A stretch of 64,000 nt of DNA from an uncultured Acetatifactor sp. (GTDB lineage: Bacteria > Bacillota > Clostridia > Lachnospirales > Lachnospiraceae). Made by a program: the position numbers and the translations under genes. The notes beneath the pieces were generated by a model, which ran no database searches, had not been told where the DNA came from, and saw nothing but the letters and a program-made list of their open reading frames with translations. The stretch spans positions 62,001 through 126,000 of the forward strand of contig CANQOL010000001.1 of NCBI GenBank assembly GCA_947625475.1. The letters run 5' to 3'. Positions 1 through 64,000 of this stretch are shown piece after piece (positions within the stretch are counted from its first letter, which is position 1; the number at the start of each line of letters is the position of its first letter).

Positions 1-751
1 CCATACACCAGATAGTATGCGAATACTCCCCATTCTGATAAGCAGTCAACCTTTTCCCGTTCTCAGTTCTGATCAGAGGATCAGTACTATCCACCAGATC
101 TGAAGTTCCATCCAAGTTTGTTCTCGCATCGGAAAGAGCTAAAATAGAATACACCTGATCATTGCTGTATCCGAACTCGTCAAACCGGGTTTTCAACACC
201 TTCCCATTCCGTTCTTTCAACTCTTTTCGAAGCACATGAACGTTTTTTTGAACAATCACTTTTTCCCTTTCTGTGGAGAGCTCATTTCTCTTCAATACGG
301 GATACCCTGTCAGCACCACTCTGACCCCTCTATGGGTGTCCAAATAGTGATACAACGGTCTCTCCGCATACACATACTGAGCACACTGCCTCAACAGAGT
401 ATCAAAATAGACCGTACGGTCTACAGGAAGCTGTGGAAAACGGTTTGTTGTCAAAAGAATGATTTTATCATACCCTTCCACTTTATTCAGATCTAGCTTC
501 TCAAACCGACATCCTCCCACAACACATTCCATGCCATGGGACACCGCAGTTCCCTCCCCCGCCAACATTCGGAAAGCAGGCAATATCTCTTTATCATAGC
601 GAAACTGTACATACAACTCCCACAGAAATTCCGGGTCATAGGAAGCAATTAAAGGCTTCTTAATCCCCCTATCCCTGCAGTACTGAGGCATGGAATATCC
701 TCCATAAAAACAGTCCCTGAGCTGTATGCATTTCAACTGGTCCGGTGTCAT
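1..751 (-). CDS. unrecognised protein, 3' end beyond window
   Basis: An open frame runs without stop from an ATG at 751 to the window edge, about 250 codons, with a good AAGGAGAG ribosome site just upstream. It is the last visible gene of the polysaccharide operon, 40 bp after the nucleotidyltransferase gene. The product is soluble-looking, with no signal peptide or obvious membrane segment, and begins MTPDQLKCIQ. I do not recognise the family. Its position suggests a role in making or transferring a surface-glycan building block, but that is inference from neighbours only. The C-terminus is missing, so a catalytic domain may lie outside the window. Confidence 0.75.
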   Translation of the reverse strand, partial: MTPDQLKCIQLRDCFYGGYSMPQYCRDRGIKKPLIASYDPEFLWELYVQFRYDKEILPAFRMLAGEGTAVSHGMECVVGGCRFEKLDLNKVEGYDKIILLTTNRFPQLPVDRTVYFDTLLRQCAQYVYAERPLYHYLDTHRGVRVVLTGYPVLKRNELSTEREKVIVQKNVHVLRKELKERNGKVLKTRFDEFGYSNDQVYSILALSDARTNLDGTSDLVDSTDPLIRTENGKRLTAYQNGEYSHTIWCM

Positions 752-791
752 AAATCTTTCTCTCCTTATCTCCCATCATTCTATATCGAAA

Positions 792-1529
792 TTAAACTTT
801 CCCCGACACACTGTTTTCCAAAAACGCTTCCAAATCCTCCGGCACACCGAGCCCCCACATTCCCTTCTGCAGGGAGCCGATGTTATAATAGACAAACTTC
901 TTCTCCTTCTCAATCAGGATATTGTAAACAGGGGCAACATAAAATTCATTATTTACACGGATGTTTTTCCCTATCATTTCATGTGCCCCGGCAACAAAAT
1001 CGCTTCCCTTAGCAAAGTTGTAAATGCCTACGGTGGCTTCATCTGAAATTACTTCCTTCTCTCTTACCTCGGTCACAAAACCCTTTCCGTCATACTTAAT
1101 AAACGACCATTTGTTGTCGTGCGCAGTCATGGTCATGATAAGGCCGTCATACAAACTCTGCCTTTTCAGATAATTATTTATGTTTATATCAACATATTGG
1201 TCAGAATTTGCAATCATCAGCGGTTCATTGTTGTTTATGTACTTTTCCGCCAGCAGAACTGTGCAGGCCGCTCCCTCCGTCACCTGTGAAACAGGGACAA
1301 TCACACAGCCGGGAGCGATCTTTTTCAGCTTTTCGGTAAGACCGTACTTTTCTATATGCTCCGCAAGGCAAAGGTAAATAAATCTGTGCTCACATCCGGG
1401 TCTGAGATTGTCGGTTACAACCTCGATCATGTATTTCCCTTTTACATCAATCAGCGGCTTCGGCATTTTATAACCTGCATTGGCAAAGCGGCTTCCTCTT
1501 CCCGCCATGGGTATTACAATATTAAGCAT
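792..1529 (-). CDS. sugar/alditol-phosphate nucleotidyltransferase (BcbE-like)
   Basis: This 245-residue protein has the N-terminal nucleotide-binding signature MAGRGSRFANAGYKMPKPL, typical of small NTP-transferases of the GT-A fold found in capsule loci. These enzymes join a phosphorylated sugar or alditol to an NTP, releasing pyrophosphate. An acidic metal-binding motif NSDQY lies near residue 108. The start overlaps the end of the cupin gene by 8 bp, implying translational coupling. It resembles the protein encoded at 1850-2593 in size and layout (both have an SDQ/GDQ motif, then a WSF/WSY segment), so the two look like paralogues. The substrate cannot be told from sequence. Confidence 0.8.
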   Translation of the reverse strand: MLNIVIPMAGRGSRFANAGYKMPKPLIDVKGKYMIEVVTDNLRPGCEHRFIYLCLAEHIEKYGLTEKLKKIAPGCVIVPVSQVTEGAACTVLLAEKYINNNEPLMIANSDQYVDININNYLKRQSLYDGLIMTMTAHDNKWSFIKYDGKGFVTEVREKEVISDEATVGIYNFAKGSDFVAGAHEMIGKNIRVNNEFYVAPVYNILIEKEKKFVYYNIGSLQKGMWGLGVPEDLEAFLENSVSGKV

Positions 1530-1863
1530 TTTCCTCTTCCTCCTTCACCAGATACTTGTCGTTGTTCGCCCCCGGTATCTTTACTACCACGTTCACGCTG
1601 TCCTCCAGGGCCCGGAAACCCGTCACATCCCCCGGCTCTGCAATAATAATATCTCCCTCCGAGAACTCCTCTCCAAACATCCTCACACGTCCCAAAACCA
1701 CAACCGTAATTTCTGTAGCAATCTTGTGATAGTGAGCCTCCTCACTCTCCCCCGCACGGTAGCTCTTTACAGCCACTTCCACGTCTTTCGTCCGATACAG
1801 GGTCGGGGAAAAATTCCCCACAAACCATCCCTTCGTCATTTCCGAAAGCCTACTTGTCCGCAT
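1522..1863 (-). CDS. small cupin-fold protein
   Basis: The product has 113 residues and a single cupin-like beta-barrel pattern: an H-x-H-like stretch AHYHK near residue 45, then a G-rich return strand GDIIIAEPGD near 72-81. Small cupins in polysaccharide loci are often sugar isomerases, epimerases or binding proteins. The sequence here does not decide between them. The start is the ATG at 1863, behind AGGAGGAAG. The gene overlaps the preceding nucleotidyltransferase by 14 bp and the following one by 8 bp, so the three are translated as a unit and probably act on the same activated intermediate. Confidence 0.75.
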   Translation of the reverse strand: MRTSRLSEMTKGWFVGNFSPTLYRTKDVEVAVKSYRAGESEEAHYHKIATEITVVVLGRVRMFGEEFSEGDIIIAEPGDVTGFRALEDSVNVVVKIPGANNDKYLVKEEEENA

Positions 1864-2593
1864 CCTTCTTCCTCCTGCAGTATTCTTCGTACAATTCGAT
1901 CCCTTTGATATGGTTAAAATTGAAATACTGCTCCTTCTTTATCTTGTATGTCCCTATCCTCTTCTGGTTCAGTATCATTTCATTGTAAACAGGGCAGACA
2001 AAGAAACTGCCGTTTACTCCTGCGTCCTTTTTGATCATGCTGAACGCAGATTCCACGAAATCGGAGGTGCGTTTGAAATAATAGAATCCTGTGGTAGCAT
2101 TATTACTTATGGGACGCTTTTCCGCCGCCTCTGTCACCAGACCCTCTCCGTTCAGCCTTACATATGACCAGCGGGGATGTATATCCTCAAACGTTATCAC
2201 TCCGCCGTCATAATCATTGGCGATAAAGCTGTTCAGCGCCTCCTGCAAATCTGCTGTCACAAGCTGGTCTCCCCCTACTATAATCAGAGGTTCATCCGGC
2301 TTGAAATAATCCATCCCAAGAAGGCAGCTGCAGGCAGAGCCTTTTGTCTGCCCTTGCGCCGTCACTATTGCGGCATTTGGCAGAAGCAATTTTATCACGC
2401 TGTCCAAGTGATATTTTGCAACATTATTCTTGTCTAGGACAAATATAAATTCCGCGCTCTTGATTCTGGCAAGCGGTTCAATAATATGCTGAAGGATGGT
2501 CTTTCTGTCCACTTCATACAGTGAAATGCAGTACGCCGTATCTGCCGCCTTATTTTTCACCTCATTTTCTACCATAGGGATAAGTATTTTCAT
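1850..2593 (-). CDS. second nucleotidyltransferase-like protein
   Basis: This 247-residue protein is related to the product of 792-1529. It has a GGDQL metal-site motif near residue 106 and the same internal WSYVRLNGEGLV pattern. Its N-terminal segment (MKILIPMVENEVKNKAAD) lacks the glycine-rich GxGSR loop and the conserved KP of active nucleotidyltransferases. It may therefore have a different activity or be a regulatory partner, which is an inference from the missing motif. It starts immediately after the HAD phosphatase stop, with no gap, and overlaps the cupin gene downstream. Confidence 0.75.
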   Translation of the reverse strand: MKILIPMVENEVKNKAADTAYCISLYEVDRKTILQHIIEPLARIKSAEFIFVLDKNNVAKYHLDSVIKLLLPNAAIVTAQGQTKGSACSCLLGMDYFKPDEPLIIVGGDQLVTADLQEALNSFIANDYDGGVITFEDIHPRWSYVRLNGEGLVTEAAEKRPISNNATTGFYYFKRTSDFVESAFSMIKKDAGVNGSFFVCPVYNEMILNQKRIGTYKIKKEQYFNFNHIKGIELYEEYCRRKKDADK

Positions 2594-3223
2594 TTACTGT
2601 GCCTCGCATCTCTCAATATTTTTGCGGATATTGTCATAGTTGACGTCATATACCGTTTCCACCTTCATCACATTTGCACCGGAAGCGGCAGCAGCCGCAA
2701 TACCGTTCTTATTGTCTTCAACCACCAGACACTCCCATGGGTTCAGACCAAGCCTTTCGATTGCAACATTATATATTTCAGGGTCTGGTTTCGCCTTTGT
2801 GACATCCTGATTGCTGAGAGAGAACTCCAGATACCGTTCAAGGCTTGCTTTCTGCATCATAATATCCACAGTGGCACGAATAGAATTGGACGCCACCGCC
2901 AGGCGGTATCCCTCAGATTTCAGCTTTGAAAGGGCATATTCATGCACAAACAAAGGGCGGCAGTTTACAAAAACTTTCTCCATTGTGTATTCCTGCTTCA
3001 AGGCATTTATGTACTTGTGCAGTCCTTTGGGAAGCTGCTTTTCCAAGGTCATCATCGATAGCTTGTCCGCAGTAGGAAGTCCATCATAGGTGACCAGATG
3101 CTCATACCGGCTGATCTCATAGCCAAACAGCCCCAGTGCCCGGTTCAGCGCTTCATAATGCCATTCCTTTGCATCTATGAGCACTCCGTCCATGTCAAAG
3201 ATCACTGCTTTTATCTTGTTCAT
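2594..3223 (-). CDS. HAD-superfamily phosphatase / phosphomutase-like
   Basis: A HAD hydrolase of about 209 residues with the nucleophile motif DMDGVL near the N-terminus, motif II S in ASNS, motif III K in KAKPDPEIY and motif IV VEDNKNG. The domain order and the helical cap match the beta-phosphoglucomutase/phosphatase subgroup, so it acts on a small phosphorylated sugar or alditol. The start chosen is the ATG at 3223, which overlaps the stop of the phosphodiesterase gene as ATGA. A longer frame reaches 3280 but lies inside that gene. Its place between a phosphodiesterase and two nucleotidyltransferases suggests it prepares or recycles a polymer precursor. Confidence 0.85.
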   Translation of the reverse strand: MNKIKAVIFDMDGVLIDAKEWHYEALNRALGLFGYEISRYEHLVTYDGLPTADKLSMMTLEKQLPKGLHKYINALKQEYTMEKVFVNCRPLFVHEYALSKLKSEGYRLAVASNSIRATVDIMMQKASLERYLEFSLSNQDVTKAKPDPEIYNVAIERLGLNPWECLVVEDNKNGIAAAAASGANVMKVETVYDVNYDNIRKNIERCEAQ

Positions 3224-3846
3224 CTGAAATATTCCTCCGCTTCCTTTGGTATATCTGTGCACAAGAGGAGCCTGCTGCAATACCGGTATTGTCTTAGCAG
3301 CTTCCAGACAGGCTCCCGATCCCGCCCATGAAGCTCAGGGGATATGACGGAAACAGTTTTCCCCATATCCAGAAGGGAGGGTAAGGTGTCTTGGATATGA
3401 GAACAGTCTGTAAACTGATCCAGCCATACCCCGTCACACCTGTCCAGGAAAGAAATCTTTTCCTCAAACTCACTGCTGCGGGCAAAAATATGATATCCTC
3501 TCTTTATGTAGATGTATTGCTCCGGCACAGAAGCGTCGAACAGGAAGTAATCTTTCTCTGTCAGTCCGCAGTCCTGCAAAATTTCCTCCAGCATAAGATA
3601 GAGGCCATCGGCCTTGACATTCAAGGCCAGCAGAGGTCTCTCCCGGTAGCCCTTCCAGAGCTCAAGCAGTTCTGTAAAAGAAGGACTGGATGTGTCCGGA
3701 GGGTTGTGAGAAATCACAAGTTCCCCATTCCGGTCACGGATATCCGTTTCAATCCCAAAACCCCTGTCAAAAGCCTTCCCGAAAGCGGACAGTGTGTTTT
3801 TTTCTTCCGCGTCCGACCAAAATCCTCTGTGTGCCAATATCTTCAT
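3220..3846 (-). CDS. glycerophosphodiester phosphodiesterase-like
   Basis: The 208-residue protein begins MKILAHRGFW and carries the GDPD active-site set: AHRG, then IETDIR and ISHNPP (catalytic His, metal-binding Glu/Asp, second His). Such enzymes cleave glycerophosphodiesters to an alcohol and glycerol-3-phosphate. At 208 residues it is shorter than the usual 240-250, and its C-terminal half is divergent. There is no signal peptide, so it should act in the cytoplasm. It is coupled by 4-bp overlaps to genes on both sides. In an operon with CDP-alditol genes it may trim or recycle an alditol-phosphate unit, which is inference. Confidence 0.75.
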   Translation of the reverse strand: MKILAHRGFWSDAEEKNTLSAFGKAFDRGFGIETDIRDRNGELVISHNPPDTSSPSFTELLELWKGYRERPLLALNVKADGLYLMLEEILQDCGLTEKDYFLFDASVPEQYIYIKRGYHIFARSSEFEEKISFLDRCDGVWLDQFTDCSHIQDTLPSLLDMGKTVSVISPELHGRDREPVWKLLRQYRYCSRLLLCTDIPKEAEEYFR

Positions 3847-6452
3847 AAATATCCCCCTTCTCCCTCCATTTGCGATATCGTTCCTGTGAGCAACCTTCCT
3901 ATTTCACAGAAATCTTCCAACGCCTTTTCCACGGACACACCAATCTCATCTGGCGATTTGAACGGGTATTTGGCGGTCTTAAAACGGATAATGTGTGCAT
4001 TTGGGTCAAAAGAATTCAGTTTTGTTAAATCCAGCATTTTAAGCAATTTCAACTTTGCATCGCATGGGCAAGAGGTAAATTCTACACTAACATATATAGA
4101 GTCCTCTTTTATCCTCAAAAATGCAGCAAACGGGGAAGGAGAGGCACTATCCCCCCAAGGCCAAACCAACCCCTCTCCATTTCTATGCATAACAAAATAT
4201 TTATTCAATGGCGAATGCGTAAAGTTCCGATAATTTATCCAGGCCTCTGTACTATTTTTCAAAGAAAAAAAATCAACTTCTGTGCTATTCATGATGCGCA
4301 GGAATAATTCTAAAATCATTCTTCTGAAGGGGTTTTCTCCATACATTTCGAGGAATACTTCTTTATTTTTTGTAAGCAACTCTCTTTCCGCCAATATCCT
4401 TACAAGCAATACATACGCCTCGTCACATTCCAATTCCGACGGCTGGAACGAAAACAAATCCTCCATGTTCATCAAATTTGCTTTCGTAAAGCAAGACGCG
4501 TTTTTCGGATATTGTTCCAATAATTGACAAATAGCATCATCCGCATCCTTTTGAATATTTTTACCATAATTCCATTTTTCTCGTAACATTAACTTTATTA
4601 TAATGCTTGTTTCTAACTCACCCATTACATTTTTGGTACCATCAAGAAGCCGTTCAAACGCCTCTGGTATTGCTTGCTTAAACGGAATAGAGTACTTTCT
4701 TGTGTATGCATATTCTTCAATAACCGCCCATTGCTCTTTATTAAAACCTTCCTTACCAAATTCATCTATTAGGAAATCTATCATATACTGGATAGATAAA
4801 TTCTCCTTCCTCTTGGAGAAATGAATTTGTACAATTTCTTTGATTCGATCAAGGACCGCATCTGCATACGATTCCGGATTTGATACAATAGAAAGTTTAA
4901 AAACCTGTACTAATTGTTTATAAAAATTTCTAGGTACTGTAGACATGCCAAGTGGTTCAGCATATTTGCCATAATAATATAGCGCGGATATTTTGCAGGA
5001 ATGCATCGGGAAAGTATAAAAACGTGTTGGATGCCATCCCCACCTAAGGAACTCAATGCATGAACTCGCTACGTACTCTCCTTTTAACTGTCCCAAATAG
5101 AGCATTTTTGCAATCACACATAATATGTATGACCACTCTGATCTTCCAGCCGATCCCAACATACTCTGATAAAGATTTTCATTGTTACTGCGTATTCCAT
5201 CTATATGCTCTGATAAGGTATAAAAATATTGGTCGCTCCTGTCATGTGTAATAGTGTAAATCGATTTGTAAACATCATCATTAAATGTATATTTATCAAA
5301 AAGCAAATAAATTGCTTTTCTATAATCAGTAATATTTTTGTTGATATGACGGATTCTGTTTTCTCTCAAAAATTTATGGGCATCAAATTTAAGAACAGTT
5401 GTCATCCAACTCAAAAACTCTTCTATTTCGCTGTTGTCATAGCATAATTTTTCAGCGTATCCTCTTACTGCAATTTTATTAATTTCCCGATATAATTTTA
5501 CATACGCCTTTGTTGGGATACATTCCCCTTCTACAATCATTCTAAGTGTTTCTTTATTCAAGAACTTTATCTGCCACCCCTGTATCATACCTACTTTTTT
5601 ATTACACGCAAAAACATCAGTAATATCAAAAGCATCCAACTTTGTACAATACATATTGCAAAAAGGGAAAAAACAATTGTAAAGTAATACAAAATACACT
5701 GCATACAATTTATTTAAAATATTTGGAAATACAAAATTTCTTTTTTGTTCTTCATTTGCTTCATTCAAATATTTTTTTATTTTACCATTTATCGTTCCAT
5801 ATAACAGTGTAATGTCGAAATCTCCAAAGAACTGCTCAAAAATAGGAAATTGTTTTTTAAAAATTGATAGGAAAAAGTTCAAATCCGGCATTACATAACT
5901 CTTATATCGCAAAATTGTCATTTCAAAATCAACCATTTTATATAAATCCAGCTTATAACCAACAAAACCAACATCATTCAACAAAAAGGGCATATCAGCA
6001 GGATACCAATATACAGCAATACGATATTGCACCCCCATCTGTAACGCCCCATGTGTCCCAACTGTAAAGTCAGTTTTATCATTTAATATATCCCCCGCCC
6101 AGTTAACTTGATCAATAGAATAATCCGTCCTGCACTTTAGTATGAAAACGTCATTTGGCACAAAATCCAAACCATATTTCAATTGATATGCCTGTCTCGC
6201 ATAACCTATATTAATAACTGTTTTTAGCTTTTCATCCAACGGCTCTAATTCCACAATATAAATATCAAGTTGCTCTAGTTTTTCCCTTAAGCCGGGGATA
6301 TTCTCGACTTCCCCTTTCCATGTAGAAATAACAATTCCTTCTAGGAGTTCTTTGGAACGATAATCACAAAGCATGGCAAGCGTTGCAAAAAGCTCAAATT
6401 CCTGTCGTATCGCCCCACACATCACTGCCCACACTTTTTTCCCCATTACCAT
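3843..6452 (-). CDS. large WavE-like polysaccharide protein, AT-rich
   Basis: The product is about 869 residues long. The N-terminal 250 resemble WavE-type polysaccharide synthesis proteins: a Rossmann-like start (KKVWAVMCGAIR), then ISTWKG and an FILKCRTDYSI segment matching the family's K-x-R-x-D core. The remaining 600 residues are helical and unrecognised. The start at ATG 6452 is preferred because GGGAGG sits 8 nt upstream. The gene is far richer in A and T than its neighbours, with tracts such as TTTTTTAT and rare codons, which suggests recent acquisition. It overlaps the next gene by 4 bp. WavE assignment is tentative. Confidence 0.6.
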   Translation of the reverse strand: MVMGKKVWAVMCGAIRQEFELFATLAMLCDYRSKELLEGIVISTWKGEVENIPGLREKLEQLDIYIVELEPLDEKLKTVINIGYARQAYQLKYGLDFVPNDVFILKCRTDYSIDQVNWAGDILNDKTDFTVGTHGALQMGVQYRIAVYWYPADMPFLLNDVGFVGYKLDLYKMVDFEMTILRYKSYVMPDLNFFLSIFKKQFPIFEQFFGDFDITLLYGTINGKIKKYLNEANEEQKRNFVFPNILNKLYAVYFVLLYNCFFPFCNMYCTKLDAFDITDVFACNKKVGMIQGWQIKFLNKETLRMIVEGECIPTKAYVKLYREINKIAVRGYAEKLCYDNSEIEEFLSWMTTVLKFDAHKFLRENRIRHINKNITDYRKAIYLLFDKYTFNDDVYKSIYTITHDRSDQYFYTLSEHIDGIRSNNENLYQSMLGSAGRSEWSYILCVIAKMLYLGQLKGEYVASSCIEFLRWGWHPTRFYTFPMHSCKISALYYYGKYAEPLGMSTVPRNFYKQLVQVFKLSIVSNPESYADAVLDRIKEIVQIHFSKRKENLSIQYMIDFLIDEFGKEGFNKEQWAVIEEYAYTRKYSIPFKQAIPEAFERLLDGTKNVMGELETSIIIKLMLREKWNYGKNIQKDADDAICQLLEQYPKNASCFTKANLMNMEDLFSFQPSELECDEAYVLLVRILAERELLTKNKEVFLEMYGENPFRRMILELFLRIMNSTEVDFFSLKNSTEAWINYRNFTHSPLNKYFVMHRNGEGLVWPWGDSASPSPFAAFLRIKEDSIYVSVEFTSCPCDAKLKLLKMLDLTKLNSFDPNAHIIRFKTAKYPFKSPDEIGVSVEKALEDFCEIGRLLTGTISQMEGEGGYL

Positions 6453-6654
6453 CTTTCTCTGTCCTCCCATTATAAAATATTCAACTTAACGCATTTAATG
6501 GCCCGGCTCCCAGTTGTACATCTTAACTACGCGAATTCGCCTAAAGCACTTTTTCCCCAGGAACTTGCTTTTATTGGTTCGATTAATCAGTGTGGCCTTG
6601 GCATAAGATAAGCAAATGCACGACTCAATACCAACATAAACTTGTATATATTCC

Positions 6655-7671
6655 TCATATCTTCCAATTCATAATCAATTTAAAGTCAACAATCTTGGAC
6701 TGACGGAATGCTTGATGTATACTGTCCACATCCCGCACCTCAACCTCTTCAGAAATAAGCATCTTCATCCGATCCGCCATTTTTTTATCATGCTCTAGGA
6801 TATATACTGCCTGTTCAAAATCTTCTCTTGTAGAACGACTCCTTCCTATCAATGTCAGCCCCTTTTCTAAAACCATTCTGGTAAGAATCGGCACAGGTTC
6901 CTCACTGACTCCCAATAGCATGATAATTCCCTCTGGCAAAATGGTATCAATAATCTGTGAAATTGCTTTTTGGGATGCCTGTCCTCCAACACATTCAAAT
7001 ACATCATCAAAAATATTTTGACTTGTGACCTCATCCGCTGTAAGGCATTCGTCTGCAAACCGAAACATGGCTAGCTTGGAACGGTTTACTCCAATACAGG
7101 TCAAATACGCCTCAGGGAAAAAATATTTGAGCAGGCAGCTAACAGCATATCCAAGTGCTCCGTCTCCCCAGACAGCAATCCGCTTGGGTTGATGCTTTAC
7201 TTGTTTTTGATAGGTTGATACTGCATGCACTCCCACGCTTATAAATTCCGTAATTGCCGCCAAATTATCGTCTATCTTCTGATACTGGATAATTTGAGAG
7301 GCCGGAAGGTTTAACATCTCCTGCATAAACCCATCTGCACGGCTCGAACGAAATCTGGAATCCAACCTGTAGTTCTCACTATACTGAGTGCCCTTGCCTG
7401 GAATATTTGGCAGCAGAATAACCTTATCTCCAGTCCTAAAAACATCGTTCTTATCGTACAGGACTGTACCGCATGCCTCATGAATCAATGCCAGTGGCAG
7501 TCTTTGCTTTAATACTTTAGCATCCCGCATTCCAAAATAATAACGCATATCTGCCTTACAGATAGACAAGGCTTTTGGCCGAACAAGAATCTGTCCGCTG
7601 TTTATATCTAAATTTTCAAAATTCGTTTCAATAACCATCGGAGACGTCAGCCTATACTGCGTGTTGATCAT
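6655..7671 (-). CDS. tarJ: alcohol dehydrogenase, ribulose-5-phosphate reductase (TarJ-like)
   Basis: A 338-residue medium-chain dehydrogenase with a catalytic zinc cysteine (SICKADMRYYFG), the HEACG zinc/proton-relay motif and a Rossmann segment near WGDGALGYAV. Overall it matches TarJ/Bcs1-type ribitol-5-phosphate dehydrogenases, which reduce ribulose-5-phosphate to ribitol-5-phosphate with NADPH. The assignment is strengthened by the tarI-like gene immediately upstream, overlapping by 20 bp, since TarI and TarJ work as a pair to make CDP-ribitol. It is followed by a 180-bp AT-rich gap before the WavE-like gene. Confidence 0.82.
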   Translation of the reverse strand: MINTQYRLTSPMVIETNFENLDINSGQILVRPKALSICKADMRYYFGMRDAKVLKQRLPLALIHEACGTVLYDKNDVFRTGDKVILLPNIPGKGTQYSENYRLDSRFRSSRADGFMQEMLNLPASQIIQYQKIDDNLAAITEFISVGVHAVSTYQKQVKHQPKRIAVWGDGALGYAVSCLLKYFFPEAYLTCIGVNRSKLAMFRFADECLTADEVTSQNIFDDVFECVGGQASQKAISQIIDTILPEGIIMLLGVSEEPVPILTRMVLEKGLTLIGRSRSTREDFEQAVYILEHDKKMADRMKMLISEEVEVRDVDSIHQAFRQSKIVDFKLIMNWKI

Positions 7672-8377
7672 TTTTTTGTTCTCCTATCATCATACGCGCC
7701 ATCTCTAAATCAAACGGATAAGTAATCTTAAAGTTTGACGTTTCTCCTTCCACCATGTGCACCTTATATCCTTTTAAGAAAAACAGTTTACACGCATCCG
7801 TTACCAAATTTTGTTCTTTTTCCTCCGTATCGCAATATACGGATTCAAACAAACCGATACGGAAAGATTGCGGTGTCTGCCCCTGATACATCTGACTGCG
7901 GATCGGCATATCCGTTATGAACTCCTGATTCTCAGACTGAACAATCGTATCTGTTGCTCCCAATACAGTATCACACACACCGTATTGTTCTGCTGCTGAT
8001 ACATTCTCTGAAATAATTCGCAGGCTCACAAAAGGACGCACAGCATCATGCGTTACAATAATGTCTTCTTCCACTGCGCCAAATTTTTCCTTTGCTGCCT
8101 CTGCAATATTTAAAATTGTTTCATTTCTGTTGTTTCCGCCAATTACAACTGCAATTCTTTTATCTTCCCCGAAATAGTTTTTTTGCAAATCCAACATCAG
8201 GTGGAGCCACTCTTTATGAACACCGACAATCACCGCATCAATCTCTGGGCTTGCCAAAAATTTTTCCAGTGTATGTATTACAATTGGTTTTCCTGCTAAT
8301 TCCAAAAACTGTTTGGGCATCCCTCTCTGCCCCATTCTCGAACCGACTCCTCCCGCCAAAATTCCTGCTATTACCAT
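7652..8377 (-). CDS. tarI: ribitol-5-phosphate cytidylyltransferase (TarI-like)
   Basis: A protein of 241 residues of the IspD/TarI family: the loop GGVGSRMGQRGMPKQFLEL binds CTP, VTHDAVRPFVS is the conserved middle motif, and TSNFKITYPFDLEMA is the C-terminal signature. It should make CDP-ribitol from CTP and ribitol-5-phosphate. IspD (methylerythritol pathway) has the same fold, but pairing with a tarJ-like dehydrogenase in a glycan operon favours TarI. The ATG at 8377 is chosen. The longer frame to 8461 would overlap the glycosyltransferase by 40 bp and begins with non-family sequence. Confidence 0.85.
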   Translation of the reverse strand: MVIAGILAGGVGSRMGQRGMPKQFLELAGKPIVIHTLEKFLASPEIDAVIVGVHKEWLHLMLDLQKNYFGEDKRIAVVIGGNNRNETILNIAEAAKEKFGAVEEDIIVTHDAVRPFVSLRIISENVSAAEQYGVCDTVLGATDTIVQSENQEFITDMPIRSQMYQGQTPQSFRIGLFESVYCDTEEKEQNLVTDACKLFFLKGYKVHMVEGETSNFKITYPFDLEMARMMIGEQKNDQHAV

Positions 8378-8421
8378 ATTTGCCTCGCTTCCCGCCGTGC
8401 ACCCGCAATTTTCTGAGTATT

Positions 8422-9414
8422 TTACTCTAACCAAGGATGATAATACGTTCCCGATCTCCAAATCTTCAGTAATGCATCAGGAATTTTTTTGTTATACTTC
8501 AGATCTAACGTGTATCTTGCTCTATGCCACCTATGAATTAATGTCTGATTAAGCTCCGCCGTTTCATATGCATGAACTTGCTCGTTTTTCTCTGATATCT
8601 TTTTCAAGAGATCATCCAATTTCTGAAGAATACTCCCATACTTTTCCATCTCCACATTTTCAAAGCAAGTCGTAATCACTAATATCCGAATTTCTTCATC
8701 AGATAAGCTCAATTGAAGTTCTTCTTCTAAAAGATTTTTTGCAGATGTCATGCGGATACCGCTATCCCGTTCAATATTAACAGCAGAAATATTGTTCCCC
8801 GACCGCCGATATGCAAACAGGCTTTTATCCTTAATATTGCTTAGCTTTGTAACTCTTGCCGCCCGAATCAGGAAATCATAATCTTCTGCACCTGGCAGTT
8901 CCTCATTATAGTACAGATTACAAGCCTCTATCACGGACTTTCGAACCATTAATGTTGGGTGCCGCATCGGCACAAAAAACAATAACTCACTTTTTATCTG
9001 TGCCGGATCTGCATGATAATCCACTAACCAGTGCGGGGCCCCAATCACCGTATGTGTGGTGCCGCAGACACCAATCTCCGGATACAAATCCAGATACTTC
9101 TTCTGCACCTCCAGCCGACGCACACCTGATATATCATCTGCATCCATCCTTGCAATGTAAGCTCCTTTTGCCATGCGGAATCCTATATTTAAAGAAGCCG
9201 AAATTCCCAATCTTTCCTGGTTGAAGACCAATATGATGCGTTTATCTTCATTTGCATACTTCTGGAGGATTTCTATTGTCTTATCACTGGAACCATACTC
9301 AACAACAATGATAAATTCGAAATCCGAGTAGGACTGGTTTAAAATACTGTTAAGCGATTCTTCCAAATATTCTTCTCCATTAAACACTGGCATCACAACA
9401 GATATTTCGCACAT
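8422..9414 (-). CDS. family 2 glycosyltransferase
   Basis: A 330-residue GT-A glycosyltransferase. The N-terminus ISVVMPVFNGEEYL, the nucleotide-binding stretch and the metal-binding motif ARMDADD (around residue 97) are typical of GT2 enzymes. The acceptor-side motif GAEDYDFLIRA also fits. It lacks C-terminal membrane helices, so it should act at the inner face of the membrane, adding one sugar to a lipid-linked or polymer acceptor. The donor cannot be predicted. It follows the phosphotransferase gene by 10 bp, behind a GGGAGGG ribosome site. Confidence 0.88.
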   Translation of the reverse strand: MCEISVVMPVFNGEEYLEESLNSILNQSYSDFEFIIVVEYGSSDKTIEILQKYANEDKRIILVFNQERLGISASLNIGFRMAKGAYIARMDADDISGVRRLEVQKKYLDLYPEIGVCGTTHTVIGAPHWLVDYHADPAQIKSELLFFVPMRHPTLMVRKSVIEACNLYYNEELPGAEDYDFLIRAARVTKLSNIKDKSLFAYRRSGNNISAVNIERDSGIRMTSAKNLLEEELQLSLSDEEIRILVITTCFENVEMEKYGSILQKLDDLLKKISEKNEQVHAYETAELNQTLIHRWHRARYTLDLKYNKKIPDALLKIWRSGTYYHPWLE

Positions 9415-9424
9415 ATTACCCTCC

Positions 9425-10969
9425 CTACCCTTCTATCGAAATCACTTTTGCCATGGTATCAACAATACGTTTTCCACATAGCCCGTCAAAATACGGAATT
9501 GCCTTTACTGCGGCCTCTTCCCGTTCCACCTTTTTATAGTCAAATCCCTTCTCCATAACCATATCTAAAAACCACTCCATATCATGGTATGTATTGCCCT
9601 GATAATAACTGTCAAACAAAGGCCTGATAGATGGCAAAAGCTGCTCCTGGTAATAAAAATTTGTTAAATACATAATGGGTACTCTTAAGACTCCCGCCTC
9701 TATCATCAAAGCAGACCTATCTCCAATCACGCAATCCGCCGCATACAAAGCTGGCCTGTAATCCGGCAAATCATATAACGCCATATTATCGCTCTCATCT
9801 ATAAGCTGTCGCATCTCTTCTGCTTCCTGTTCGCATCCCAACTGCCGATAATTTTCAAAATATTTTGGATGTGGCCTTAACAACAAGAAATATTCCGCAT
9901 CGTTAGTATGCCTTCTTAAAAACTGTAAATACTCCTCTATAGGCGGCACCGGCATATATGGATTGCCGCCTTTATCTGCGAAATGCATCTGGAGGAAAAT
10001 TACTTTCCGCTTTCCGATCTTATATTTCCACTCCTCTGACAATTTGAACCTTTCCTTATGGTACAATCCGTCAAATTTAGGCACCCCCGTCACGGCAATA
10101 TTATGCCCGTAATTTTTAGACATCATCTGATGATCTACTCGAAGTTCCTCAGAAAGACAGAACATTAGCCATGGCTTCGCTCTAAACTTCACATCTGAAA
10201 AAATGAAATCCGGATAAACAGACATAGAATAATTCAATCCATACGGAACATATGCAACACGAATCCCCAATGCGCTGATCGTATCCGACCTCAAAAAACC
10301 TGGTCTATGTACATCATCCCAGGGAGTCTGATATAGTAAAATATGGGGGCGCTCCATCCTAAAATCAAAATATTCCGCCTCCTTAAAAGAAATCCCTTTT
10401 TCAACCAAAAACTCTCTTGCACCTTTCATCTGCGCTGCTTCATTTTGTTCCCGATCATACAGCAGCATTGTAACCTCGAATCGTTCATCTTCTATTAAAC
10501 TCTCATATACCGATTCAATGGACGGCCAGCAAGAAGGAATTTGATACAAAATAGCAATCCGTATTTTTTCTCCCGGCAGATACGGAATTTTATTTTTGTG
10601 AAACGCCATTTCACATGACATAATGTTTAACTGCTTTACCATTCTGCCAAAGCGTTCCCATGTCCAATGTTCTACTCTTTTATCCAACTTCGGAACAATA
10701 TTATTCTCAATTCGTCTATATCGTTCCCAAGTCCAATGCTCCACTCTTTTATCTAACTTCGGAACAATATTGTTTTCGATCCGTTTATACCGTTCCCAGG
10801 TCCAGCGCTCTACACTCTTATCCAGTTTTTGCAAAGTGTCTTTTTCCTGGTTCACATTAATCTGCACCTGCGGTTGCGGCGTATCATTTTTATAAGTGCT
10901 CATTTCTTCCCGCACCGCATACCGGACTGCTTCAATCAATCGATTTCTAAAATAGCTTTTTATTCCCAT
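9425..10969 (-). CDS. CDP-glycerol/ribitol phosphotransferase family protein with N-terminal repeats
   Basis: A 514-residue protein whose C-terminal two thirds fit the TagF/TarL-type polyol phosphotransferase fold: LLLRPHPKYF carries the conserved HPK, and ADCVIGDRSALMIEAG matches the D-x-S donor-binding region. Such enzymes transfer alditol phosphate from CDP-alditol to a glycan at the membrane. CDP-ribitol from the tarI/tarJ genes downstream is the likely donor. The N-terminus is basic and amphipathic and could bind membrane. Residues 48-116 hold three tandem 23-residue units built around WTWER, which is not a usual family feature. Confidence 0.78.
   Translation of the reverse strand: MGIKSYFRNRLIEAVRYAVREEMSTYKNDTPQPQVQINVNQEKDTLQKLDKSVERWTWERYKRIENNIVPKLDKRVEHWTWERYRRIENNIVPKLDKRVEHWTWERFGRMVKQLNIMSCEMAFHKNKIPYLPGEKIRIAILYQIPSCWPSIESVYESLIEDERFEVTMLLYDREQNEAAQMKGAREFLVEKGISFKEAEYFDFRMERPHILLYQTPWDDVHRPGFLRSDTISALGIRVAYVPYGLNYSMSVYPDFIFSDVKFRAKPWLMFCLSEELRVDHQMMSKNYGHNIAVTGVPKFDGLYHKERFKLSEEWKYKIGKRKVIFLQMHFADKGGNPYMPVPPIEEYLQFLRRHTNDAEYFLLLRPHPKYFENYRQLGCEQEAEEMRQLIDESDNMALYDLPDYRPALYAADCVIGDRSALMIEAGVLRVPIMYLTNFYYQEQLLPSIRPLFDSYYQGNTYHDMEWFLDMVMEKGFDYKKVEREEAAVKAIPYFDGLCGKRIVDTMAKVISIEG
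10622..10828 (-). repeat. three tandem 69-bp repeats inside the phosphotransferase gene
   Basis: Three in-frame units encode K-L-D-K-x-V-E-x-W-T-W-E-R followed by a basic, asparagine-rich stretch. Units one and two differ at only a few residues, and the third diverges after WTWERF. The period is 23 residues, so copy number could change by slippage or recombination without breaking the frame. Confidence 0.9.
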
Positions 10970-10980
10970 GTCTCTTACCT

Positions 10981-11544
10981 CTACTTTCCAAGCGCATCTG
11001 TCAACACCCGATACATCATATGGTCAAAAGCCATATGTATATCTTCCGTGATCTGCATATCATCTACATTTACATGCATGTGATAATCGGCCAATTCCTT
11101 CAGTTTCCCGCCGGAATAGCCTGTAAGCCCTACCACCTTTGCTCCCACCTCTTTTGCGTATTCCACAGCCCTGATTACATTTTTGGAATTCCCGCTTGCG
11201 GAAACCGCCAGGATCAGATCTTCCGGTTTTAGTCTGTTTTTCAGTTGGAAGGAGAACACTTCCTCGTAAGAAAGGTCATTGGCAATTGCTGTTACAATGG
11301 GGGTGTTATCGTTTAAGCAGACCAGCCGAAACTTTTTATCCAGTTCCTCACAAATCCCCTTGTTAAAGTCACATACAAAATGGGATGCGGTTGCGGAGCT
11401 TCCACCGTTTCCAAATGAATAAATTGTCGCTTCCCGTTCATAGGCATCCCGGATCGCGCTTACCGCCTTGGCAAGCTCGGCATAATCCAGATTTGAGATG
11501 ATTTCCTTTTCCCGTTCAAAATACTCTCTGATCTGTTGCTCCAT
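10981..11544 (-). CDS. gmhA: phosphoheptose isomerase GmhA
   Basis: A 187-residue SIS-domain protein. SFGNGGSSATASHFVCDFNK is the GmhA substrate-binding loop, followed by LILAVSASGNSKNV and the C-terminal ITEDIHMAFDHMM helix. It converts sedoheptulose-7-phosphate to D-glycero-D-manno-heptose-7-phosphate, the first step to activated heptose. The ATG at 11544 is the start, 2 bp after the stop of the hddC-gmhB gene. A longer frame only re-reads that gene. Together with hddA and the fusion gene it completes the pathway. Confidence 0.93.
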   Translation of the reverse strand: MEQQIREYFEREKEIISNLDYAELAKAVSAIRDAYEREATIYSFGNGGSSATASHFVCDFNKGICEELDKKFRLVCLNDNTPIVTAIANDLSYEEVFSFQLKNRLKPEDLILAVSASGNSKNVIRAVEYAKEVGAKVVGLTGYSGGKLKELADYHMHVNVDDMQITEDIHMAFDHMMYRVLTDALGK

Positions 11545-11546
11545 TC

Positions 11547-12851
11547 TCACATTTCCTTCCTTTTCTGCAAAATGATCTGAACAGCCTCCAATAAGTTTGC
11601 CGCCGTCACATCCGGCTGTACATCGTACTTCTGATCGGATCCGGCTGCCCCTGTCTTTAAAAGAACCGTTTTCATTCCTGCGTTCTTTCCTGTCTGCACA
11701 TCCACGGTCATGTCCCCTATCATCCATGACTCCTGCAGGTCGATCTGGTGCTCCCTGGCCGCCCTTAAAAGCATTCCGACCGCCGGCTTGCGGCAGTCAC
11801 ACTTGATTTTCAGCTCCCTGACTTCTCCCTCAAATCCCCGATCCGGGTGATGCGGGCAGAAATACAGATCATCCACATATGCCCCCTGCTGCCCCAAAAG
11901 CATATACATGCGGTTGTGGATCCTGTCTAATACGCCCAGGGTACACTCCCCTCTGGCTATCACCGGCTGATTGGACACCACAACCGCCAGGTATTCCGAC
12001 TCATTGATCAGACGGATTGCTTCCGCCGCGGCAGGTTCCAGTTCCATCTGTTCAGGACGGTTTAGAAATCCCACATACCGGTTGACTGTGCCGTCCCGAT
12101 CCAGGAAAATACACCTTTGCCTGTTTTTCAGATTCCTTTTGGCGCATATGCCGTTCCGGTAATCCTGCTCCACCTTCCGCAGCCGTTCCGGCGTCCCGAT
12201 ATCCTTCACATACTCCGTACAGGAATAGGCAAACACCTTCCCTTCGGGGATCAGCCGCACGATGACCTGCTTCTCCAGGTCAGTTTTCCGGTTCTTCTCT
12301 ATCAGGGAAATCACCTCCGGAGAGATGACATACACTCCCGCATTGACCAGATTCTTATAATCCTCCTGCCTGTCGGAATTTTTAAAGCTCCAGCCTGTTA
12401 CGCTGCCGTCTCCCTTTGAAAGAATGATATCACTGTCATAAGGGTGCGAATTGGGATGTGTATATAAGGTAATCTGCGCCTTCTTTTCTCTGTGAAAACG
12501 GTAGAATCTCTCAAAATTGATATTGACAAACAGATCCCCGAACAGCAAAAGGAAATCCTCATCCAGCTGTTCTCTCAGGTAATATAAAGCCCCTGCCGTT
12601 CCCAGAGGCACAGCCTCCTCATAATATGTAATCCGTACTCCGAATTTTCTTCCGTCCCCAAAATGCTCCCGGATAACGCTGCCCAGATGACCAATCACAA
12701 GAATGATTTCCGTCACGCCGCTTTCCTTCAGGTTCTCAATCTGATATTCCAGCAGCGGCCGGCCCGCCAGCTCCGCCATCGGTTTGGGGATATCCTTCAG
12801 CACAGAGGCAAGTCTTGTCCCTTTTCCGCCTGCCATGATAACTGCTTTCAT
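11547..12851 (-). CDS. hddC-gmhB: bifunctional HddC guanylyltransferase - GmhB heptose bisphosphatase fusion
   Basis: Two complete enzymes in one 434-residue chain. Residues 1-225 are a nucleotidyltransferase (MKAVIMAGGKGTRL, FGDLFVNI, VKDIGTPERL) that should make GDP-heptose from heptose-1-phosphate. Residues 240-430 are a HAD-IIIA phosphatase of the GmhB type, with FLDRDGTVN, the zinc-binding CPHHPD and CDCRKP motifs, and MIGDMTVD. That half removes the 7-phosphate of heptose-1,7-bisphosphate. The fusion joins consecutive steps. The ATG at 12851 starts the family-like sequence, 14 bp after the epimerase stop. HddC rather than ADP-specific HldE is inferred from pairing with hddA. Confidence 0.9.
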   Translation of the reverse strand: MKAVIMAGGKGTRLASVLKDIPKPMAELAGRPLLEYQIENLKESGVTEIILVIGHLGSVIREHFGDGRKFGVRITYYEEAVPLGTAGALYYLREQLDEDFLLLFGDLFVNINFERFYRFHREKKAQITLYTHPNSHPYDSDIILSKGDGSVTGWSFKNSDRQEDYKNLVNAGVYVISPEVISLIEKNRKTDLEKQVIVRLIPEGKVFAYSCTEYVKDIGTPERLRKVEQDYRNGICAKRNLKNRQRCIFLDRDGTVNRYVGFLNRPEQMELEPAAAEAIRLINESEYLAVVVSNQPVIARGECTLGVLDRIHNRMYMLLGQQGAYVDDLYFCPHHPDRGFEGEVRELKIKCDCRKPAVGMLLRAAREHQIDLQESWMIGDMTVDVQTGKNAGMKTVLLKTGAAGSDQKYDVQPDVTAANLLEAVQIILQKRKEM

Positions 12852-12864
12852 AACCGACTCCGTT

Positions 12865-13806
12865 CTACCACTGCAGGCTGTCCAGTGTGGCCTGTACCGA
12901 TTCATTTGAATTGTGTGCCGGTCTCCATCCTGTCTGATAAATTTTGCTCAGGTCATACTGGAACGCGGGTACGTCGCCCTTCCATCCCACATTCCCGCCG
13001 GTAAACTTGTACTGCACATCCGTCAGTCCCATCCTGGCGCAGACCATATCCGCAATTTCCTTCACCGTGGTGGCAGTGTCCACTCCAATATTAAACAGAC
13101 ACACTCCCCGCTCCTTCTGCATGGAATAGGCAGCGATTGCATCGACCAGATCCAGCACATATAGATAGGGCTTGCACTGTGTCCCGTCACCCAAAATTTC
13201 CAATTCTCTGGGATTTTCCTTCAGCTTCCTGATAAAATCAAAAATCACGCCGTGGGTCAGATTGGGCCCAATCACATTCGGGAACCGGAAAATCAGGACA
13301 TTCAGGTCGTTCATATAGGCATAGGAGGAAATGAACGCTTCAGAGGCCAGCTTCGCCCCTCCGTAATAGGAAATGGGGCGCAGGCCGCCTGCCTCCTCCG
13401 TCAGATTTTCACCCATCCGCTCCCCATACACTGCGGAGGTGGAAGCAAAAAACAGATTTTTAATATGATTCCTCCGCATTCCCTCCAGCACCGAATAGGT
13501 GGTGCTGAATGTGTTCTTAAAATCTATTCCGGGAACAACCGCGCTTTTCTGTATATCGGAATTTGCCGCCAGATGATAGATCCTCTCTATGTTTTTCTCC
13601 GCCAGCAGCCTTGAAAAATCTTCCGTCTGGGAAACATCCATCTCTGCCAGTTCAAAGTTTGGATCCCCCATATATTTCTCCAGATTTTCCCGTTTCCCAA
13701 GCTCAAAGTCATCCACGCATAACACGGAATGCCCCTGTTCCAACAATTTTCCTGCCAGGTGTGAGCCGATAAAACCGGCTCCTCCCGTAATTAAAATCCG
13801 TTCCAT
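12865..13806 (-). CDS. NAD-dependent sugar epimerase/dehydratase
   Basis: An extended short-chain dehydrogenase of 313 residues: N-terminal TGGAGFIGSHLA binds NAD, STSAVYG supplies the catalytic serine/threonine region and YYGGAKLASE the Y-x-x-x-K pair. It is closest in layout to UDP-glucose 4-epimerase-like enzymes. Lying between hddA and the hddC-gmhB fusion, it could act on GDP-heptose (epimerisation or dehydration) rather than on a UDP-hexose, but the sequence alone does not show this. Confidence 0.85.
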   Translation of the reverse strand: MERILITGGAGFIGSHLAGKLLEQGHSVLCVDDFELGKRENLEKYMGDPNFELAEMDVSQTEDFSRLLAEKNIERIYHLAANSDIQKSAVVPGIDFKNTFSTTYSVLEGMRRNHIKNLFFASTSAVYGERMGENLTEEAGGLRPISYYGGAKLASEAFISSYAYMNDLNVLIFRFPNVIGPNLTHGVIFDFIRKLKENPRELEILGDGTQCKPYLYVLDLVDAIAAYSMQKERGVCLFNIGVDTATTVKEIADMVCARMGLTDVQYKFTGGNVGWKGDVPAFQYDLSKIYQTGWRPAHNSNESVQATLDSLQW

Positions 13807-13828
13807 CCTTTTCTCCCTCTCCGCTCCT

Positions 13829-14818
13829 TTAGTAAATATCCGGCTTTAGGCCCACGTATATCACAGCTGATCCCTGCCGCTCCAGGCTCATAGGCATCTG
13901 TACCAGATTCAGGGAGGATCTCACCTCTCCCTGATACTTTTCCGGGACATAGAACAACAGGAATCCTCCTCCTCCGGCTCCCAGGAGCTTTCCGCCGATT
14001 GCACCGTGCCTTCGCGCCATCTCATAATACTCGTCGATCATTGGGTTTGTAATCCCATTTGCCAATGTGCGTTTCAATCTCCAGCTCTCATGCAGGATTT
14101 CCCCCATGGCATCAATATTATTTTGCTGAAGCTCATCCCGCAGTTCTCTCGCCAGGCTGCACAGCCCCTTTTGATTCTGCTCCTTTTCCCCGCCTGTAAT
14201 ATTTGCGCTTTGCTCCTTCAAAATCTCACTGGCAGAATGCAGCTTCCCCGTGTAAAATATCATCAGATTTTTCGCAAGCTGTTCATGCAGCCCATTTTTC
14301 ATAATAATCGGCTCTACAAATACGCTGCCGTCCGGGTTAAATTCATAAAAGTTTAACCCGCCGTATGCTGCGGCGTACTGATCCTGTTTCCCGATGGGAT
14401 TTTTCAGCCTTTCTATTTCAATTTCACAGGCTTTCTGAGCCAGCTTTTCCTTTGATACAAATTTTCCTTTGTAGCTGTACAGAGCATGCAGCAGTCCCAC
14501 TGTAAAGGAGCTGGAGGATCCGAGCCCTGTCCCCGCCGGCACGTCCGCCGTGCTCACAATCTCCACTCCGTGGATCCGGAGCATACTCAATACTTCCTTA
14601 AAATACTTGTGGTTGATTTTTTCAATATTGTCCACAATCTCTGTCTGGGAATACTTCAGCACTGTGTCTCCCGCTTCGAAGCTGGGATGCACGGAGACAT
14701 ACATATATTTATTGATGGTTGTACTTAATACACATCCTCCGTGTTTCTCATAAAAGGAAGGTATGTCGCTGCCGCCTCCCGCGAAGCTGACCCGGAACGG
14801 GGTTCTTGTTATAATCAT
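13829..14818 (-). CDS. hddA: D-glycero-D-manno-heptose-7-phosphate kinase HddA
   Basis: A GHMP kinase of 329 residues: TRTPFRVSFAGGGSDIP is the N-terminal family signature, PAGTGLGSSSSFTVG the ATP-binding motif 2, and GGKLLGAGGGGFLLFY motif 3. HddA phosphorylates heptose-7-phosphate at C1 with alpha configuration, giving the 1,7-bisphosphate used for GDP-heptose. Its ATG overlaps the stop of the recombinase-like gene (ATGA), and the ribosome site GGGAGGCAAGAG lies inside that gene, so the two are translationally coupled. Confidence 0.93.
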   Translation of the reverse strand: MIITRTPFRVSFAGGGSDIPSFYEKHGGCVLSTTINKYMYVSVHPSFEAGDTVLKYSQTEIVDNIEKINHKYFKEVLSMLRIHGVEIVSTADVPAGTGLGSSSSFTVGLLHALYSYKGKFVSKEKLAQKACEIEIERLKNPIGKQDQYAAAYGGLNFYEFNPDGSVFVEPIIMKNGLHEQLAKNLMIFYTGKLHSASEILKEQSANITGGEKEQNQKGLCSLARELRDELQQNNIDAMGEILHESWRLKRTLANGITNPMIDEYYEMARRHGAIGGKLLGAGGGGFLLFYVPEKYQGEVRSSLNLVQMPMSLERQGSAVIYVGLKPDIY

Positions 14819-15705
14819 CTCTTGCCTCCCTGCTCACTTCCTCGGCAGTATTCCAAAGACATAGCCAAGCTTGCATTCCCCAAGATCCGCGACAGGGCGG
14901 CCGCATCCATCCCCTGCCTGGCGCATCCTTCGATAAAGGTTCCTCTCAGGCAGCTGAAACTTATATTGGGCAGGCCCAGCTCCCTGGCCAGCGCCTTCAG
15001 GCGGTTCTGCATAGTCCTGGGATCCGCCGGCTGTCCGGTTCCCGTAAGGAAAAACATACCCTGTCCTGCCGCGAACCTGCCAATCACCCCTGCCGCAGAT
15101 TCCGTCAGGGGGATCCGTCTGCGGGCCGCCCCGCTTTTAATCTCTGTCAACACCAGCGCAGTCCCGCCATCCACCGGGATCCGCTGCAGGGTTTCCGCAA
15201 CTCTGATCTGAGCCTGCTCCAGATCAATATCCTTCCACCGCAGCGCACACAGCTCCCCCAGGCGCATCCCGGTCGTCAATACCAGATAAATCCCCGCTTT
15301 TGTCAAATCCGTCCCGTCAAGCAGCCCCCCGCGGAGTATCTCTTCTTCCTTTTCCGTCAGGGAACCGCCCTTGAGCCGCAGACTCTCTTTCCGCTTGGGG
15401 AAAATAATGCTGTCCGCCGGGTTTGCCAGGCAATATCTCCGGGAAGCATACCGCGTCACCATCCTAAGCACCACCAAAATGTCCTCCGTGTACTTTTTGC
15501 TGTACCCCTTCCCCGGAAGCTCCTCCGCAAATCTCCTGGCAGCGGCAGGCGTAATCTCCCCATAAGGCACGCCCGCAAAATAAGGAATTACATGCTTTTC
15601 CAGCTTGTACCGATAATTGGAAACGGAGGATACCTTCAGGCTGCCGGAAGACTCTTCCATCCACTCTCTGGCAATCTCCTCAAAGCTCTTGTCTGCCCCG
15701 TCCAT
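14815..15705 (-). CDS. degenerate tyrosine recombinase-like protein, first gene of the glycan operon
   Basis: A 296-residue integrase-family protein. A SAM-like core-binding domain covers about residues 8-110, then a catalytic-type domain. The first arginine (TGMRLGELCALRW), the beta-hairpin lysine (EIKSGAARRR), the second arginine and the tyrosine (LEYCRG) are present. Box II reads SCLRG instead of H-x-x-R-H, and the LGH motif reads LGN, so all three histidines are lost. It also lacks the arm-type N-terminal domain of its divergent neighbour. It may bind DNA or cleave weakly and act as a regulator. It is coupled to hddA by a 4-bp overlap. Confidence 0.85.
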   Translation of the reverse strand: MDGADKSFEEIAREWMEESSGSLKVSSVSNYRYKLEKHVIPYFAGVPYGEITPAAARRFAEELPGKGYSKKYTEDILVVLRMVTRYASRRYCLANPADSIIFPKRKESLRLKGGSLTEKEEEILRGGLLDGTDLTKAGIYLVLTTGMRLGELCALRWKDIDLEQAQIRVAETLQRIPVDGGTALVLTEIKSGAARRRIPLTESAAGVIGRFAAGQGMFFLTGTGQPADPRTMQNRLKALARELGLPNISFSCLRGTFIEGCARQGMDAAALSRILGNASLAMSLEYCRGSEQGGKR

Positions 15706-15821
15706 GTTATCCCTCCCTCCTTATCCTGCGCCTGATAAACGGATATACTAAAGATAGTTTCGGATATGTCCTGCTGTCTTTCGTTTAATAACAATTTTAC
15801 GAAATCCTTTTGAACAGTGAC

Positions 15822-15850
15822 AGTATACCATTATCAAACTCAAATTGCAA
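15822..15850 (-). promoter_or_regulatory. promoter of the polysaccharide operon
   Basis: On the minus strand there is TTGCAA (15845-15850), a 17-bp spacer and TATACT (15822-15827), giving a start near 15815 and a leader of about 110 nt to the recombinase-like gene. It is the only good promoter seen between this gap and the left edge, so it may drive all of the operon in view. Confidence 0.7.
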
Positions 15851-15867
15851 TATCCAAAAACAATTTG
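15841..15867. repeat. inverted repeat overlapping the operon -35 box
   Basis: CAAATTG (15841-15847) and CAATTTG (15861-15867) form perfect 7-bp arms around a 13-bp centre. The left arm overlaps the -35 box. It could be a recombinase core site or an operator. A second, 6-bp pair TTTCGT/ACGAAA lies at 15779-15784 and 15799-15804, downstream of the start point. Confidence 0.6.
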
Positions 15868-15896
15868 TCAAAAAGTACCGGAAAAGGAGGAAAACT

Positions 15897-16997
15897 ATGA
15901 ACATCTACAGACGCAAGGATGGACGTTACGAGGGAAGAATTACGGTGGATCGCGCCTCCGGAGGGAAAGGATATCTGTCCTTTTACGGGAAAACAGCTCA
16001 GGAGACGGAAGAGAAAATGAGCAACTATATCAGCCGGCTGAAGGAAGCTCTGCCAAGCTCATCCTTGACGGTAGAAAAACTTTTTTGCCAGTGGATCTCA
16101 GCCATTTCCATCCGTCTGAAGGAATCCAGCCTGGCTGTCTACCGGATGCGGATAGAATCCCATATTCTTCCCAGGCTGGGCCGGCTTGGCACAGATGAGC
16201 TCACGGCCCCGCTGATGCAGAAATTTATCTCGGACAAGCTGGCCGAAGGACTGACGGCAAATTATGTTTCGGACATTATCAGCACCCTGCGGTCTATGCT
16301 CCGCTTCGGCGCGCGGCAGTATGGAATCCGGGATACTTTGGAGGATATTATCCTGCCAAGGAAACGCAGGCCCCAGGTCAGACTTTTATCCAGCACTCAG
16401 CAGCTACAGCTGGGAACCCGTCTGATGCAGGATAAGAGCCTTACAGCCCTTGGGATCTCCCTGACTCTCTCCACCGGTTTAAGGCTTGGGGAGCTCTGCG
16501 CTCTTCGGTGGGAGGATATCGATCTGGAAGAGAAGACCCTGTCCGTCAATCGAATCATCCAGAGGATCCGCAATTCAAAGGGCAGTGGGACGCATCTGAC
16601 GATCACCGCGCCCAAGAGTGCTTCTTCCCAGCGGGTAATCCCACTGCCCGACTGGGCGGTGCAGCAGCTCAGCAGTCGGGAAAAGGAAGGCCGCTGCTAT
16701 CTGCTGACCGGGACGGACAAACCTATTGAGCCTCGTACCATGCAGTATCGCTTCCAATCGGTACTAAAAAAAGAAAAACTGCCGTCAGTTCATTTTCATG
16801 CGCTGCGGCATATGTTTGCCACGCGGTGTGTGGAACTGGGGCTTGACATTAAATCTTTATCGGAGATATTGGGACATTCCAGGGTGGAGATCACCTTAAA
16901 CAGCTATGTGCATTCCTCAATGGAGCGAAAAAAAGCCTTCATGCAAAGCCTGTCGCTGACGTTGCAGAATCCTGCGGGTGCAGTGTGTGTTTCGTGA
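15897..16997 (+). CDS. tyrosine recombinase/integrase, catalytic set intact
   Basis: A 366-residue integrase, started at the ATG at 15897 behind AAAAGGAGG. The first 45 residues form an arm-type DNA-binding domain (NIYRRKDGRYEGRI). A SAM-like core-binding domain follows, then the catalytic domain with arginine in TGLRLGELCALRW, lysine in APKSASSQR, HALRH, ILGHSR and the tyrosine in LNSYVHSS. All residues needed for strand exchange are therefore present. It is homologous to, and divergent from, the degenerate recombinase gene. No other phage or ICE genes are nearby, so it is more likely a locus-specific switch enzyme than a mobile-element integrase, by inference. Confidence 0.92.
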   Translation: MNIYRRKDGRYEGRITVDRASGGKGYLSFYGKTAQETEEKMSNYISRLKEALPSSSLTVEKLFCQWISAISIRLKESSLAVYRMRIESHILPRLGRLGTDELTAPLMQKFISDKLAEGLTANYVSDIISTLRSMLRFGARQYGIRDTLEDIILPRKRRPQVRLLSSTQQLQLGTRLMQDKSLTALGISLTLSTGLRLGELCALRWEDIDLEEKTLSVNRIIQRIRNSKGSGTHLTITAPKSASSQRVIPLPDWAVQQLSSREKEGRCYLLTGTDKPIEPRTMQYRFQSVLKKEKLPSVHFHALRHMFATRCVELGLDIKSLSEILGHSRVEITLNSYVHSSMERKKAFMQSLSLTLQNPAGAVCVS

Positions 16998-17031
16998 ATT
17001 TGTTATTTGGCGAATACCCCCTAAAACAGAA

Positions 17032-17058
17032 AAAGTACGCGGCGCGTACTTTCTTTTG
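17032..17058 (+). terminator. terminator of the plus-strand integrase
   Basis: AAAGTACGC and GCGTACTTT are perfect 9-bp arms around GGC, followed by CTTTTG. Confidence 0.85.
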
Positions 17059-17065
17059 TCATGAA

Positions 17066-17100
17066 CAAAAAACCGATATGCTTCTCATAAAGCATACCGG
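17066..17100 (-). terminator. terminator of the VanZ-family gene
   Basis: On the minus strand CCGGTATGCT pairs with AGCATATCGG (one G-U pair), followed by TTTTTTG. Back-to-back with the integrase terminator it separates the two convergent units. Confidence 0.85.
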
Positions 17101-17146
17101 TCCTATCCTCCGTTATCCTGCCGCCGGCGGTTCAGCGGGAACCCGC

Positions 17147-17731
17147 TCATATTCCGGGCGGTGCACCCCGGTCCGCACCTCGGGCATCTTTGATCTTTCC
17201 ACCTTTCTTCTTTTTTGCGCGTCCCGCCCAAAGCCGGGTCGTTCCCCAGCACAGGGCGCCTCCAAAGCATCCGCCCGCCGTATCCAGCAGCACGTCCCAG
17301 ATACTGTTGTAACGGTCCGGCACAAATGCCTGGTGCAGCTCGTCCGCCCCGGCCGACACAAACACCCAGCAGACCGTCAAAAGGAAGAGTCTTCTCTTTC
17401 CTCCGATCCTCTCCCGCCAGGGATACCACATACCGTACACCAGCACCCCCATCGCCGCATATTCCCCAAAGTGAGCCAGCTTGCGGATCGGATGTTCAAA
17501 ATATTCCGTCAGCCCCTCCATGAACAGCTCCGTCCAATTCCTTCCGGACAGGGCGTTGAGAAGCTCCACGCACTTTCGGGAGATCAGCTCACTTAAACCC
17601 CCGGACTCCTCCCCATTCTGGGCGGAAAAAAAGAAAATCAGCACGTACAGCGCCAAAAGCAGGGCGCCGAACACCGCGCTGATCCATATATTTCTTTGAT
17701 CCTTCTCTCTGGGCTTTCCCTGCTTTCTCAA
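17147..17731 (-). CDS. VanZ-family membrane protein
   Basis: A membrane protein of about 194 residues with the VanZ pattern: a first helix (NIWISAVFGALLLALYVL), then RKLAHFGEYAAMGVLVYG and the conserved GADELHQAFVPDRYNSIWDVLLDTAGG, with Asp/Glu/His/Arg residues typical of the family. The VanZ family is linked to low-level teicoplanin resistance and unknown envelope functions. The frame is open to an ATG at 17815, but the promoter at 17823-17851 would start transcription at that codon. The TTG at 17731, behind GGAAAGGAAAG, is therefore preferred. Confidence 0.8.
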   Translation of the reverse strand: MRKQGKPREKDQRNIWISAVFGALLLALYVLIFFFSAQNGEESGGLSELISRKCVELLNALSGRNWTELFMEGLTEYFEHPIRKLAHFGEYAAMGVLVYGMWYPWRERIGGKRRLFLLTVCWVFVSAGADELHQAFVPDRYNSIWDVLLDTAGGCFGGALCWGTTRLWAGRAKKKKGGKIKDARGADRGAPPGI

Positions 17732-17822
17732 TCTTTGTTCTTTCCTTTCCCAAGCTCTGGATCCATCTGCCTCCCTCCCACCCGGGAGGGATGAGCCCTG
17801 ACCCTGCCGCGACATTGCTTAC

Positions 17823-17851
17823 ATTATACATACGTTTACGACATCTTTCAA
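17823..17851 (-). promoter_or_regulatory. promoter of the VanZ-family gene
   Basis: TTGAAA (17846-17851), a 17-bp spacer and TATAAT (17823-17828) on the minus strand. The predicted start falls around 17815, which argues for a start codon inside the longer frame. Confidence 0.8.
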
Positions 17852-17958
17852 GACGCTCCTGCGGATTTTAACACGCCTGCAGCTCATTTTTAAACTTTTC
17901 TAAAGCAAAATTTTTTATTAAAGCGATTTTTTTCTTAAAACAAAAATTTTTTTGTATA

Positions 17959-17987
17959 TTGCAATCTGGATCAGCATATGCTATAAT
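17959..17987 (+). promoter_or_regulatory. strong promoter of the small antisense-type RNA
   Basis: TTGCAA (17959-17964), a 17-bp spacer and TATAAT (17982-17987), with an extended -10 TGC just before it. No protein gene follows on this strand within range, only the short RNA. Confidence 0.85.
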
Positions 17988-17993
17988 GCCTTT

Positions 17994-18066
17994 AGGCTAA
18001 AGAGATGCTAGTCTTCCATGTGGACAACAAAGCGAAAACCCCGGTGTTGCTGCGCCGGGGTTTTCT
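17994..18066 (+). ncRNA. candidate RNA antitoxin, about 70 nt
   Basis: Predicted from the promoter at 17959-17987 and the hairpin terminator at 18035-18064. Bases 18013-18026 (CTTCCATGTGGACA) can pair with all 14 bases of the toxin mRNA around its start codon (18192-18205), with two central G-U pairs. Its 3' end is also antisense to the toxin transcript if that transcript uses the shared terminator. Both features match known type I antitoxin RNAs. Confidence 0.6.
18035..18064. terminator. bidirectional terminator shared by the small RNA and the toxin mRNA
   Basis: AAAACCCCGGTG and CGCCGGGGTTTT pair (one G-U) around a 6-nt loop. Tracts of T follow on the plus strand and, in reverse, on the minus strand. 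Confidence 0.85.
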
Positions 18067-18111
18067 ATTCCTTTCTTTGGGTGGCGGCTTAGACCACAGG
18101 CTGGTTACCGA

Positions 18112-18198
18112 CTACTTATCACCGTCCAGCCATTTGCAGATGAGATGACTAATCACACCTGCCGCGACCGCGATAACAAGAGATGCAATTACTTCCAC
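18112..18198 (-). CDS. 28-residue hydrophobic peptide, candidate type I toxin
   Basis: A GTG-started frame of 28 codons and a TAG, behind a strong AGGAAGGGGG ribosome site. The peptide is one hydrophobic helix (EVIASLVIAVAAGVISHLI) with a polar tail ending CKWLDGDK. This is the shape of small holin-like or membrane-toxin peptides common in Clostridia. The class attribution is from memory of such peptides and was not searched. It is convergent with the small RNA at 17994-18066 and shares its terminator. The alternative is a small membrane regulator without toxicity. Confidence 0.7.
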   Translation of the reverse strand: MEVIASLVIAVAAGVISHLICKWLDGDK

Positions 18199-18245
18199 AT
18201 GGACACCCCCTTCCTGTCACCAGTATAGGAGGCGGTAACAATCCG

Positions 18246-18277
18246 ATTATAGCATGGCATCCGCGCCGGCGCCACAA
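18246..18277 (-). promoter_or_regulatory. promoter of the small peptide gene
   Basis: An extended -10, TGCTATAAT (18246-18254 read on the minus strand), with a weak TTGTGG at 18272-18277 spaced 20 bp away. It would give a leader of about 40 nt. It shares the TGCTATAAT core with the small RNA promoter, but its -35 region is poorer. Confidence 0.6.
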
Positions 18278-18309
18278 TTTTCGACATGACTCAAAAGCTA
18301 AAAATCATT

Positions 18310-19344
18310 TTACAAAATCAGCATAGCATCCCCAAAAGAAAAGAACCGATACCTCTCCCGGACAGCCTCCCGGTAGGCGTTCAGCACATTCTCCCGGCCC
18401 GCCAGGGCGGACACCAGCATCACCAGCGTGGACTCCGGCAGGTGGAAATTGGTGATGAGTCCGTCCATCACCTTAAACTTATATCCCGGATAAATGAAAA
18501 TTTCCGTGTCGCCGCTGCCGGCCCGGACGGTTCCGTCCTCGTCCGCGGCGCTCTCCAGGGTGCGGCAGCTGGTGGTTCCCACACAGATCACCCGCCCGCC
18601 GGCCGCCCTGGTTTCGTTGACGGTCTGAGCCGCCTTCGGCGTGACGCTGTAAAACTCCGAATGCATATGGTGCTCCAGGATATTTTCCTCCTTCACAGGC
18701 CGGAAGGTTCCAAGCCCCACATGCAAGGTTACGTAAACCACGGAAACGCCCTTTTGCCGGATCTGCTCCAGCAGCTCCCTGGTAAAGTGGAGTCCCGCCG
18801 TAGGGGCCGCCGCCGATCCCTCATACTTTGCGTACACGGTCTGGTAGCGGCTTTTGTCCTGGAGCTTATGGGTAATGTAGGGGGGCAGGGGCATCTCCCC
18901 CAGCCGGTCCAGCACCTCCTCAAAGATGCCCTCGTACCGGAACCGGATCAGCCGGTTGCCCTCCTCCACCGTCTCCAGCACCGTGCCGGAGAGCAGCCCG
19001 TCCCCGAAGACCAGCTCCGCGCCGGGACGGCACTTTTTGCCGGGCTTTACCAGGGTTTCCCACACGTCCCCCTCCCGGCGCTTCAGCAAAAGCACCTCCA
19101 CATGGGCCCCCGTCTCCCGGCGCAGGCCCAGGAGGCGGGCTGGGATCACCTTGGTATCGTTCAGCACCAGGCAGTCCCCCTCCCGCAGGAAATCCGGGAT
19201 TTCCCGGAAAATATGATGCTCCAGGGCCCCGGTGTGCCGGTTCATCACCAGGAGCCTGGATGAGGAACGGTCCTCCAGGGGATCCTGGGCGATCAGCTCC
19301 GGGGGAAGCTCAAAATAAAAATCCGACTTTTTCAGCTGGCACAT
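18310..19344 (-). CDS. queA: S-adenosylmethionine:tRNA ribosyltransferase-isomerase QueA
   Basis: A 344-residue protein, usual length for QueA. It begins with the family N-terminus [14 protein letters not shown] and has [13 protein letters not shown], the [11 protein letters not shown] motif and [13 protein letters not shown]-type sequence near the C-terminal third, then [16 protein letters not shown]. It transfers ribose from SAM to preQ1 in tRNA, the step before queuosine. The ATG at 19344 overlaps the preceding stop by one base (TGATG). It is the last gene of the pheS-pheT-aminopeptidase-queA unit. Confidence 0.95.
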
Positions 19345-20762
19345 CACAGGCCTTCCCCTCTCAGGAAAGCCATGTAGCCCCGGTAGGTCTCATACACGTC
19401 CGCCTTGCTGACTGCCTCCCAGGGGGCGTGCATGTTCAGCACGGCCACGCCGCTGTCGATCACATTCATGCCGTACAGGGCCAGGATATAGGCGATGGTC
19501 CCGCCTCCCCCTGCGTCTACCCTCCCCAGCTCCGCCGTCTGGAAGTACACATCACCCTTCTCCATGACCCGGCGCACATAGGCCATATACTCCGCGTTGG
19601 CGTCATTGGAGCCGCGTTTGCCCCGGGAACCGGTATATTTGTTGAACACCATCCCCTTACCCAAGAAGGCGGCGTTCTTTCTCTCAAAGCAGGCCGCATA
19701 GGAGGGATCGTACCCCGCGCTCACATCGGAGGAAAGCATACAGGAGCGGGCCAGGCATCTGCGCAGATTCAGCTCGCTGTACTCTCCCAGGCGGTTTAAG
19801 ACCTCCGCCAGAGAGTTCTCAAAGAACCGGGACTGCATGCCCGTGGCTCCCACGGAACCGATCTCCTCCTTGTCCACCAGAATGCAGCAGGAGGTTTTCT
19901 CCGGATCCTCTATATCCAGCAGGGCCTGCAGGGAGGTGTAGGCGCACACCCGGTCGTCCTGCCCGTAGGCCAGGATCATGCTCTTGTCCAGCCCCGCCTC
20001 TCTGGCCGGGCCGGCGGGCACCACCTCCAGCTCCGCGGAGACGAAATCCTCCTCCAGGATCCCGCAGGTATCCTTCAAAATCTGGAGGATCCCTGCCTTC
20101 ACCTTTTCCTTGGGGGCCTGCTCCTTCTTGTCCTTCTTGTCCTTCTTGTCCTGTGAAACAATCAGGGGCTTGTTTCCTATGATAATGTCCAGGGCCTCCC
20201 CCTCGATTACCTTGGCGGCATCCTTCTTCATCTGCTCCGCCGCCAGGTGCACCAGCAGGTCGGACACGAAAAATACCGGATCGTCCGGATCCTCTCCCAC
20301 GTTCACCTCCGTGACGGTGCCGTCTGTTTTCACCACCACCCCGTGTATCGCCAGAGGGAGGGCAACCCACTGATATTTCTTGATCCCGCCGTAATAGTGG
20401 GTATCCAGGTAGGCAAAGCCGTCCGACTCGTAGAGAGGGTTCTGCTTCACGTCCAGCCGGGGGCTGTCAATGTGGGCCCCCAGGATATTCATCCCCTCCG
20501 TGAGGGGCTTTTTCCCAATGCGGTATAAGACTACGGACTTGTTCATGCACACGCTGTACACCTTGTCGCCCGGCTTTAGGCTCTCCTGGCCCAGGGCCTC
20601 CAGCTCCCGGAAGCCCGCCTGCTCCGCCAGGCTCACAATCCTGTCCGTGCACTCCCGCTCCGTCTTGCCCCGGTTCAGGAAATCCATGTAGGACCGGCAC
20701 AGGCCCTCCAGCTCCTTTCGCTGCTTCGGGCTGTAAGTCTCCCAACAATTTCTGTATTCCAT
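19344..20762 (-). CDS. M18 family metallo-aminopeptidase
   Basis: A 472-residue aspartyl-type aminopeptidase. [15 protein letters not shown] contains the first zinc ligand and catalytic Asp, [13 protein letters not shown] the Glu pair, and [13 protein letters not shown] and [15 protein letters not shown] match later family motifs. It removes N-terminal residues from peptides in the cytoplasm. The start is the ATG at 20762, behind AGAAAGGAG. A lysine/aspartate-rich insertion, [15 protein letters not shown], encoded by near-perfect 9-bp repeats around 20127-20153, is unusual for the family. It lies 26 bp after pheT and is probably cotranscribed. Confidence 0.93.
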
Positions 20763-20788
20763 ATATTCTCCTTTCTCCGCCCTTTGCT

Positions 20789-23230
20789 CTACCGGCGCAT
20801 CTCCCCGCCCAGATCCTTCTCCAGCTGCCGGATCACGCTCCCGGCGCATTTCTCGATCTCATCGGACTTTAAGGTCTTCGTTCCGGAGCCGATGGTCAGC
20901 CGCATGGTGACGGACTTCCTGCCGGCCGGGATCTGGGATCCCTTGTACTCATCCACAAAGTCCACATCCTGCAGGAAGCTCTCCTGGTTTTTCTTTTTCA
21001 GGGCCGCCGCCCGGATCTGCTCCCACTTGGTATCCGCGTCAAAGAGCATGGACAGATCATAGTCGATGGTGGGATACTCCGCCAGGTGGGTGAAGGTGTT
21101 GGTGCGGGACCGCAGCGGCTGAAAAGCGTCTGCATCCAGCTCGAAGAACACCGCGGCCAGATTCCGGATCCCCGCCGCCATGGACGCCTTCCGGGACAGC
21201 AGGGCCAGATCCCCCGCCTTCTTCTCTCCCAGGTAAACGTTCAGCCACACGGTTTCATCCGCCCACACGGGCTTTTCCTGATGCCGGAGGGTAAACTCCT
21301 CCATATGGGTCATGCGGGGCATGTTTTCCACCACGCCCTTGGCCCTGCGGAACAGCCCCATCACGTCCTCGGCGCTTCCCGCGAAGGCGCCGGCGATATG
21401 GCGGCGCTGGGAGGGGAGCTTTTCCCTCTCATCGTAGGGGGAGGTGTAGTTCTCATCCTTGAAAACCTGGGCCTCCTCAAAAATGTCAAAGCTGCCGAAA
21501 TATCTCTCATTCTCCGCCACCGCCCGGCACAGATTGGGCAGAAGCGAGGACCGGATATAACTCTCGTCAGGGGCGGGAGGGGTGGACAGCTTCAGCACTC
21601 CCTCGGTGCTCTGCAGAATGGCCTCCACATAGGTGTCCTGCATCCAGGGATAGGTAAACACCTCCTGCATGCCGCAGCGGAAGGCCAGATATTCCTTAAT
21701 GCGTCTGAGCAGATCCTGATCCAGCTGGTTGATGGCTCCCTCAAAGCTGGTGACAATGGTGGTGGGCTCAAAATTCTCGTACCCGTACATCCGGGCCACT
21801 TCCTCCATAATGTCCGCCTTGATGCCCACATCCCCTGTGGAGCGCCAGGTGGGCACCACAATGTGCATGGCGTCCTCCGTAAAGGTGACGGTAAAGCCCA
21901 AAAGCCCCAGCTTCGCGGCAATCTGCTCGTTGGGGATCTGCTTGCCCAGCCTGCGGCTCAGCCAGCCCAGCTCCACATCCAGCTCCTTCTGTACCAGCTT
22001 GTTGGGATACTGATCCGCAAAGGCCTTCACCTTCACATCAGGGTACATCTCCCCAAACAGGCTCATGGCCAGGGACAGGGCGATGTCGCACCGCTCGGGA
22101 TCCACTCCCTTCTCGTAGCGGGAGGATGCCTCCGTGCGGTTGTCGTAGCGGAGGGCCGTGCGGCGCACCCCTGCAGCCTCAAAGTTGGCAATCTCCAGGA
22201 TCACTCTCCGGGTGGTGGGCAGCACGGAATCCTTGGCGCCCCCCATGACGCCGGCCAGGGCCACGGCTCCCTCGCTGTCCGCGATCACCAGATCGTCCTC
22301 CGTCAGGGCCAGGGACTTGTCGTTCAAAAGCAGAAGCTCCTCCCCCGCCCCCGCCCGGCGCACCTGGATATAGTCGCTGATATTGTCCGAGTCAAACACA
22401 TGGGTGGGCTGTCCCACCGCCAGCATCACATAGTTGGTGATATCCACCAGGGCGTTGATGGGCCGCATGCCCACCCGCCAGATCCGGCTCTGCATCCGGA
22501 AGGGGGCGGGCTTTACCTCCACGCCATCCATCTGCACGCCCATATAGCGGGGGCATCTCTCCGGATCCTCGATGCGGATAGGGAACCGGGCCGTCTCCCC
22601 CGGATCAAAGGGCTGAAACCGGATCAGGGGCAGATCGTACAGGGCGGCGATCTCTCTGGCAATCCCATAGTGCCCCCACAGATCGGGCCGGTTCGTCATG
22701 GACTTATTGTCAATCTCCAGGATCACATCGTCCAGCTCCAGGGCCTTTGCCAGAGAAGTGCCTGCAGGAGCGTCAAACTCCGACAGATCCATGATCTCGG
22801 CCTCCTCCCGGGCCGGGAACAGATCCTCCAGGCCCACCTCAGAGGATGCACAGATCATGCCGTAGCTTGCCACCCCCCGCAGCTTGGTGTTCTTGATCTC
22901 CACAGGCTCCCCCTCCCCGTGCCAGCGCACATAGGAGCCGGGGCAGGCCACCACTACCTTCATGCCGGCCTCCAGATTGGAGCCGCCGCATACAATATCA
23001 CGGATCTCGCCGTCCCCGATATCCACCCTGCAGACTCTGAGCCTGTCCGCATTGGGATGGGGCTGCACCTCCCGGATCTCCCCCACCACGATCCCGTCGA
23101 AGGAGCGGGCCAGCTCCGTGACACCCTCCACCTCCACGGTGGACATGGTCAGGTCAAAGGCCAGCCGCTTTAAATCCATGTCTTCCGGTATTTTTACATA
23201 ATCTTTTAACCAATTCAGGGATACTTTCAT
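20789..23230 (-). CDS. pheT: phenylalanyl-tRNA synthetase beta subunit
   Basis: An 813-residue protein with all PheT modules in order: an N-terminal segment (MKVSLNWLKDYV), a tRNA-binding OB domain (about 40-150), B3/B4 editing domain (210-370), B5 domain (400-470), a catalytic-like core (480-680) and the C-terminal ferredoxin-like anticodon-binding domain (720-813). With PheS it charges tRNA-Phe. The ATG at 23230 is chosen because GGAGGTTGAA precedes it. It lies 33 bp after pheS, under T-box control. Confidence 0.97.
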   Translation of the reverse strand: MKVSLNWLKDYVKIPEDMDLKRLAFDLTMSTVEVEGVTELARSFDGIVVGEIREVQPHPNADRLRVCRVDIGDGEIRDIVCGGSNLEAGMKVVVACPGSYVRWHGEGEPVEIKNTKLRGVASYGMICASSEVGLEDLFPAREEAEIMDLSEFDAPAGTSLAKALELDDVILEIDNKSMTNRPDLWGHYGIAREIAALYDLPLIRFQPFDPGETARFPIRIEDPERCPRYMGVQMDGVEVKPAPFRMQSRIWRVGMRPINALVDITNYVMLAVGQPTHVFDSDNISDYIQVRRAGAGEELLLLNDKSLALTEDDLVIADSEGAVALAGVMGGAKDSVLPTTRRVILEIANFEAAGVRRTALRYDNRTEASSRYEKGVDPERCDIALSLAMSLFGEMYPDVKVKAFADQYPNKLVQKELDVELGWLSRRLGKQIPNEQIAAKLGLLGFTVTFTEDAMHIVVPTWRSTGDVGIKADIMEEVARMYGYENFEPTTIVTSFEGAINQLDQDLLRRIKEYLAFRCGMQEVFTYPWMQDTYVEAILQSTEGVLKLSTPPAPDESYIRSSLLPNLCRAVAENERYFGSFDIFEEAQVFKDENYTSPYDEREKLPSQRRHIAGAFAGSAEDVMGLFRRAKGVVENMPRMTHMEEFTLRHQEKPVWADETVWLNVYLGEKKAGDLALLSRKASMAAGIRNLAAVFFELDADAFQPLRSRTNTFTHLAEYPTIDYDLSMLFDADTKWEQIRAAALKKKNQESFLQDVDFVDEYKGSQIPAGRKSVTMRLTIGSGTKTLKSDEIEKCAGSVIRQLEKDLGGEMRR

Positions 23231-23263
23231 TTCAACCTCCGTTTCCATTCCAAATCCGTCTGT

Positions 23264-24301
23264 TTAGTGGAACTGCTGCAAAAAGCGCAGGTCGGCGCTG
23301 TGGAACAGCCGCACGTCGTCCACTCCGTAGCGCATCATCACCAGCCGGTCCAGTCCGATATTCACGTAAAAGCCGGTGTACTCGTCGGGATCCAGCCCCG
23401 CCGCCCGCAGCACATTGGGATGAGGCGTCCCGCCGGGCATAATCTCGATCCAGCCCACATGCTTGCAGACGCTGCAGCCCTTGCCGCCGCACACCAGACA
23501 GCCCATATCAATCTCAAAGCCGGGCTCCACAAAGGGGAAAAAGCCTGCCCTCATGCGCACGGGCACATCCCGCCCGAACACCTTGGAGAGGATGCTCTTG
23601 ATCATCACCTTGCCTGCCGTAAAGGTAAAATCCTTGTCCACAATCAGGGCCTCATACTGGAAGAAGGCTCTCTCATGCCGGGCGTCCGTGGTCTCGTTGC
23701 GGTACACTCTGCCGGGGTAGACAAACCGGTAAGGAGGCTTGTGGGTCTGCATGTAGCGCACGCTTCCCCCCGTCAGATGGGGACGCAGGCACAGCTTCTC
23801 GGCGGCGTCTCCCGTGTCATGTCCCTCCAGCCAGTAGGTATCCATGCTCTCCCGGGCCGGATGATTGGGAGGGAAATTCAGCTTGTCAAAGGCGTAGAGC
23901 TCGCTGGTGATGTCGTCCTCCTGATAAATCTCAAAGCCCATGGAACGGAAGGCATCGTCCAGATCGTAGCGCATCTGGGTGATGGGATGCAGCCCTCCCA
24001 TGGGAGGCCGGATGCCGGGAAGCGTGTAGTCAAAATCCTCCGGGACCTGGGCCGCCTTCAGCTTCAGTTCCTCCCTGCGGGAATCAATCAGCCCTCCCAA
24101 TCTTGCCTTGGCCTCGTTGACAACCCGTCCAATCTCTGGACGCAGCTGGGCGTCCAGCTTGGGGATCTCCTTTAAGAGCTGCGTCAGCACCCCCTGCCTG
24201 CCCAGAATGGAGCCCTTCACCTCCTGGAGCTCCGACTCGTTTTTGGCGCGCAGGATCGCAGCCTCCCCTTCCGCCAGCAGTTTTGCAATTTTTTCCTTCA
24301 T
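23264..24301 (-). CDS. pheS: phenylalanyl-tRNA synthetase alpha subunit
   Basis: A 345-residue class II synthetase subunit: an N-terminal coiled coil (to about residue 85), then GIRPPMGGLHPI, motif 2 (FVYPGRVYRNETTDARHERAFFQ in part), and the C-terminal motif 3 region GLDRLVMMRYGVDD. A CxxC-rich insertion, CLVCGGKGCSVC, is seen near residue 275. The ATG at 24301 is the true start. A frame extending to 24370 reads into the repeat element at 24318-24399. Confidence 0.96.
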   Translation of the reverse strand: MKEKIAKLLAEGEAAILRAKNESELQEVKGSILGRQGVLTQLLKEIPKLDAQLRPEIGRVVNEAKARLGGLIDSRREELKLKAAQVPEDFDYTLPGIRPPMGGLHPITQMRYDLDDAFRSMGFEIYQEDDITSELYAFDKLNFPPNHPARESMDTYWLEGHDTGDAAEKLCLRPHLTGGSVRYMQTHKPPYRFVYPGRVYRNETTDARHERAFFQYEALIVDKDFTFTAGKVMIKSILSKVFGRDVPVRMRAGFFPFVEPGFEIDMGCLVCGGKGCSVCKHVGWIEIMPGGTPHPNVLRAAGLDPDEYTGFYVNIGLDRLVMMRYGVDDVRLFHSADLRFLQQFH

Positions 24302-24304
24302 ACT

Positions 24305-24319
24305 CTGATCTCCATTCCG
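24305..24319. repeat. left copy of a 15-bp direct repeat flanking the element before pheS
   Basis: CTGATCTCCATTCCG at 24305-24319 recurs exactly at 24448-24462, bracketing the 82-bp element and an adjacent hairpin. This looks like an insertion or duplication scar. Confidence 0.85.
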
Positions 24320-24399
24320 GAGCGCTCTGCGCGACGGGGCGATGAGAAATTCGCGCATGCGGTTTCTCATCTGCCATCAGGAGAATTTGTGGCGCTCCG
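24318..24399 (-). repeat. 82-nt structured repeat element, copy 1 (pheS leader)
   Basis: The ends are perfect 8-bp inverted repeats, CGGAGCGC and GCGCTCCG. Inside is a 9-bp hairpin, GATGAGAAA with TTTCTCATC, extended by CGC-AUGC-GCG. The same 82-nt length and layout recur at 39711-39792. It ends 16 nt before the pheS start codon. Confidence 0.9.
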
Positions 24400-24411
24400 A
24401 CACAAATTCCC

Positions 24412-24448
24412 GATTGAAAAATCAGCACATCAGTGTGATTTTTCAATC
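24412..24448. repeat. 13-bp perfect hairpin next to the element
   Basis: GATTGAAAAATCA (24412-24424) and TGATTTTTCAATC (24436-24448) pair perfectly around an 11-nt loop. The hairpin lies inside the segment bounded by the 15-bp direct repeats. It is absent from the other copy of the element. Confidence 0.85.
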
Positions 24449-24533
24449 TGATCTCCATTCCGCATTCACGGCGGCAGGCACCCCAGAGGGCCTTGCCCGC
24501 CGCCTGATCTGCCATTTTTCCCGGTGGACAGCA

Positions 24534-24795
24534 GAAAAAAACGTCCCTCAAAAACGAGGGACGAATCACTCCGCGGTACCACCCACATTCCCGGCCAAAG
24601 GGCCGGACACTCTCCCATGCTTAACGCGCATGACACGTCTTAAAGTACTGTGATTTCCTAAAAGAAGCTCCGGTGGGAAATTCAAAACTGCATCTGCACC
24701 TGGGAGAGCTTTCAGCCGGCGGCTCCCCCTCTCTGAAAGAAAATGCAGCTCTACTAGCACCTTCACAGCCTGTATCCTATTTCTTCCTATGCTTC
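24534..24795 (-). promoter_or_regulatory. T-box riboswitch, Phe specific
   Basis: The diagnostic T-box bulge GGTGGTACCGCG lies at 24572-24583. It is followed by the terminator GTCCCTC-GTTTTT-GAGGGAC and a T tract (24534-24562). Upstream is a long stem I with AGTA opposite GAA, the loop-E pair, and GAATTTCCC (24675-24683), in which either reading register gives a Phe codon (UUU or UUC). Uncharged tRNA-Phe should stop termination and switch on the four-gene operon. Confidence 0.92.
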
Positions 24796-24798
24796 ACT

Positions 24799-24827
24799 AT
24801 TTTAGTGAGAATCCCCCCGCTTGTCAA
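24799..24827 (-). promoter_or_regulatory. promoter of the T-box-pheST operon
   Basis: TTGACA (24822-24827), a 17-bp spacer and TAAAAT (24799-24804) on the minus strand, just past the stop of the yihY-like gene. Confidence 0.88.
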
Positions 24828-24857
24828 GAGCTTTGTCCCGAAAATTCAGCACGGGCG

Positions 24858-25661
24858 TCACCTGTTCAGATAATCATTCAGATACGCCCCCGCCAAAAGA
24901 ATATACATGCAAAAGTACATCCAGACCATGGCAATGATAATAATCGAAAGGCTCCCGTAAACGCTGTAAGAACCGCTGGCCGTCACATAGAGGGAAAATC
25001 CCCAGGAGAACACACTCCAGAGCACAGCGGTAAAGCAGCCCCCCGGGATCTGCTCCCGGAACTTCAGCTTTTTGTCCGGCACATAGGCGTAGATCGCGCT
25101 GAACATCAAAGTCAGCGCCCCCCAGGAAAACAAAAACCGGAAATTCATCAAAAACTCCACCAGGATCCCCAGCTGAGGGATATGCTCCACCAAAAGATCC
25201 ACCAGCTGGTTCCCGAACACCATAATCACCAGCGAGAAAACGGTGGCGACCAGCATCACCAGGGTATAGAAGGCCGCGATAAAGCGCACCGTCACATAAT
25301 TCCTTTTTTTCCCCGGCTGCCCGTTGATGGCATTCAGCCCCCGCATCAGGGCCAGCACTCCCTTGCCCGCAGTCCAGAGCATCACCAGGGCCGCCACGGG
25401 CAGGATCCCGGCCGACTGGCCGTACACGTCCGCGATCACCTCCCTGGCCATGGGATCCATCATATCCGGCAGGACCTCCGTGACGCCGGTGACCAGATTT
25501 TCCTCCGTCAGGGGCGTGTAGGGAATGATGGTACAGACCACCATCAGCATCGGCACCAGCGAGAGGAACAGAAAGAAGGCCGTGCTGGAGGCGTACACCC
25601 CCAAATTGACCCGGCTCATGTCCCGGGAAAAATTTTGGATCTTAGTGATCAGCTGCAGCAT
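24858..25661 (-). CDS. YihY/BrkB family membrane protein
   Basis: An inner-membrane protein of 267 residues with about six hydrophobic segments and the family core YASSTAFFLFLSLVPMLMVV near the N-terminus. The sequences ALMRGLNAING and ISIIIIAMVWMYFCMYILLAGAY-type helices are also present. The family was once called RNase BN, but that activity belongs to another protein and the function is unknown. The ATG at 25661 is preferred over a GTG at 25682, since AGGAAGGG lies between them. Confidence 0.88.
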   Translation of the reverse strand: MLQLITKIQNFSRDMSRVNLGVYASSTAFFLFLSLVPMLMVVCTIIPYTPLTEENLVTGVTEVLPDMMDPMAREVIADVYGQSAGILPVAALVMLWTAGKGVLALMRGLNAINGQPGKKRNYVTVRFIAAFYTLVMLVATVFSLVIMVFGNQLVDLLVEHIPQLGILVEFLMNFRFLFSWGALTLMFSAIYAYVPDKKLKFREQIPGGCFTAVLWSVFSWGFSLYVTASGSYSVYGSLSIIIIAMVWMYFCMYILLAGAYLNDYLNR

Positions 25662-25719
25662 TTTAAAACAACCCTTCCTCACAGTGTATGTATCTCAAGA
25701 TATGTATCCTCTGCCCGTC

Positions 25720-27546
25720 TCAATACAGCGGCTCCACCCTGCAGTCCCCGTAAAAAAACTCCAGGATCTGCCGGGCGTCATACCCGTCCTCCGCCATGGC
25801 CCTGGCCCCGTTCTGGGACATGCCCCTGCCGTGCCCGAAGCCTCCTCCATGGAGGGTGTAGCCGGTCACCTTCCCCTCCGCCTGGGTGCTCTCCAGCACA
25901 AAAAAGGCGCTGGGGAGAAGGCTTTGGCAGGAGACCTCGCTGCCGTCCTGGCGCCTGACCTTGGCGGCGCCGTCACAGAGCACATAGCGGATATTGTATT
26001 CGGAGAGGACCTTATAGGTGCGGCCGGACCCCCGCAGGATCAGCTCCGAGGCCGCCCCGTCCGCTTCCCGCGCCGCCACGGTGACGGACCTCAGCTCCCC
26101 CAGAGAGTCCACGGGCCCGGGGACGAACTCCCCGTCCTCTCCCTCCGTCAGAATCAGCTCCCCATTTGCCTGACAGCGCTTTTTCAGGCGTTCCTCCAGG
26201 GCGCTCTCATCCAGGTCCGTCACCTGATAGCTCCAGCGGTACCAGCTCTCCCCGGACTCATAGTCCGTCTCCCGCGTCTCCCCGATATAGCTGCGAAAGT
26301 TTTCCTCCCCCGACAAATCCAGGATGGTGTACGTCCCGCTCTCCATGCTGTCCCGGCTGATGGCCACGCCGCCTCCCGGGCCGCAGCTGCCCACGCCGCA
26401 GGAGGTGGAATAGTAAAAGGTCTGGGCCGGCTCACCCGTCCCACTCATCAGAAGCTGGCCGTAGGTAGCCTTCACGGCGGCCGTGGTCTCGGGCTGTTCC
26501 AGAATATTGTTGTAAACCTGATAGCCGGTGCTGTCGTCCACATGGGCTCCGTAGCTTCCGTAGCCCGCCCGCAGCAGACAGCCGTAGGCGTAGGTCCTGG
26601 CACAGACAGCCTGGGCCATCAGCGCCTGCTCCGGGTAGGAGGCGGGCATCTCGCTGGGCACCACGCTGTAAAGATATTCCTCCAGGGGCAGCTCATTGAT
26701 TACCAGGATCCCCTCCCCCCAGGGGAGCAGCTCCAGGCTGCCCCGGTAAGCCGGGATCCCCTGGCTTCTATGTACGCTCTGCAGAGCAATCCGGCCCGTC
26801 TGGGCCTGGGGCCGGATCAGCACCCTGCCCGAAGCAAGTAAAGGGCTGTTTTGGTCTATCTGCAGCACCTCTCCCGCCTGATACACCGCCGTCTGGGAAT
26901 TGTCGCTGCCGCAGGTGACGGAATAAGGCACATCCGCCGTGAGAGTGATCTGACTGTGAAAAATCCCCTCAAAATCCGAGGTCTTGATGAGCACCCGGAT
27001 CCGCTCCATGGCCTCCTTCCGGGCCAGCAGGACGGCGCAGATCTGCCCATCCTCCACACACAGATCCGTCAGATCGTACCCGATGGGGATATCCCGGCAG
27101 CTGCACTCCTGTAAGGCTCCGTAGAGCCGGTAGCCCCTGTAATTTTCCGCCAGGGGAAGCCTGCCGCGCCCCTCCACCTCCACATAATCCGGTCCGGCGC
27201 TCAGAATCCGTCCGCCGATCCGCTCCCCCTTCACCCGGCAGGCGCTCACACGCTCATCCGAGAGCACAAGATCCGCCACCTGGTCCCGAAGGGGTTCCTT
27301 TGGCACACAGCCTTCCTCACAGGGAAAGCTCTGCTCCCGCCCGTCATAATAACAGGTCAGCCCGCTCTCGTCCGCCTCCAGGATCCACACATTTTCCATC
27401 TCTCGGACCACCGGGATGTGCTCCGGCCCCGGGACAGGCTCTCCGGGCTCCTCCTCCGCAGGCGGCAGAACCTTCATCAGACGTCCCGCTGCCAGAAGCA
27501 GCAGCAGAAAGATCCCAAGCAGGCAGATCAGCGCCTTGAGCTGCAT
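25720..27546 (-). CDS. SpoIID/LytB-domain protein, membrane anchored
   Basis: A 608-residue protein. One N-terminal membrane helix (ALICLLGIFLLLLLAAG) is followed by two beta-rich segments and a SpoIID domain from about residue 300 (LPLEEYLYSVVPSEMPASYPEQALMAQAV, with the catalytic glutamate in PSEMP) to the end (GFGHGRGMSQNGA). SpoIID enzymes are lytic transglycosylases that trim peptidoglycan, classically during engulfment. This is longer than SpoIID itself (about 340), so it is a paralogue. The ATG at 27546, behind AAGGAAGAGCGG, is preferred over the upstream TTG at 27588. Confidence 0.88.
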   Translation of the reverse strand: MQLKALICLLGIFLLLLLAAGRLMKVLPPAEEEPGEPVPGPEHIPVVREMENVWILEADESGLTCYYDGREQSFPCEEGCVPKEPLRDQVADLVLSDERVSACRVKGERIGGRILSAGPDYVEVEGRGRLPLAENYRGYRLYGALQECSCRDIPIGYDLTDLCVEDGQICAVLLARKEAMERIRVLIKTSDFEGIFHSQITLTADVPYSVTCGSDNSQTAVYQAGEVLQIDQNSPLLASGRVLIRPQAQTGRIALQSVHRSQGIPAYRGSLELLPWGEGILVINELPLEEYLYSVVPSEMPASYPEQALMAQAVCARTYAYGCLLRAGYGSYGAHVDDSTGYQVYNNILEQPETTAAVKATYGQLLMSGTGEPAQTFYYSTSCGVGSCGPGGGVAISRDSMESGTYTILDLSGEENFRSYIGETRETDYESGESWYRWSYQVTDLDESALEERLKKRCQANGELILTEGEDGEFVPGPVDSLGELRSVTVAAREADGAASELILRGSGRTYKVLSEYNIRYVLCDGAAKVRRQDGSEVSCQSLLPSAFFVLESTQAEGKVTGYTLHGGGFGHGRGMSQNGARAMAEDGYDARQILEFFYGDCRVEPLY

Positions 27547-27617
27547 CCGCTCTTCCTTATTCAGATCACTCCACAGGTTCCTTCTCAAATCCCGCTCCCC
27601 AAATGTTTTTTCATGAA

Positions 27618-27842
27618 TAAAGCAGCCCTCCGGCTGCTCCTTCTCTTTTGTAGCATGTACCCCAAAATGCCGGCTCCTGCCTTTTGACTCCTAGCAATGC
27701 TAGGTGGGCAACCGCAACCCAGCTTTTGCCTTCCCCTGCAATCCTCATATGAGTGGGGGCTTGACAGCCACTTGGCAATATAGGAATCCCTTTCACGTAA
27801 ATGTAGGTTCAAAATTAGCAGGAGTTGTCGCGCATTTCAGGT
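27618..27842 (-). ncRNA. structured RNA, candidate 6S RNA
   Basis: A perfect-spacing promoter precedes a gene-free 225-nt segment. The RNA can close with a long stem, CTCCTGC...TTTTGA (27809-27824) with TCAAAA...GCAGGAG (27674-27689). Inside are two large unpaired strands, one with a small hairpin CTAGC-ATT-GCTAG, and a terminal stem. That stem-bubble-stem plan is how 6S RNA mimics an open promoter. No primary-sequence signature was checked, so it might be another leader or RNA. A hairpin AGCAGCC/GGCTGCT at 27621-27638 may end it. Confidence 0.42.
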
Positions 27843-27848
27843 GTCTTT

Positions 27849-27877
27849 ATTATAGCCAATCCGGGAGCATTTTACAA
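27849..27877 (-). promoter_or_regulatory. promoter of the structured RNA
   Basis: TTGTAA (27872-27877), a 17-bp spacer and TATAAT (27849-27854) on the minus strand. Read-through would also serve the SpoIID-like gene. Confidence 0.82.
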
Positions 27878-27934
27878 CTGTAAATTTTGACAAAGGCGGC
27901 GGATATTAGTTTTCCTGTAATGAGAAGCCCGGGA

Positions 27935-29731
27935 CTATATCTCCGAGGTCGCCTCCTTCAGCCAGGCCCTCTCCCCATCCTCCAGCATGGGCCCTATCTT
28001 CTCATAGACCGCCCTGTGATACTCGTTCAGATACTGCCTCTGCAGGGGGGTCAGATAGGCCGGGTCGATGGCCTCCCGGTCGATGGGCACATAGGTCAGG
28101 GTGTCAAAGTACATAAACTGTCCGTACTCGTTCTTCTCCCCGTTTCTGACCACCATCACGTTTTCCGTGCGGATGCCGTGGCTCCCCTCCACATAGACGC
28201 CGGGCTCGTTGGTCACATCCATGCCCGCCTCCAGCAGCGCCTCGTTTCCGCCGGTGTACCGCCATCTCAGGCTCTGGGGGCCCTCATGTACGTTCAGGAT
28301 ATAGCCCACCCCGTGGCCTGTGCCGCACTTATAGTCCAGGCCGATCTCCCACAGGGGCTCCCTGGCCAGAATATCCAGGTTCCGGCCCGTGCAGCCGTAG
28401 AGCCATTTGGCATGGGCCAGCTGCAGCATAGCCGCCGCCACCAGGGTAAAATGCTTTTTGATCTCCTGGGAAACCGGGCCCAGCACGATGGTCCGGGTCA
28501 CATCCGTGGTGCCCCCCAGATACTGTCCCCCGGAGTCCACCAGGAGCATCCCTTCCGGCCTCAGCACGGCGAAGCTCTCCGGGACGGCCTCATAGTGCAT
28601 CATGGCCGCGTTGGCGTCATAGGCGGCGATGGTGGGGAAGGACAGATCCAGAAACTCCGGGATCTGCCTGCGCAGGCCCTCCAGATAGTCCGCCGCGCTG
28701 ATCTCCGTGATCTCTTCCCTGCCGATATGGGTCTTTAACCAATAGATAAATTTGGTCAGGGCGGCGCTGTCCTTCAGATAGATTTCCTCCATATGGGCCA
28801 GTTCCTCCGGAGATTTCACCGCCTTTAACAGCTCGGTGGGGTTCTTCTTCTCCACCGGCTCCCCCCTCTTCTCCAGGGCCTTAAACAGCGCGTAGCTCAC
28901 GCAGTTTCCGTCCACCAGCACCCGGCTTCCCTTCTCCAGGGACTCCAGGAAGGGAAGCACCTCCCCGTACTCCCGGCAGGTGACCCCCTTAGACGCCAGA
29001 TACGCCTCCGCCTCCCCCTCCAGGGCCCTTCCCTGGATAAACAGCACCGTCTCCTTCTCCGTCAGATACAGATAGGAGAGGGCCACCGGATTGCACTCCA
29101 CATCACAGCCCCGGATATTGAGAAGCCACATGATATCGTCCAGCTTGCTTAAAAGGAATCCGCCCGCCTCCTGTTTTTCCATCTCCCGGCGGACCTGCTC
29201 CCGCTTTTCCTCCAGGCTTCTTCCCGCAATCTCCCCGGGCAGCACCCGAACCGGGCCGCAGGGAAGAGCGGGCCGGTCCTTCCAGACCTCCCCGGCCAGA
29301 TCCCTGTCACAGCAGATCCGAACCTGCTTCCCCGCCAGGGCCTTCTCAAACTGCCGGCCCTCTCTGGCCGAAACCACTCTGCCGTCAAAGCCAAAGGTCT
29401 GTCCGTCCTTTATGTGCTCCTTTAAAAATTCCGTCAGGGTGGGCACTCCCTCGTCCAGCATGCGGAACAGGGTGACCCCCGTCCCCTCCAGCTCCCGCTC
29501 GGCCTGGATAAAATAGCGCCCGTCCGTCCACAGGCCTGCGCCCTCCTGCCAGAGGAGCAGATCCCCGTTGGATCCGGTAAACCCGCAGAAATATTCCCTG
29601 ACCTTAAAATAATCGCTCACATACTCTGAATTGTGAAAATCCGCCGTGGGCATCATATAAAAGTCCACGCCCGCCTCCTTCATGGCCAGGCGCAGGGCCG
29701 CAAGCCTGCCCTGAATGATCTGATTCTCCAT
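27935..29731 (-). CDS. M24B Xaa-Pro aminopeptidase
   Basis: A 598-residue three-domain enzyme, matching the long aminopeptidase P class. Two creatinase-like N-terminal domains precede the pita-bread catalytic domain. Metal ligands are visible: two Asp in DSGGQYLGGTTDVTRT, His in GTGHGVGYILNVHEG, Glu in TNEPGVY and Glu in GIRTENVMVV. It removes the first residue before proline and acts in the cytoplasm (no signal peptide). The ribosome site AGGAGGCAAAA is strong. deoC and this gene lie 85 bp apart on the same strand. Confidence 0.94.
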   Translation of the reverse strand: MENQIIQGRLAALRLAMKEAGVDFYMMPTADFHNSEYVSDYFKVREYFCGFTGSNGDLLLWQEGAGLWTDGRYFIQAERELEGTGVTLFRMLDEGVPTLTEFLKEHIKDGQTFGFDGRVVSAREGRQFEKALAGKQVRICCDRDLAGEVWKDRPALPCGPVRVLPGEIAGRSLEEKREQVRREMEKQEAGGFLLSKLDDIMWLLNIRGCDVECNPVALSYLYLTEKETVLFIQGRALEGEAEAYLASKGVTCREYGEVLPFLESLEKGSRVLVDGNCVSYALFKALEKRGEPVEKKNPTELLKAVKSPEELAHMEEIYLKDSAALTKFIYWLKTHIGREEITEISAADYLEGLRRQIPEFLDLSFPTIAAYDANAAMMHYEAVPESFAVLRPEGMLLVDSGGQYLGGTTDVTRTIVLGPVSQEIKKHFTLVAAAMLQLAHAKWLYGCTGRNLDILAREPLWEIGLDYKCGTGHGVGYILNVHEGPQSLRWRYTGGNEALLEAGMDVTNEPGVYVEGSHGIRTENVMVVRNGEKNEYGQFMYFDTLTYVPIDREAIDPAYLTPLQRQYLNEYHRAVYEKIGPMLEDGERAWLKEATSEI

Positions 29732-29816
29732 TTTTGCCTCCTATTCTCCTTGTCCTAAATCCGGCCCTTTATCGGGCCGATCCCTCAAGGGCGGTTCTCC
29801 TTGAATTTCCCGGATT

Positions 29817-30470
29817 CTAAATCTGATCCTTTAACAGGCCCACTGCCCGGGATGTGCCCACTCTCTCACACCCCAGCTCCAGGAACGCCTCCAGCTCTTC
29901 CCGGGTGGAAATGCCTCCCGCCGCCTTGATCTTAACGCCGGGCCCGATATTTTCCCGAAACAGCTTCACATCCTCCAGGGTCGCTCCCCCCGTCCCAAAG
30001 CCGGTGGAAGTCTTGATATAGTCCGCCCCGGCCTTCGTCACCGCCTGGCACATGGCGATCTTCTCCTGCCGGGTGAGATAGCAGGTCTCCACGATCACCT
30101 TCAGCACATGCTCCCCGCAGACCCCCTTCAGAGTCCGGATCTCCTCCTCCACCTTCTCATACAGTCCGTTCTTCACGTCCGTCAGATTGATCACCATGTC
30201 GATCTCCCCGGCGCCCTGCTCCAGAGCCTCCCTGGCCTCCAGCGCCTTCACCGGGGTGTCCTGGTATCCAAGAGGGAAGCCCACCACCGTACAGATATTC
30301 AATCTGTCCCCGTATCTGCCGTGGACTCTTCCCACATAGCAGGAGGGGATGCACACCGAAGCCGTGCCGTAGGCAATGGCCTCCTCGCAGAGCTTTTCAA
30401 TTTCCTCCCAGCTGCAATAGGGCTTTAAGAGAGTGTGATCCACTCTGGCCAGCATATCCTTCACTTCCAT
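29817..30470 (-). CDS. deoC: deoxyribose-phosphate aldolase DeoC
   Basis: A 217-residue TIM-barrel aldolase of normal length. KVIVETCYL and the Schiff-base lysine in DYIKTSTGFGTGGAT are the family hallmarks, with GVKIKAAGGISTREE in the last strand. It cleaves 2-deoxyribose-5-phosphate to acetaldehyde and glyceraldehyde-3-phosphate in deoxynucleoside breakdown. No other deo gene is adjacent. The start ATG has AGGCGGAA just ahead. Confidence 0.96.
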   Translation of the reverse strand: MEVKDMLARVDHTLLKPYCSWEEIEKLCEEAIAYGTASVCIPSCYVGRVHGRYGDRLNICTVVGFPLGYQDTPVKALEAREALEQGAGEIDMVINLTDVKNGLYEKVEEEIRTLKGVCGEHVLKVIVETCYLTRQEKIAMCQAVTKAGADYIKTSTGFGTGGATLEDVKLFRENIGPGVKIKAAGGISTREELEAFLELGCERVGTSRAVGLLKDQI

Positions 30471-30580
30471 TTCCGCCTGATCCGCCTTTCTCCCTTTCGG
30501 GTTTTCGTTTCTGTATCTGCCGCTCTATCTCGGGACGCCCTCTCAGCAGAACACCGGGGAATGTCCCGGGGCCATCCGCA

Positions 30581-31852
30581 TCAATCTACGTCAATATCGT
30601 ACTCCAGGATGCTCCCCGAGACTGCGTCCAGGGTGTAGCTGTACTCTTTCCCTCCATAATAAAACTCGATCTCGTACTCTGCCCTTCCGTCGTCGTAGTC
30701 CAGCTCCTCTTTGCCAAACCGCACATCCGTCCTGCTAAGCTGCGCATGGTTTAAGGCAATCTCCTCCGCCTGGCTGACCTCTATATAGGTTCCGGCGAAA
30801 GTCTGGGCGCCGTCCCCGGAGGCCGCAGCGGCCGTCCGGAAGAGCTCCACATCCTTTCCGTACACAGTCCCCTCGCTGGCGTGAATCTCATAGTCATACT
30901 CCGTATCGGCAGTGTAAAACTCGACCTCATACACCGGGACGCCGCCGTCATAGTCCAGCCGGGTTTTGCGGAATGTAACCTGTTCCTCCGTAAGACCCGC
31001 ATCCGCCAGAGCCGCCCCCTGGGCCTCCTGGGGGGTGAGCTGCCGGGGGGCGCCTGCGTCTGCAGCGGCGGGAGCGGCGGCCTCTCCCGGCCCTCCCGCC
31101 TGCTGCGCTGCGGGCTGGGATTCACCGGGCTGCCCGCTGTCCAGCCCCGCAGACGGCTGCTGGGCTGGGGGCTGGGCCCCGTCAGGCTGCGCTGCGGGCT
31201 GAGACTCACTGGGCTGCTGGGCTGCAGGCTGGGCCCCGTCAGGCTGTTCTGGACTGACCGGCCCCTTCACCGACTGCTGGGCCGTGGGCTGGGGCTGACT
31301 GAACTGAGGGTCTATGGGTGACTCTTCTCCAGAAGGAAACCCGCTTTGCGATTCTCCGTTTGGCTGAGCCGCATCAGGCTGGGCCTCGCCGGGCTGCTCT
31401 GCGCCGGGCTGAGGTTCACCAGGCACTCCTGTGCCGGACTGCTCCCCGCCGGGCTTGGGCTCTGCCGTCTGTGTGCCAGGCGTCCCCTGGCTGCCTTCCT
31501 GGAGCCCGGAGGCAATGCCCCGGCCGAAACCGGCCCCGTCTCCCTCAATATCTCTCGATATAATATCTCCGTCCCGGGCCTGAATTTCATACTCATATTC
31601 TCTGCCGCCGCTGTAGAAATCCACCTCATACCGGAAGCGTCCGTCCTCCCAGCCCAATCTGGCCCGCAGAGCGGATACATCGGCCCTGGAAAGCCCTGCG
31701 TCCGCCAGGGCAGCGGCCTCCGCCTCCTTCTTCCCGATCAGGCCCTTTCCGGCCACGGCCCACACAATTCCTGCCAATACAGCCATCCCAACGGCCACAA
31801 GACAGAAGGTTGAGATCACTGCTCTCTTCGGTGTGCTGAAAAACTTTTTCAT
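30581..31852 (-). CDS. PepSY-domain protein with a long proline/glutamine-rich linker
   Basis: A 423-residue protein anchored by one N-terminal helix (AVISTFCLVAVGMAVLAGIVWAVAG). It has three PepSY modules with the recurring pattern ALADAGL, then YEVDFYSGG / YEVEFYTAD / YEIEFYYGG: one near residues 40-105, two in the last 160 residues. Between the first and second lies about 160 residues of linker made of repeats of QP, GESQP, AAQQP and PDGAQP. PepSY domains inhibit proteases or bind the cell surface. The linker should span the wall. The ATG at 31852 has GGAAAGGAG upstream. Confidence 0.86.
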   Translation of the reverse strand: MKKFFSTPKRAVISTFCLVAVGMAVLAGIVWAVAGKGLIGKKEAEAAALADAGLSRADVSALRARLGWEDGRFRYEVDFYSGGREYEYEIQARDGDIISRDIEGDGAGFGRGIASGLQEGSQGTPGTQTAEPKPGGEQSGTGVPGEPQPGAEQPGEAQPDAAQPNGESQSGFPSGEESPIDPQFSQPQPTAQQSVKGPVSPEQPDGAQPAAQQPSESQPAAQPDGAQPPAQQPSAGLDSGQPGESQPAAQQAGGPGEAAAPAAADAGAPRQLTPQEAQGAALADAGLTEEQVTFRKTRLDYDGGVPVYEVEFYTADTEYDYEIHASEGTVYGKDVELFRTAAAASGDGAQTFAGTYIEVSQAEEIALNHAQLSRTDVRFGKEELDYDDGRAEYEIEFYYGGKEYSYTLDAVSGSILEYDIDVD

Positions 31853-32011
31853 GCGCAAAGTCTCCTTTCCCAAAGATCCGGCTCCCGTCCCTGGGGGCAT
31901 ATTTAATCAGATGAATTATACTCCCCTTTCGCACAGACGTCAATTTATTTGCCGCTCCGGCCTACATCCCATTTGCCGCCCCGGCCCACATCCCACTGCC
32001 GCTCCGCCCCG

Positions 32012-33763
32012 TCACATCTGCAGATTCTGTGTGTTATATAAATTCGCGTAATCCCCGCCCTTGGCCATCAGCTGGGCGTGGGTGCCCTCCTCGGTGATAA
32101 TGCCGTCCCGGACCACCAGGATCCTGCTGGCCGCCCGCACCGTGGACAGCCGGTGGGCGATGATCAGCGTCGTCCTTCCCTTGGCCAACTCGTCAAAGGC
32201 CCGCTGGATCTTAGCCTCCGTCACGCTGTCCAGGGCCGATGTGGCCTCATCCAAAATGAGGACCGGCGGATTTTTCAGGAAGATCCGGGCAATGGAGATC
32301 CGCTGCTTCTGTCCCCCGGAGAGCAGCACGCCCCTCTCGCCCACGTATGTATCGAACCCCTGGGGCATGGCCATAATGTCCTCGTAAATTTCCGCCCGTC
32401 TGGCGGCCTCGGCCACCTCCCCGTCCGTGGCGTCCGGCCGTCCGTACCGGATATTGTTCCGAACGCTGTCGGCAAACAAAAACACATCCTGCTGCACCAC
32501 GCCGATATTGCGCCGCAGAGACCTCTGTGTCACATCCCGCACATCCAGCCCGTCGATGGCTATGCTCCCCTCATCCACATCGTAAAACCTGGGGATGAGG
32601 CTGCAAAGGGTGGTTTTCCCGCCGCCGGAGGGCCCCACCACGGCTATGGTCTCCCCCGGAGATACATGCAGTGTCACATGGTGCAGCACCTGCGTATCGT
32701 CCCGCTCATAGGAAAAGCTGATGTCATTTACATCAATTTTTCCCTTCACACTGCTCAGCTCCCTGGCGTCCGGCCGGTCGGTCAGCTCCGGCTCCACCCG
32801 CATCAGCTCCGCAAAACGGGAGAGCCCCGCCGTGCCGTTTACCAGCATCTCGGAGAGGTTGGCCAGCTTCCGCATGGGATTGATAAACGTGGAGGTGTAG
32901 AGGCTGAAGGTGATCAGATCCACATAGTCCATTTTCCCGTCCATGATCAGGTATCCGCCCACGGCAATGACGGTTACGGGCATAATGCACATAAAGAACT
33001 CCAGGGACGCCTGAAATTTCCCCATGGCCTTGTACTGGGCCTTCTTGGATCCCCGGAACCTGTCGTTGGAGGCCGCGAACTTCTCATGCTCCGCCTGCTC
33101 GTTGGTAAAAGCCTTGGCGGTCCGCATCCCGGAGAGACTGGACTCAATATCCGCGTTGATGGACGCCGTCACACGCTTTACGGACTTGGAAGTCCTCTCC
33201 AGCGCCAGACGGTTCACGCTGGCCACCGCCAGAAAGATGGGGATCAGCAGCAGCATCACCAGGGCCAGCCTCCACTGGACCGTGAAGAGTATGGCAATGG
33301 CGCCCGCCACCGTCACGCCGGATATGAAGACATCCTCCGGCCCGTGGTGGGCAAGCTCCGTGATATCGAAAAGCTCCGACGTGAGCCGGCTCATCAGATG
33401 CCCCGTCCGGTTCTTGTCAAAGAAGCTCACGGGCAGAGTCTGCAGGTGCGTGAAAAGATCCTCCCTTATGTCCGCCTCCACGTGGATGCCGAACTCATGC
33501 CCCCAGTAGGTGACCGCGAACTGCAGGAAGGACCGCAGGATGTACGCCAGCACCATCACCCCGATCACCGCAAAAAAGGCGCCGTACAGATTCTCCGGGA
33601 TCAGCTCGTACAGGCACAGTCTGGATATGTAGGGGAAGCTCAGATCCACCAGCGCAATCATCAGCGCGCACACCATATCCAGCCCAAACAGGCCCATGTG
33701 GGGCCTGAAATAGCTTATAAAGATCCGAAACAGCCCGTCCTTTTGAAAATCCGGTTTTCTCAT
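32012..33763 (-). CDS. ABC transporter, fused permease and ATPase
   Basis: A 583-residue half-size exporter. Six membrane helices lie in residues 1-320, and the ATPase domain follows with Walker A GPSGGGKTT, signature LSGGQKQRISIARIF, Walker B VLILDEATSALD and the switch IAHRLST. It should act as a homodimer exporting a lipid, drug or peptide. No partner gene is adjacent. The ATG at 33763 is preceded by GGGAGAG, which is next to a remnant of the 82-nt repeat. Confidence 0.93.
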   Translation of the reverse strand: MRKPDFQKDGLFRIFISYFRPHMGLFGLDMVCALMIALVDLSFPYISRLCLYELIPENLYGAFFAVIGVMVLAYILRSFLQFAVTYWGHEFGIHVEADIREDLFTHLQTLPVSFFDKNRTGHLMSRLTSELFDITELAHHGPEDVFISGVTVAGAIAILFTVQWRLALVMLLLIPIFLAVASVNRLALERTSKSVKRVTASINADIESSLSGMRTAKAFTNEQAEHEKFAASNDRFRGSKKAQYKAMGKFQASLEFFMCIMPVTVIAVGGYLIMDGKMDYVDLITFSLYTSTFINPMRKLANLSEMLVNGTAGLSRFAELMRVEPELTDRPDARELSSVKGKIDVNDISFSYERDDTQVLHHVTLHVSPGETIAVVGPSGGGKTTLCSLIPRFYDVDEGSIAIDGLDVRDVTQRSLRRNIGVVQQDVFLFADSVRNNIRYGRPDATDGEVAEAARRAEIYEDIMAMPQGFDTYVGERGVLLSGGQKQRISIARIFLKNPPVLILDEATSALDSVTEAKIQRAFDELAKGRTTLIIAHRLSTVRAASRILVVRDGIITEEGTHAQLMAKGGDYANLYNTQNLQM

Positions 33764-34157
33764 CTCACTCTCCCTTCCGGAGCGTCACAAATTCTCCCGG
33801 GGAGACCGGCCCATCCCCGTCCTTTTTCACAGGGTATGTGCCGCCGGCCCCCGAATTATCCCCGATTATATCACCATCCGCCCGTCCGCGCAAGGGATGG
33901 CCGCCCAATTTGCCTTCTTCCTCCCCCTCCCGCTCCCCGGCCGGGGCGTTGGAAAAAAGTGTTAAATTATTGTAAACTTATCCTTTTTTGCTTGCGTCCC
34001 TCCTTTTTCCCATGTTATGATAACTTTATATCTATCTCATGTTAACGCGTTAAAGCGTCGTATTAACGCACGAAAGTGCCGGATGATATGATTTTGTCAC
34101 TGAAAACGGGCGGCGGCCCTCTTCTCCGCCGTCCTGCAAAACGAAAGGAGCGGTGCT
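33764..34157. other. intergenic region between divergent ABC exporter and citrate synthase genes
   Basis: No gene is seen in these 394 bases. The left part has a 20-bp remnant of the repeat element. The right part is AT-rich with a perfect palindrome TTAACGCGTTAA (34042-34053) and a further TTAACGC half at about 34063, which could be an operator for the citrate synthase gene. No -35/-10 pair is convincing. Confidence 0.6.
33778..33797. repeat. remnant of the 82-nt element before the ABC exporter
   Basis: CGGAGCGTCACAAATTCTCC matches one end of the element (copy 1 read on the minus strand) at 19 of 20 bases, in opposite orientation to the two full copies. It lies 14 nt before the exporter start codon. 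Confidence 0.65.
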
Positions 34158-35525
34158 ATGGAACATAACAGCTACTATTCCGACCTTACACCCGAAATCC
34201 TCCGTCTTGCGGCTATGTCCGAAGAAGCAGGAAAAATTGATACGGAACTGTTCACCCGCTACGAGGTGAAGCGCGGGCTGCGCGACCTGAACGGCAAGGG
34301 CGTGCTGGCAGGCCTGACCCATATCTCTGACGTGCGGGCCACCAAAACGGTGGACGGCGTGTCTGTGCCCGATCACGGACAGCTTTTTTACCGCGGCTAC
34401 AATATTAAGGACCTGGTGCTGGGCTTCAGCCGGGAGGGCCGCTTTGGCTTTGATGAGGTTACCTACCTGATTTTGTTCGGCCGTCTGCCAAACAAAAAGG
34501 AGCTTGCCAGCTTCTCTCAGCTTTTGGCCGGGTATCGGACCCTGCCCACCAGCTTTGTGCGGGACATTATTATGAAGGCCCCCAGCCGGGACATGATGAA
34601 CACCCTGGCCCGCAGCGTCCTCACCCTCTACTCCTATGACGACCGGGCGGACGATACCTCCATCCCCAATGTGCTGCGCCAGTGCCTGCAGCTGATCAGC
34701 CTGTTCCCTCTGCTGAGCATTTACGGCTACCAGGCCTACAGCCACTACCACGACGGGAACAGTCTCTACATCCATCAGCCCGTCATGGAGCTCTCTGCCG
34801 CGGAAAATATTCTTCACATCCTGCGGCCGGACTCCTCCTACACTCCGCTGGAGGCCAAAATCCTGGATATCGCCCTGGTGTTACATATGGAGCACGGAGG
34901 CGGCAACAATTCCTCCTTCACCACTCATGTGGTGACATCCTCCCTGACGGACACCTACTCCACCATGGCAGCCGCCATCGGCTCCCTGAAGGGCCCCCGC
35001 CACGGCGGCGCCAACATCAAGGTGGTGCAGATGTTCGAGGATATGAAGCAGAACGTAAAGGACTGGGCCGACGAGGATGAGGTGACGGCCTATCTGCAGG
35101 CCCTGCTCCACAAGGACGCCTTCGACCATGCGGGCCTGATCTACGGCGTAGGCCACGCGGTCTACTCCAAGTCCGACCCAAGGGCCGTGATTTTCAAGAG
35201 CTTTGTGGAAAAGCTCTCCCTGGAAAAGGGCCTGGAAAAGGAATTCGCCCTGTACTCCCTGGTGGAGCGCCTGGCCCCCAAGGTGATCGGGGCGGAGCGC
35301 CAGATGTACAAGGGCGTCAGCATCAATGTGGATTTCTACTCCGGGTTTGTGTATCACATGCTGGGGCTTCCCATGGAGCTCTACCCTACGATCTTTGCCA
35401 TCGCCCGGGTGGTGGGCTGGAGCGCCCACCGGCTGGAGGAACTGGCCAACAACGGCAAGATCATCCGTCCCGCCTACAAGCCCATCGGGGAGGACAGGGA
35501 TTACGTTCCCCTGGGGAAGCGCTGA
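34158..35525 (+). CDS. gltA: citrate synthase
   Basis: A 455-residue type citrate synthase. The catalytic histidines are in LHMEHGGGNN and GVGHAVY, and the catalytic Asp in NVDFYSGF. Substrate-binding FYRGYNIKDL and GPRHGGANIKV are also present. It condenses acetyl-CoA and oxaloacetate. The N-terminal 60 residues (PEILRLAAMSEEAGKID) are an extension typical of clostridial enzymes. The start follows CGAAAGGAGCGGTGCT. It stands alone, without aconitase or isocitrate dehydrogenase in view. Confidence 0.96.
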   Translation: MEHNSYYSDLTPEILRLAAMSEEAGKIDTELFTRYEVKRGLRDLNGKGVLAGLTHISDVRATKTVDGVSVPDHGQLFYRGYNIKDLVLGFSREGRFGFDEVTYLILFGRLPNKKELASFSQLLAGYRTLPTSFVRDIIMKAPSRDMMNTLARSVLTLYSYDDRADDTSIPNVLRQCLQLISLFPLLSIYGYQAYSHYHDGNSLYIHQPVMELSAAENILHILRPDSSYTPLEAKILDIALVLHMEHGGGNNSSFTTHVVTSSLTDTYSTMAAAIGSLKGPRHGGANIKVVQMFEDMKQNVKDWADEDEVTAYLQALLHKDAFDHAGLIYGVGHAVYSKSDPRAVIFKSFVEKLSLEKGLEKEFALYSLVERLAPKVIGAERQMYKGVSINVDFYSGFVYHMLGLPMELYPTIFAIARVVGWSAHRLEELANNGKIIRPAYKPIGEDRDYVPLGKR

Positions 35526-35595
35526 AGTCCGCTCCGGGCGCTCAGGAAAGCCCGGCCTTTTCCACCGCCGCCGGAGATCCTGTCCAAATGAAATT

Positions 35596-35638
35596 AAAAG
35601 CAGCCATATCCGGGATCTTCCGGGCATGGCTGCTTTTT
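35596..35638. terminator. bidirectional terminator after citrate synthase
   Basis: AAAAGCAGCCAT and ATGGCTGCTTTT are perfect 12-bp arms with an inner GC-rich loop, followed by TTTTT. It also lies just past the stop of the convergent binding-protein gene. Confidence 0.9.
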
Positions 35639-35658
35639 GTAGACAAAACATTCCGCCG

Positions 35659-38106
35659 TCAATTCACATCCAGGTTCTGGGGCTCGTCCCGCCAATCCCA
35701 GAATACCGTCATATCCTGGATCACGCCCTCCGGCTCCAGCCGGGCGGTGTTGGTCACAATGGCGTTCTGCTTCTGGTAAACCGGGATCTCCACGGCCCAG
35801 TCCATGATAATGTCCATACATTCCCTGTAGAGATCCCTCCGATAGAAGGCGTCCGTGCTGCTGCGGGCATCCTCAATCAGGCCGTCCATGGTATCGTCCT
35901 CTATGGCATAGTGGTTGAAGCCCGTTCCCCGGGTCCCGATATTGTCAGAGTGATAGGTGGCGTAAATATCCGGATCCGCGCTGACCGTTCTGGCCGCCGC
36001 CCACATCTGGGCCCGGTTAGCCGCCAGGTACATATTCCAAACGCTGGCGTCCTCCATATCGTTGACCTTCAGTTCAATTCCCACCGTCTCCAGAGCCCGG
36101 CTGGCCGCCTGGGCGATGGCAAACATGGGATGGTCCCCTCTGCCCCCTCCCGGCAGAATGATCTCATAGGACATCTCGGCCCCCTTAGGCGCCTCGGTAA
36201 ACCGGCCGGTTTCCTCATCGTAGGTGTAGCCCGCCTGCTTCAGGTACTCCACGGCCGCCTCCAGGGCCGCCTGATACCGTTCCTGGCTGCTCATGCCCTC
36301 CGCATAAATATCCTCCCCGGCGGCTGAGAGACTGTATGCCTCTCTCCAGTCCTCCTCGTTTGGCTTTCGCACCGCCCAGGAGCTCTCGGAATTGGGATAC
36401 TGGATCACCGCCGCCGTCCCGCCGAAGTAATCCTCCACGGCGCTCTCCCGATAGACCGAAAAGAGCGTGGCAAACGCCTTGCGGAGAGACCGGGATGCCT
36501 GGCTGCCGCTGTCCTCGCCCACCTTCACCCGCTGGGCGTTGATGCCGATATAGCCGTAATTGGTATCGTCGATCCTGTGGACCGTCACACTGCCGTCCTC
36601 ACTGAGGCTCTCCAGCTCCTTCAGATTGTCCTGATCCAGCACAACCTCCGTCAGATCCACGGTGCCATCCGCCACAGCCTGGGCCCTCTCCCCGATGGGA
36701 GTCTCCCGAAGCAGGAGCGTCCCCACCTTGGGGGCCCCGAACAGATAGTCCTCATTGGCCCGGAAGGTAACCGTCCCGTCCCGGAAGCCCTCAAACACAT
36801 AGGGCCCGGCCCCCAGAGGCTGCTCGTTCTTTTCCTTCACATGGGTGAGATCCCCCTTGGGGAAGCCAAAGCTGTCCTGCTCATAATCATACAGGCTCTC
36901 GTCCCCGTAATAGTGCAGGGGCGCCACAACCATATCCAGCTGATAAATATAGGAGGGGTCATACTTCTCCATGGTGATCTTCACGGAATAAGGCCCCGTC
37001 TTTTCGATCCCCTCGATGGACGCCACGTCCGATCTGGTGGGAACGGCCACCCCAAACTCCGGGTGCAGCTGATTCATGAAATAAAACAGGGTGCTGCGGG
37101 CGCTCTCGTAGTTGGAAATCGTGATATAGTCCCCGTCGTTGATGGTATAAATTTCATTCCACAGGTCCGCGGCCGTCACCTCCGTGAGCACATACTCCTT
37201 CCCGGTGGCGTAGCCGATCATATGGGTGCCGGCCTCATCCAGATCTCCCAGTCCCCAGGCAAACATGCCAAGGGCGGCCTCGTTTCCTCCCACCACATCC
37301 AGATAATCCGAGTAATACTCCAGGCAGTACTGGATAATGTCCTGGGCAAACGCCTCTCCGGCCTCGGACATGGCGGCAAAATACGCCTCCTGCTCCTCCT
37401 CGGTAAAGAAGGTGAAATCCTTGTTGTCCGGCCCGCCGTTGACGATCAGGTTCCCCTTGATCTCCATGGAATCGATATATTTGTCCAATCCCTTGATGGG
37501 CAGCGTGTAGAAGCCGGAGGAACCGTCATAGGCCGGATCCGTCAGCACATACATGGTAAAAATCACATCGTCGGCGGTCATGGGCACCCCGTCGGAGAAG
37601 GTCACATCCTCCCGAAGCGTCACATCATACTCCGCGCTGCCGTCCTCCCGCACCGTGATGCTGCAGTCCGCAATACCCTGATAAAAATGCTCCCTTCCGC
37701 AGTAATCCCGGGTCTCCCCCTCGATCCCCCGCAGAAGCATATTGCCCTCCCGGTCCCCGCCGAAAAGCCGCTCGCCCGTAAGGGCCGCCACCTCCCGGTC
37801 CTCCTGGGACAGGGCAAAAAAGGGACTAAACCTGCCGGAAAAAAGATTGCACCCTATGGTCAGCTCCTTATCCTCCGGCGTCAGGACCGGCCCCGCCGTG
37901 GGCTCAGCCTGGGCCTCTTCCGGCTCCGTCGTGGCTGCGGGCTCTGTCTCCCGGGACGCCTCCGGGGACGGCGCCGCCGTCTGCTGCAGTTCCGCGGAGG
38001 AGGACATTTTCTCCTCCTCCTGCCCGCCGCAGCCGCACACATACAGGGCCGTCAGGCAGGCGGCGGCAAGGCACAACAGTTTTCTTCCCGTACTCTTTCT
38101 CATCAT
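35659..38106 (-). CDS. peptide-type ABC substrate-binding lipoprotein, orphan
   Basis: An 815-residue extracytoplasmic protein with a lipoprotein signal (basic MMRKSTGRK, hydrophobic LLCLAAACLTAL, lipobox ending VCGCGG), then an acidic, alanine/glutamate-rich tether. It then has the family 5 binding fold, e.g. DVTFSDGVPMTADDVIFTMY, and a long C-terminal lobe with ADPDIYATYHSDNIG. At 815 residues it is larger than typical OppA (about 550) because of an insertion around residues 200-300. No permease or ATPase gene is adjacent, so it may feed a transporter encoded elsewhere, such as the opp system. Confidence 0.88.
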   Translation of the reverse strand: MMRKSTGRKLLCLAAACLTALYVCGCGGQEEEKMSSSAELQQTAAPSPEASRETEPAATTEPEEAQAEPTAGPVLTPEDKELTIGCNLFSGRFSPFFALSQEDREVAALTGERLFGGDREGNMLLRGIEGETRDYCGREHFYQGIADCSITVREDGSAEYDVTLREDVTFSDGVPMTADDVIFTMYVLTDPAYDGSSGFYTLPIKGLDKYIDSMEIKGNLIVNGGPDNKDFTFFTEEEQEAYFAAMSEAGEAFAQDIIQYCLEYYSDYLDVVGGNEAALGMFAWGLGDLDEAGTHMIGYATGKEYVLTEVTAADLWNEIYTINDGDYITISNYESARSTLFYFMNQLHPEFGVAVPTRSDVASIEGIEKTGPYSVKITMEKYDPSYIYQLDMVVAPLHYYGDESLYDYEQDSFGFPKGDLTHVKEKNEQPLGAGPYVFEGFRDGTVTFRANEDYLFGAPKVGTLLLRETPIGERAQAVADGTVDLTEVVLDQDNLKELESLSEDGSVTVHRIDDTNYGYIGINAQRVKVGEDSGSQASRSLRKAFATLFSVYRESAVEDYFGGTAAVIQYPNSESSWAVRKPNEEDWREAYSLSAAGEDIYAEGMSSQERYQAALEAAVEYLKQAGYTYDEETGRFTEAPKGAEMSYEIILPGGGRGDHPMFAIAQAASRALETVGIELKVNDMEDASVWNMYLAANRAQMWAAARTVSADPDIYATYHSDNIGTRGTGFNHYAIEDDTMDGLIEDARSSTDAFYRRDLYRECMDIIMDWAVEIPVYQKQNAIVTNTARLEPEGVIQDMTVFWDWRDEPQNLDVN

Positions 38107-38284
38107 ACCGTTCCCCTAAGTGAATGTTTTGTCCGTCTTCGAGCTTTCTTTCTGCCAGGCAAAACGGTTTTACAGTTATTGATATTATAACAAAAAACAC
38201 TCCCTCTGCCAAGGGCAAATTTGGAATTCCCTGCCTCCGGGCTAAGCCCCGGCACGGCCCGGAAGGGGTACTCCATTTCCGGCC

Positions 38285-39697
38285 CTATCTGCGCCTGTGC
38301 TTCTCCAAAAACTCCGGCAGAGCCGCCTTCCCCGCCTCGGTCACCGGCTTCAGCCATTTGCCCGAGTACAGGTGGATCTGCATGAGCACGTAGCGGATGG
38401 GCTCATCGATATAGCAGCACAGGAAAATGGCCCAGTAGGGGAGCTTCCAGACAAAGCCGGACAAAAGCACACAGGGGAGCACCAGCACATACAAAAACAC
38501 AATCTCCAGCACCGTCCCGTAAACCGCATCCCCCGCCGCCCGGTAGGTGTCGTTCTGGATCCAGTTGCCCATCCGGATCACAGAGGCCGCCCCGTAGATC
38601 ACCAGCATCCACACCCCCGCCTGATAGGAAGCCCCGGAAAGGCTCATGCGGGTCAGAATGGGCCCATGCAGGGCAAACAGGATCAAATTGGCTCCCAGGA
38701 TCACCCCGCTGCACAGATAGACCAGCCGCCTGGCCCTCTGATAGGCCGTCTCCAGCGCCCCGGAGCCCACGCACTTTCCCACCAGCACGGAGGCCGCGTT
38801 GGAAAAGCCCGCGAAGAACCCGATGATCAGGCCCTCCAGGGTTCGGAACACCGCCACTGCGGCGATCACATGCTCCGGCTGCCGCCCCAGGGTGACATTG
38901 ATCACCATGTTGCCCACTCCCACCAGGATCTCATTGCACAAAATGGGAAAGCACTTTACAAAAAAGTTCCCCAGACTCTCCCGGCTCCAGCGAAAATGCC
39001 CCCGGATCCGAAACAGATAGGGATACCCGCTCCGCCAGGCCAGCAGATAGATCGTCAGCACATTCACCGCCGCCGCGCAGGTAGTGGCCAGGGCCGCCCC
39101 CCGGATCCCCATGGCCGGCACGCCCAGGCGGCCGTAGATAAACACCCAGTTCAGCCCCAGATTGACGGCCACGGAAGCCATGGAGGCGATCACGGGAACG
39201 GTCACCCGCTCCGTGGCACGCAGCAGGCAGCTCATGGCCATGGAGAAGACCTGCATCAAATAGGCAAAGCCCACGATCCGCAGGTAGGAGGCGCCGATCT
39301 CCTGAATCGCCCTTTTGTCCGTGTAGATCTTCATGACAAGCTCCGGCGCAAAGACCGCCAGGCAGCCGAAAACCAAAGCCACGGTCATCATGCACACCCA
39401 GGTCATGCCGTAGGAGCGCTCAATCCCCTCGTCCTCCCCGGAGCCCCAGTACTGGGAGATAAACAGCATGCCGCCTCCCACGAAGCCCCAGTACCCGGAA
39501 AACATCAGGGAGGAAAACTGGGCGCACAGCCCCAGGGCCCCTACGGAGAGCTCTCCCAGGGGGGCCACCATCATGGTATCCACCATACTGGCCGTGGTAG
39601 TAAGCAGGTTCTGACAGGCGATGGGCACGGCAATCACCGCCAGATTTCTAAGGAACCTCCCCCAGGGGAACCGGGCTTTCTCTTCCTTTTCACTCAT
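38285..39697 (-). CDS. MATE-family multidrug/sodium antiporter
   Basis: A 470-residue protein with about 12 membrane helices. It begins with the MATE core IPIACQNLLTTTASMVDTMMVAPLG, has the internal repeat IGFFAGFSNAASVLVGKCVG, and ends in a hydrophilic tail. MATE proteins expel cationic drugs or metabolites using sodium or proton gradients. The ATG at 39697 is chosen. The frame extends to 39763 only through the repeat element at 39711-39792. Confidence 0.93.
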   Translation of the reverse strand: MSEKEEKARFPWGRFLRNLAVIAVPIACQNLLTTTASMVDTMMVAPLGELSVGALGLCAQFSSLMFSGYWGFVGGGMLFISQYWGSGEDEGIERSYGMTWVCMMTVALVFGCLAVFAPELVMKIYTDKRAIQEIGASYLRIVGFAYLMQVFSMAMSCLLRATERVTVPVIASMASVAVNLGLNWVFIYGRLGVPAMGIRGAALATTCAAAVNVLTIYLLAWRSGYPYLFRIRGHFRWSRESLGNFFVKCFPILCNEILVGVGNMVINVTLGRQPEHVIAAVAVFRTLEGLIIGFFAGFSNAASVLVGKCVGSGALETAYQRARRLVYLCSGVILGANLILFALHGPILTRMSLSGASYQAGVWMLVIYGAASVIRMGNWIQNDTYRAAGDAVYGTVLEIVFLYVLVLPCVLLSGFVWKLPYWAIFLCCYIDEPIRYVLMQIHLYSGKWLKPVTEAGKAALPEFLEKHRRR

Positions 39698-39710
39698 AAT
39701 ACTCTCTTTC

Positions 39711-39792
39711 CGGAGCGCTCTGCGCGACGGGGCGATGAGAAATCCGCGAATGCGATTCCTCATCTGCCATCAGGAGAATTTGCGGCGCTCCG
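39711..39792 (-). repeat. 82-nt structured repeat element, copy 2 (MATE leader)
   Basis: Same ends (CGGAGCGC/GCGCTCCG), same length and same inner hairpin as copy 1. One pair in the inner stem changes from A-U to G-U, and the tetraloop changes from AUGC to AUUC, so pairing is kept. It ends 13 nt before the MATE start codon and lies within the transcript from 39857-39885. Confidence 0.9.
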
Positions 39793-39856
39793 GCACAAAT
39801 CATCGACCTCCTGTTTTCTATGTAAAACTGATTTTCCGCCGCCCTCTTTTCGCCTA

Positions 39857-39885
39857 ATTATATTACTGTTTTAAACGGCAATCAA
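39857..39885 (-). promoter_or_regulatory. promoter of the MATE gene
   Basis: TTGATT (39880-39885), a 17-bp spacer and TATAAT (39857-39862) on the minus strand. The leader of about 150 nt contains the whole repeat element. Confidence 0.85.
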
Positions 39886-39980
39886 TATAAAATTGCCATA
39901 AGTGCTTCACAAAAAATCTATTGCCAAACTCCATCTGTCTGTGGTATGGTGAATTCAGGCAAAGGATTTCAACTCAGATC

Positions 39981-40463
39981 GGAATCCTGAATTTCACTCT
40001 TTTTAAGAAGCATCCGGAATTTTTCTCCAACTATTATATGATCAATGAGAAAACCCATCAAATTTACAGTAGAAAATTTCGCCTCTGTGTGTTAGACTTA
40101 ACTCAGATACAGTTAGCCACGAAACAGGACCGGGAACACGGTCTGGACAAATGGGCTGCCCTGTTTAACGCAGCCACATGGGAGGAACTGAAGATGCTCG
40201 CCAGAGAAGATGAGAACCTGCAAAACGCTGTCTGCACCGTCGCCCGACTGACGAAGGAGGAAAAGATCCGCCTGCAGTGCGAGGCCAGAGAGGACTACTA
40301 CCGCCGCACAGCGGGACGGGAACGGCTGCTGAAGGAAACCACGGCCAAGCTGAATCAGACCACGGCTAAGTTAGACCAGACCACAGCTAAGCTGGAGCAG
40401 GCTCTTGAGCTCCTCCGGAAGCATGGCATTGACCCTTCGGAGGCATCTGGGGAGCAGCCGTAA
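39981..40463 (+). pseudogene. C-terminal remnant of an Rpn/PDDEXK nuclease-transposase-like gene
   Basis: From ILNFTLFKKHPEF onward the translation resembles the C-terminal half of Rpn-type (PD-(D/E)XK) recombination-promoting nucleases, including LDLTQIQLATKQDREHGLDKW-type sequence and a coiled-coil tail of TTAKL repeats. The catalytic N-terminal half is absent. The 60 bases before it encode unrelated residues and lack a ribosome site. The stop at 40461-40463 lies only about 10 bases from the broken end of the acetyltransferase fragment. Confidence 0.75.
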
Positions 40464-40472
40464 ATCGGACCG

Positions 40473-40583
40473 CCCACAATATTCCAGGTCATAGTAGCTG
40501 TCACTTCTTGTCACCAGCGGTATCGGTACGCCTTTCCATGTTTCCTTCGACAGCGCCTCAATCTTGATCTCAAACGGTTCCAT
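40473..40583 (-). pseudogene. truncated GNAT acetyltransferase, N-terminal 37 codons only
   Basis: Behind a perfect AATAGGAGG ribosome site, the frame encodes MEPFEIKIEALSKETWKGVP and continues through TRSDSYYDLEY, which looks like the start of a GNAT-family acetyltransferase. It then runs into the antisense of the Rpn remnant and stops at 40371. The catalytic core is missing. It follows the Nudix gene by 10 bp, so it was the next gene of that operon before the break. Confidence 0.6.
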
Positions 40584-40592
40584 TTAAACCTC

Positions 40593-41150
40593 CTATTGAA
40601 TCTTTTTCATTATTCTGAAATATTCTGTGAGCGCCGTATACTCCCGCAGATATGCGCCGCGCTTTTCCTCGCTGACTGCCGCAAAGTCTTCATGCTTTGC
40701 GTACCTTTCAAGCAGCTTTTCCGGTGCTGCCCATTCAGGGGTCAGCCCTCGTTCGATCTCGCTAAGAGTTAAATTCGGTTCTGATTTTCCGATGATCTCA
40801 CAGAGGAAGTAATAACTTACATATTTATACTCTTCATAATATTCATTTATTGTGAGAAAATGGGAAACCGGCTTCACAATATATCCTGTCTCTTCCCGGA
40901 TTTCACGGACGCAGCATTCCTCAGGCGTCTCCCCGTCTTCTAAACCGCCGCCCGGAATCAGATACCAATCCGCATGGATCTCATGTGAAATAAGCATACG
41001 GGAATCTTTTATCACAATACCTCTGCATCCTGCACGGGTTTTTGAGAAGGTCTGATATGCGTTTGCCCCGCGAATCTCAACTGTTTTTACCGCTCCCGCA
41101 TCCTTTGGCGGATTGCAGGACTCATTTTCCGTTTCCTGTATCTTTGTCAC
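40593..41150 (-). CDS. Nudix hydrolase
   Basis: A protein of about 185 residues with a full Nudix box: GGGLEDGETPEECCVREIRE, followed by ETGY. It hydrolyses a nucleoside diphosphate linked to another group, but the substrate is not predictable. The frame is open to 41225, but no ribosome site lies there. The GTG at 41150, behind AGGGAGGGAAAGG, is preferred. The first 35 residues are not conserved family sequence. It lies about 100 bp after the opp-linked ApbE-like gene. Confidence 0.88.
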   Translation of the reverse strand: MTKIQETENESCNPPKDAGAVKTVEIRGANAYQTFSKTRAGCRGIVIKDSRMLISHEIHADWYLIPGGGLEDGETPEECCVREIREETGYIVKPVSHFLTINEYYEEYKYVSYYFLCEIIGKSEPNLTLSEIERGLTPEWAAPEKLLERYAKHEDFAAVSEEKRGAYLREYTALTEYFRIMKKIQ

Positions 41151-41248
41151 GGCAGCCTTTCCCTCCCTGAAAACACCCTTTTTTGAGCATTCCTGCATAC
41201 GAAAGCGTGGCATGACCGAAATCATACCGCGCTTTGAGACAATGGTAT

Positions 41249-42685
41249 TTACCTGTCTCCGGACCCTTTCGCCGGACTTTGTATTTCATATCCCTCACAG
41301 ACCGCCGTCAGCTGCGCCTGTGGGTCATTGACCCGAATCACGCTCCCCTGGCGGTAAACGGAATATATCGCCCCGGCCCTGCCGTCTGCGCTCTCTCCCC
41401 CCTCCGCCAGCGCCTCCGCCGCCTCCGGGTCAAAGGCATCCGCCATATAGACCGGGAGCACCGACAAAAGGACGTCCGCACAGCCAAGGGTGCTGGAGTA
41501 GGAGTAGGACACCAGGCTGCCGAGGGAACTATGGCACAGCCCGTCTTTTGGGTCGATATAGGCGGTGCGCATCTGGCCGTCGGCCATCCGGTAATAGCGC
41601 TGATCCATGGATGTCATGGGATAGTCCCGCAGATACACCAGACTTGCCGGCCCTTTGTACTGCAGGGTTGCCAGCCGGAGGATCTGTGCATCCGTCCCGG
41701 CCCCGTCCAGCCCCTGCGCCTGTCCAGTCCCGTCCGTCTGCTGCGCCTGCCCAATCTCATCCGGCCCCTGCCCCTGTCCGGCCTCATCGCCTGTTTCCTC
41801 CCGCAAAGCATCCTCCCCGGGGGCCACCCGGTCATAGAGATTGAAGGAATAGCTCACATCCCGCCCGTCCAGGTTCCGCACAAAGCCGTCATAGCTGGAG
41901 ATGCTGCCCCGGGTGTAACCCGCCTCTATGAGCGACTCCGCCAGATAATCCGCCACAAACGCGTTTTTCATCCAGTAGAAATCTATGAAGCTGTCAATCC
42001 CGTTCTCCTGTGCGTAGGCCAGATATTCCCGGGACACAAAAAGCCGCACCCGGCCCTCCCCCAAAAGCTCCAGGTTCACCGACTTTGGATCGTTGGCATA
42101 GGCCAGGACCTCCTGCACATAGGCCGCCGCCTCCCCGTTCACCCGGGGATCGAACTCTGCGGCCATAAGGTCCGACTGGCTGGCAAAGAGATTGTCATAC
42201 TCCCGGTACACAGCCGGAAGGTACAGACAGCGATTGCCGGCCGCTTCCAGCCTGGCAAACGCCTCGTACAGGGGCTCGTCCACGGTGACCTCTTCGTTGG
42301 GATGGTCGTTCAGATATCGGACACTGCTGACTTCCTCCCCGGTGCCCCTCACGTTCTCAAACATCCAGTATGCCTTCTGGGCCGCCGCCGTGTAGGTCGC
42401 CGTCACGGACCGCCTCTCGCTCTGGGCCGAGCCGCCCTCCGTCCCCAGCTCATAGAGGAACACAAAATCCCCGCTGCAGGACACCTTCGACGACAGGGCT
42501 GTAATCTGTGTCCAGCCGGGCTCCCCTCTTACCAGATTCAGGATAAAATATGTGAATGCCCCCAGCGCGATCAGAAGAAACACGGCCGCAGCGATTGCTC
42601 TGCGGCCGATATGCTTCTCGGAAAGTTCTACCTTTTCTGCCGGTTTCTGATCGGGTCTGGGGCTGTCTGACGCCCGCCTGCCCAT
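41249..42685 (-). CDS. membrane-anchored protein, possibly ApbE-like, at the end of the opp operon
   Basis: A 478-residue protein with an N-terminal membrane helix (AIAAAVFLLIALGAFTYFIL) and a large external part. Two segments recall ApbE flavin transferases: DYLAESLIEAGYTRGSISSYDGFVRNL (in part) and LGCADVLLSVLPVYMADAF. The usual SGD/flavin motifs are unclear, so this is tentative. Residues 310-340 are low-complexity repeats of Gly, Gln and Asp (GQAQ, DGTG). It starts directly after the oppF stop and so belongs to the transporter unit. It might be an accessory external protein for peptide uptake. Confidence 0.6.
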   Translation of the reverse strand: MGRRASDSPRPDQKPAEKVELSEKHIGRRAIAAAVFLLIALGAFTYFILNLVRGEPGWTQITALSSKVSCSGDFVFLYELGTEGGSAQSERRSVTATYTAAAQKAYWMFENVRGTGEEVSSVRYLNDHPNEEVTVDEPLYEAFARLEAAGNRCLYLPAVYREYDNLFASQSDLMAAEFDPRVNGEAAAYVQEVLAYANDPKSVNLELLGEGRVRLFVSREYLAYAQENGIDSFIDFYWMKNAFVADYLAESLIEAGYTRGSISSYDGFVRNLDGRDVSYSFNLYDRVAPGEDALREETGDEAGQGQGPDEIGQAQQTDGTGQAQGLDGAGTDAQILRLATLQYKGPASLVYLRDYPMTSMDQRYYRMADGQMRTAYIDPKDGLCHSSLGSLVSYSYSSTLGCADVLLSVLPVYMADAFDPEAAEALAEGGESADGRAGAIYSVYRQGSVIRVNDPQAQLTAVCEGYEIQSPAKGSGDR

Positions 42686-44014
42686 CTATATCACCGCCAG
42701 TATCAATAGGAGTACAAATATAATCAGGATTACCCCCAGAGTGATCAGGCCGATCACAGCGCCCTTAAAGCAGGACCGGGCATTCCTCTTAAAGTGAAAA
42801 TGCTTAAATATCAGCCCGCCGATCAGGCCAAGCACCGGCAGGAAGAAGGAAAGGAACGCATACCAGAAACTCCCGGTATCCCGGGTAGGAGACTGCAGGA
42901 ACTCTTCCAGCTCCTTCTCCATCTTCTTGGACTGCAGCTCTTCATTGGCCTTCCGGGCCTCGGCCGCCTTCTCCACCTCATCCGGCGAGATAATGTTGAC
43001 CGCCTTCACAGGCTCGCCCTTCTCCCGCAGGGCCTTGTACTCCTGGATCTCCTTTTTGTTTCCGTAAACCCAGTGGTCATGGCCTATGTTCACGAACTCC
43101 GGCTGATCGGTGCTGTAGTCATGGATCGAAGGATCGTACACATACTGCACCTTGTTCTTCTCCAGCTGGGGATCCGGAATCGGGATGGCGGAGATCAGGG
43201 AATGGGTGTAGGGATGCAGGGGGAAGTTGAACAGCTCTTCCGCCTCCGCCACCTCCACAATGCGCCCCTTGTAAATCACGCCGATGCGGTCCGAGATAAA
43301 CCGCACCACGCTCAAATCGTGGGCAATGAACAGATAGGTGATGCCCTTCTCCCTCTGGAACTCCTTCATCAGGTTCAGCACCTGGGCGCGGATGGACACA
43401 TCCAGGGCCGAAATGGGCTCGTCAGCCACCACCAGCTCCGGCTCCATGACCATCGCCCGGGCGATTCCGATACGCTGACGCTGGCCCCCGGAAAACTCAT
43501 GGGGATACCGGGTCAGGTGCTCCGGCAGCAGACCCACCTGATGGATCATGTTCTCCACCTTCCGCACCCGGTCCGCCTCATTCTCAAAGAGGCCAAAGTT
43601 GTAAAGTCCCTCGGAAATAATGTAATCCACAGTGGCGCGCTCGTTCAGCGACGCCGCCGGATCCTGGAATACCATCTGCACGTTGCGGATGACCTCCCGG
43701 TCCAGCGCGTGGGGAATCTTTCCGGAAATACGCACGCCCTTGTAGAGGATTTCCCCGGCCGCCAGCGGGTTCACGCGGATCACCGCCCGGCCGATGGTGG
43801 TCTTGCCGGAACCGGACTCGCCCACCAGGGAGAATGTCTCTCCCTTATAAATATCAAAGGATGCGTCTGTCACGGCGCGGACGGCGCTGTCGCCCTTGCC
43901 GAAGGTAATATCAATGTCCTTGACGGACAGCAGGATCTCCCTGCCGTTCTCCGCGATAGGGCCGTGCTCCGGGAAGAGGGAACGGCCTTTTTTCGCTGTC
44001 TCTTTCTTTGCCAT
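42686..44014 (-). CDS. oppF: oligopeptide ABC transporter ATPase OppF with membrane tail
   Basis: A 442-residue protein. The ATPase domain has Walker [10 protein letters not shown], signature [15 protein letters not shown] and Walker [13 protein letters not shown], and the Opp-type C-terminal region [20 protein letters not shown]. After residue 360 a charged, coiled segment leads to two membrane helices ([17 protein letters not shown] and [24 protein letters not shown]), which OppF normally lacks. The ATG at 44014, behind GGGAGGAAGG, is preferred over the TTG at 44032. Confidence 0.9.
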
Positions 44015-44028
44015 TTTGCCTTCCTCCC

Positions 44029-45783
44029 TCAAATATTAAATGCTTCCATCAGCTTGCCGTGTATATCGTGGATGCCCTCCGGCTTCTCAATCTTCGGCGC
44101 CCGCGGATCCAGCAGCCAGGTCTTAGCACAGTGGGTATCCGTCACCTGGAACATAGGCGGCTCCTCCAGCGTGTCGATCTTTAAGCAGTGCGGGTTGCGG
44201 GGTGCGAAGGCATCGCCCACTATGTTGTTGTACAGAGAGGGCGGCGTACCGGTGATGGAGTACAGCTGGGTATTCTTCTGGGCCAGCTGGGGCAGACTGG
44301 ACAAAAGCGCCCAGGTGTAGGGATGGCGGGGATCGTAGAAGACCTCGTCCACCTTGCCCAGCTCGATCACCTGGCCGGCGTAGAGCACGGCCACCCGGTC
44401 CGCAATATTGGCCACCACACCCAGGTCGTGGGTAATGAAAACGATGGTAAAGCCGAACTCCTTCTGCATATCCTTGATCAGCTGCAGGATCTGGGCCTGG
44501 ATCGTCACGTCCAGAGCCGTGGTGGGCTCGTCGCAGATCAGGATCTTCGGCTGGCAGGACAGAGCGATGGCAATTACAATACGCTGCCGCATACCGCCGG
44601 AATACTGGAAGGGATAGTCGTCAAAACGGGATTCCGCGTTGGGGATCCCCACCTTGTGCATCATCTCAATGGCACGCCGTCTGGCCTCTGCCTCCGAGCA
44701 GTTCTGATGCCTCATGATCACGGAGGTGATCTGCTTGCCGATGGTGACAATGGGATTCAAGCTGGTCATGGGATCCTGGAACACGGTAGCGATACGGCGC
44801 CCCCGGATCTTCTGCCAGTCGCCGGCGTATTTCACATTCGCCAGGTTCAGGATACAGGTGCCGTGGAGCTTATCCGGCGTCTCATCCAGGTACTTCACCC
44901 GGAAGGCCACTGTGTCAAAGACCGCGTTGCGCTGGTCCTCATCATTTAAGTCCACACCGATTTCCATGGCCTTCTTCAGGGCCCGCAGAAGTCCCTGGGT
45001 CAGCTGCACGCGCTTCAGCAGGCTGTAGCGCCCCACGGACAGACGGATCTCCTTGCTCAGGATCTCGTTTCTCTTTTTGGTTTCCTCCGAGATCTGTCCC
45101 TTGATCTCCTGCTCGTACTTGGCCTTCAGCTCCGCCATCTGCCGTCTGTAGTCCTCCAGATAGGCTGTGTCCTTGGCGGCCTCGGCCCTGCGGGCCTTCT
45201 CCTCCTGGGCCTCCTTGTTTTCCAGAACCTTGATTTTCTCGTCGTAGTCCTTGATCTGCCGGTCGGCGCTGCGGATCCGGTCCTTCTCATGCCGGGGATC
45301 GTAGGTCTGCCTCTCGTTAAAGAGATTGGTCCGCTTGAATTTTAAATCGCCCAGCTCCTTCTCTATGGCTGTTCTTTCTTCCTCGCTGATGGTCTCGCGG
45401 CTCTTCTTGTCCGCCTCCAGCGCTTTCATTTTCTGATAGGTCTCTGCGCCCAGCTCGTAACGGGAAATCTCGTTAAGCCGGGATAAGGTCCCCTGGATCT
45501 GCCGGCGCGCACCGGGCGTCAGCTTCACATAGGTCTCCGCCAGCTCCGGGTCGTTTAAGATCAGCTGTCCCTCCGAGATAAAGCCGTTGGAATCCAGCAT
45601 GCCGGCAAAGGTCTTGGTGAACACGGACTTGCCGGAGCCGGACTCGCCCACAATGGCGATGGACTCATTCTCGTAGATATCCAGATCGATCCCCCGGATG
45701 GCCGTCAGGATACGGCCCCGGACACGGAATTTCACGTGCAGGTTGCGCACAGAGAGCAATACCTTTTTTTCTTCCATCTCCAT
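44029..45783 (-). CDS. oppD: oligopeptide ABC transporter ATPase OppD with large coiled-coil insertion
   Basis: A 584-residue OppD. Walker A (GESGSGKSV) lies at 46-54. The Q-loop [11 protein letters not shown] comes only at about residue 344, instead of about 100. The 240 residues between are mostly charged helix ([38 protein letters not shown]) likely to form a coiled coil. Signature YSGGMRQRI, Walker [13 protein letters not shown] and the [12 protein letters not shown] region then follow in normal order. The normal OppD is about 330-350 residues. It makes a heterodimer with OppF. Confidence 0.92.
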
Positions 45784-45790
45784 GCCCTCC

Positions 45791-46771
45791 TTACATATGT
45801 GTCCTGGGGTCGCAGGCGTCGCCCAGATTCTGACCGGTTACATAAAGTACCACTGTGATAACGGAGGCCACCGCCACGGGAGTCCAGAACTCCCAGCCCC
45901 AGCCGGGCGTGACCATGGCGTTCTGGGCCTCGTAGATCAGACGGCCCAGAGTCAGGTCGCTGATGCCCAGACCGATATAGCTCAGGAACACCTCCGAGGA
46001 AATATACCCCGGGATGGCTGCCGCGATCTCCAGCACGATGACGCTGGTCATGAAGGGCAGGATGTTCTTGATGGCAATCTTGAAAATATTGGTGCCAAGG
46101 CAGCGGGACGCCAGGTTATACTCATGATCCCGAATGATAATCACCCGGGTCCTGATATAGTAGGCGATGCCCATCCAGCCCAGGATCGTCATGGCGAAAA
46201 CCAATGTCCAGAAGGTGGGCGAGAAAATCATCACCAGCACCGACATGAGCAGCGTACTGGGGATATTGCCCAGCACATTGTAGACCTCGTTCATGACGAT
46301 ATCCACCTTCCGGGAGAAGCCCCAGATGGCGCCCAGGATAATACCGATGGACATATTGATGGCCGCGCATATCAGCGCCAGGGAAATGGAAATGCGGGAG
46401 CCGTTCCAGATGGCGTTAAAGGTGGAGGCGCCCGTACCGCCGGTGCCGAAGATCCACTTCAGGTCAAACCCCAGGAGGTCAATGGCCTTCTTCGGGGTCA
46501 GGTGGAAGGTGGCCGTGTTGTTCACGTTGATAAAGGGGTCCACATCGGGATTGTAATGGATCACCGAGGGGTAGACATAGGCGAACACAATCATAACCGC
46601 CAGGATGGTCAGCACCACCACATTGACCTTGTTGCGGAAAAAGACGCGGAACACCGACTTCCAGTAGGAATACCGGGGGGCGGTAATCTTCTCGGATTCC
46701 AGATCATTGTGATCCACCGGCGCGAACAGCTCCGCCTCCGACATATTGTACTTCTTGCTGAAATCTTCCAT
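45791..46771 (-). CDS. oppC: oligopeptide ABC transporter permease OppC
   Basis: A 326-residue permease with an N-terminal cytoplasmic stretch, a first helix (VNVVVLTILAVMIVFAYVYPS) and four to five C-terminal helices. The EAA loop AASRCLGTNIFKIAIKNILP, which contacts the ATPase, is clear. It ends in the ATG... typical GDACDPRTHM sequence. The ATG at 46771 has GAGGTGAGCGGT ahead. A GTG at 46780 overlapping the oppB stop is an alternative. Confidence 0.93.
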   Translation of the reverse strand: MEDFSKKYNMSEAELFAPVDHNDLESEKITAPRYSYWKSVFRVFFRNKVNVVVLTILAVMIVFAYVYPSVIHYNPDVDPFINVNNTATFHLTPKKAIDLLGFDLKWIFGTGGTGASTFNAIWNGSRISISLALICAAINMSIGIILGAIWGFSRKVDIVMNEVYNVLGNIPSTLLMSVLVMIFSPTFWTLVFAMTILGWMGIAYYIRTRVIIIRDHEYNLASRCLGTNIFKIAIKNILPFMTSVIVLEIAAAIPGYISSEVFLSYIGLGISDLTLGRLIYEAQNAMVTPGWGWEFWTPVAVASVITVVLYVTGQNLGDACDPRTHM

Positions 46772-46776
46772 ACCGC

Positions 46777-48372
46777 TCACCTCGCTTTCTCTGTAAAGGA
46801 AATTCTCGGGTCAACCATGGCCATCATCACATCGCCTAAAATCAGGGACAGGACGGACAGGATGGCGTAGAAAAGGGTAACGCCCACGATGACCGCGTTG
46901 TCGTACTGGTTAATCGCGTCGATGAGAAGGCCGCCGGCGCCGGGAATCAGGTAAACCCGCTCCGTAATCAGGGCGCCTGTCATGGCGAACAGGAGCGAGC
47001 CGGGGATTCCCTGGACAATGGGGATGGCCGCCACCTTCATGACGTGCTTGAAGAAGATCCCCGTCTCCGACATACCGCCGGACCGGGCGAACTTCACATA
47101 GTCCGAATTCATCTGATCGATCATATACCGTCTCATCCACTTCATCATACTGGCGATGGACGGCAGGGCCAGGGAAGCGATGGGCAGCACGAACATCAGC
47201 TTCGTGGCGCTGTCCATCATAAAGGTGACGGGCAGCCCCATGGCGCGGCCGATTCCCTTGAAAATAAAGATGTAGGCAAGGCTGGGCACCGCGGAGATAA
47301 ACATGATGTACACCGTCCCCACCTTATCCAGGAGCCCCTCCTTGTAGCGGGCCATGAGCACGCCCAGAGGCAGGCCCAGGATATACACGATAATCGTGGA
47401 AATGATACCGATGACAAAGGAGAAGCCCATGCGGGACATACTGTTGCGCTTGGCGCTCACGCTCGTATAGTCGTCGGTAAACCGGTCCGCATTCAGGGCG
47501 CTGGCCGCCTGAGAGCCCTTGATATAGGTGGCAGAGTGCAGATTGTCCGCGCTCATCTCCACCAGCCCGGAGGGATAGGTGATCAGGCTCTGCACCCAGG
47601 AGCCCTGGCTCTGGGTCATGGTCTGGAACACATCCACCCCCTGTGTCACGGAAAAGGACGTTCCCAGATGCACCGTCAGGAAGTTCTGGTGCAGATAGGG
47701 GAACTGATCGTCAAAATAGAGCAGATACTTGTGCGTGGTGCCGTTTCCGATGATTGCCGGCGAGAACTTCTTCTCCCCGGTCTCATGGTTGGCGTTCAGG
47801 GGGTCATAGAGGGTAAAGCTGAGGCCTCTCTTCCCGATGTCCTCCGTTTCCGGCACTCTGTGAATATTGTCAATGACCAGCAGTCCTTTGAAATAATTGA
47901 GCAGCCTCTGCAAAAGCGAATAGTCCTTGTAGGCAAACAATGCCGGCTGGCCGCCGTCGGCCAGCTTGTTGCGCACCACTACCGCCTTCAGGCGTGTCAC
48001 CTCATATCCCTTGGATCTGTAATAGTCAGTAAATTTCTTGATATACTCGGCAGCGATCTCGCTGTCCTTGGAGCCGTCGTCTGCGCGGCCCAAAGTGACG
48101 GCCTGGGCGCGGGTTTCCTCATCTATCTCCCCGTTCTCGGCCAATTCGTTTATGTAGTCCGCATAGGGGACATAATCCAGATAACCGAATTCCTCCCAAC
48201 GCCGGTACCGATAGGTAACGCGGTTGTTGTTGGCCTGCTTATTGTAGCTTCCGTCTGCTACGAAGACCTTGTCCCTGTTCATAAGACCGTAGACAAGCAG
48301 CATGACGATGGTAACCACCAAAATAATCGATACTGCGCCGTGTAGAAGCCTTTTCAAAATGTATTTAGCCAT
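46777..48372 (-). CDS. oppB: oligopeptide ABC transporter permease OppB with large external insertion
   Basis: A 531-residue permease, against about 310 for common OppB. The first helix (AVSIILVVTIVMLLVYGLM) is followed by about 280 residues of hydrophilic sequence, presumably outside the cell. Five helices with the EAA loop (KFARSGGMSETGIFFKHVMK) and the family motif GALITERVYLIPGAGG follow. Streptococcal AmiC has a comparable insertion, so the architecture is known in Firmicutes. Stop and the next start overlap. Confidence 0.93.
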   Translation of the reverse strand: MAKYILKRLLHGAVSIILVVTIVMLLVYGLMNRDKVFVADGSYNKQANNNRVTYRYRRWEEFGYLDYVPYADYINELAENGEIDEETRAQAVTLGRADDGSKDSEIAAEYIKKFTDYYRSKGYEVTRLKAVVVRNKLADGGQPALFAYKDYSLLQRLLNYFKGLLVIDNIHRVPETEDIGKRGLSFTLYDPLNANHETGEKKFSPAIIGNGTTHKYLLYFDDQFPYLHQNFLTVHLGTSFSVTQGVDVFQTMTQSQGSWVQSLITYPSGLVEMSADNLHSATYIKGSQAASALNADRFTDDYTSVSAKRNSMSRMGFSFVIGIISTIIVYILGLPLGVLMARYKEGLLDKVGTVYIMFISAVPSLAYIFIFKGIGRAMGLPVTFMMDSATKLMFVLPIASLALPSIASMMKWMRRYMIDQMNSDYVKFARSGGMSETGIFFKHVMKVAAIPIVQGIPGSLLFAMTGALITERVYLIPGAGGLLIDAINQYDNAVIVGVTLFYAILSVLSLILGDVMMAMVDPRISFTEKAR

Positions 48373-48527
48373 AAGTCACACTCTGCCCTCTCATACTTAT
48401 TCGGGGAATACAAAAAGGGCACCGGGAACACTCCCCTTTTGTACGCTGTTGCCATATGAGAAAAGGGGGCGAGGAAAGCCCCGCCCCCTCTCATCTGCTT
48501 AAAAAACCTGTAAACGCAGGAGGTTCA

Positions 48528-50822
48528 TTACCAGAGACCGACATTCTGCATCATGCCGCCGGTAGGAAGCATGGTGTCAAGATAGGTCTGAGCATCGCCG
48601 TAGTCGGGGCCCCATCCGGAGCTTCCGCCGAAGTCGAAGTTGAACTGGTAACCGAAATCGCCCATGTAAGCGGCGTAGGATACGTTGTTGGAGTCGCCCT
48701 CAGAGGACACCAGGTTGACCACAACCCGTCCGCCCAGAGCATCCTCGATGGACTGCTTCATAGCCTGGTCCATAGCGGAACCGATGGGGCTGTAGTCACG
48801 GTAGCACCAGTCAAGGTAGATGGGATTCTCAGCGGAAACCTCGATCCCCTGTGCAGCCAGCTCTTCCACTGCAGCGTCCATGCACTTGGCCGCCTCATCC
48901 GGCATATACCAGCCGTCGAAGCCGTAGCTTGCGCCCGCGCCGTCATTTCCTTCCGGATCCCAAACCGTGATGGGATATCCGTCAGCGGTCAGCTGAGCCT
49001 GCAGGACCTCACCGTAGAAGGTGCCGGCCGGGAAGGTGGTAGCGGTGCCGTTGATATCAACCGTAAACTCGTCGGCGGCCACGATAAAGCTGCCGGGCAC
49101 GTAAGAGTTGGTCAGGGAAGCGTACTTCAGCTCCTCGCCCACGCTGGCGGCATTGGAGGTGCCGCGGTCACGGGCATAGGCCAGGGCCATGCGGAAGTTG
49201 TGATTCAGCTTCGCAGCGGCGGTGCGCTGTGCCTGGGTAACGGTCTGAGGAGAACGCATCACGGACTCATCGTTGAAGTTGGCGTAAGCGTAACGGTTCA
49301 CGTTCACCCAGTTCAGGAAGGAGGTGTCGTCCTCCAGGACCACATAAGCGTACTTCTCAAAGTAGGTCTTGCCGTCCGGATCGTCGGGAACTTTGACGGA
49401 CTTGGCCTGCTCCAGAGCAGCAGAGCCGAGGCCGATGCCGCCGTTGAGGGTGCCGTCCAGGAATGCGTTCCATCCGAACAGAGGATCGGTGCCGTCATTG
49501 TAGATGTAGGTAATGGTGTCCAGAGTCACATTGTCAGCGTTCCAGTAGGAAGGATTCTTCGTGTAGGCAATGGTGTTCTGGTAGGTCCAGTTGCTGATCA
49601 GATAAGGTCCGCAGTACGCAATGTGCTGAGGATCGGAGCCGTAGGTGTAGTCGGCAGCGGAGCTGTCAAACTCGGCGCCGAACTTGCCTCCCTGGGAGAC
49701 ATAGTACTCACGGCACATAGGAGCCATGGCGCTGTAGCCCAGAACGGTCTCAAACCAAGGAGTCATCTCGGTCAGAGTAACCTCCAGGGTGTAGTCGTCC
49801 AGAGCCTTGATGCCGACCTCGTTAAAGTCGGTGATGTCGCCGGAAACATACTCAGGCAGGTTCACGATGGAGGAGATCACGCTGGACAGGTCTCCGCCGC
49901 AGTCGGCAGCGTGCTGAACGGCCGCTACCCAGTCGTCAGCCTTCACCTCAGCGATCTCGGTGCCCTGATAGGTAACCCACTTCATGCCGGGACGGATGTG
50001 GAAGGTATAAACCGTGCCGTCCTCAGACTTCTCCCAGCTCTCCGCCAGAGCGGGCTGCTGGATGTTCTTGGCATCGTAGGCCAGCAGGCCTTCCCAGGTG
50101 AAGGAAAGAGGGCCGCCCACAGCCGTCTTGTTGGTGGACAGGGTATCCCACACATCAGGCTCATACCCGGAGGTATAGGTGGTGGTGTAGGTGTTCTGCA
50201 GGGTGACGCCGTTGTCCTCGCACCACTGCTTTACGTAAGCGATGTACTCGTCAGCGGTCTCGCACTCGCTCCACTTGGCCGTGAAGGCTGCTCTCTCCTC
50301 GGGAAGCAGGATACGGTCAGCGATCAGAGCGCTCTTCAGCACACGGTAGTCGCCGTCCATGCCCCATGAAACGGTTGCGCCGTAACGGGGAATGATGCGG
50401 CTGATCGCATAGTTGCCGGCATTGTTCTGATAGGGAAGCACCACGCCGGTCTCAAGGAGCTTGGCCTCCGCGATGGCCATCAGGCCGAGACGCTCGCCCT
50501 GGTCGCCCACGGAAAGGGCCTTCTCGTAGTACTCTACGTACTCGCCGAAGATCTCGTCGTACAGAGCGTCAGATGCCTCGCTCTCCGCCTCCACGTCGAT
50601 GGCGTCCTGGGTGTTGACGTCAGCCATCAGGGTTCCGTCATCCTCCTCAGCGGGAGCGGCAGCCTGCGAGCTCTCAGGCGCTGCCTGGGAACTCTCGGGC
50701 GCAGCCGAAGAAGCTTCCTGGCTCTGAGGTTCGGACGAAGGGCTGTCCGAATTACCGCCGCATGCCGTCACGGAAACAACCATGGCAGCCGTCAGCAGTA
50801 AAGCCAACATTTTCTTTTTCAT
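48528..50822 (-). CDS. oppA: oligopeptide-binding lipoprotein OppA
   Basis: A 764-residue extracytoplasmic binding protein. The lipoprotein signal is MKKKMLALLLTAAMVVS then VTACGG. A Ser/Gln/Ala-rich tether (PESSQAAPESSQAAAPAEE) spaces it from the membrane. The family 5 fold is visible in FHIRPGMKWVTYQGTEIAEVKADDWVAA (in part) and DFGGSSGWGPDYGDAQTYL near the end. It captures peptides for OppBCDF, whose genes follow. A ribosome site AAGGAGG precedes the ATG. The long leader is described separately. Confidence 0.93.
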   Translation of the reverse strand: MKKKMLALLLTAAMVVSVTACGGNSDSPSSEPQSQEASSAAPESSQAAPESSQAAAPAEEDDGTLMADVNTQDAIDVEAESEASDALYDEIFGEYVEYYEKALSVGDQGERLGLMAIAEAKLLETGVVLPYQNNAGNYAISRIIPRYGATVSWGMDGDYRVLKSALIADRILLPEERAAFTAKWSECETADEYIAYVKQWCEDNGVTLQNTYTTTYTSGYEPDVWDTLSTNKTAVGGPLSFTWEGLLAYDAKNIQQPALAESWEKSEDGTVYTFHIRPGMKWVTYQGTEIAEVKADDWVAAVQHAADCGGDLSSVISSIVNLPEYVSGDITDFNEVGIKALDDYTLEVTLTEMTPWFETVLGYSAMAPMCREYYVSQGGKFGAEFDSSAADYTYGSDPQHIAYCGPYLISNWTYQNTIAYTKNPSYWNADNVTLDTITYIYNDGTDPLFGWNAFLDGTLNGGIGLGSAALEQAKSVKVPDDPDGKTYFEKYAYVVLEDDTSFLNWVNVNRYAYANFNDESVMRSPQTVTQAQRTAAAKLNHNFRMALAYARDRGTSNAASVGEELKYASLTNSYVPGSFIVAADEFTVDINGTATTFPAGTFYGEVLQAQLTADGYPITVWDPEGNDGAGASYGFDGWYMPDEAAKCMDAAVEELAAQGIEVSAENPIYLDWCYRDYSPIGSAMDQAMKQSIEDALGGRVVVNLVSSEGDSNNVSYAAYMGDFGYQFNFDFGGSSGWGPDYGDAQTYLDTMLPTGGMMQNVGLW

Positions 50823-51078
50823 AGTTTTTCCTCCTTTTTGAAATATGAAAAATATCTTTAATCTCCCGAAATGATCTATTTTTTCATAATCTCCTCATGA
50901 AGCACAGCACCTCGGGAAATTAAATTCACAGGTAATATGTACTTTAGCGCTTTATCGCTTCAGCGTATTAAAACGAAAAGTCTCCGCCATTTAGCAGCCC
51001 TTTCTGCTTTCTGCCGGATGTCTCAGCGCTCTATCAGAGGCTCCCGGGCCCGGAAACAGCGCCCGCCGCCTCACTTAA
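50823..51078 (-). promoter_or_regulatory. 256-nt leader of the opp operon
   Basis: No gene of useful length lies here. Two very short frames, ATGAGGAGATTATGA and ATGAAAAAATAG (with GGAG just before it), lie about 70 nt before oppA. I see no recognised riboswitch consensus and no intrinsic terminator before the start codon, but the length suggests post-transcriptional control. Confidence 0.45.
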
Positions 51079-51084
51079 GTACCT

Positions 51085-51113
51085 ATTATATAGGAACAGT
51101 CGAAGCTTGTCAA
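51085..51113 (-). promoter_or_regulatory. consensus promoter of the opp operon
   Basis: TTGACA (51108-51113), a 17-bp spacer and TATAAT (51085-51090) on the minus strand: a perfect match to the housekeeping sigma consensus. Confidence 0.95.
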
Positions 51114-51133
51114 GCAGTTTTCCCGTTCCCTCC

Positions 51134-51180
51134 AAAAAACAGGGCAGGCCCCGGGCGCTCTCCGCGCCGGCACCTGCCCT
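51134..51180 (-). terminator. terminator of gdhA
   Basis: AGGGCAGG and CCTGCCCT form the base of a long GC-rich hairpin, followed on the minus strand by GTTTTTTGG. Confidence 0.9.
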
Positions 51181-51221
51181 TTCCGTCTTACCTGCTTGCG
51201 CTCTCCCGCCCGGGATCCGTC

Positions 51222-52661
<1,440 letters not shown>

Positions 52662-52663
52662 TT

Positions 52664-52692
52664 ATTATAGTACGGCTTTTTCAATTTCTCAA
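52664..52692 (-). promoter_or_regulatory. promoter of gdhA
   Basis: TTGAGA (52687-52692), a 17-bp spacer and TATAAT (52664-52669) on the minus strand. Confidence 0.9.
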
Positions 52693-52753
52693 CAAACTTT
52701 GCTATGGTAAATCAGAAAAGTTTTTTTGAATTTTTTATACAAATTGCACAAGT

Positions 52754-53185
52754 CTACAGATACCGGGTGAGGCGCTCCACGCTGCGGTTTTCAAAGTCGA
52801 TGAGCTGCCTGGCCAGCTCCAGGGATTTGGGGCCTGCCTGTTCGTTGTGGTTGAGCACCCGGTTCATCTCCAGGATCCCGTCATTGCTGTTTTTGATCAT
52901 CAGCTCGGCGATGCGGGCCGTACTGGTATTGAACAGGGTCTCCCACTGGATGGCCCCCGCCTGCATCAGATCCTGGATATGACTGCCCTGATAGGGCTGC
53001 GCCTTCGCCTGCAGCAGCTGATCCAGCGCCGCCCCCCGGATCTGGGAATATTTCAGGGACTGTCTGGTGATCTGCATGGAGAGCTGATCGTCGTACACCT
53101 TCTGGGAAATCACGTCTATGGCCTTCATGGCCGCCTCTGTGTTCCTCTGTATCTGTCTGTAAACGGCTATTTCCTGAGATTTCAA
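52754..53185 (-). CDS. unrecognised helical protein
   Basis: A protein of 143 residues, all helical in appearance, with no signal or membrane segment. The chosen start is TTG at 53185 (reading KSQEIAVYRQIQRNTE), with GGGAGG 8 nt upstream. The open frame continues to 53269 but the extra residues look random. An alternating hydrophobic pattern (AAMKAIDVISQKVYDDQLSM) suggests a helical bundle. I know of no function. It sits upstream of gdhA on the same strand, separated by the gdhA promoter. Confidence 0.65.
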   Translation of the reverse strand: MKSQEIAVYRQIQRNTEAAMKAIDVISQKVYDDQLSMQITRQSLKYSQIRGAALDQLLQAKAQPYQGSHIQDLMQAGAIQWETLFNTSTARIAELMIKNSNDGILEMNRVLNHNEQAGPKSLELARQLIDFENRSVERLTRYL

Positions 53186-53327
53186 TTTGTTTTCCTCCCG
53201 GCTGACTGGACGGGGGAGCTTCCGGAAGCGCTCCCGCCCGCAAAAAAGAAGATGCTGGTCTGTCAGCATCTTCTTCCTTTTCCATAATCAGTATTCTCTT
53301 TTTGGCGGAAACTATACGCGCCGGCGG

Positions 53328-54536
53328 CTATTCCATATATTCCTCCTTCACATAGCCCACCTGGCCGTTGTAGTTGATTTTGCACCAGCCGTCGGCAATC
53401 TCCAGAAGGCCCACCGTCTCTCCCCCTGCCAGCACACCTATCCTCTCGGCGGACTCGCCGGGGCTTAACCGGACATTCACATTGGTGGAGGCGGTCACCG
53501 TCCCGATGAGCTGGGAATCGTCCGCCTTCTCGGTCAGCTCCAGGAACTCGGACTTGATATAGCCCTCCTTCTCCTCAAAGGAGACCCTGCTCCAGCCATT
53601 GGCCTTCAGCTCCAGCACCAAAATCCGGGAGCCCTGCTCCAGCCTGCCCAGCTTATCCGCCTGCTCGCTGTCGGACACCCGCACATTCACGGTAGTCAGG
53701 GCCACAGCCTCCGTGGGCTCAAAGGGCGCATTCTCCTCTCCCTCCCCCTGGGCGCTGCCGGACACAGGCACCGCCTCCGAAGCCTCCCCGCTCTCCTGGG
53801 ACGCCTGGGCTGCCAGGGTATCCCCGGTGACCTTGTTCGCCTCCTTGGTGAACTCCTGCACATAGTAGAACAGATCCGCATTGGCCAGGAAGGCGTCGCT
53901 GCACTCCACATTCACGCGGTTGTTCAGCTCCACCACATCGTCCTGGAGCGTGACCGCGCTGATATAGTTGAGCTCCTCGTCGCTCACCTCGCCCTCGTTC
54001 AGATAATAATTGCCCTCCTGGTCCCTGCACACATAAAAGGTCTCCAGGCCGGACACCGTCTCCTCAAAGTTGTTGAAGGACATTTGAAAATACACGTAAG
54101 CCAGATAAGAGTCCGGAATCGGCCCCTCCTTGGTATAAACCTCCAGCAGGGGATATCCCTTGATATATTTGCTCATCTCCGGGATCCGGATCGCCTCTGT
54201 CTCATCCAGATAGTTGGAGATACCCCGAATGGTATCCACATCTCCCAGGGCATAGGCGTTGTAATAAGTGGCAATCAAGGTATATATCTCGGGAATCTCA
54301 TTTTTGACAAGAGGAACCGCCGGAACCTCCTGAGGGATCTCGGGCGAAGGGGACACAGCTGCCGCCTCCGAAGAGACCTCAGACTCCTGAGGCTGAACCT
54401 CCTGGGCCCTGCTGCTGTTGGACATCAGCCCCACAGACACCGTGACCGCTGCCGCCGCAATGATGACGACCGGATAGGCAATCCGGCTGTTCTTCACGAT
54501 GATCCCCCCAAGCCGTCGCAATTTTTCTTTCAACAT
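53328..54536 (-). CDS. membrane-anchored protein with two C-terminal SH3b domains
   Basis: A 402-residue protein. An N-terminal helix (YPVVIIAAAAVTVSVGLM) anchors it outside. A middle domain of about 150 residues (around YYNAYALGDVDTI) resembles an NTF2-like or lipoprotein-type fold but is not named. Two bacterial SH3 domains end it, one with TTVNVRVSDSEQADKLG and one with STNVNVRLSPGESAERIG, each closing in GY(I/V)K. Such domains bind cell wall. The ATG at 54536 follows AAGGAAAGGTG. Confidence 0.85.
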   Translation of the reverse strand: MLKEKLRRLGGIIVKNSRIAYPVVIIAAAAVTVSVGLMSNSSRAQEVQPQESEVSSEAAAVSPSPEIPQEVPAVPLVKNEIPEIYTLIATYYNAYALGDVDTIRGISNYLDETEAIRIPEMSKYIKGYPLLEVYTKEGPIPDSYLAYVYFQMSFNNFEETVSGLETFYVCRDQEGNYYLNEGEVSDEELNYISAVTLQDDVVELNNRVNVECSDAFLANADLFYYVQEFTKEANKVTGDTLAAQASQESGEASEAVPVSGSAQGEGEENAPFEPTEAVALTTVNVRVSDSEQADKLGRLEQGSRILVLELKANGWSRVSFEEKEGYIKSEFLELTEKADDSQLIGTVTASTNVNVRLSPGESAERIGVLAGGETVGLLEIADGWCKINYNGQVGYVKEEYME

Positions 54537-54593
54537 AAACACACCTTTCCTTATATCTGCGGGTGCCGATTCTTCCCTCCACGGAATTTTGGG

Positions 54594-54631
54594 TAAAACA
54601 ATGGAAAGTACGCCGGGCGGACTTTCCATTG
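54594..54631 (-). terminator. terminator of tRNA-Arg
   Basis: CAATGGAAAGT and ACTTTCCATTG are perfect 11-bp arms, with TTTTA following on the minus strand. Confidence 0.9.
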
Positions 54632-54636
54632 CCGTA

Positions 54637-54758
54637 AATCAAGGTGATGCAGCATGCATCCGACAGGAATCGAACCTGCATTAAAGGCGTCGGAGGCCTT
54701 CGTTCTATCCATTAGACTACGGATGCAAATATTACAAAATTGTTACATCACCTTGATT
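54637..54758. repeat. 13-bp inverted repeat flanking tRNA-Arg
   Basis: AATCAAGGTGATG (54637-54649) and CATCACCTTGATT (54746-54758) are exact reverse complements, 96 bp apart, enclosing the tRNA gene. Confidence 0.85.
54655..54726 (-). tRNA. tRNA-Arg (anticodon CCG)
   Basis: A cloverleaf fits on the minus strand: acceptor GCATCCG/CGGATGC with A as discriminator, D arm GTCTAATGGATAGAAC, anticodon stem AAGGC/GCCTT around loop CTCCGAC, and T arm CAGGT-TCGATTC-CTGTC (one loose pair). The anticodon CCG reads CGG. CCA is not encoded. Confidence 0.93.
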
Positions 54759-54820
54759 ATAATAACACAAAAGATCCGTTCTGTCTATACCAATTTGTGG
54801 ATTTTTTTAATCGATTATTT

Positions 54821-55750
54821 TCAGATTGTATTTTGATTAGAAATGGGAAGGATCAGCTTTTTCTCTTCCCTGTCATAATAGTAAGGGTAATCGGCCAAAA
54901 CTTCCTCAGGCCGCAGCTGCTCCCGGTTGACCTCCTGTATCATCTCATGGAGCCGCCCGGGATCCTGGCCTTCCTCCCGGATCAGCAGCACTTCATGGAC
55001 AGAGCTGGGGATCACATAATAGCTCCCCCCAAGGATCCGGGCCGCCTGCTCCAGACTGCCCGGATAGAGCAGGCTGCAGGCTCCCTGAAACCGTTTTTGA
55101 TTGGTCATCACATATACGTCCCCCTCTCCCCGGCACTCTGACCCGCCGGGGTTCTCTTCCCGGAAGGTCCCGCCCAGCATCTCCTGAAGCAGTCTGCCCA
55201 TAGATAGGATCTCCAGCGGGAAAAGCCTGGGCGTATTCGCCTCCGCCAGCCTCATCAGCGTCTCCGTATCGCTCTGCCACATCTCCATATGTGTGTTGTG
55301 GATCAGTATCGTACCGTCGCCCAGCTCTTCGCTGTGAAAGATATAGGAAAAGCAGACCGCCAGATCCAGGAAGCTCACATGGGGGACCCTCTCCAGCAGC
55401 TCTCTGTTCCGGCCCCTGTGGACCAGCCGGTAGGCGATCCGGTCCTTTACCTTCTCAAAATCCTGAAAAAACGCCATGTCCGGCTGCTCCCTGGGAACGT
55501 TCTCCCGGTAGATCTTCTGAATTTTTTCCAGAATCGTCTCCAGAGACGTCCCCCTCTGATAGTGCCTGTAAAAATCATCCAGATAAAGGGTCGGCGAGAC
55601 CGCCTGTCCCGGCTCAAGGATTGTGATCCCGTGCAGCATCACATGATTGTTCTTGCACACCTCCTGCAGACGGATCTCCGTCTCTTCCCCGTATATTTCC
55701 TGCAGGCGGCTGCGGATATCCCGCAAAAAAAGCTCCATATTCTGATTCAT
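54821..55750 (-). CDS. DUF5688-like protein
   Basis: A protein of 309 residues, cytoplasmic in appearance, with no signal or helix for membrane. It resembles the DUF5688 family of Lachnospiraceae by its tripartite layout: LQEVCKNNHVMLHGITIL, then DFEKVKDRIAYRLVH, then GGSYYVIPSSVHEVLLI near residue 245. The function of that family is unknown, and I name it from memory rather than a search. The ATG at 55750 has GGAGGAAATTTG ahead. Confidence 0.7.
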   Translation of the reverse strand: MNQNMELFLRDIRSRLQEIYGEETEIRLQEVCKNNHVMLHGITILEPGQAVSPTLYLDDFYRHYQRGTSLETILEKIQKIYRENVPREQPDMAFFQDFEKVKDRIAYRLVHRGRNRELLERVPHVSFLDLAVCFSYIFHSEELGDGTILIHNTHMEMWQSDTETLMRLAEANTPRLFPLEILSMGRLLQEMLGGTFREENPGGSECRGEGDVYVMTNQKRFQGACSLLYPGSLEQAARILGGSYYVIPSSVHEVLLIREEGQDPGRLHEMIQEVNREQLRPEEVLADYPYYYDREEKKLILPISNQNTI

Positions 55751-55809
55751 TTTCAAATTTCCTCCGTTTCCGCGCATTGCGCACTTTTGTACTGTTCATT
55801 TTTTGTCAT

Positions 55810-55842
55810 GAAAAAAGACAACGGACCATAGATCCGTTGTCT
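55810..55842 (-). terminator. terminator of efp
   Basis: AGACAACGGA and TCCGTTGTCT pair perfectly around a 7-nt loop, followed by TTTTTT on the minus strand. Confidence 0.93.
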
Positions 55843-55869
55843 TACAATGTAAGATTATGCAGCTGGACT

Positions 55870-55930
55870 TTCGTCAGACTTTTGTCAGACTCTCGTCAAA
55901 CTCTCGTCAGACTCCCGTCAGACTCTCGAC
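55870..55930. repeat. short tandem repeats just after efp
   Basis: About five 11-12-bp units of the form TCGTCAGACTC run across 55870-55930 and include the last codons of efp. They look like slippage products and could vary between strains. Confidence 0.8.
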
Positions 55931-56475
55931 AGATACTCGCCTGTTCTGGTGTCGATCTTAATCTTATCACCGATGTTCACGAACAGGGGTACGTTCACGC
56001 TGGCGCCTGTCTCCACAGTGGCCGGCTTGTTGGCGCCGGTGGCCGTGTCTCCCTTAAAGCCGGGCTCCGTCTCCGTGATCTCAAGCTCTACAAACAGGGG
56101 CGGCTCCACGGAGAACACATTCCCGTTGTGGGAACAGATCTTGCACATCTCGTTCTCCTTTACGAACTTCAGGGCATCTCCCACCGTCTCCTCATTGAGA
56201 GCGATCTGATCATAGGTATCCACGTCCATGAAGTGGTACAGATCGCCGTCCGAATACAGATACTGCATATCTTTTCTATCGATACGAGCCTGAGGGCACT
56301 TCTCAGTGGGACGGAAGGTCCGCTCCACCACGCCTCCGTTGATGACATTTTTCAGCTTTGTCCTGACGAAGGCCGCGCCTTTTCCCGGTTTTACATGCTG
56401 GAATTCGATGATCTGGTAAATCCCATTGTCCAATTCAATGGTCATACCATTCCTGAAATCACCTGCAGAAATCAT
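55918..56475 (-). CDS. efp: translation elongation factor P
   Basis: A 185-residue, three-domain EF-P of normal length: [20 protein letters not shown] at the N-terminus, the modified loop [10 protein letters not shown] with a lysine at its tip, and the C-terminal OB domain ending GEYLSRV. It helps ribosomes through polyproline stretches. The proline-rich linker of the PepSY protein at 30581 would be one local client. The ATG has AGGAGGGACAAT ahead. Confidence 0.97.
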
Positions 56476-56578
56476 ATATTGTCCCTCCTACTGTTATTCA
56501 CGTTACAATTCTTTACCAGTTTATAATAAAAACAGAGACTTTTCAACCTTTTTTTCAAAAAAAGCAAATTTTTTCCGG

Positions 56579-57022
56579 TCAGGCCCTCTCCCCCGCCAGC
56601 TCCAGCACGGCGTCGATGGCCTGAAGGTATCCTGCCAGGCCCTGGCCGTAGATCTGCCGGTGGCACACGGGAGCGGTCACCGAGACCCTGCGGAATTCCT
56701 CCCGGCCGGTGATGTCGGAGATGTGCACCTCCACCTTCGGCACCGTGATGCTGGCCAGCGCGTCCCGGATGGCATAGCTGTAATGGGTGTAAGCGCCTGG
56801 GTTGATCACGATCCCCTGGGTGCCGTCAAAATATGCCTCCTGGATCCGGTCGATAATGGCCCCCTCATGGTTGCTCTGCCAGACGCTGATCTCGCAGCCG
56901 CACTGCTCCCCCTTCTCCTGTATCATCTTCACCAGGGCGTCATAGTCCTGGGTGCCATAAATATTCTTCTCCCTTATCCCCAGGAAATTCAGGTTGGGCC
57001 CGTTGATTACAAGCAGCTTCAT
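56579..57022 (-). CDS. aroQ: type II 3-dehydroquinate dehydratase
   Basis: A 147-residue enzyme of standard length: NGPNLNFLGIREKNIYG supplies the lid tyrosine, NHEGAIID the Asn/Glu region, and INPGAYTHYS and EVHISDI the active site. It makes 3-dehydroshikimate in the aromatic pathway. It has its own promoter. The aroE/aroK pair lies 900 bp further along, past a plus-strand gene. Confidence 0.96.
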   Translation of the reverse strand: MKLLVINGPNLNFLGIREKNIYGTQDYDALVKMIQEKGEQCGCEISVWQSNHEGAIIDRIQEAYFDGTQGIVINPGAYTHYSYAIRDALASITVPKVEVHISDITGREEFRRVSVTAPVCHRQIYGQGLAGYLQAIDAVLELAGERA

Positions 57023-57065
57023 ATCCTGTCCTCCTCATGTGTGATCGGCTGGAATGCCGCCTCTC

Positions 57066-57094
57066 ATTATATAACACTGAAAATCAGATTACAA
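57066..57094 (-). promoter_or_regulatory. promoter of aroQ
   Basis: TTGTAA (57089-57094), a 17-bp spacer and TATAAT (57066-57071) on the minus strand. Confidence 0.85.
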
Positions 57095-57111
57095 GGTTTC
57101 ATAGAATTTCG

Positions 57112-57140
57112 TTGAAAAAGTTCCGGGGCTCCTTTATAAT
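57112..57140 (+). promoter_or_regulatory. promoter of the plus-strand membrane-protein gene
   Basis: TTGAAA (57112-57117), a 17-bp spacer and TATAAT (57135-57140), divergent from the aroQ promoter. Confidence 0.88.
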
Positions 57141-57197
57141 ATTTTATCATACCGGCAGGCCGCCGGGACAACACTATACCGAAAGGGAGGAAACGCA

Positions 57198-57872
57198 ATG
57201 TATAAAACATGGAAGAATATTTGTATTGGCGTCCTGGTTCTGGTGCTCGTACTAATGTATGGCGGAGGCATGGGGACGAAGATAGCCTTCAGCAGGCCCG
57301 TGGATATTTATGAAGATGTCCTGTCGGATGCAGGCCTTTTGAAGCGGGGGCTTGCCATTGAGACGCAGCTGCCGCTTCTGATGGAGTGCTTCGGCTATGA
57401 AACGTCCACTCAGACAAACGGTTACGACAATTCAACCCTGGTGGGTGATGCTGTCTATTACTACATTATGCCTGTGGGGGCAGGTGAAGAAACCTATTAT
57501 GTGGCGCTGAAAACGAGCTCAAAGAGTAAAAATTATGAAAGCCTTAAAAAGCTCAGCCAAAGTACAATGAATCTGATCTATGCGGAACCGGAAGAGGCGG
57601 ATGCGGCGCCGGTAGCCATTACAGGCGGGCTTGTATCCTTAGATGACGAGCTGTACCAATACATGAAGCAGTGGTTTCGGGAAACAGGGTGGTTTGAAGA
57701 CGAGGCGGATATTGAGAAATATGTTTTGCCGCTCAGCTTCAGCGAAGAAAATTATACGAGCCTGAGGATCATATTTTTTGTGGAGGCCGCCATCGCCGCC
57801 GCTCTGATTGCCGCCATCGTCCTTCTTTCAAAGAAAGCGAAAAAGGAGGCGGAGAGCGCCGGCTCCCAATAA
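57198..57872 (+). CDS. unrecognised membrane protein with two helices
   Basis: A 224-residue protein with a first helix (NICIGVLVLVLVLMYGG) and a last helix (IIFFVEAAIAAALIAAIVLL), with 160 residues between that likely lie outside the cell. The middle part has a tyrosine-rich strand (DAVYYYIMPVGAGEETYYVAL) and a helix near SLKKLSQSTMNLI. I do not recognise the family. It is a single-gene unit between aroQ and aroK, with the ribosome site GGGAGGAAACGC ahead of its ATG. Confidence 0.8.
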   Translation: MYKTWKNICIGVLVLVLVLMYGGGMGTKIAFSRPVDIYEDVLSDAGLLKRGLAIETQLPLLMECFGYETSTQTNGYDNSTLVGDAVYYYIMPVGAGEETYYVALKTSSKSKNYESLKKLSQSTMNLIYAEPEEADAAPVAITGGLVSLDDELYQYMKQWFRETGWFEDEADIEKYVLPLSFSEENYTSLRIIFFVEAAIAAALIAAIVLLSKKAKKEAESAGSQ

Positions 57873-57905
57873 AAGGGAGCTGCGCACGGTGCCCCGGTTC
57901 CCGTT

Positions 57906-58454
57906 TTAGGTCACATCCGGGACTGCCTCCCGGAGCGCATCCAGGATTGTCTCCAGGATAACCTCCATGGGCATGTCGTCCACATCTAAAATGATATCCG
58001 CCGCGGTCTCATAGGCCTCCCGGCGCTCCCCCATCAGCCGGCAGATGGCTCCCATGGGATCCTCTCCCTGGAGAAGGGGCCGGGTAGTGTCGTCCTTCAG
58101 CCTCTCATAGACTGTCTGAGGCTTTACCCGCAGATAAACCACGGTCCCCAGCTGTTTCAGCAGCGCCCGGTTCTCCGGGCGCACGGGGGTTCCGCCCCCC
58201 ACGGAGAGGATACAGCCGCTCCGGGTCTGCAGAAGCTCCTTGAGCAGCTCTGTCTCCTTCTCCCGAAAGTAGGTCTCTCCCTTCCCGGCAAAGATCTCGC
58301 TGACGGTGAGTCCCTCCCGGTTCTCGATCAGCCGGTCGGTGTCCTCCACCACTCTGCGCAGGCGGTAGGACAGGCGGATCCCCACGGAGGATTTTCCGCT
58401 CCCCATAAAGCCGATCAGGACCACGTTGTCTTTTTTTTCTCTCTGGGTTTCCAT
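57906..58454 (-). CDS. aroK: shikimate kinase
   Basis: A 182-residue P-loop kinase: GFMGSGKSSVGIRL is Walker A, DTDRLIENREGLTVSEIF is the shikimate-binding region, and SVGGGTPVRPENR and TRPLLQG the later motifs. It phosphorylates shikimate. It lies 31 bp after aroE and ends the nrdR-to-aroK run. Confidence 0.95.
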   Translation of the reverse strand: METQREKKDNVVLIGFMGSGKSSVGIRLSYRLRRVVEDTDRLIENREGLTVSEIFAGKGETYFREKETELLKELLQTRSGCILSVGGGTPVRPENRALLKQLGTVVYLRVKPQTVYERLKDDTTRPLLQGEDPMGAICRLMGERREAYETAADIILDVDDMPMEVILETILDALREAVPDVT

Positions 58455-58485
58455 TCCGGGTTCCTTTCCTTGCGCGCTTAGACCG

Positions 58486-59370
58486 TTATTTTGAGAAAGG
58501 CATCAGGGCGCAGATCTCCCGGGCGAGCCGGGGCGGAACCTGCTCTCCGGTCCAGAGCTCAAAGGAGATGATCCCCTGATAGACCAGCATCCGGCTGCCT
58601 CCGAAGGCCCTGCCCCCGGCGGCCTCCACCAGCTCCATGAAGCGGGTCTTCGCGGGGTTGAAAATCAGGTCGTACCCTTCCTGCACCAGTTCATAGAAAG
58701 CGCTGTCCTCTATCAGGGCCTCCCCTGTCCTGGGGTACATGCCCACGCTGGTGGTCTGGATCGCCAGGTATTTTTCTCCGGCAAGGGCCGGGTAGTCCTC
58801 CAGGGCCATGGCCTCGGCCAGGGGCCGGGAAGAGGGCTCTCTGCCCGGCTGGGGCCCCAGTCCGTTGATATGTTCCGCCAGCTCCCGGGCCCGCTGGGGG
58901 GTGCGGTTCAGGATATAGATTCTCTCCGCCCCCTTCTCCCAGAGCATCACAGCCACCGCCCGGGCCGCTCCGCCGGCTCCCAGCAGAAGCACCTTTCTGC
59001 CTGTTACCTTTACGCCGTCCTCCCCCATGGCACGGTAGAGTCCCGGCATATCCGTGTTGTAGCCCTTAAAGCCGTCCCCGGTCCGCACCAGGGTATTCAC
59101 GGCCCCGATGCGCCGGGCCGCCGGATCCACCTGATCCAAGTATTCCATCACCCGGCTCTTGTAGGGCACCGTCACATTCAGGCCCAGCAGATTCAGGGCA
59201 TAGGCGCCCTCCACGGCCGCCCGAAGCCCTCCCTCCGGCACATGAAAGGGCACATACACCAGGTTCTGGCCCAGGCTCTGTGCCAGGTGGTTCTGGATCA
59301 GGGGGGATAAGGTGTGTTCCACCGGATTCCCGATCAGTCCGCAGGTTCTTGTCTGTCCGTTCCACTCCAT
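58486..59370 (-). CDS. aroE: shikimate dehydrogenase
   Basis: A 294-residue two-domain enzyme. GNPVEHTLSPLIQN and LNVTVPYKSRVM hold the shikimate site with its catalytic lysine, and LLGAGGAARAVAVML is the NADP motif. It reduces 3-dehydroshikimate. It follows the yqeG-like gene by 18 bp, an order conserved in other Firmicutes. Confidence 0.95.
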   Translation of the reverse strand: MEWNGQTRTCGLIGNPVEHTLSPLIQNHLAQSLGQNLVYVPFHVPEGGLRAAVEGAYALNLLGLNVTVPYKSRVMEYLDQVDPAARRIGAVNTLVRTGDGFKGYNTDMPGLYRAMGEDGVKVTGRKVLLLGAGGAARAVAVMLWEKGAERIYILNRTPQRARELAEHINGLGPQPGREPSSRPLAEAMALEDYPALAGEKYLAIQTTSVGMYPRTGEALIEDSAFYELVQEGYDLIFNPAKTRFMELVEAAGGRAFGGSRMLVYQGIISFELWTGEQVPPRLAREICALMPFSK

Positions 59371-59388
59371 CGCTTTTCCCTCCGGTAT

Positions 59389-59904
59389 TTAGTCCCCGGA
59401 TTTTTCCTTTTCCTTTTTCTTCCTATAAAAATACAGCACGATCCGCTCCAGCTTTCTCTTGAGCACGATCTGGATTTCCTCCCTGGGATGGATGGGCTTT
59501 ACCAGGAGGGAAAAAATACCCGCCCGTCTGGCCCCCCACACGTCCGTAAAGAGCTGATCCCCCACAGACAGGGTCGCGGGCGCCTGGGTGCCCATGCGCT
59601 CCATGGCCTCCCGGTAGCCCCTTCTCCCCGGTTTCCCTGCCTTGCATATGTACAGGGAGCCCACCGCCTGGGCAAAGGGTTTGACTCTGGGCTCCTTGTT
59701 GTTGGACAGAAGGAGCGTGGAAAATCCTATCTCCCGCAGGCGCGCAAAAAGCTGAAGCGCCCGTTCGTCTGCGGGCGCCCCGTGCACAACCAGCGTATTG
59801 TCAATATCAAAAATAATTCCCCGGTATCCCTCCCGGTACAGGCCCTCGTAATCGATTCCGTAGGCGCTGTCCGCCTCCTGATCCGGATAAAAGCGCTCCA
59901 GCAT
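59389..59904 (-). CDS. YqeG-family HAD phosphatase
   Basis: A 171-residue HAD-IIIA enzyme: the nucleophile motif FDIDNTL, then LLLSNNKEPRV, and SVGDQLFTDVWGARRAGI near residue 115. The YqeG family includes PGP phosphatases of mitochondrial type, so a role in lipid or nucleotide metabolism is possible. The tail is very basic (YRKKKEKEKSGD). Confidence 0.9.
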   Translation of the reverse strand: MLERFYPDQEADSAYGIDYEGLYREGYRGIIFDIDNTLVVHGAPADERALQLFARLREIGFSTLLLSNNKEPRVKPFAQAVGSLYICKAGKPGRRGYREAMERMGTQAPATLSVGDQLFTDVWGARRAGIFSLLVKPIHPREEIQIVLKRKLERIVLYFYRKKKEKEKSGD

Positions 59905-59916
59905 AGCCCGCTCCCC

Positions 59917-60282
59917 TTACCCCTGCTTTCTCTTTTTCTTCACCAGCGCATTGTAACGGGACACCAGAAAAATCTTGAGCAGCGTCATAAGGAGCATGGC
60001 CGCCACCACATAAAACAGGATATTGTAGATCACCTGGCGGCTGCCCTCAAACCAGGCGGCCTCCCCGGCGAATTTGTCCCCGTAAAACACATACAAAAGC
60101 ATCAGCAGGGACAGGAACAGAAACACCAGGCGGAATTTATCCGCCAGCCGGATCCGGCGCATGGCACGGTCCAGCTCCGGGTCCTCCAGCCTGCGGGGCT
60201 GGCTCTGAAGATTGGTTCTGCCGCTTTTTCCCATATGCTTCTTTCCGTCCTCCCTGGCCCGTCCCAACCGGACGTCCGTCAT
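59917..60282 (-). CDS. small unrecognised membrane protein
   Basis: The frame of 121 codons begins 1 bp after the nrdR stop. An internal ATG at 60234 is an alternative start. Two helices are clear: FRLVFLFLSLLMLLYVFYG and IYNILFYVVAAMLLMTLLKIF. The tail is basic (KKKRKQG). I do not recognise the family. Its tight spacing with nrdR and yqeG indicates one transcript. Confidence 0.75.
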   Translation of the reverse strand: MTDVRLGRAREDGKKHMGKSGRTNLQSQPRRLEDPELDRAMRRIRLADKFRLVFLFLSLLMLLYVFYGDKFAGEAAWFEGSRQVIYNILFYVVAAMLLMTLLKIFLVSRYNALVKKKRKQG

Positions 60283-60283
60283 C

Positions 60284-60733
60284 TCATCCCAGCATCTTCT
60301 TGAGCTCGTCCATAAAGGTGTTTACATCCTTGAACTCCCGGTACACGGAGGCAAAACGCACATAGGCCACCGCGTCCAGATCCTTGAGCTTGTTCATCAC
60401 CAGCTCGCCGATCACCTGGCTGGAGATCTCCTTCTCCTCCCGGCTGGTGATATCGTTCTCCACCTCGTCCACCAGGCTTGTAATGGCCTGGGCGCTGACC
60501 GGTCTCTTGTGGCAGGCCCTCAGCACACCCGCCTCGATCTTGGAGCGGTCGTAGGTCTCCCGGTTGTCGTCCTTCTTGATGATGATCAGCGGGATGGTCT
60601 CCACCTTCTCGTAGGTGGTGAACCTTTTGCCGCACTCGTCACAGACCCGGCGCCTGCGGATGGAATTGTTGTCCTCCGCCGGGCGGGAATCGATCACTCT
60701 GGTATTCTCATGGCTGCAAAACGGACATTTCAT
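60284..60733 (-). CDS. nrdR: transcriptional repressor NrdR
   Basis: A 149-residue protein beginning MKCPFCSHENTRVIDSRPAE with a zinc ribbon (CPFC and CDEC), followed by an ATP-cone domain (PLIIIKKDDNRETYDRSKIEAG in part). It represses ribonucleotide reductase genes according to ATP/dATP. Length and motifs are fully standard. Confidence 0.97.
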   Translation of the reverse strand: MKCPFCSHENTRVIDSRPAEDNNSIRRRRVCDECGKRFTTYEKVETIPLIIIKKDDNRETYDRSKIEAGVLRACHKRPVSAQAITSLVDEVENDITSREEKEISSQVIGELVMNKLKDLDAVAYVRFASVYREFKDVNTFMDELKKMLG

Positions 60734-60832
60734 GGGTATGCCTCTCTTGTGCGTTTCTCTTGTTTACTTCCCTCCCCGGATGCCATAAACATTCGAAATC
60801 CGCCCTCCGGGCTCCTTTCTCATGTTTTCGGC

Positions 60833-60887
60833 GGGTCCCAAGGTCATGGGTTTTCATGCAAGCATGAAACCCATGACTTTTGGACCC
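60833..60887. repeat. long imperfect hairpin between ylmC and nrdR
   Basis: Arms of about 27 nt, GGGTCCCAAGGTCATGGG... and ...CCCATGACTTTTGGACCC, face each other with a few mismatches and an almost closed loop. It may act as a terminator for ylmC or be a dispersed palindromic repeat. No T tract follows. Confidence 0.75.
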
Positions 60888-60912
60888 TGGCATCCTCATT
60901 ATATTGGATTTG

Positions 60913-61143
60913 TCACTTTAAGTCAACCAAAATAATATCCGGCCCGATCTGGCGGATGTCTTTGTAGGGTATGGTGACCAGTGCATCCGGCTTAAAAAGG
61001 CACACCAGCTTGTTGCTCTCTCCGATCATCACCTTGCAGATACACCCGCTGCACTCGTCAAACTCGAAATCCGTCACCCGGCCCAGGCACCTGCAGTCCC
61101 GGATATTGATCACTTCCTTGTTGCGAAACTCTGAAAACAGCAT
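60913..61143 (-). CDS. YlmC/YmxH family PRC-barrel sporulation protein
   Basis: A 76-residue single-domain protein. MLFSEFRNKEVINIRDC, then RVTDFEFDECSGCICKVMI and IPYKDIRQIGPDIILVDL, match the YlmC/YmxH family of small PRC-barrel proteins in spore formers. The ATG at 61143 follows GGTGGAGAAGGAG; a frame open to 61206 lacks family sequence. It is divergent from sigG. Confidence 0.9.
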   Translation of the reverse strand: MLFSEFRNKEVINIRDCRCLGRVTDFEFDECSGCICKVMIGESNKLVCLFKPDALVTIPYKDIRQIGPDIILVDLK

Positions 61144-61210
61144 CTCCTTCTCCACCGCCCGTCGGCGTTCTTTTCGTCTATGTTCTATTATATGCAGCGG
61201 AACCATTTCG

Positions 61211-61240
61211 GTATATCACCGGTCAACTTGGTACATACTA
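61211..61240 (+). promoter_or_regulatory. sigma-G-type promoter upstream of sigG
   Basis: GTATA (61211-61215), an 18-bp spacer and CATACTA (61234-61240). The B. subtilis sigma-G consensus is gmATR, 18 bp, cATnmTA, so the -10 and spacing match fully and the -35 at four of five bases. Confidence 0.7.
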
Positions 61241-61353
61241 GCATTAGAGTCCTTTCAGCTGGCTGTCAGCATCTGTTTACCTAAGAAAAAGACCTCTGCG
61301 GCTCTGCCGCTTCGGTCCACCGCTCCCAACATCGGATATTAGGAGGCATGATA

Positions 61354-62133
61354 ATGGCACAAGGAAAAGTAGAGATCTGCGGTGTGAACACCGCAAAACT
61401 TCCTCTCTTAAAGGCAGCGGAAAAGCAGGCACTGTTCTCCCGCATTGAAGAAGGGGATAAGGCTGCCCGGGAACAGTATATTGAGGGCAACCTCCGGCTG
61501 GTCCTGAGCGTCATCAAGCGCTTCTCCTCCAGCAGCGAGAACGTGGACGACCTCTTTCAGATCGGCTGCATCGGTCTGATCAAGGCGATCGACAACTTTG
61601 ACTCCACTCTGAACGTAAAATTTTCCACCTATGCGGTGCCCATGATTATCGGGGAAATCCGCCGGTATCTCCGGGACAACAACAGCATACGGGTGTCCCG
61701 CTCCTTAAAGGACACCGCCTACAAGGCCATCTACGCCAGGGAGACCCTCACCAAAAAGAATCTGAAGGAGCCCACCCTCGAAGAGATCTCCGCGGAGGTG
61801 GGCATCTCCAAAGAGGACATTGTATACGCCATGGACGCCATCCAGAACCCTATGAGCCTCTACGAGCCCATCTATACGGACGGCGGAGACACTCTCTACG
61901 TGATGGATCAGATCAGCGACAAAAAAAACCGGGAGGACACCTGGGTGGAGCATCTGTCCTTAAGCGAGGCCATGAAACGGCTGGGAGAGCGGGAACATGA
62001 GATCATCTCCCTGCGCTTTTTTGAAGGGAAGACCCAGATGGAGGTGGCCGACATGATCGGTATCTCCCAGGCCCAGGTCTCCCGTCTGGAAAAAAATGCC
62101 CTGAGAACCATGCGCGCCTATCTGACGGCATAG
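61354..62133 (+). CDS. sigG: forespore sigma factor SigG
   Basis: A 259-residue sigma-70-family factor. Its first residues, KVEICGVNTAKLPLL, are the SigG-specific N-terminus. Region 2 (NVDDLFQIGCIGLIKAIDNF, KFSTYAVPMIIGEIRRYLRD), region 3 and region 4 (EREHEIISLRFFEGKTQMEVA in part) follow. The start is the ATG at 61354, 7 nt after AGGAGG. The ATG at 61348 is too close to that site. Confidence 0.95.
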   Translation: MAQGKVEICGVNTAKLPLLKAAEKQALFSRIEEGDKAAREQYIEGNLRLVLSVIKRFSSSSENVDDLFQIGCIGLIKAIDNFDSTLNVKFSTYAVPMIIGEIRRYLRDNNSIRVSRSLKDTAYKAIYARETLTKKNLKEPTLEEISAEVGISKEDIVYAMDAIQNPMSLYEPIYTDGGDTLYVMDQISDKKNREDTWVEHLSLSEAMKRLGEREHEIISLRFFEGKTQMEVADMIGISQAQVSRLEKNALRTMRAYLTA

Positions 62134-62152
62134 TCCCCAGGGCCGGGGCGGG

Positions 62153-63169
62153 CTAATCTTTGCCCGCCAAAAATTCGATCAGTTCGCTTAAAAAAAGATA
62201 CAGACACGCCCCCGCTATGGCGCCGCACAGATCCACCAGCACATCCGCCATGCGCCCCACTCTGTCAAAGACAAACATCTGCAGGCACTCATCGGTCATG
62301 GCGATCAAAAAGCACCCCGTCACCGCGTACAGGCAGTTCACAACCTTTGCCCGGTTTTTCTTCAGCAGCTGCATACAAAATCCAAGGATCACCGCCAGGG
62401 CCCCATACTCGGAAGCGTGGGCCAATTTTCTCACCACCGGGTTGGCAAACCGGAGAACAATCTCCTTCTCCTGGGGATCCAGCCAGATCCCCAGCCAGCG
62501 GTCGGCCTTGTCCACCAGGAACCTGGACACGGACACGCTCAGATCAAAGGACTGCTGGGGAGAGTCGCTGGAGAAGGCGAACACGCCCAGGATCGCCGCC
62601 ACAATCAGCAGGGCGGCCAGGATCAGATACACCAGGCGCACCCTCCGCCTGCCGGTCTTTTCCTCGCTGAGCACACATCGAAACAGGACATACCCCGCAA
62701 ATCCCCCCGCCACATTGGTGAGGATGTCGTCAATCTGAAATACGCCTCTGCCGGTGACCAGCTGCATAAATTCCACCGTCAGGCTGACGGCAAAACAGAG
62801 GAACAGGTGGGGGAAAAATTTCCTGGCCCCCTTTACCGCCCAGGCCAATGTGAAGCCGAAGGGCACGAACAGCAGCACGTTCTCCACCACATAGGCATTG
62901 TTCCGGTTGTTGATCCCCCAGGTGGAAAAAAGTTTCAGATCCAGGGTCTTCACCGCAGACCCCTCCCGGGAAAAATAGGTGATGGCCAGCAGCACCGCCA
63001 GATACATCACAAAGGATGTCACTGCCGCCACCGGTATGGCCTTTTTCCCCCGGTGGACTCTCCTGCTGTTGACGGCGTACATAATGAGCCCCATGAGGAT
63101 ACCCGCCAAAATGCCGTAGGGCAGATACCGCAGCACGTTGATCAGATCGTTCACAATATATCTTAACAT
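62153..63169 (-). CDS. membrane protein with two tandem VanZ domains
   Basis: A 338-residue protein with two VanZ-type halves. The first (residues 10-170) has ENVLLFVPFGFTLAW and EFMQLVTGRGVFQIDDILTNVAGG. The second (225-338) has VRKLAHASEYGALAVILGF and TDECLQMFVFDRVGRMADVLVDLCGA. About nine helices are predicted by eye. Single-domain VanZ proteins are about 150-200 residues, as at 17147-17731. The function is unknown. It ends convergently to sigG, 20 bp away. Confidence 0.88.
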   Translation of the reverse strand: MLRYIVNDLINVLRYLPYGILAGILMGLIMYAVNSRRVHRGKKAIPVAAVTSFVMYLAVLLAITYFSREGSAVKTLDLKLFSTWGINNRNNAYVVENVLLFVPFGFTLAWAVKGARKFFPHLFLCFAVSLTVEFMQLVTGRGVFQIDDILTNVAGGFAGYVLFRCVLSEEKTGRRRVRLVYLILAALLIVAAILGVFAFSSDSPQQSFDLSVSVSRFLVDKADRWLGIWLDPQEKEIVLRFANPVVRKLAHASEYGALAVILGFCMQLLKKNRAKVVNCLYAVTGCFLIAMTDECLQMFVFDRVGRMADVLVDLCGAIAGACLYLFLSELIEFLAGKD

Positions 63170-63182
63170 CCGTTACCCGCCT

Positions 63183-63491
63183 TTAATCCAAACTGTACTC
63201 GTCCCAGCGCTGGGAGGAATGGGCCCACAGCTCCCTCTCCTCCTCCAGGAGACGGTTCATCCAGTCCACAGCCTGATCCACTCCCGCCTCGCTGAAGTCA
63301 AAAAACGCCCTTCTCTTTTGCTCTTCCGGGGTGGATACATAGTTGTAGGGCTCCGGCCAGACCGTGGCCTGCAGTTTCTTCTCCTCCCCCTGGGAGACGC
63401 CCTCCAGCCGGTAGCGCATTCCCTGATGGCTGCCGGTAAACTCGCTCTTTTTCAGATAGCCCATATACAAAATATCGCTGCGCCGTATCAT
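63183..63491 (-). CDS. unrecognised small protein
   Basis: A 102-residue protein, hydrophilic, without signal or helix for membrane. It begins MIRRSDILYMGYLKKSEFTG, has a strand pattern (MRYRLEGVSQGEEKKLQATVW) and ends in an acidic helix with WMNRLLEEERELWAHSS. The ribosome site AAAGAGGATCAG fits its ATG. I cannot name it. It lies 13 bp ahead of the double-VanZ gene and is probably cotranscribed with it. Confidence 0.75.
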   Translation of the reverse strand: MIRRSDILYMGYLKKSEFTGSHQGMRYRLEGVSQGEEKKLQATVWPEPYNYVSTPEEQKRRAFFDFSEAGVDQAVDWMNRLLEEERELWAHSSQRWDEYSLD

Positions 63492-63519
63492 CTGATCCTC
63501 TTTCTTAGGGCCGGAGCGC

Positions 63520-64000
63520 TCACTCCTTCAGTCCGCCTCCGCCCTCCACGATAAACCCGATATCCGTCAGAGATCCCCCCGCCGGAATACTTCCATTATA
63601 TTCCTGATTTTCAATATGCAGTACCTTGCCCCGGACGGTATACAACCCGTTCCAGCCGTCCCGCAAAACGGGATTTTCCTGAAAGGGAATATCCACGGCC
63701 CACTGGGTGCAGCCGCTGTCCGTATTGTTGGTCAGTGTCATCCCGTACTGGGTCACGGGAGTGCCGTTTTCCTCCCAGCTGCCAAAAGCCGTCACCTCAA
63801 TCTGAAACTGGCCGTTTTCATAGCGCACCGGGGAGACAGCGCCCCCGTCCTGGCCGGGCTGTTCCTCCTGGCCGGAGTCCTCCCCTTGGCCGCCGTCCGC
63901 AGGGCTCTGGCCTGTAAGGACCCCATAGAGCCACTGGCCGGAAGGACTCAGATCCTGGCCGCTGAATCCGCTGGTCTTTTTACAGCTGCTTTTTAACAGC
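63520..64000 (-). CDS. CBM2-like carbohydrate-binding protein, 5' end beyond window
   Basis: An open frame of 160 codons reaches the right edge, so the N-terminus is missing. The C-terminal 95 residues look like a family 2 carbohydrate-binding module: FQIEVTAFGSWEENGTPV, then YGMTLTNNTDSGCTQWAVDI, WNGLYTV and YNGSIPAGGSLTDIGF, with the spaced tryptophans and final Gly-rich turn. A Gly/Gln/Glu-rich linker (DGGQGEDSGQEEQPGQDGG) precedes it. A GTG at 63828 is an internal codon, not a start. It is probably extracellular and may bind a cell-wall or plant glycan. Confidence 0.7.
   Translation of the reverse strand, partial: LLKSSCKKTSGFSGQDLSPSGQWLYGVLTGQSPADGGQGEDSGQEEQPGQDGGAVSPVRYENGQFQIEVTAFGSWEENGTPVTQYGMTLTNNTDSGCTQWAVDIPFQENPVLRDGWNGLYTVRGKVLHIENQEYNGSIPAGGSLTDIGFIVEGGGGLKE

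Follow-up and report, generated by a model that had tools for sequence, protein, structure and literature searches.

A probable self-inverting promoter cassette, paired with a disabled recombinase paralogue, at the head of glycan operons in an uncultured Acetatifactor species

The DNA analyzed here (the window) is a stretch of 64,000 nt from an uncultured Acetatifactor sp. (GTDB lineage Bacteria; Bacillota; Clostridia; Lachnospirales; Lachnospiraceae), corresponding to positions 62,001-126,000 on the forward strand of contig CANQOL010000001.1 in assembly GCA_947625475.1; the contig is called C1 in comparisons within its own genome. A heptose operon headed by a degenerate tyrosine recombinase gene runs on to about position 6655, and probably further, with genes for a GHMP kinase, an epimerase, a nucleotidyltransferase-HAD fusion, a SIS isomerase, a family-2 glycosyltransferase and sugar-nucleotide enzymes. 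An intact recombinase gene, int, lies divergently to the degenerate gene across a gap of ~190 bp. The features of the locus are as follows.

13829-14818, minus strand: hddA-like GHMP kinase, at which the heptose part of the operon begins; 4-bp overlap with the degenerate gene (14815/14818).
14815-15705, minus strand: degenerate recombinase paralogue, 296 aa, with SCLRG and LGN motifs; heads the operon and lies outside the cassette.
15779-15804, plus strand: recombination site 5' of int, TTTCGTTTA-ATAACAAT-TTTACGAAA; inverted match to 16990-17015.
15805-16989, no strand assigned: predicted invertible cassette, consisting of int and the outward promoter, a layout common to paralogues and relatives.
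15822-15850, minus strand: predicted sigma70-type outward promoter, P_out, with -35 TTGCAA (15845-15850), a 17-bp spacer, -10 TATACT (15822-15827) and an extended TG; faces the degenerate gene and the operon.
15897-16997, plus strand: intact tyrosine recombinase (int), 366 aa, with HALRH...LGH...Y and an N-terminal arm-binding segment.
16990-17015, minus strand: inverted partner site at the 3' end of int, covering the stop codon, TTTCGTGAA-TTTGTTAT-TTGGCGAAT; reverse complement ATTCGCCAA-ATAACAAA-TTCACGAAA.
17028-17058, no strand assigned: terminator-like hairpin on the far flank, a short distance beyond the 3' site.

A preliminary description of the locus had reported a recombinase-like protein with SCLRG for HxxRH and LGN for LGH and without the arm-binding segment, encoded by the first gene of the glycan operon, coupled to hddA and facing an intact paralogue across 190 bp; our analysis bears out each of these points. 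The int protein carries the full tyrosine recombinase catalytic set, i.e. R, K, HALRH, LGH and Y. The degenerate protein still matches the Phage_integrase and SAM-like core-binding domains and retains both arginines, the hairpin Lys and the Tyr, and its alignment begins at approximately residue 58 of the intact protein, the arm-binding N-terminal segment being missing. The nearest solved structures to both proteins are those of Tn1549-type Int (PDB 6en0, 6emz).

A search with the degenerate protein revealed nine glycan operons in the same genome that are headed by a degenerate recombinase. All nine paralogues have lost the three catalytic His positions, the first being replaced by S or N, the second by G, N, D, K or R and the third by N, and in four of them the catalytic Tyr is additionally gone; the GN motif (G276-N277) is invariant across the set. 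The four Tyr-less proteins also have Gln/Gly-rich repetitive linkers of variable length between their two domains (L055:9738-11060, L056:9603-10826, L057:11021-12154, L058:8608-9804).

The intact partner adjoins the degenerate gene at eight of the nine loci. In the window and at C6 the two genes are divergent; at C48, C50, C35, C4, C21 and C15 they are in tandem, in the order int, degenerate gene, glycan genes. At the ninth locus, C53, the degenerate gene lies at a contig end. C53 (19,234 bp; L054:19234) and C55 (18,813 bp; L095:18813) both stop exactly at ...TCCGCCATTTACGAAA, i.e. at the same base of the recombination site, and an intact recombinase for this locus was not found anywhere in the assembly. 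If both orientations were present in the sequenced DNA, an assembler would be expected to break both flanks off at this point, the repeat's inner edge, and to leave the cassette out. The int of C9 was considered as the missing partner of C53 and rejected, its sites not matching. Two further intact relatives of int in this genome, L060:257-1357 and L059:9617-10975, lack a degenerate partner, and a search around them found no inverted repeats.

The preliminary description had also stated that no invertible segment was found; this was mistaken, since int itself lies between the inverted sites 15779-15804 and 16990-17015. Its inverted repeat does exist, but is one whole recombination site (15779-15804) rather than a promoter-linked 7-bp repeat. 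Both window sites are 26 bp long, with an inverted match of 16/18 that was equalled in 0/200 shuffles. Inverted repeats around the segment, as are characteristic of invertons, flank int in 8/8 pairs of this genome. In seven of these pairs the best 18-bp inverted match around int has 16-18 identities, a level reached in 0/200 shuffles; C50 has a perfect 28-bp inverted repeat further out, farther upstream than the 250-bp search range. The seven pairs fit a site model of a 9-bp arm, an 8-bp spacer and a 9-bp arm, in which the inner arm reads TTTGCGAAA or differs little from it. The spacer is shared by the two sites of one locus, at 7 or 8 of 8 positions (7, not 8, in the window), and is distinct between loci (ATAACAA, ATCATGTT, GCCCTAT, TTTCGACA, TTACGTCA, TTTCGCCA and TTTCACCA). 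Tyrosine recombinases require matching overlaps and, given these private spacers, the loci should thus not recombine with each other. The arm on the side of the degenerate gene is TTTCGTTTA in C1, C6 and C48, which form one subclade, although int is tandem in C48 and divergent in C1 and C6; this constancy implies that the flank has stayed fixed and the cassette has turned.

With respect to transcription, the operon promoter that had been placed over the inverted repeat is better assigned to the inside of the cassette, on the minus strand, as TTGCAA-17-TATACT, and the plus-strand promoter proposed at TTGAAC/TATCAA was not picked out by the promoter scan. The P_out of the window matches the -35 consensus at only 4/6 positions, with a shuffle p of 0.05. 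Across the cassettes, an outward sigma70-like promoter, in many cases TTGACA-17-TATAAT, was found between int and the 5' site in 65/71, compared with 12 inward promoters and 6.5 expected from shuffles. By consensus match the segment thus appears to contain the outward promoter typical of invertons. Terminator-like hairpins lie on the far flank at 6/8 loci of this genome and on the near flank at 1/8. As P_out faces the degenerate gene in the window and at C6 and faces away from it in the tandem loci, the former two are predicted to be ON and the latter six OFF, these labels denoting the direction of P_out relative to the degenerate gene. The promoter of int itself was poorly defined by the scan, and so read-through from int into the operon may occur in the tandem state.

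The cassette architecture is widespread in Clostridia relatives, as judged from 80 loci, mostly of rumen and gut Oscillospiraceae and Lachnospiraceae, obtained by a public-genome scan with the degenerate alignment. Inverted repeats (>=16/18) flank 63/77 of the intact recombinases in these relatives and direct repeats 4/77, and in most cases the cassette is without a degenerate partner. Comparison of orthologous loci by blastn revealed that both orientations of the cassette occur at the same locus, as in invertons, in at least the following sets: L103/L115; L131 and L138 versus L133; L165 and L166 versus L167; and L102/L109. For L103/L115, the flanks on either side give minus-strand matches (94-96%) and the cassette a plus-strand match (94%); the two loci come from one metagenome-assembled genome and may represent two strains or two copies, the orientation differing either way. 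The blastn blocks overlap by 27 bp, approximately the length of one site, and the outer arms are swapped but the inner arms have remained attached to the cassette, implying a crossover in or next to the spacer. The genes that follow the cassettes in relatives are varied. In L106 (9824-19030), from an Oscillospiraceae MAG, a cassette predicted to be OFF precedes a BREX operon, brxA-brxB-brxC-pglX, possibly giving phase-variable phage defence. Cassettes precede LytTR response-regulator genes in L150 (9827-14052) and L154 (8179-10226), followed in L150 by a GHKL kinase and AgrB, possibly a case of phase-variable quorum sensing, and precede genes for BspA-like repeat proteins in L122 and L172 and a Wzz-type gene in L158. 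Judging by the genes that follow it, the int cassette serves as a general module, and it was seen together with a disabled partner only before glycan operons.

In a tree of 103 proteins, 14 degenerate proteins form one group with a support of 99, and seven of the partner ints of this genome cluster (support 97) with the ints of L101, L108 and L110, loci in which int likewise has a degenerate partner. Among the closer degenerate pairs dN/dS is 0.21-0.43, implying that these genes are maintained under purifying selection and are not decaying. The integrase matches in 100 congeneric genomes include no degenerate form, all having an intact catalytic set, and the same holds for the best matches listed from 397 family genomes; the degenerate clade was therefore found only in the genome of the window and in a small number of MAGs from rabbit gut that carry the label Ruminiclostridium. 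Neither an intact first gene beside mobile-element genes nor a lack of conservation of the pair was seen, and glycan genes follow the degenerate gene at 14/14 loci. The earlier proposal of a two-recombinase control device is thus strengthened by the occurrence of the pair at eight glycan loci of this genome and in other Clostridia, by the single degenerate clade and by purifying selection. The suggestion that the intact enzyme acts on DNA also stands, int lying inside a cassette that it very probably inverts.

Some genes around these loci are shared between operons. Among the matches listed, the gene directly after the degenerate recombinase is 87-93% identical at the DNA level between several loci whose downstream operons differ (L050:13188-14656, L054:16713-18187, L055:11060-12534, L056:8150-9603), which suggests module exchange or gene conversion. 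At L057:11884-13987 the last part of the degenerate gene, together with the glycan genes after it, is ~75% identical in DNA to L143:796-2896, from a MAG labelled Ruminiclostridium (among the matches listed), an identity that suggests horizontal transfer of the switch together with its operon. Also among the matches listed is a repeated gene near two glycan loci, L050:425-1405 and L052:605-1583, whose copies are 97% alike and ~81% identical to positions 39975-40339 of the window.

The reading that we favour, and consider likely, is that of a self-contained ON/OFF phase-variation switch, in which int inverts its own promoter cassette ahead of the degenerate gene and the glycan operon, with the degenerate protein most likely serving as a latch. 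The sites, the outward promoter, the two orientations at orthologous loci and the single origin and conservation of the degenerate clade are supported by the sequence comparisons. We infer flipping in this strain, promoter activity and the polarity of the switch, as well as every step in the action of the degenerate protein. Int, encoded inside a cassette of ~1.2 kb bounded by the inverted sites, would flip it by strand exchange in the spacer. In the divergent orientation (the window and C6) P_out would transcribe the degenerate recombinase gene and the glycan operon, i.e. the ON state, in which the window locus is predicted to be; in the tandem orientation (C48, C50, C35, C4, C21 and C15) it would face the far flank, often into a terminator, giving the OFF state. 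The hairpin at 17028-17058 would stop int transcripts when the window locus is ON and P_out transcripts when it is OFF. Because each locus has its own spacer, the loci would flip independently.

Being the first gene under P_out, the degenerate recombinase would be made mainly in the ON state and otherwise only by read-through from int. With its core-binding and catalytic domains kept and its catalytic histidines gone, the protein is most readily understood as one that binds the arms but does not cut, with a possible role as latch, repressor or cross-locus regulator. Most likely it would bind the arms without cutting and so damp the activity or the expression of int, latching the ON state, and it would possibly act also at other loci sharing the arms. 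The int of C50 is of a separate lineage with a different site, so the C50 degenerate protein may not share the arm specificity of its partner. As to repression in trans of the UpxZ/FljA kind, the features that would fit are the position in the operon and the assembly state of two ON to six OFF. As a tentative extension, a coat-shuffling system of Gram-positive gut bacteria is possible, if doubtful. Each genome would have many self-flipping cassettes, each with a private spacer, and disabled paralogues from an ON locus would latch that locus and keep the other loci OFF, so that glycan expression would be nearly exclusive with no need for a master invertase.

The same inverting cassette could have the opposite polarity, with read-through from the int promoter into the degenerate and glycan genes making the tandem state ON and the divergent state OFF. 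The degenerate ORF closely follows int in the tandem loci, with little sign of a terminator between the two (near flank, 1/8 loci of this genome), in line with such read-through; however, a strong outward promoter is present in 65/71 cassettes compared with 12 inward, and the terminators are mostly on the far flank, and we regard this polarity as distinctly improbable. It also seems rather unlikely that the cassette inverts while the degenerate gene has no switching role, being a retained relic, a translational leader or a transcription factor acting at unrelated sites. In the majority of relatives the cassette occurs with no degenerate partner, which is thus unnecessary for inversion, and four copies in this genome lack the Tyr and have Gln/Gly-rich linkers; both points would accord with this possibility. 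The single degenerate clade, purifying selection, the constant position between site and glycan genes in 14 loci and the grouping together of the partner ints argue for a role.

That the locus is the remnant of an integrative element of the Tn916/Tn1549 type, i.e. an integrase and its decayed copy without a switch, is very improbable, even though a Tn1549-type Int is the nearest solved structure for both proteins. The sites are inverted in 63 and direct in 4 of 77 cases, the cassette contains int and a promoter only, and orthologous loci differ by inversion. The direct att repeats and transfer or excision genes of integrative and conjugative elements do not characterize these loci, direct repeats being limited to the 4/77; transfer genes were not found in the flanks, which hold glycan and housekeeping genes. 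The Tn916/Tn1549-type integrase (PDB 6en0, 6emz) moves a conjugative transposon, whereas the enzyme studied here is encoded between inverted sites.

The self-inverting switch that we favour resembles known systems in part. The operon switched by Hin in Salmonella also encodes a regulator, FljA. As in Hin/fljBA, the segment that flips contains both the gene for the recombinase and a promoter directed outward. Hin is named as the case of a recombinase within its own segment in PMC5903667. The likeness is one of layout only: Hin is a serine recombinase with a Fis-bound enhancer, whereas here the enzyme is a tyrosine recombinase, one genome contains many cassettes, each with a private spacer, and the operon begins, unlike in Hin/fljBA, with a disabled recombinase paralogue. 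The genome of Bacteroides fragilis (Mpi/Tsr, UpxY/UpxZ) likewise contains numerous glycan operons, each of them controlled by an invertible promoter and beginning with a regulatory gene, a similarity to the loci described here. In B. fragilis, however, one master serine invertase acts in trans and the first gene encodes an antitermination factor or its inhibitor, whereas each segment here contains its own tyrosine recombinase and is followed by a recombinase paralogue. The capsule loci of that organism are treated in PMC11892184 and PMC3090145. A 2025 survey links inverton group 139 of Clostridia, with short invertible segments, to nearby tyrosine recombinases, and reports few invertons per Clostridia genome, with a median of 3 (PMC11892184). 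By its description, group 139 is perhaps a related kind, although its recombinase is reported to lie near the inverton and the example given, of ~0.26 kb, is too short for an int gene (PMC11892184). A literature search with most subscription journals outside its reach returned no matching system for this combination.

Overall, the results offer a specific and testable candidate for a switch behind the variation of surface glycans in Clostridia. The presence of nine predicted switches with disabled recombinase copies in one genome suggests that the surface coat varies from cell to cell. Since the same cassette also precedes genes for BREX, Agr quorum sensing and surface proteins, it may be a module for bet hedging in general. 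A disabled paralogue encoded in the operon that the recombinase itself switches would represent a new form of recombinase control.
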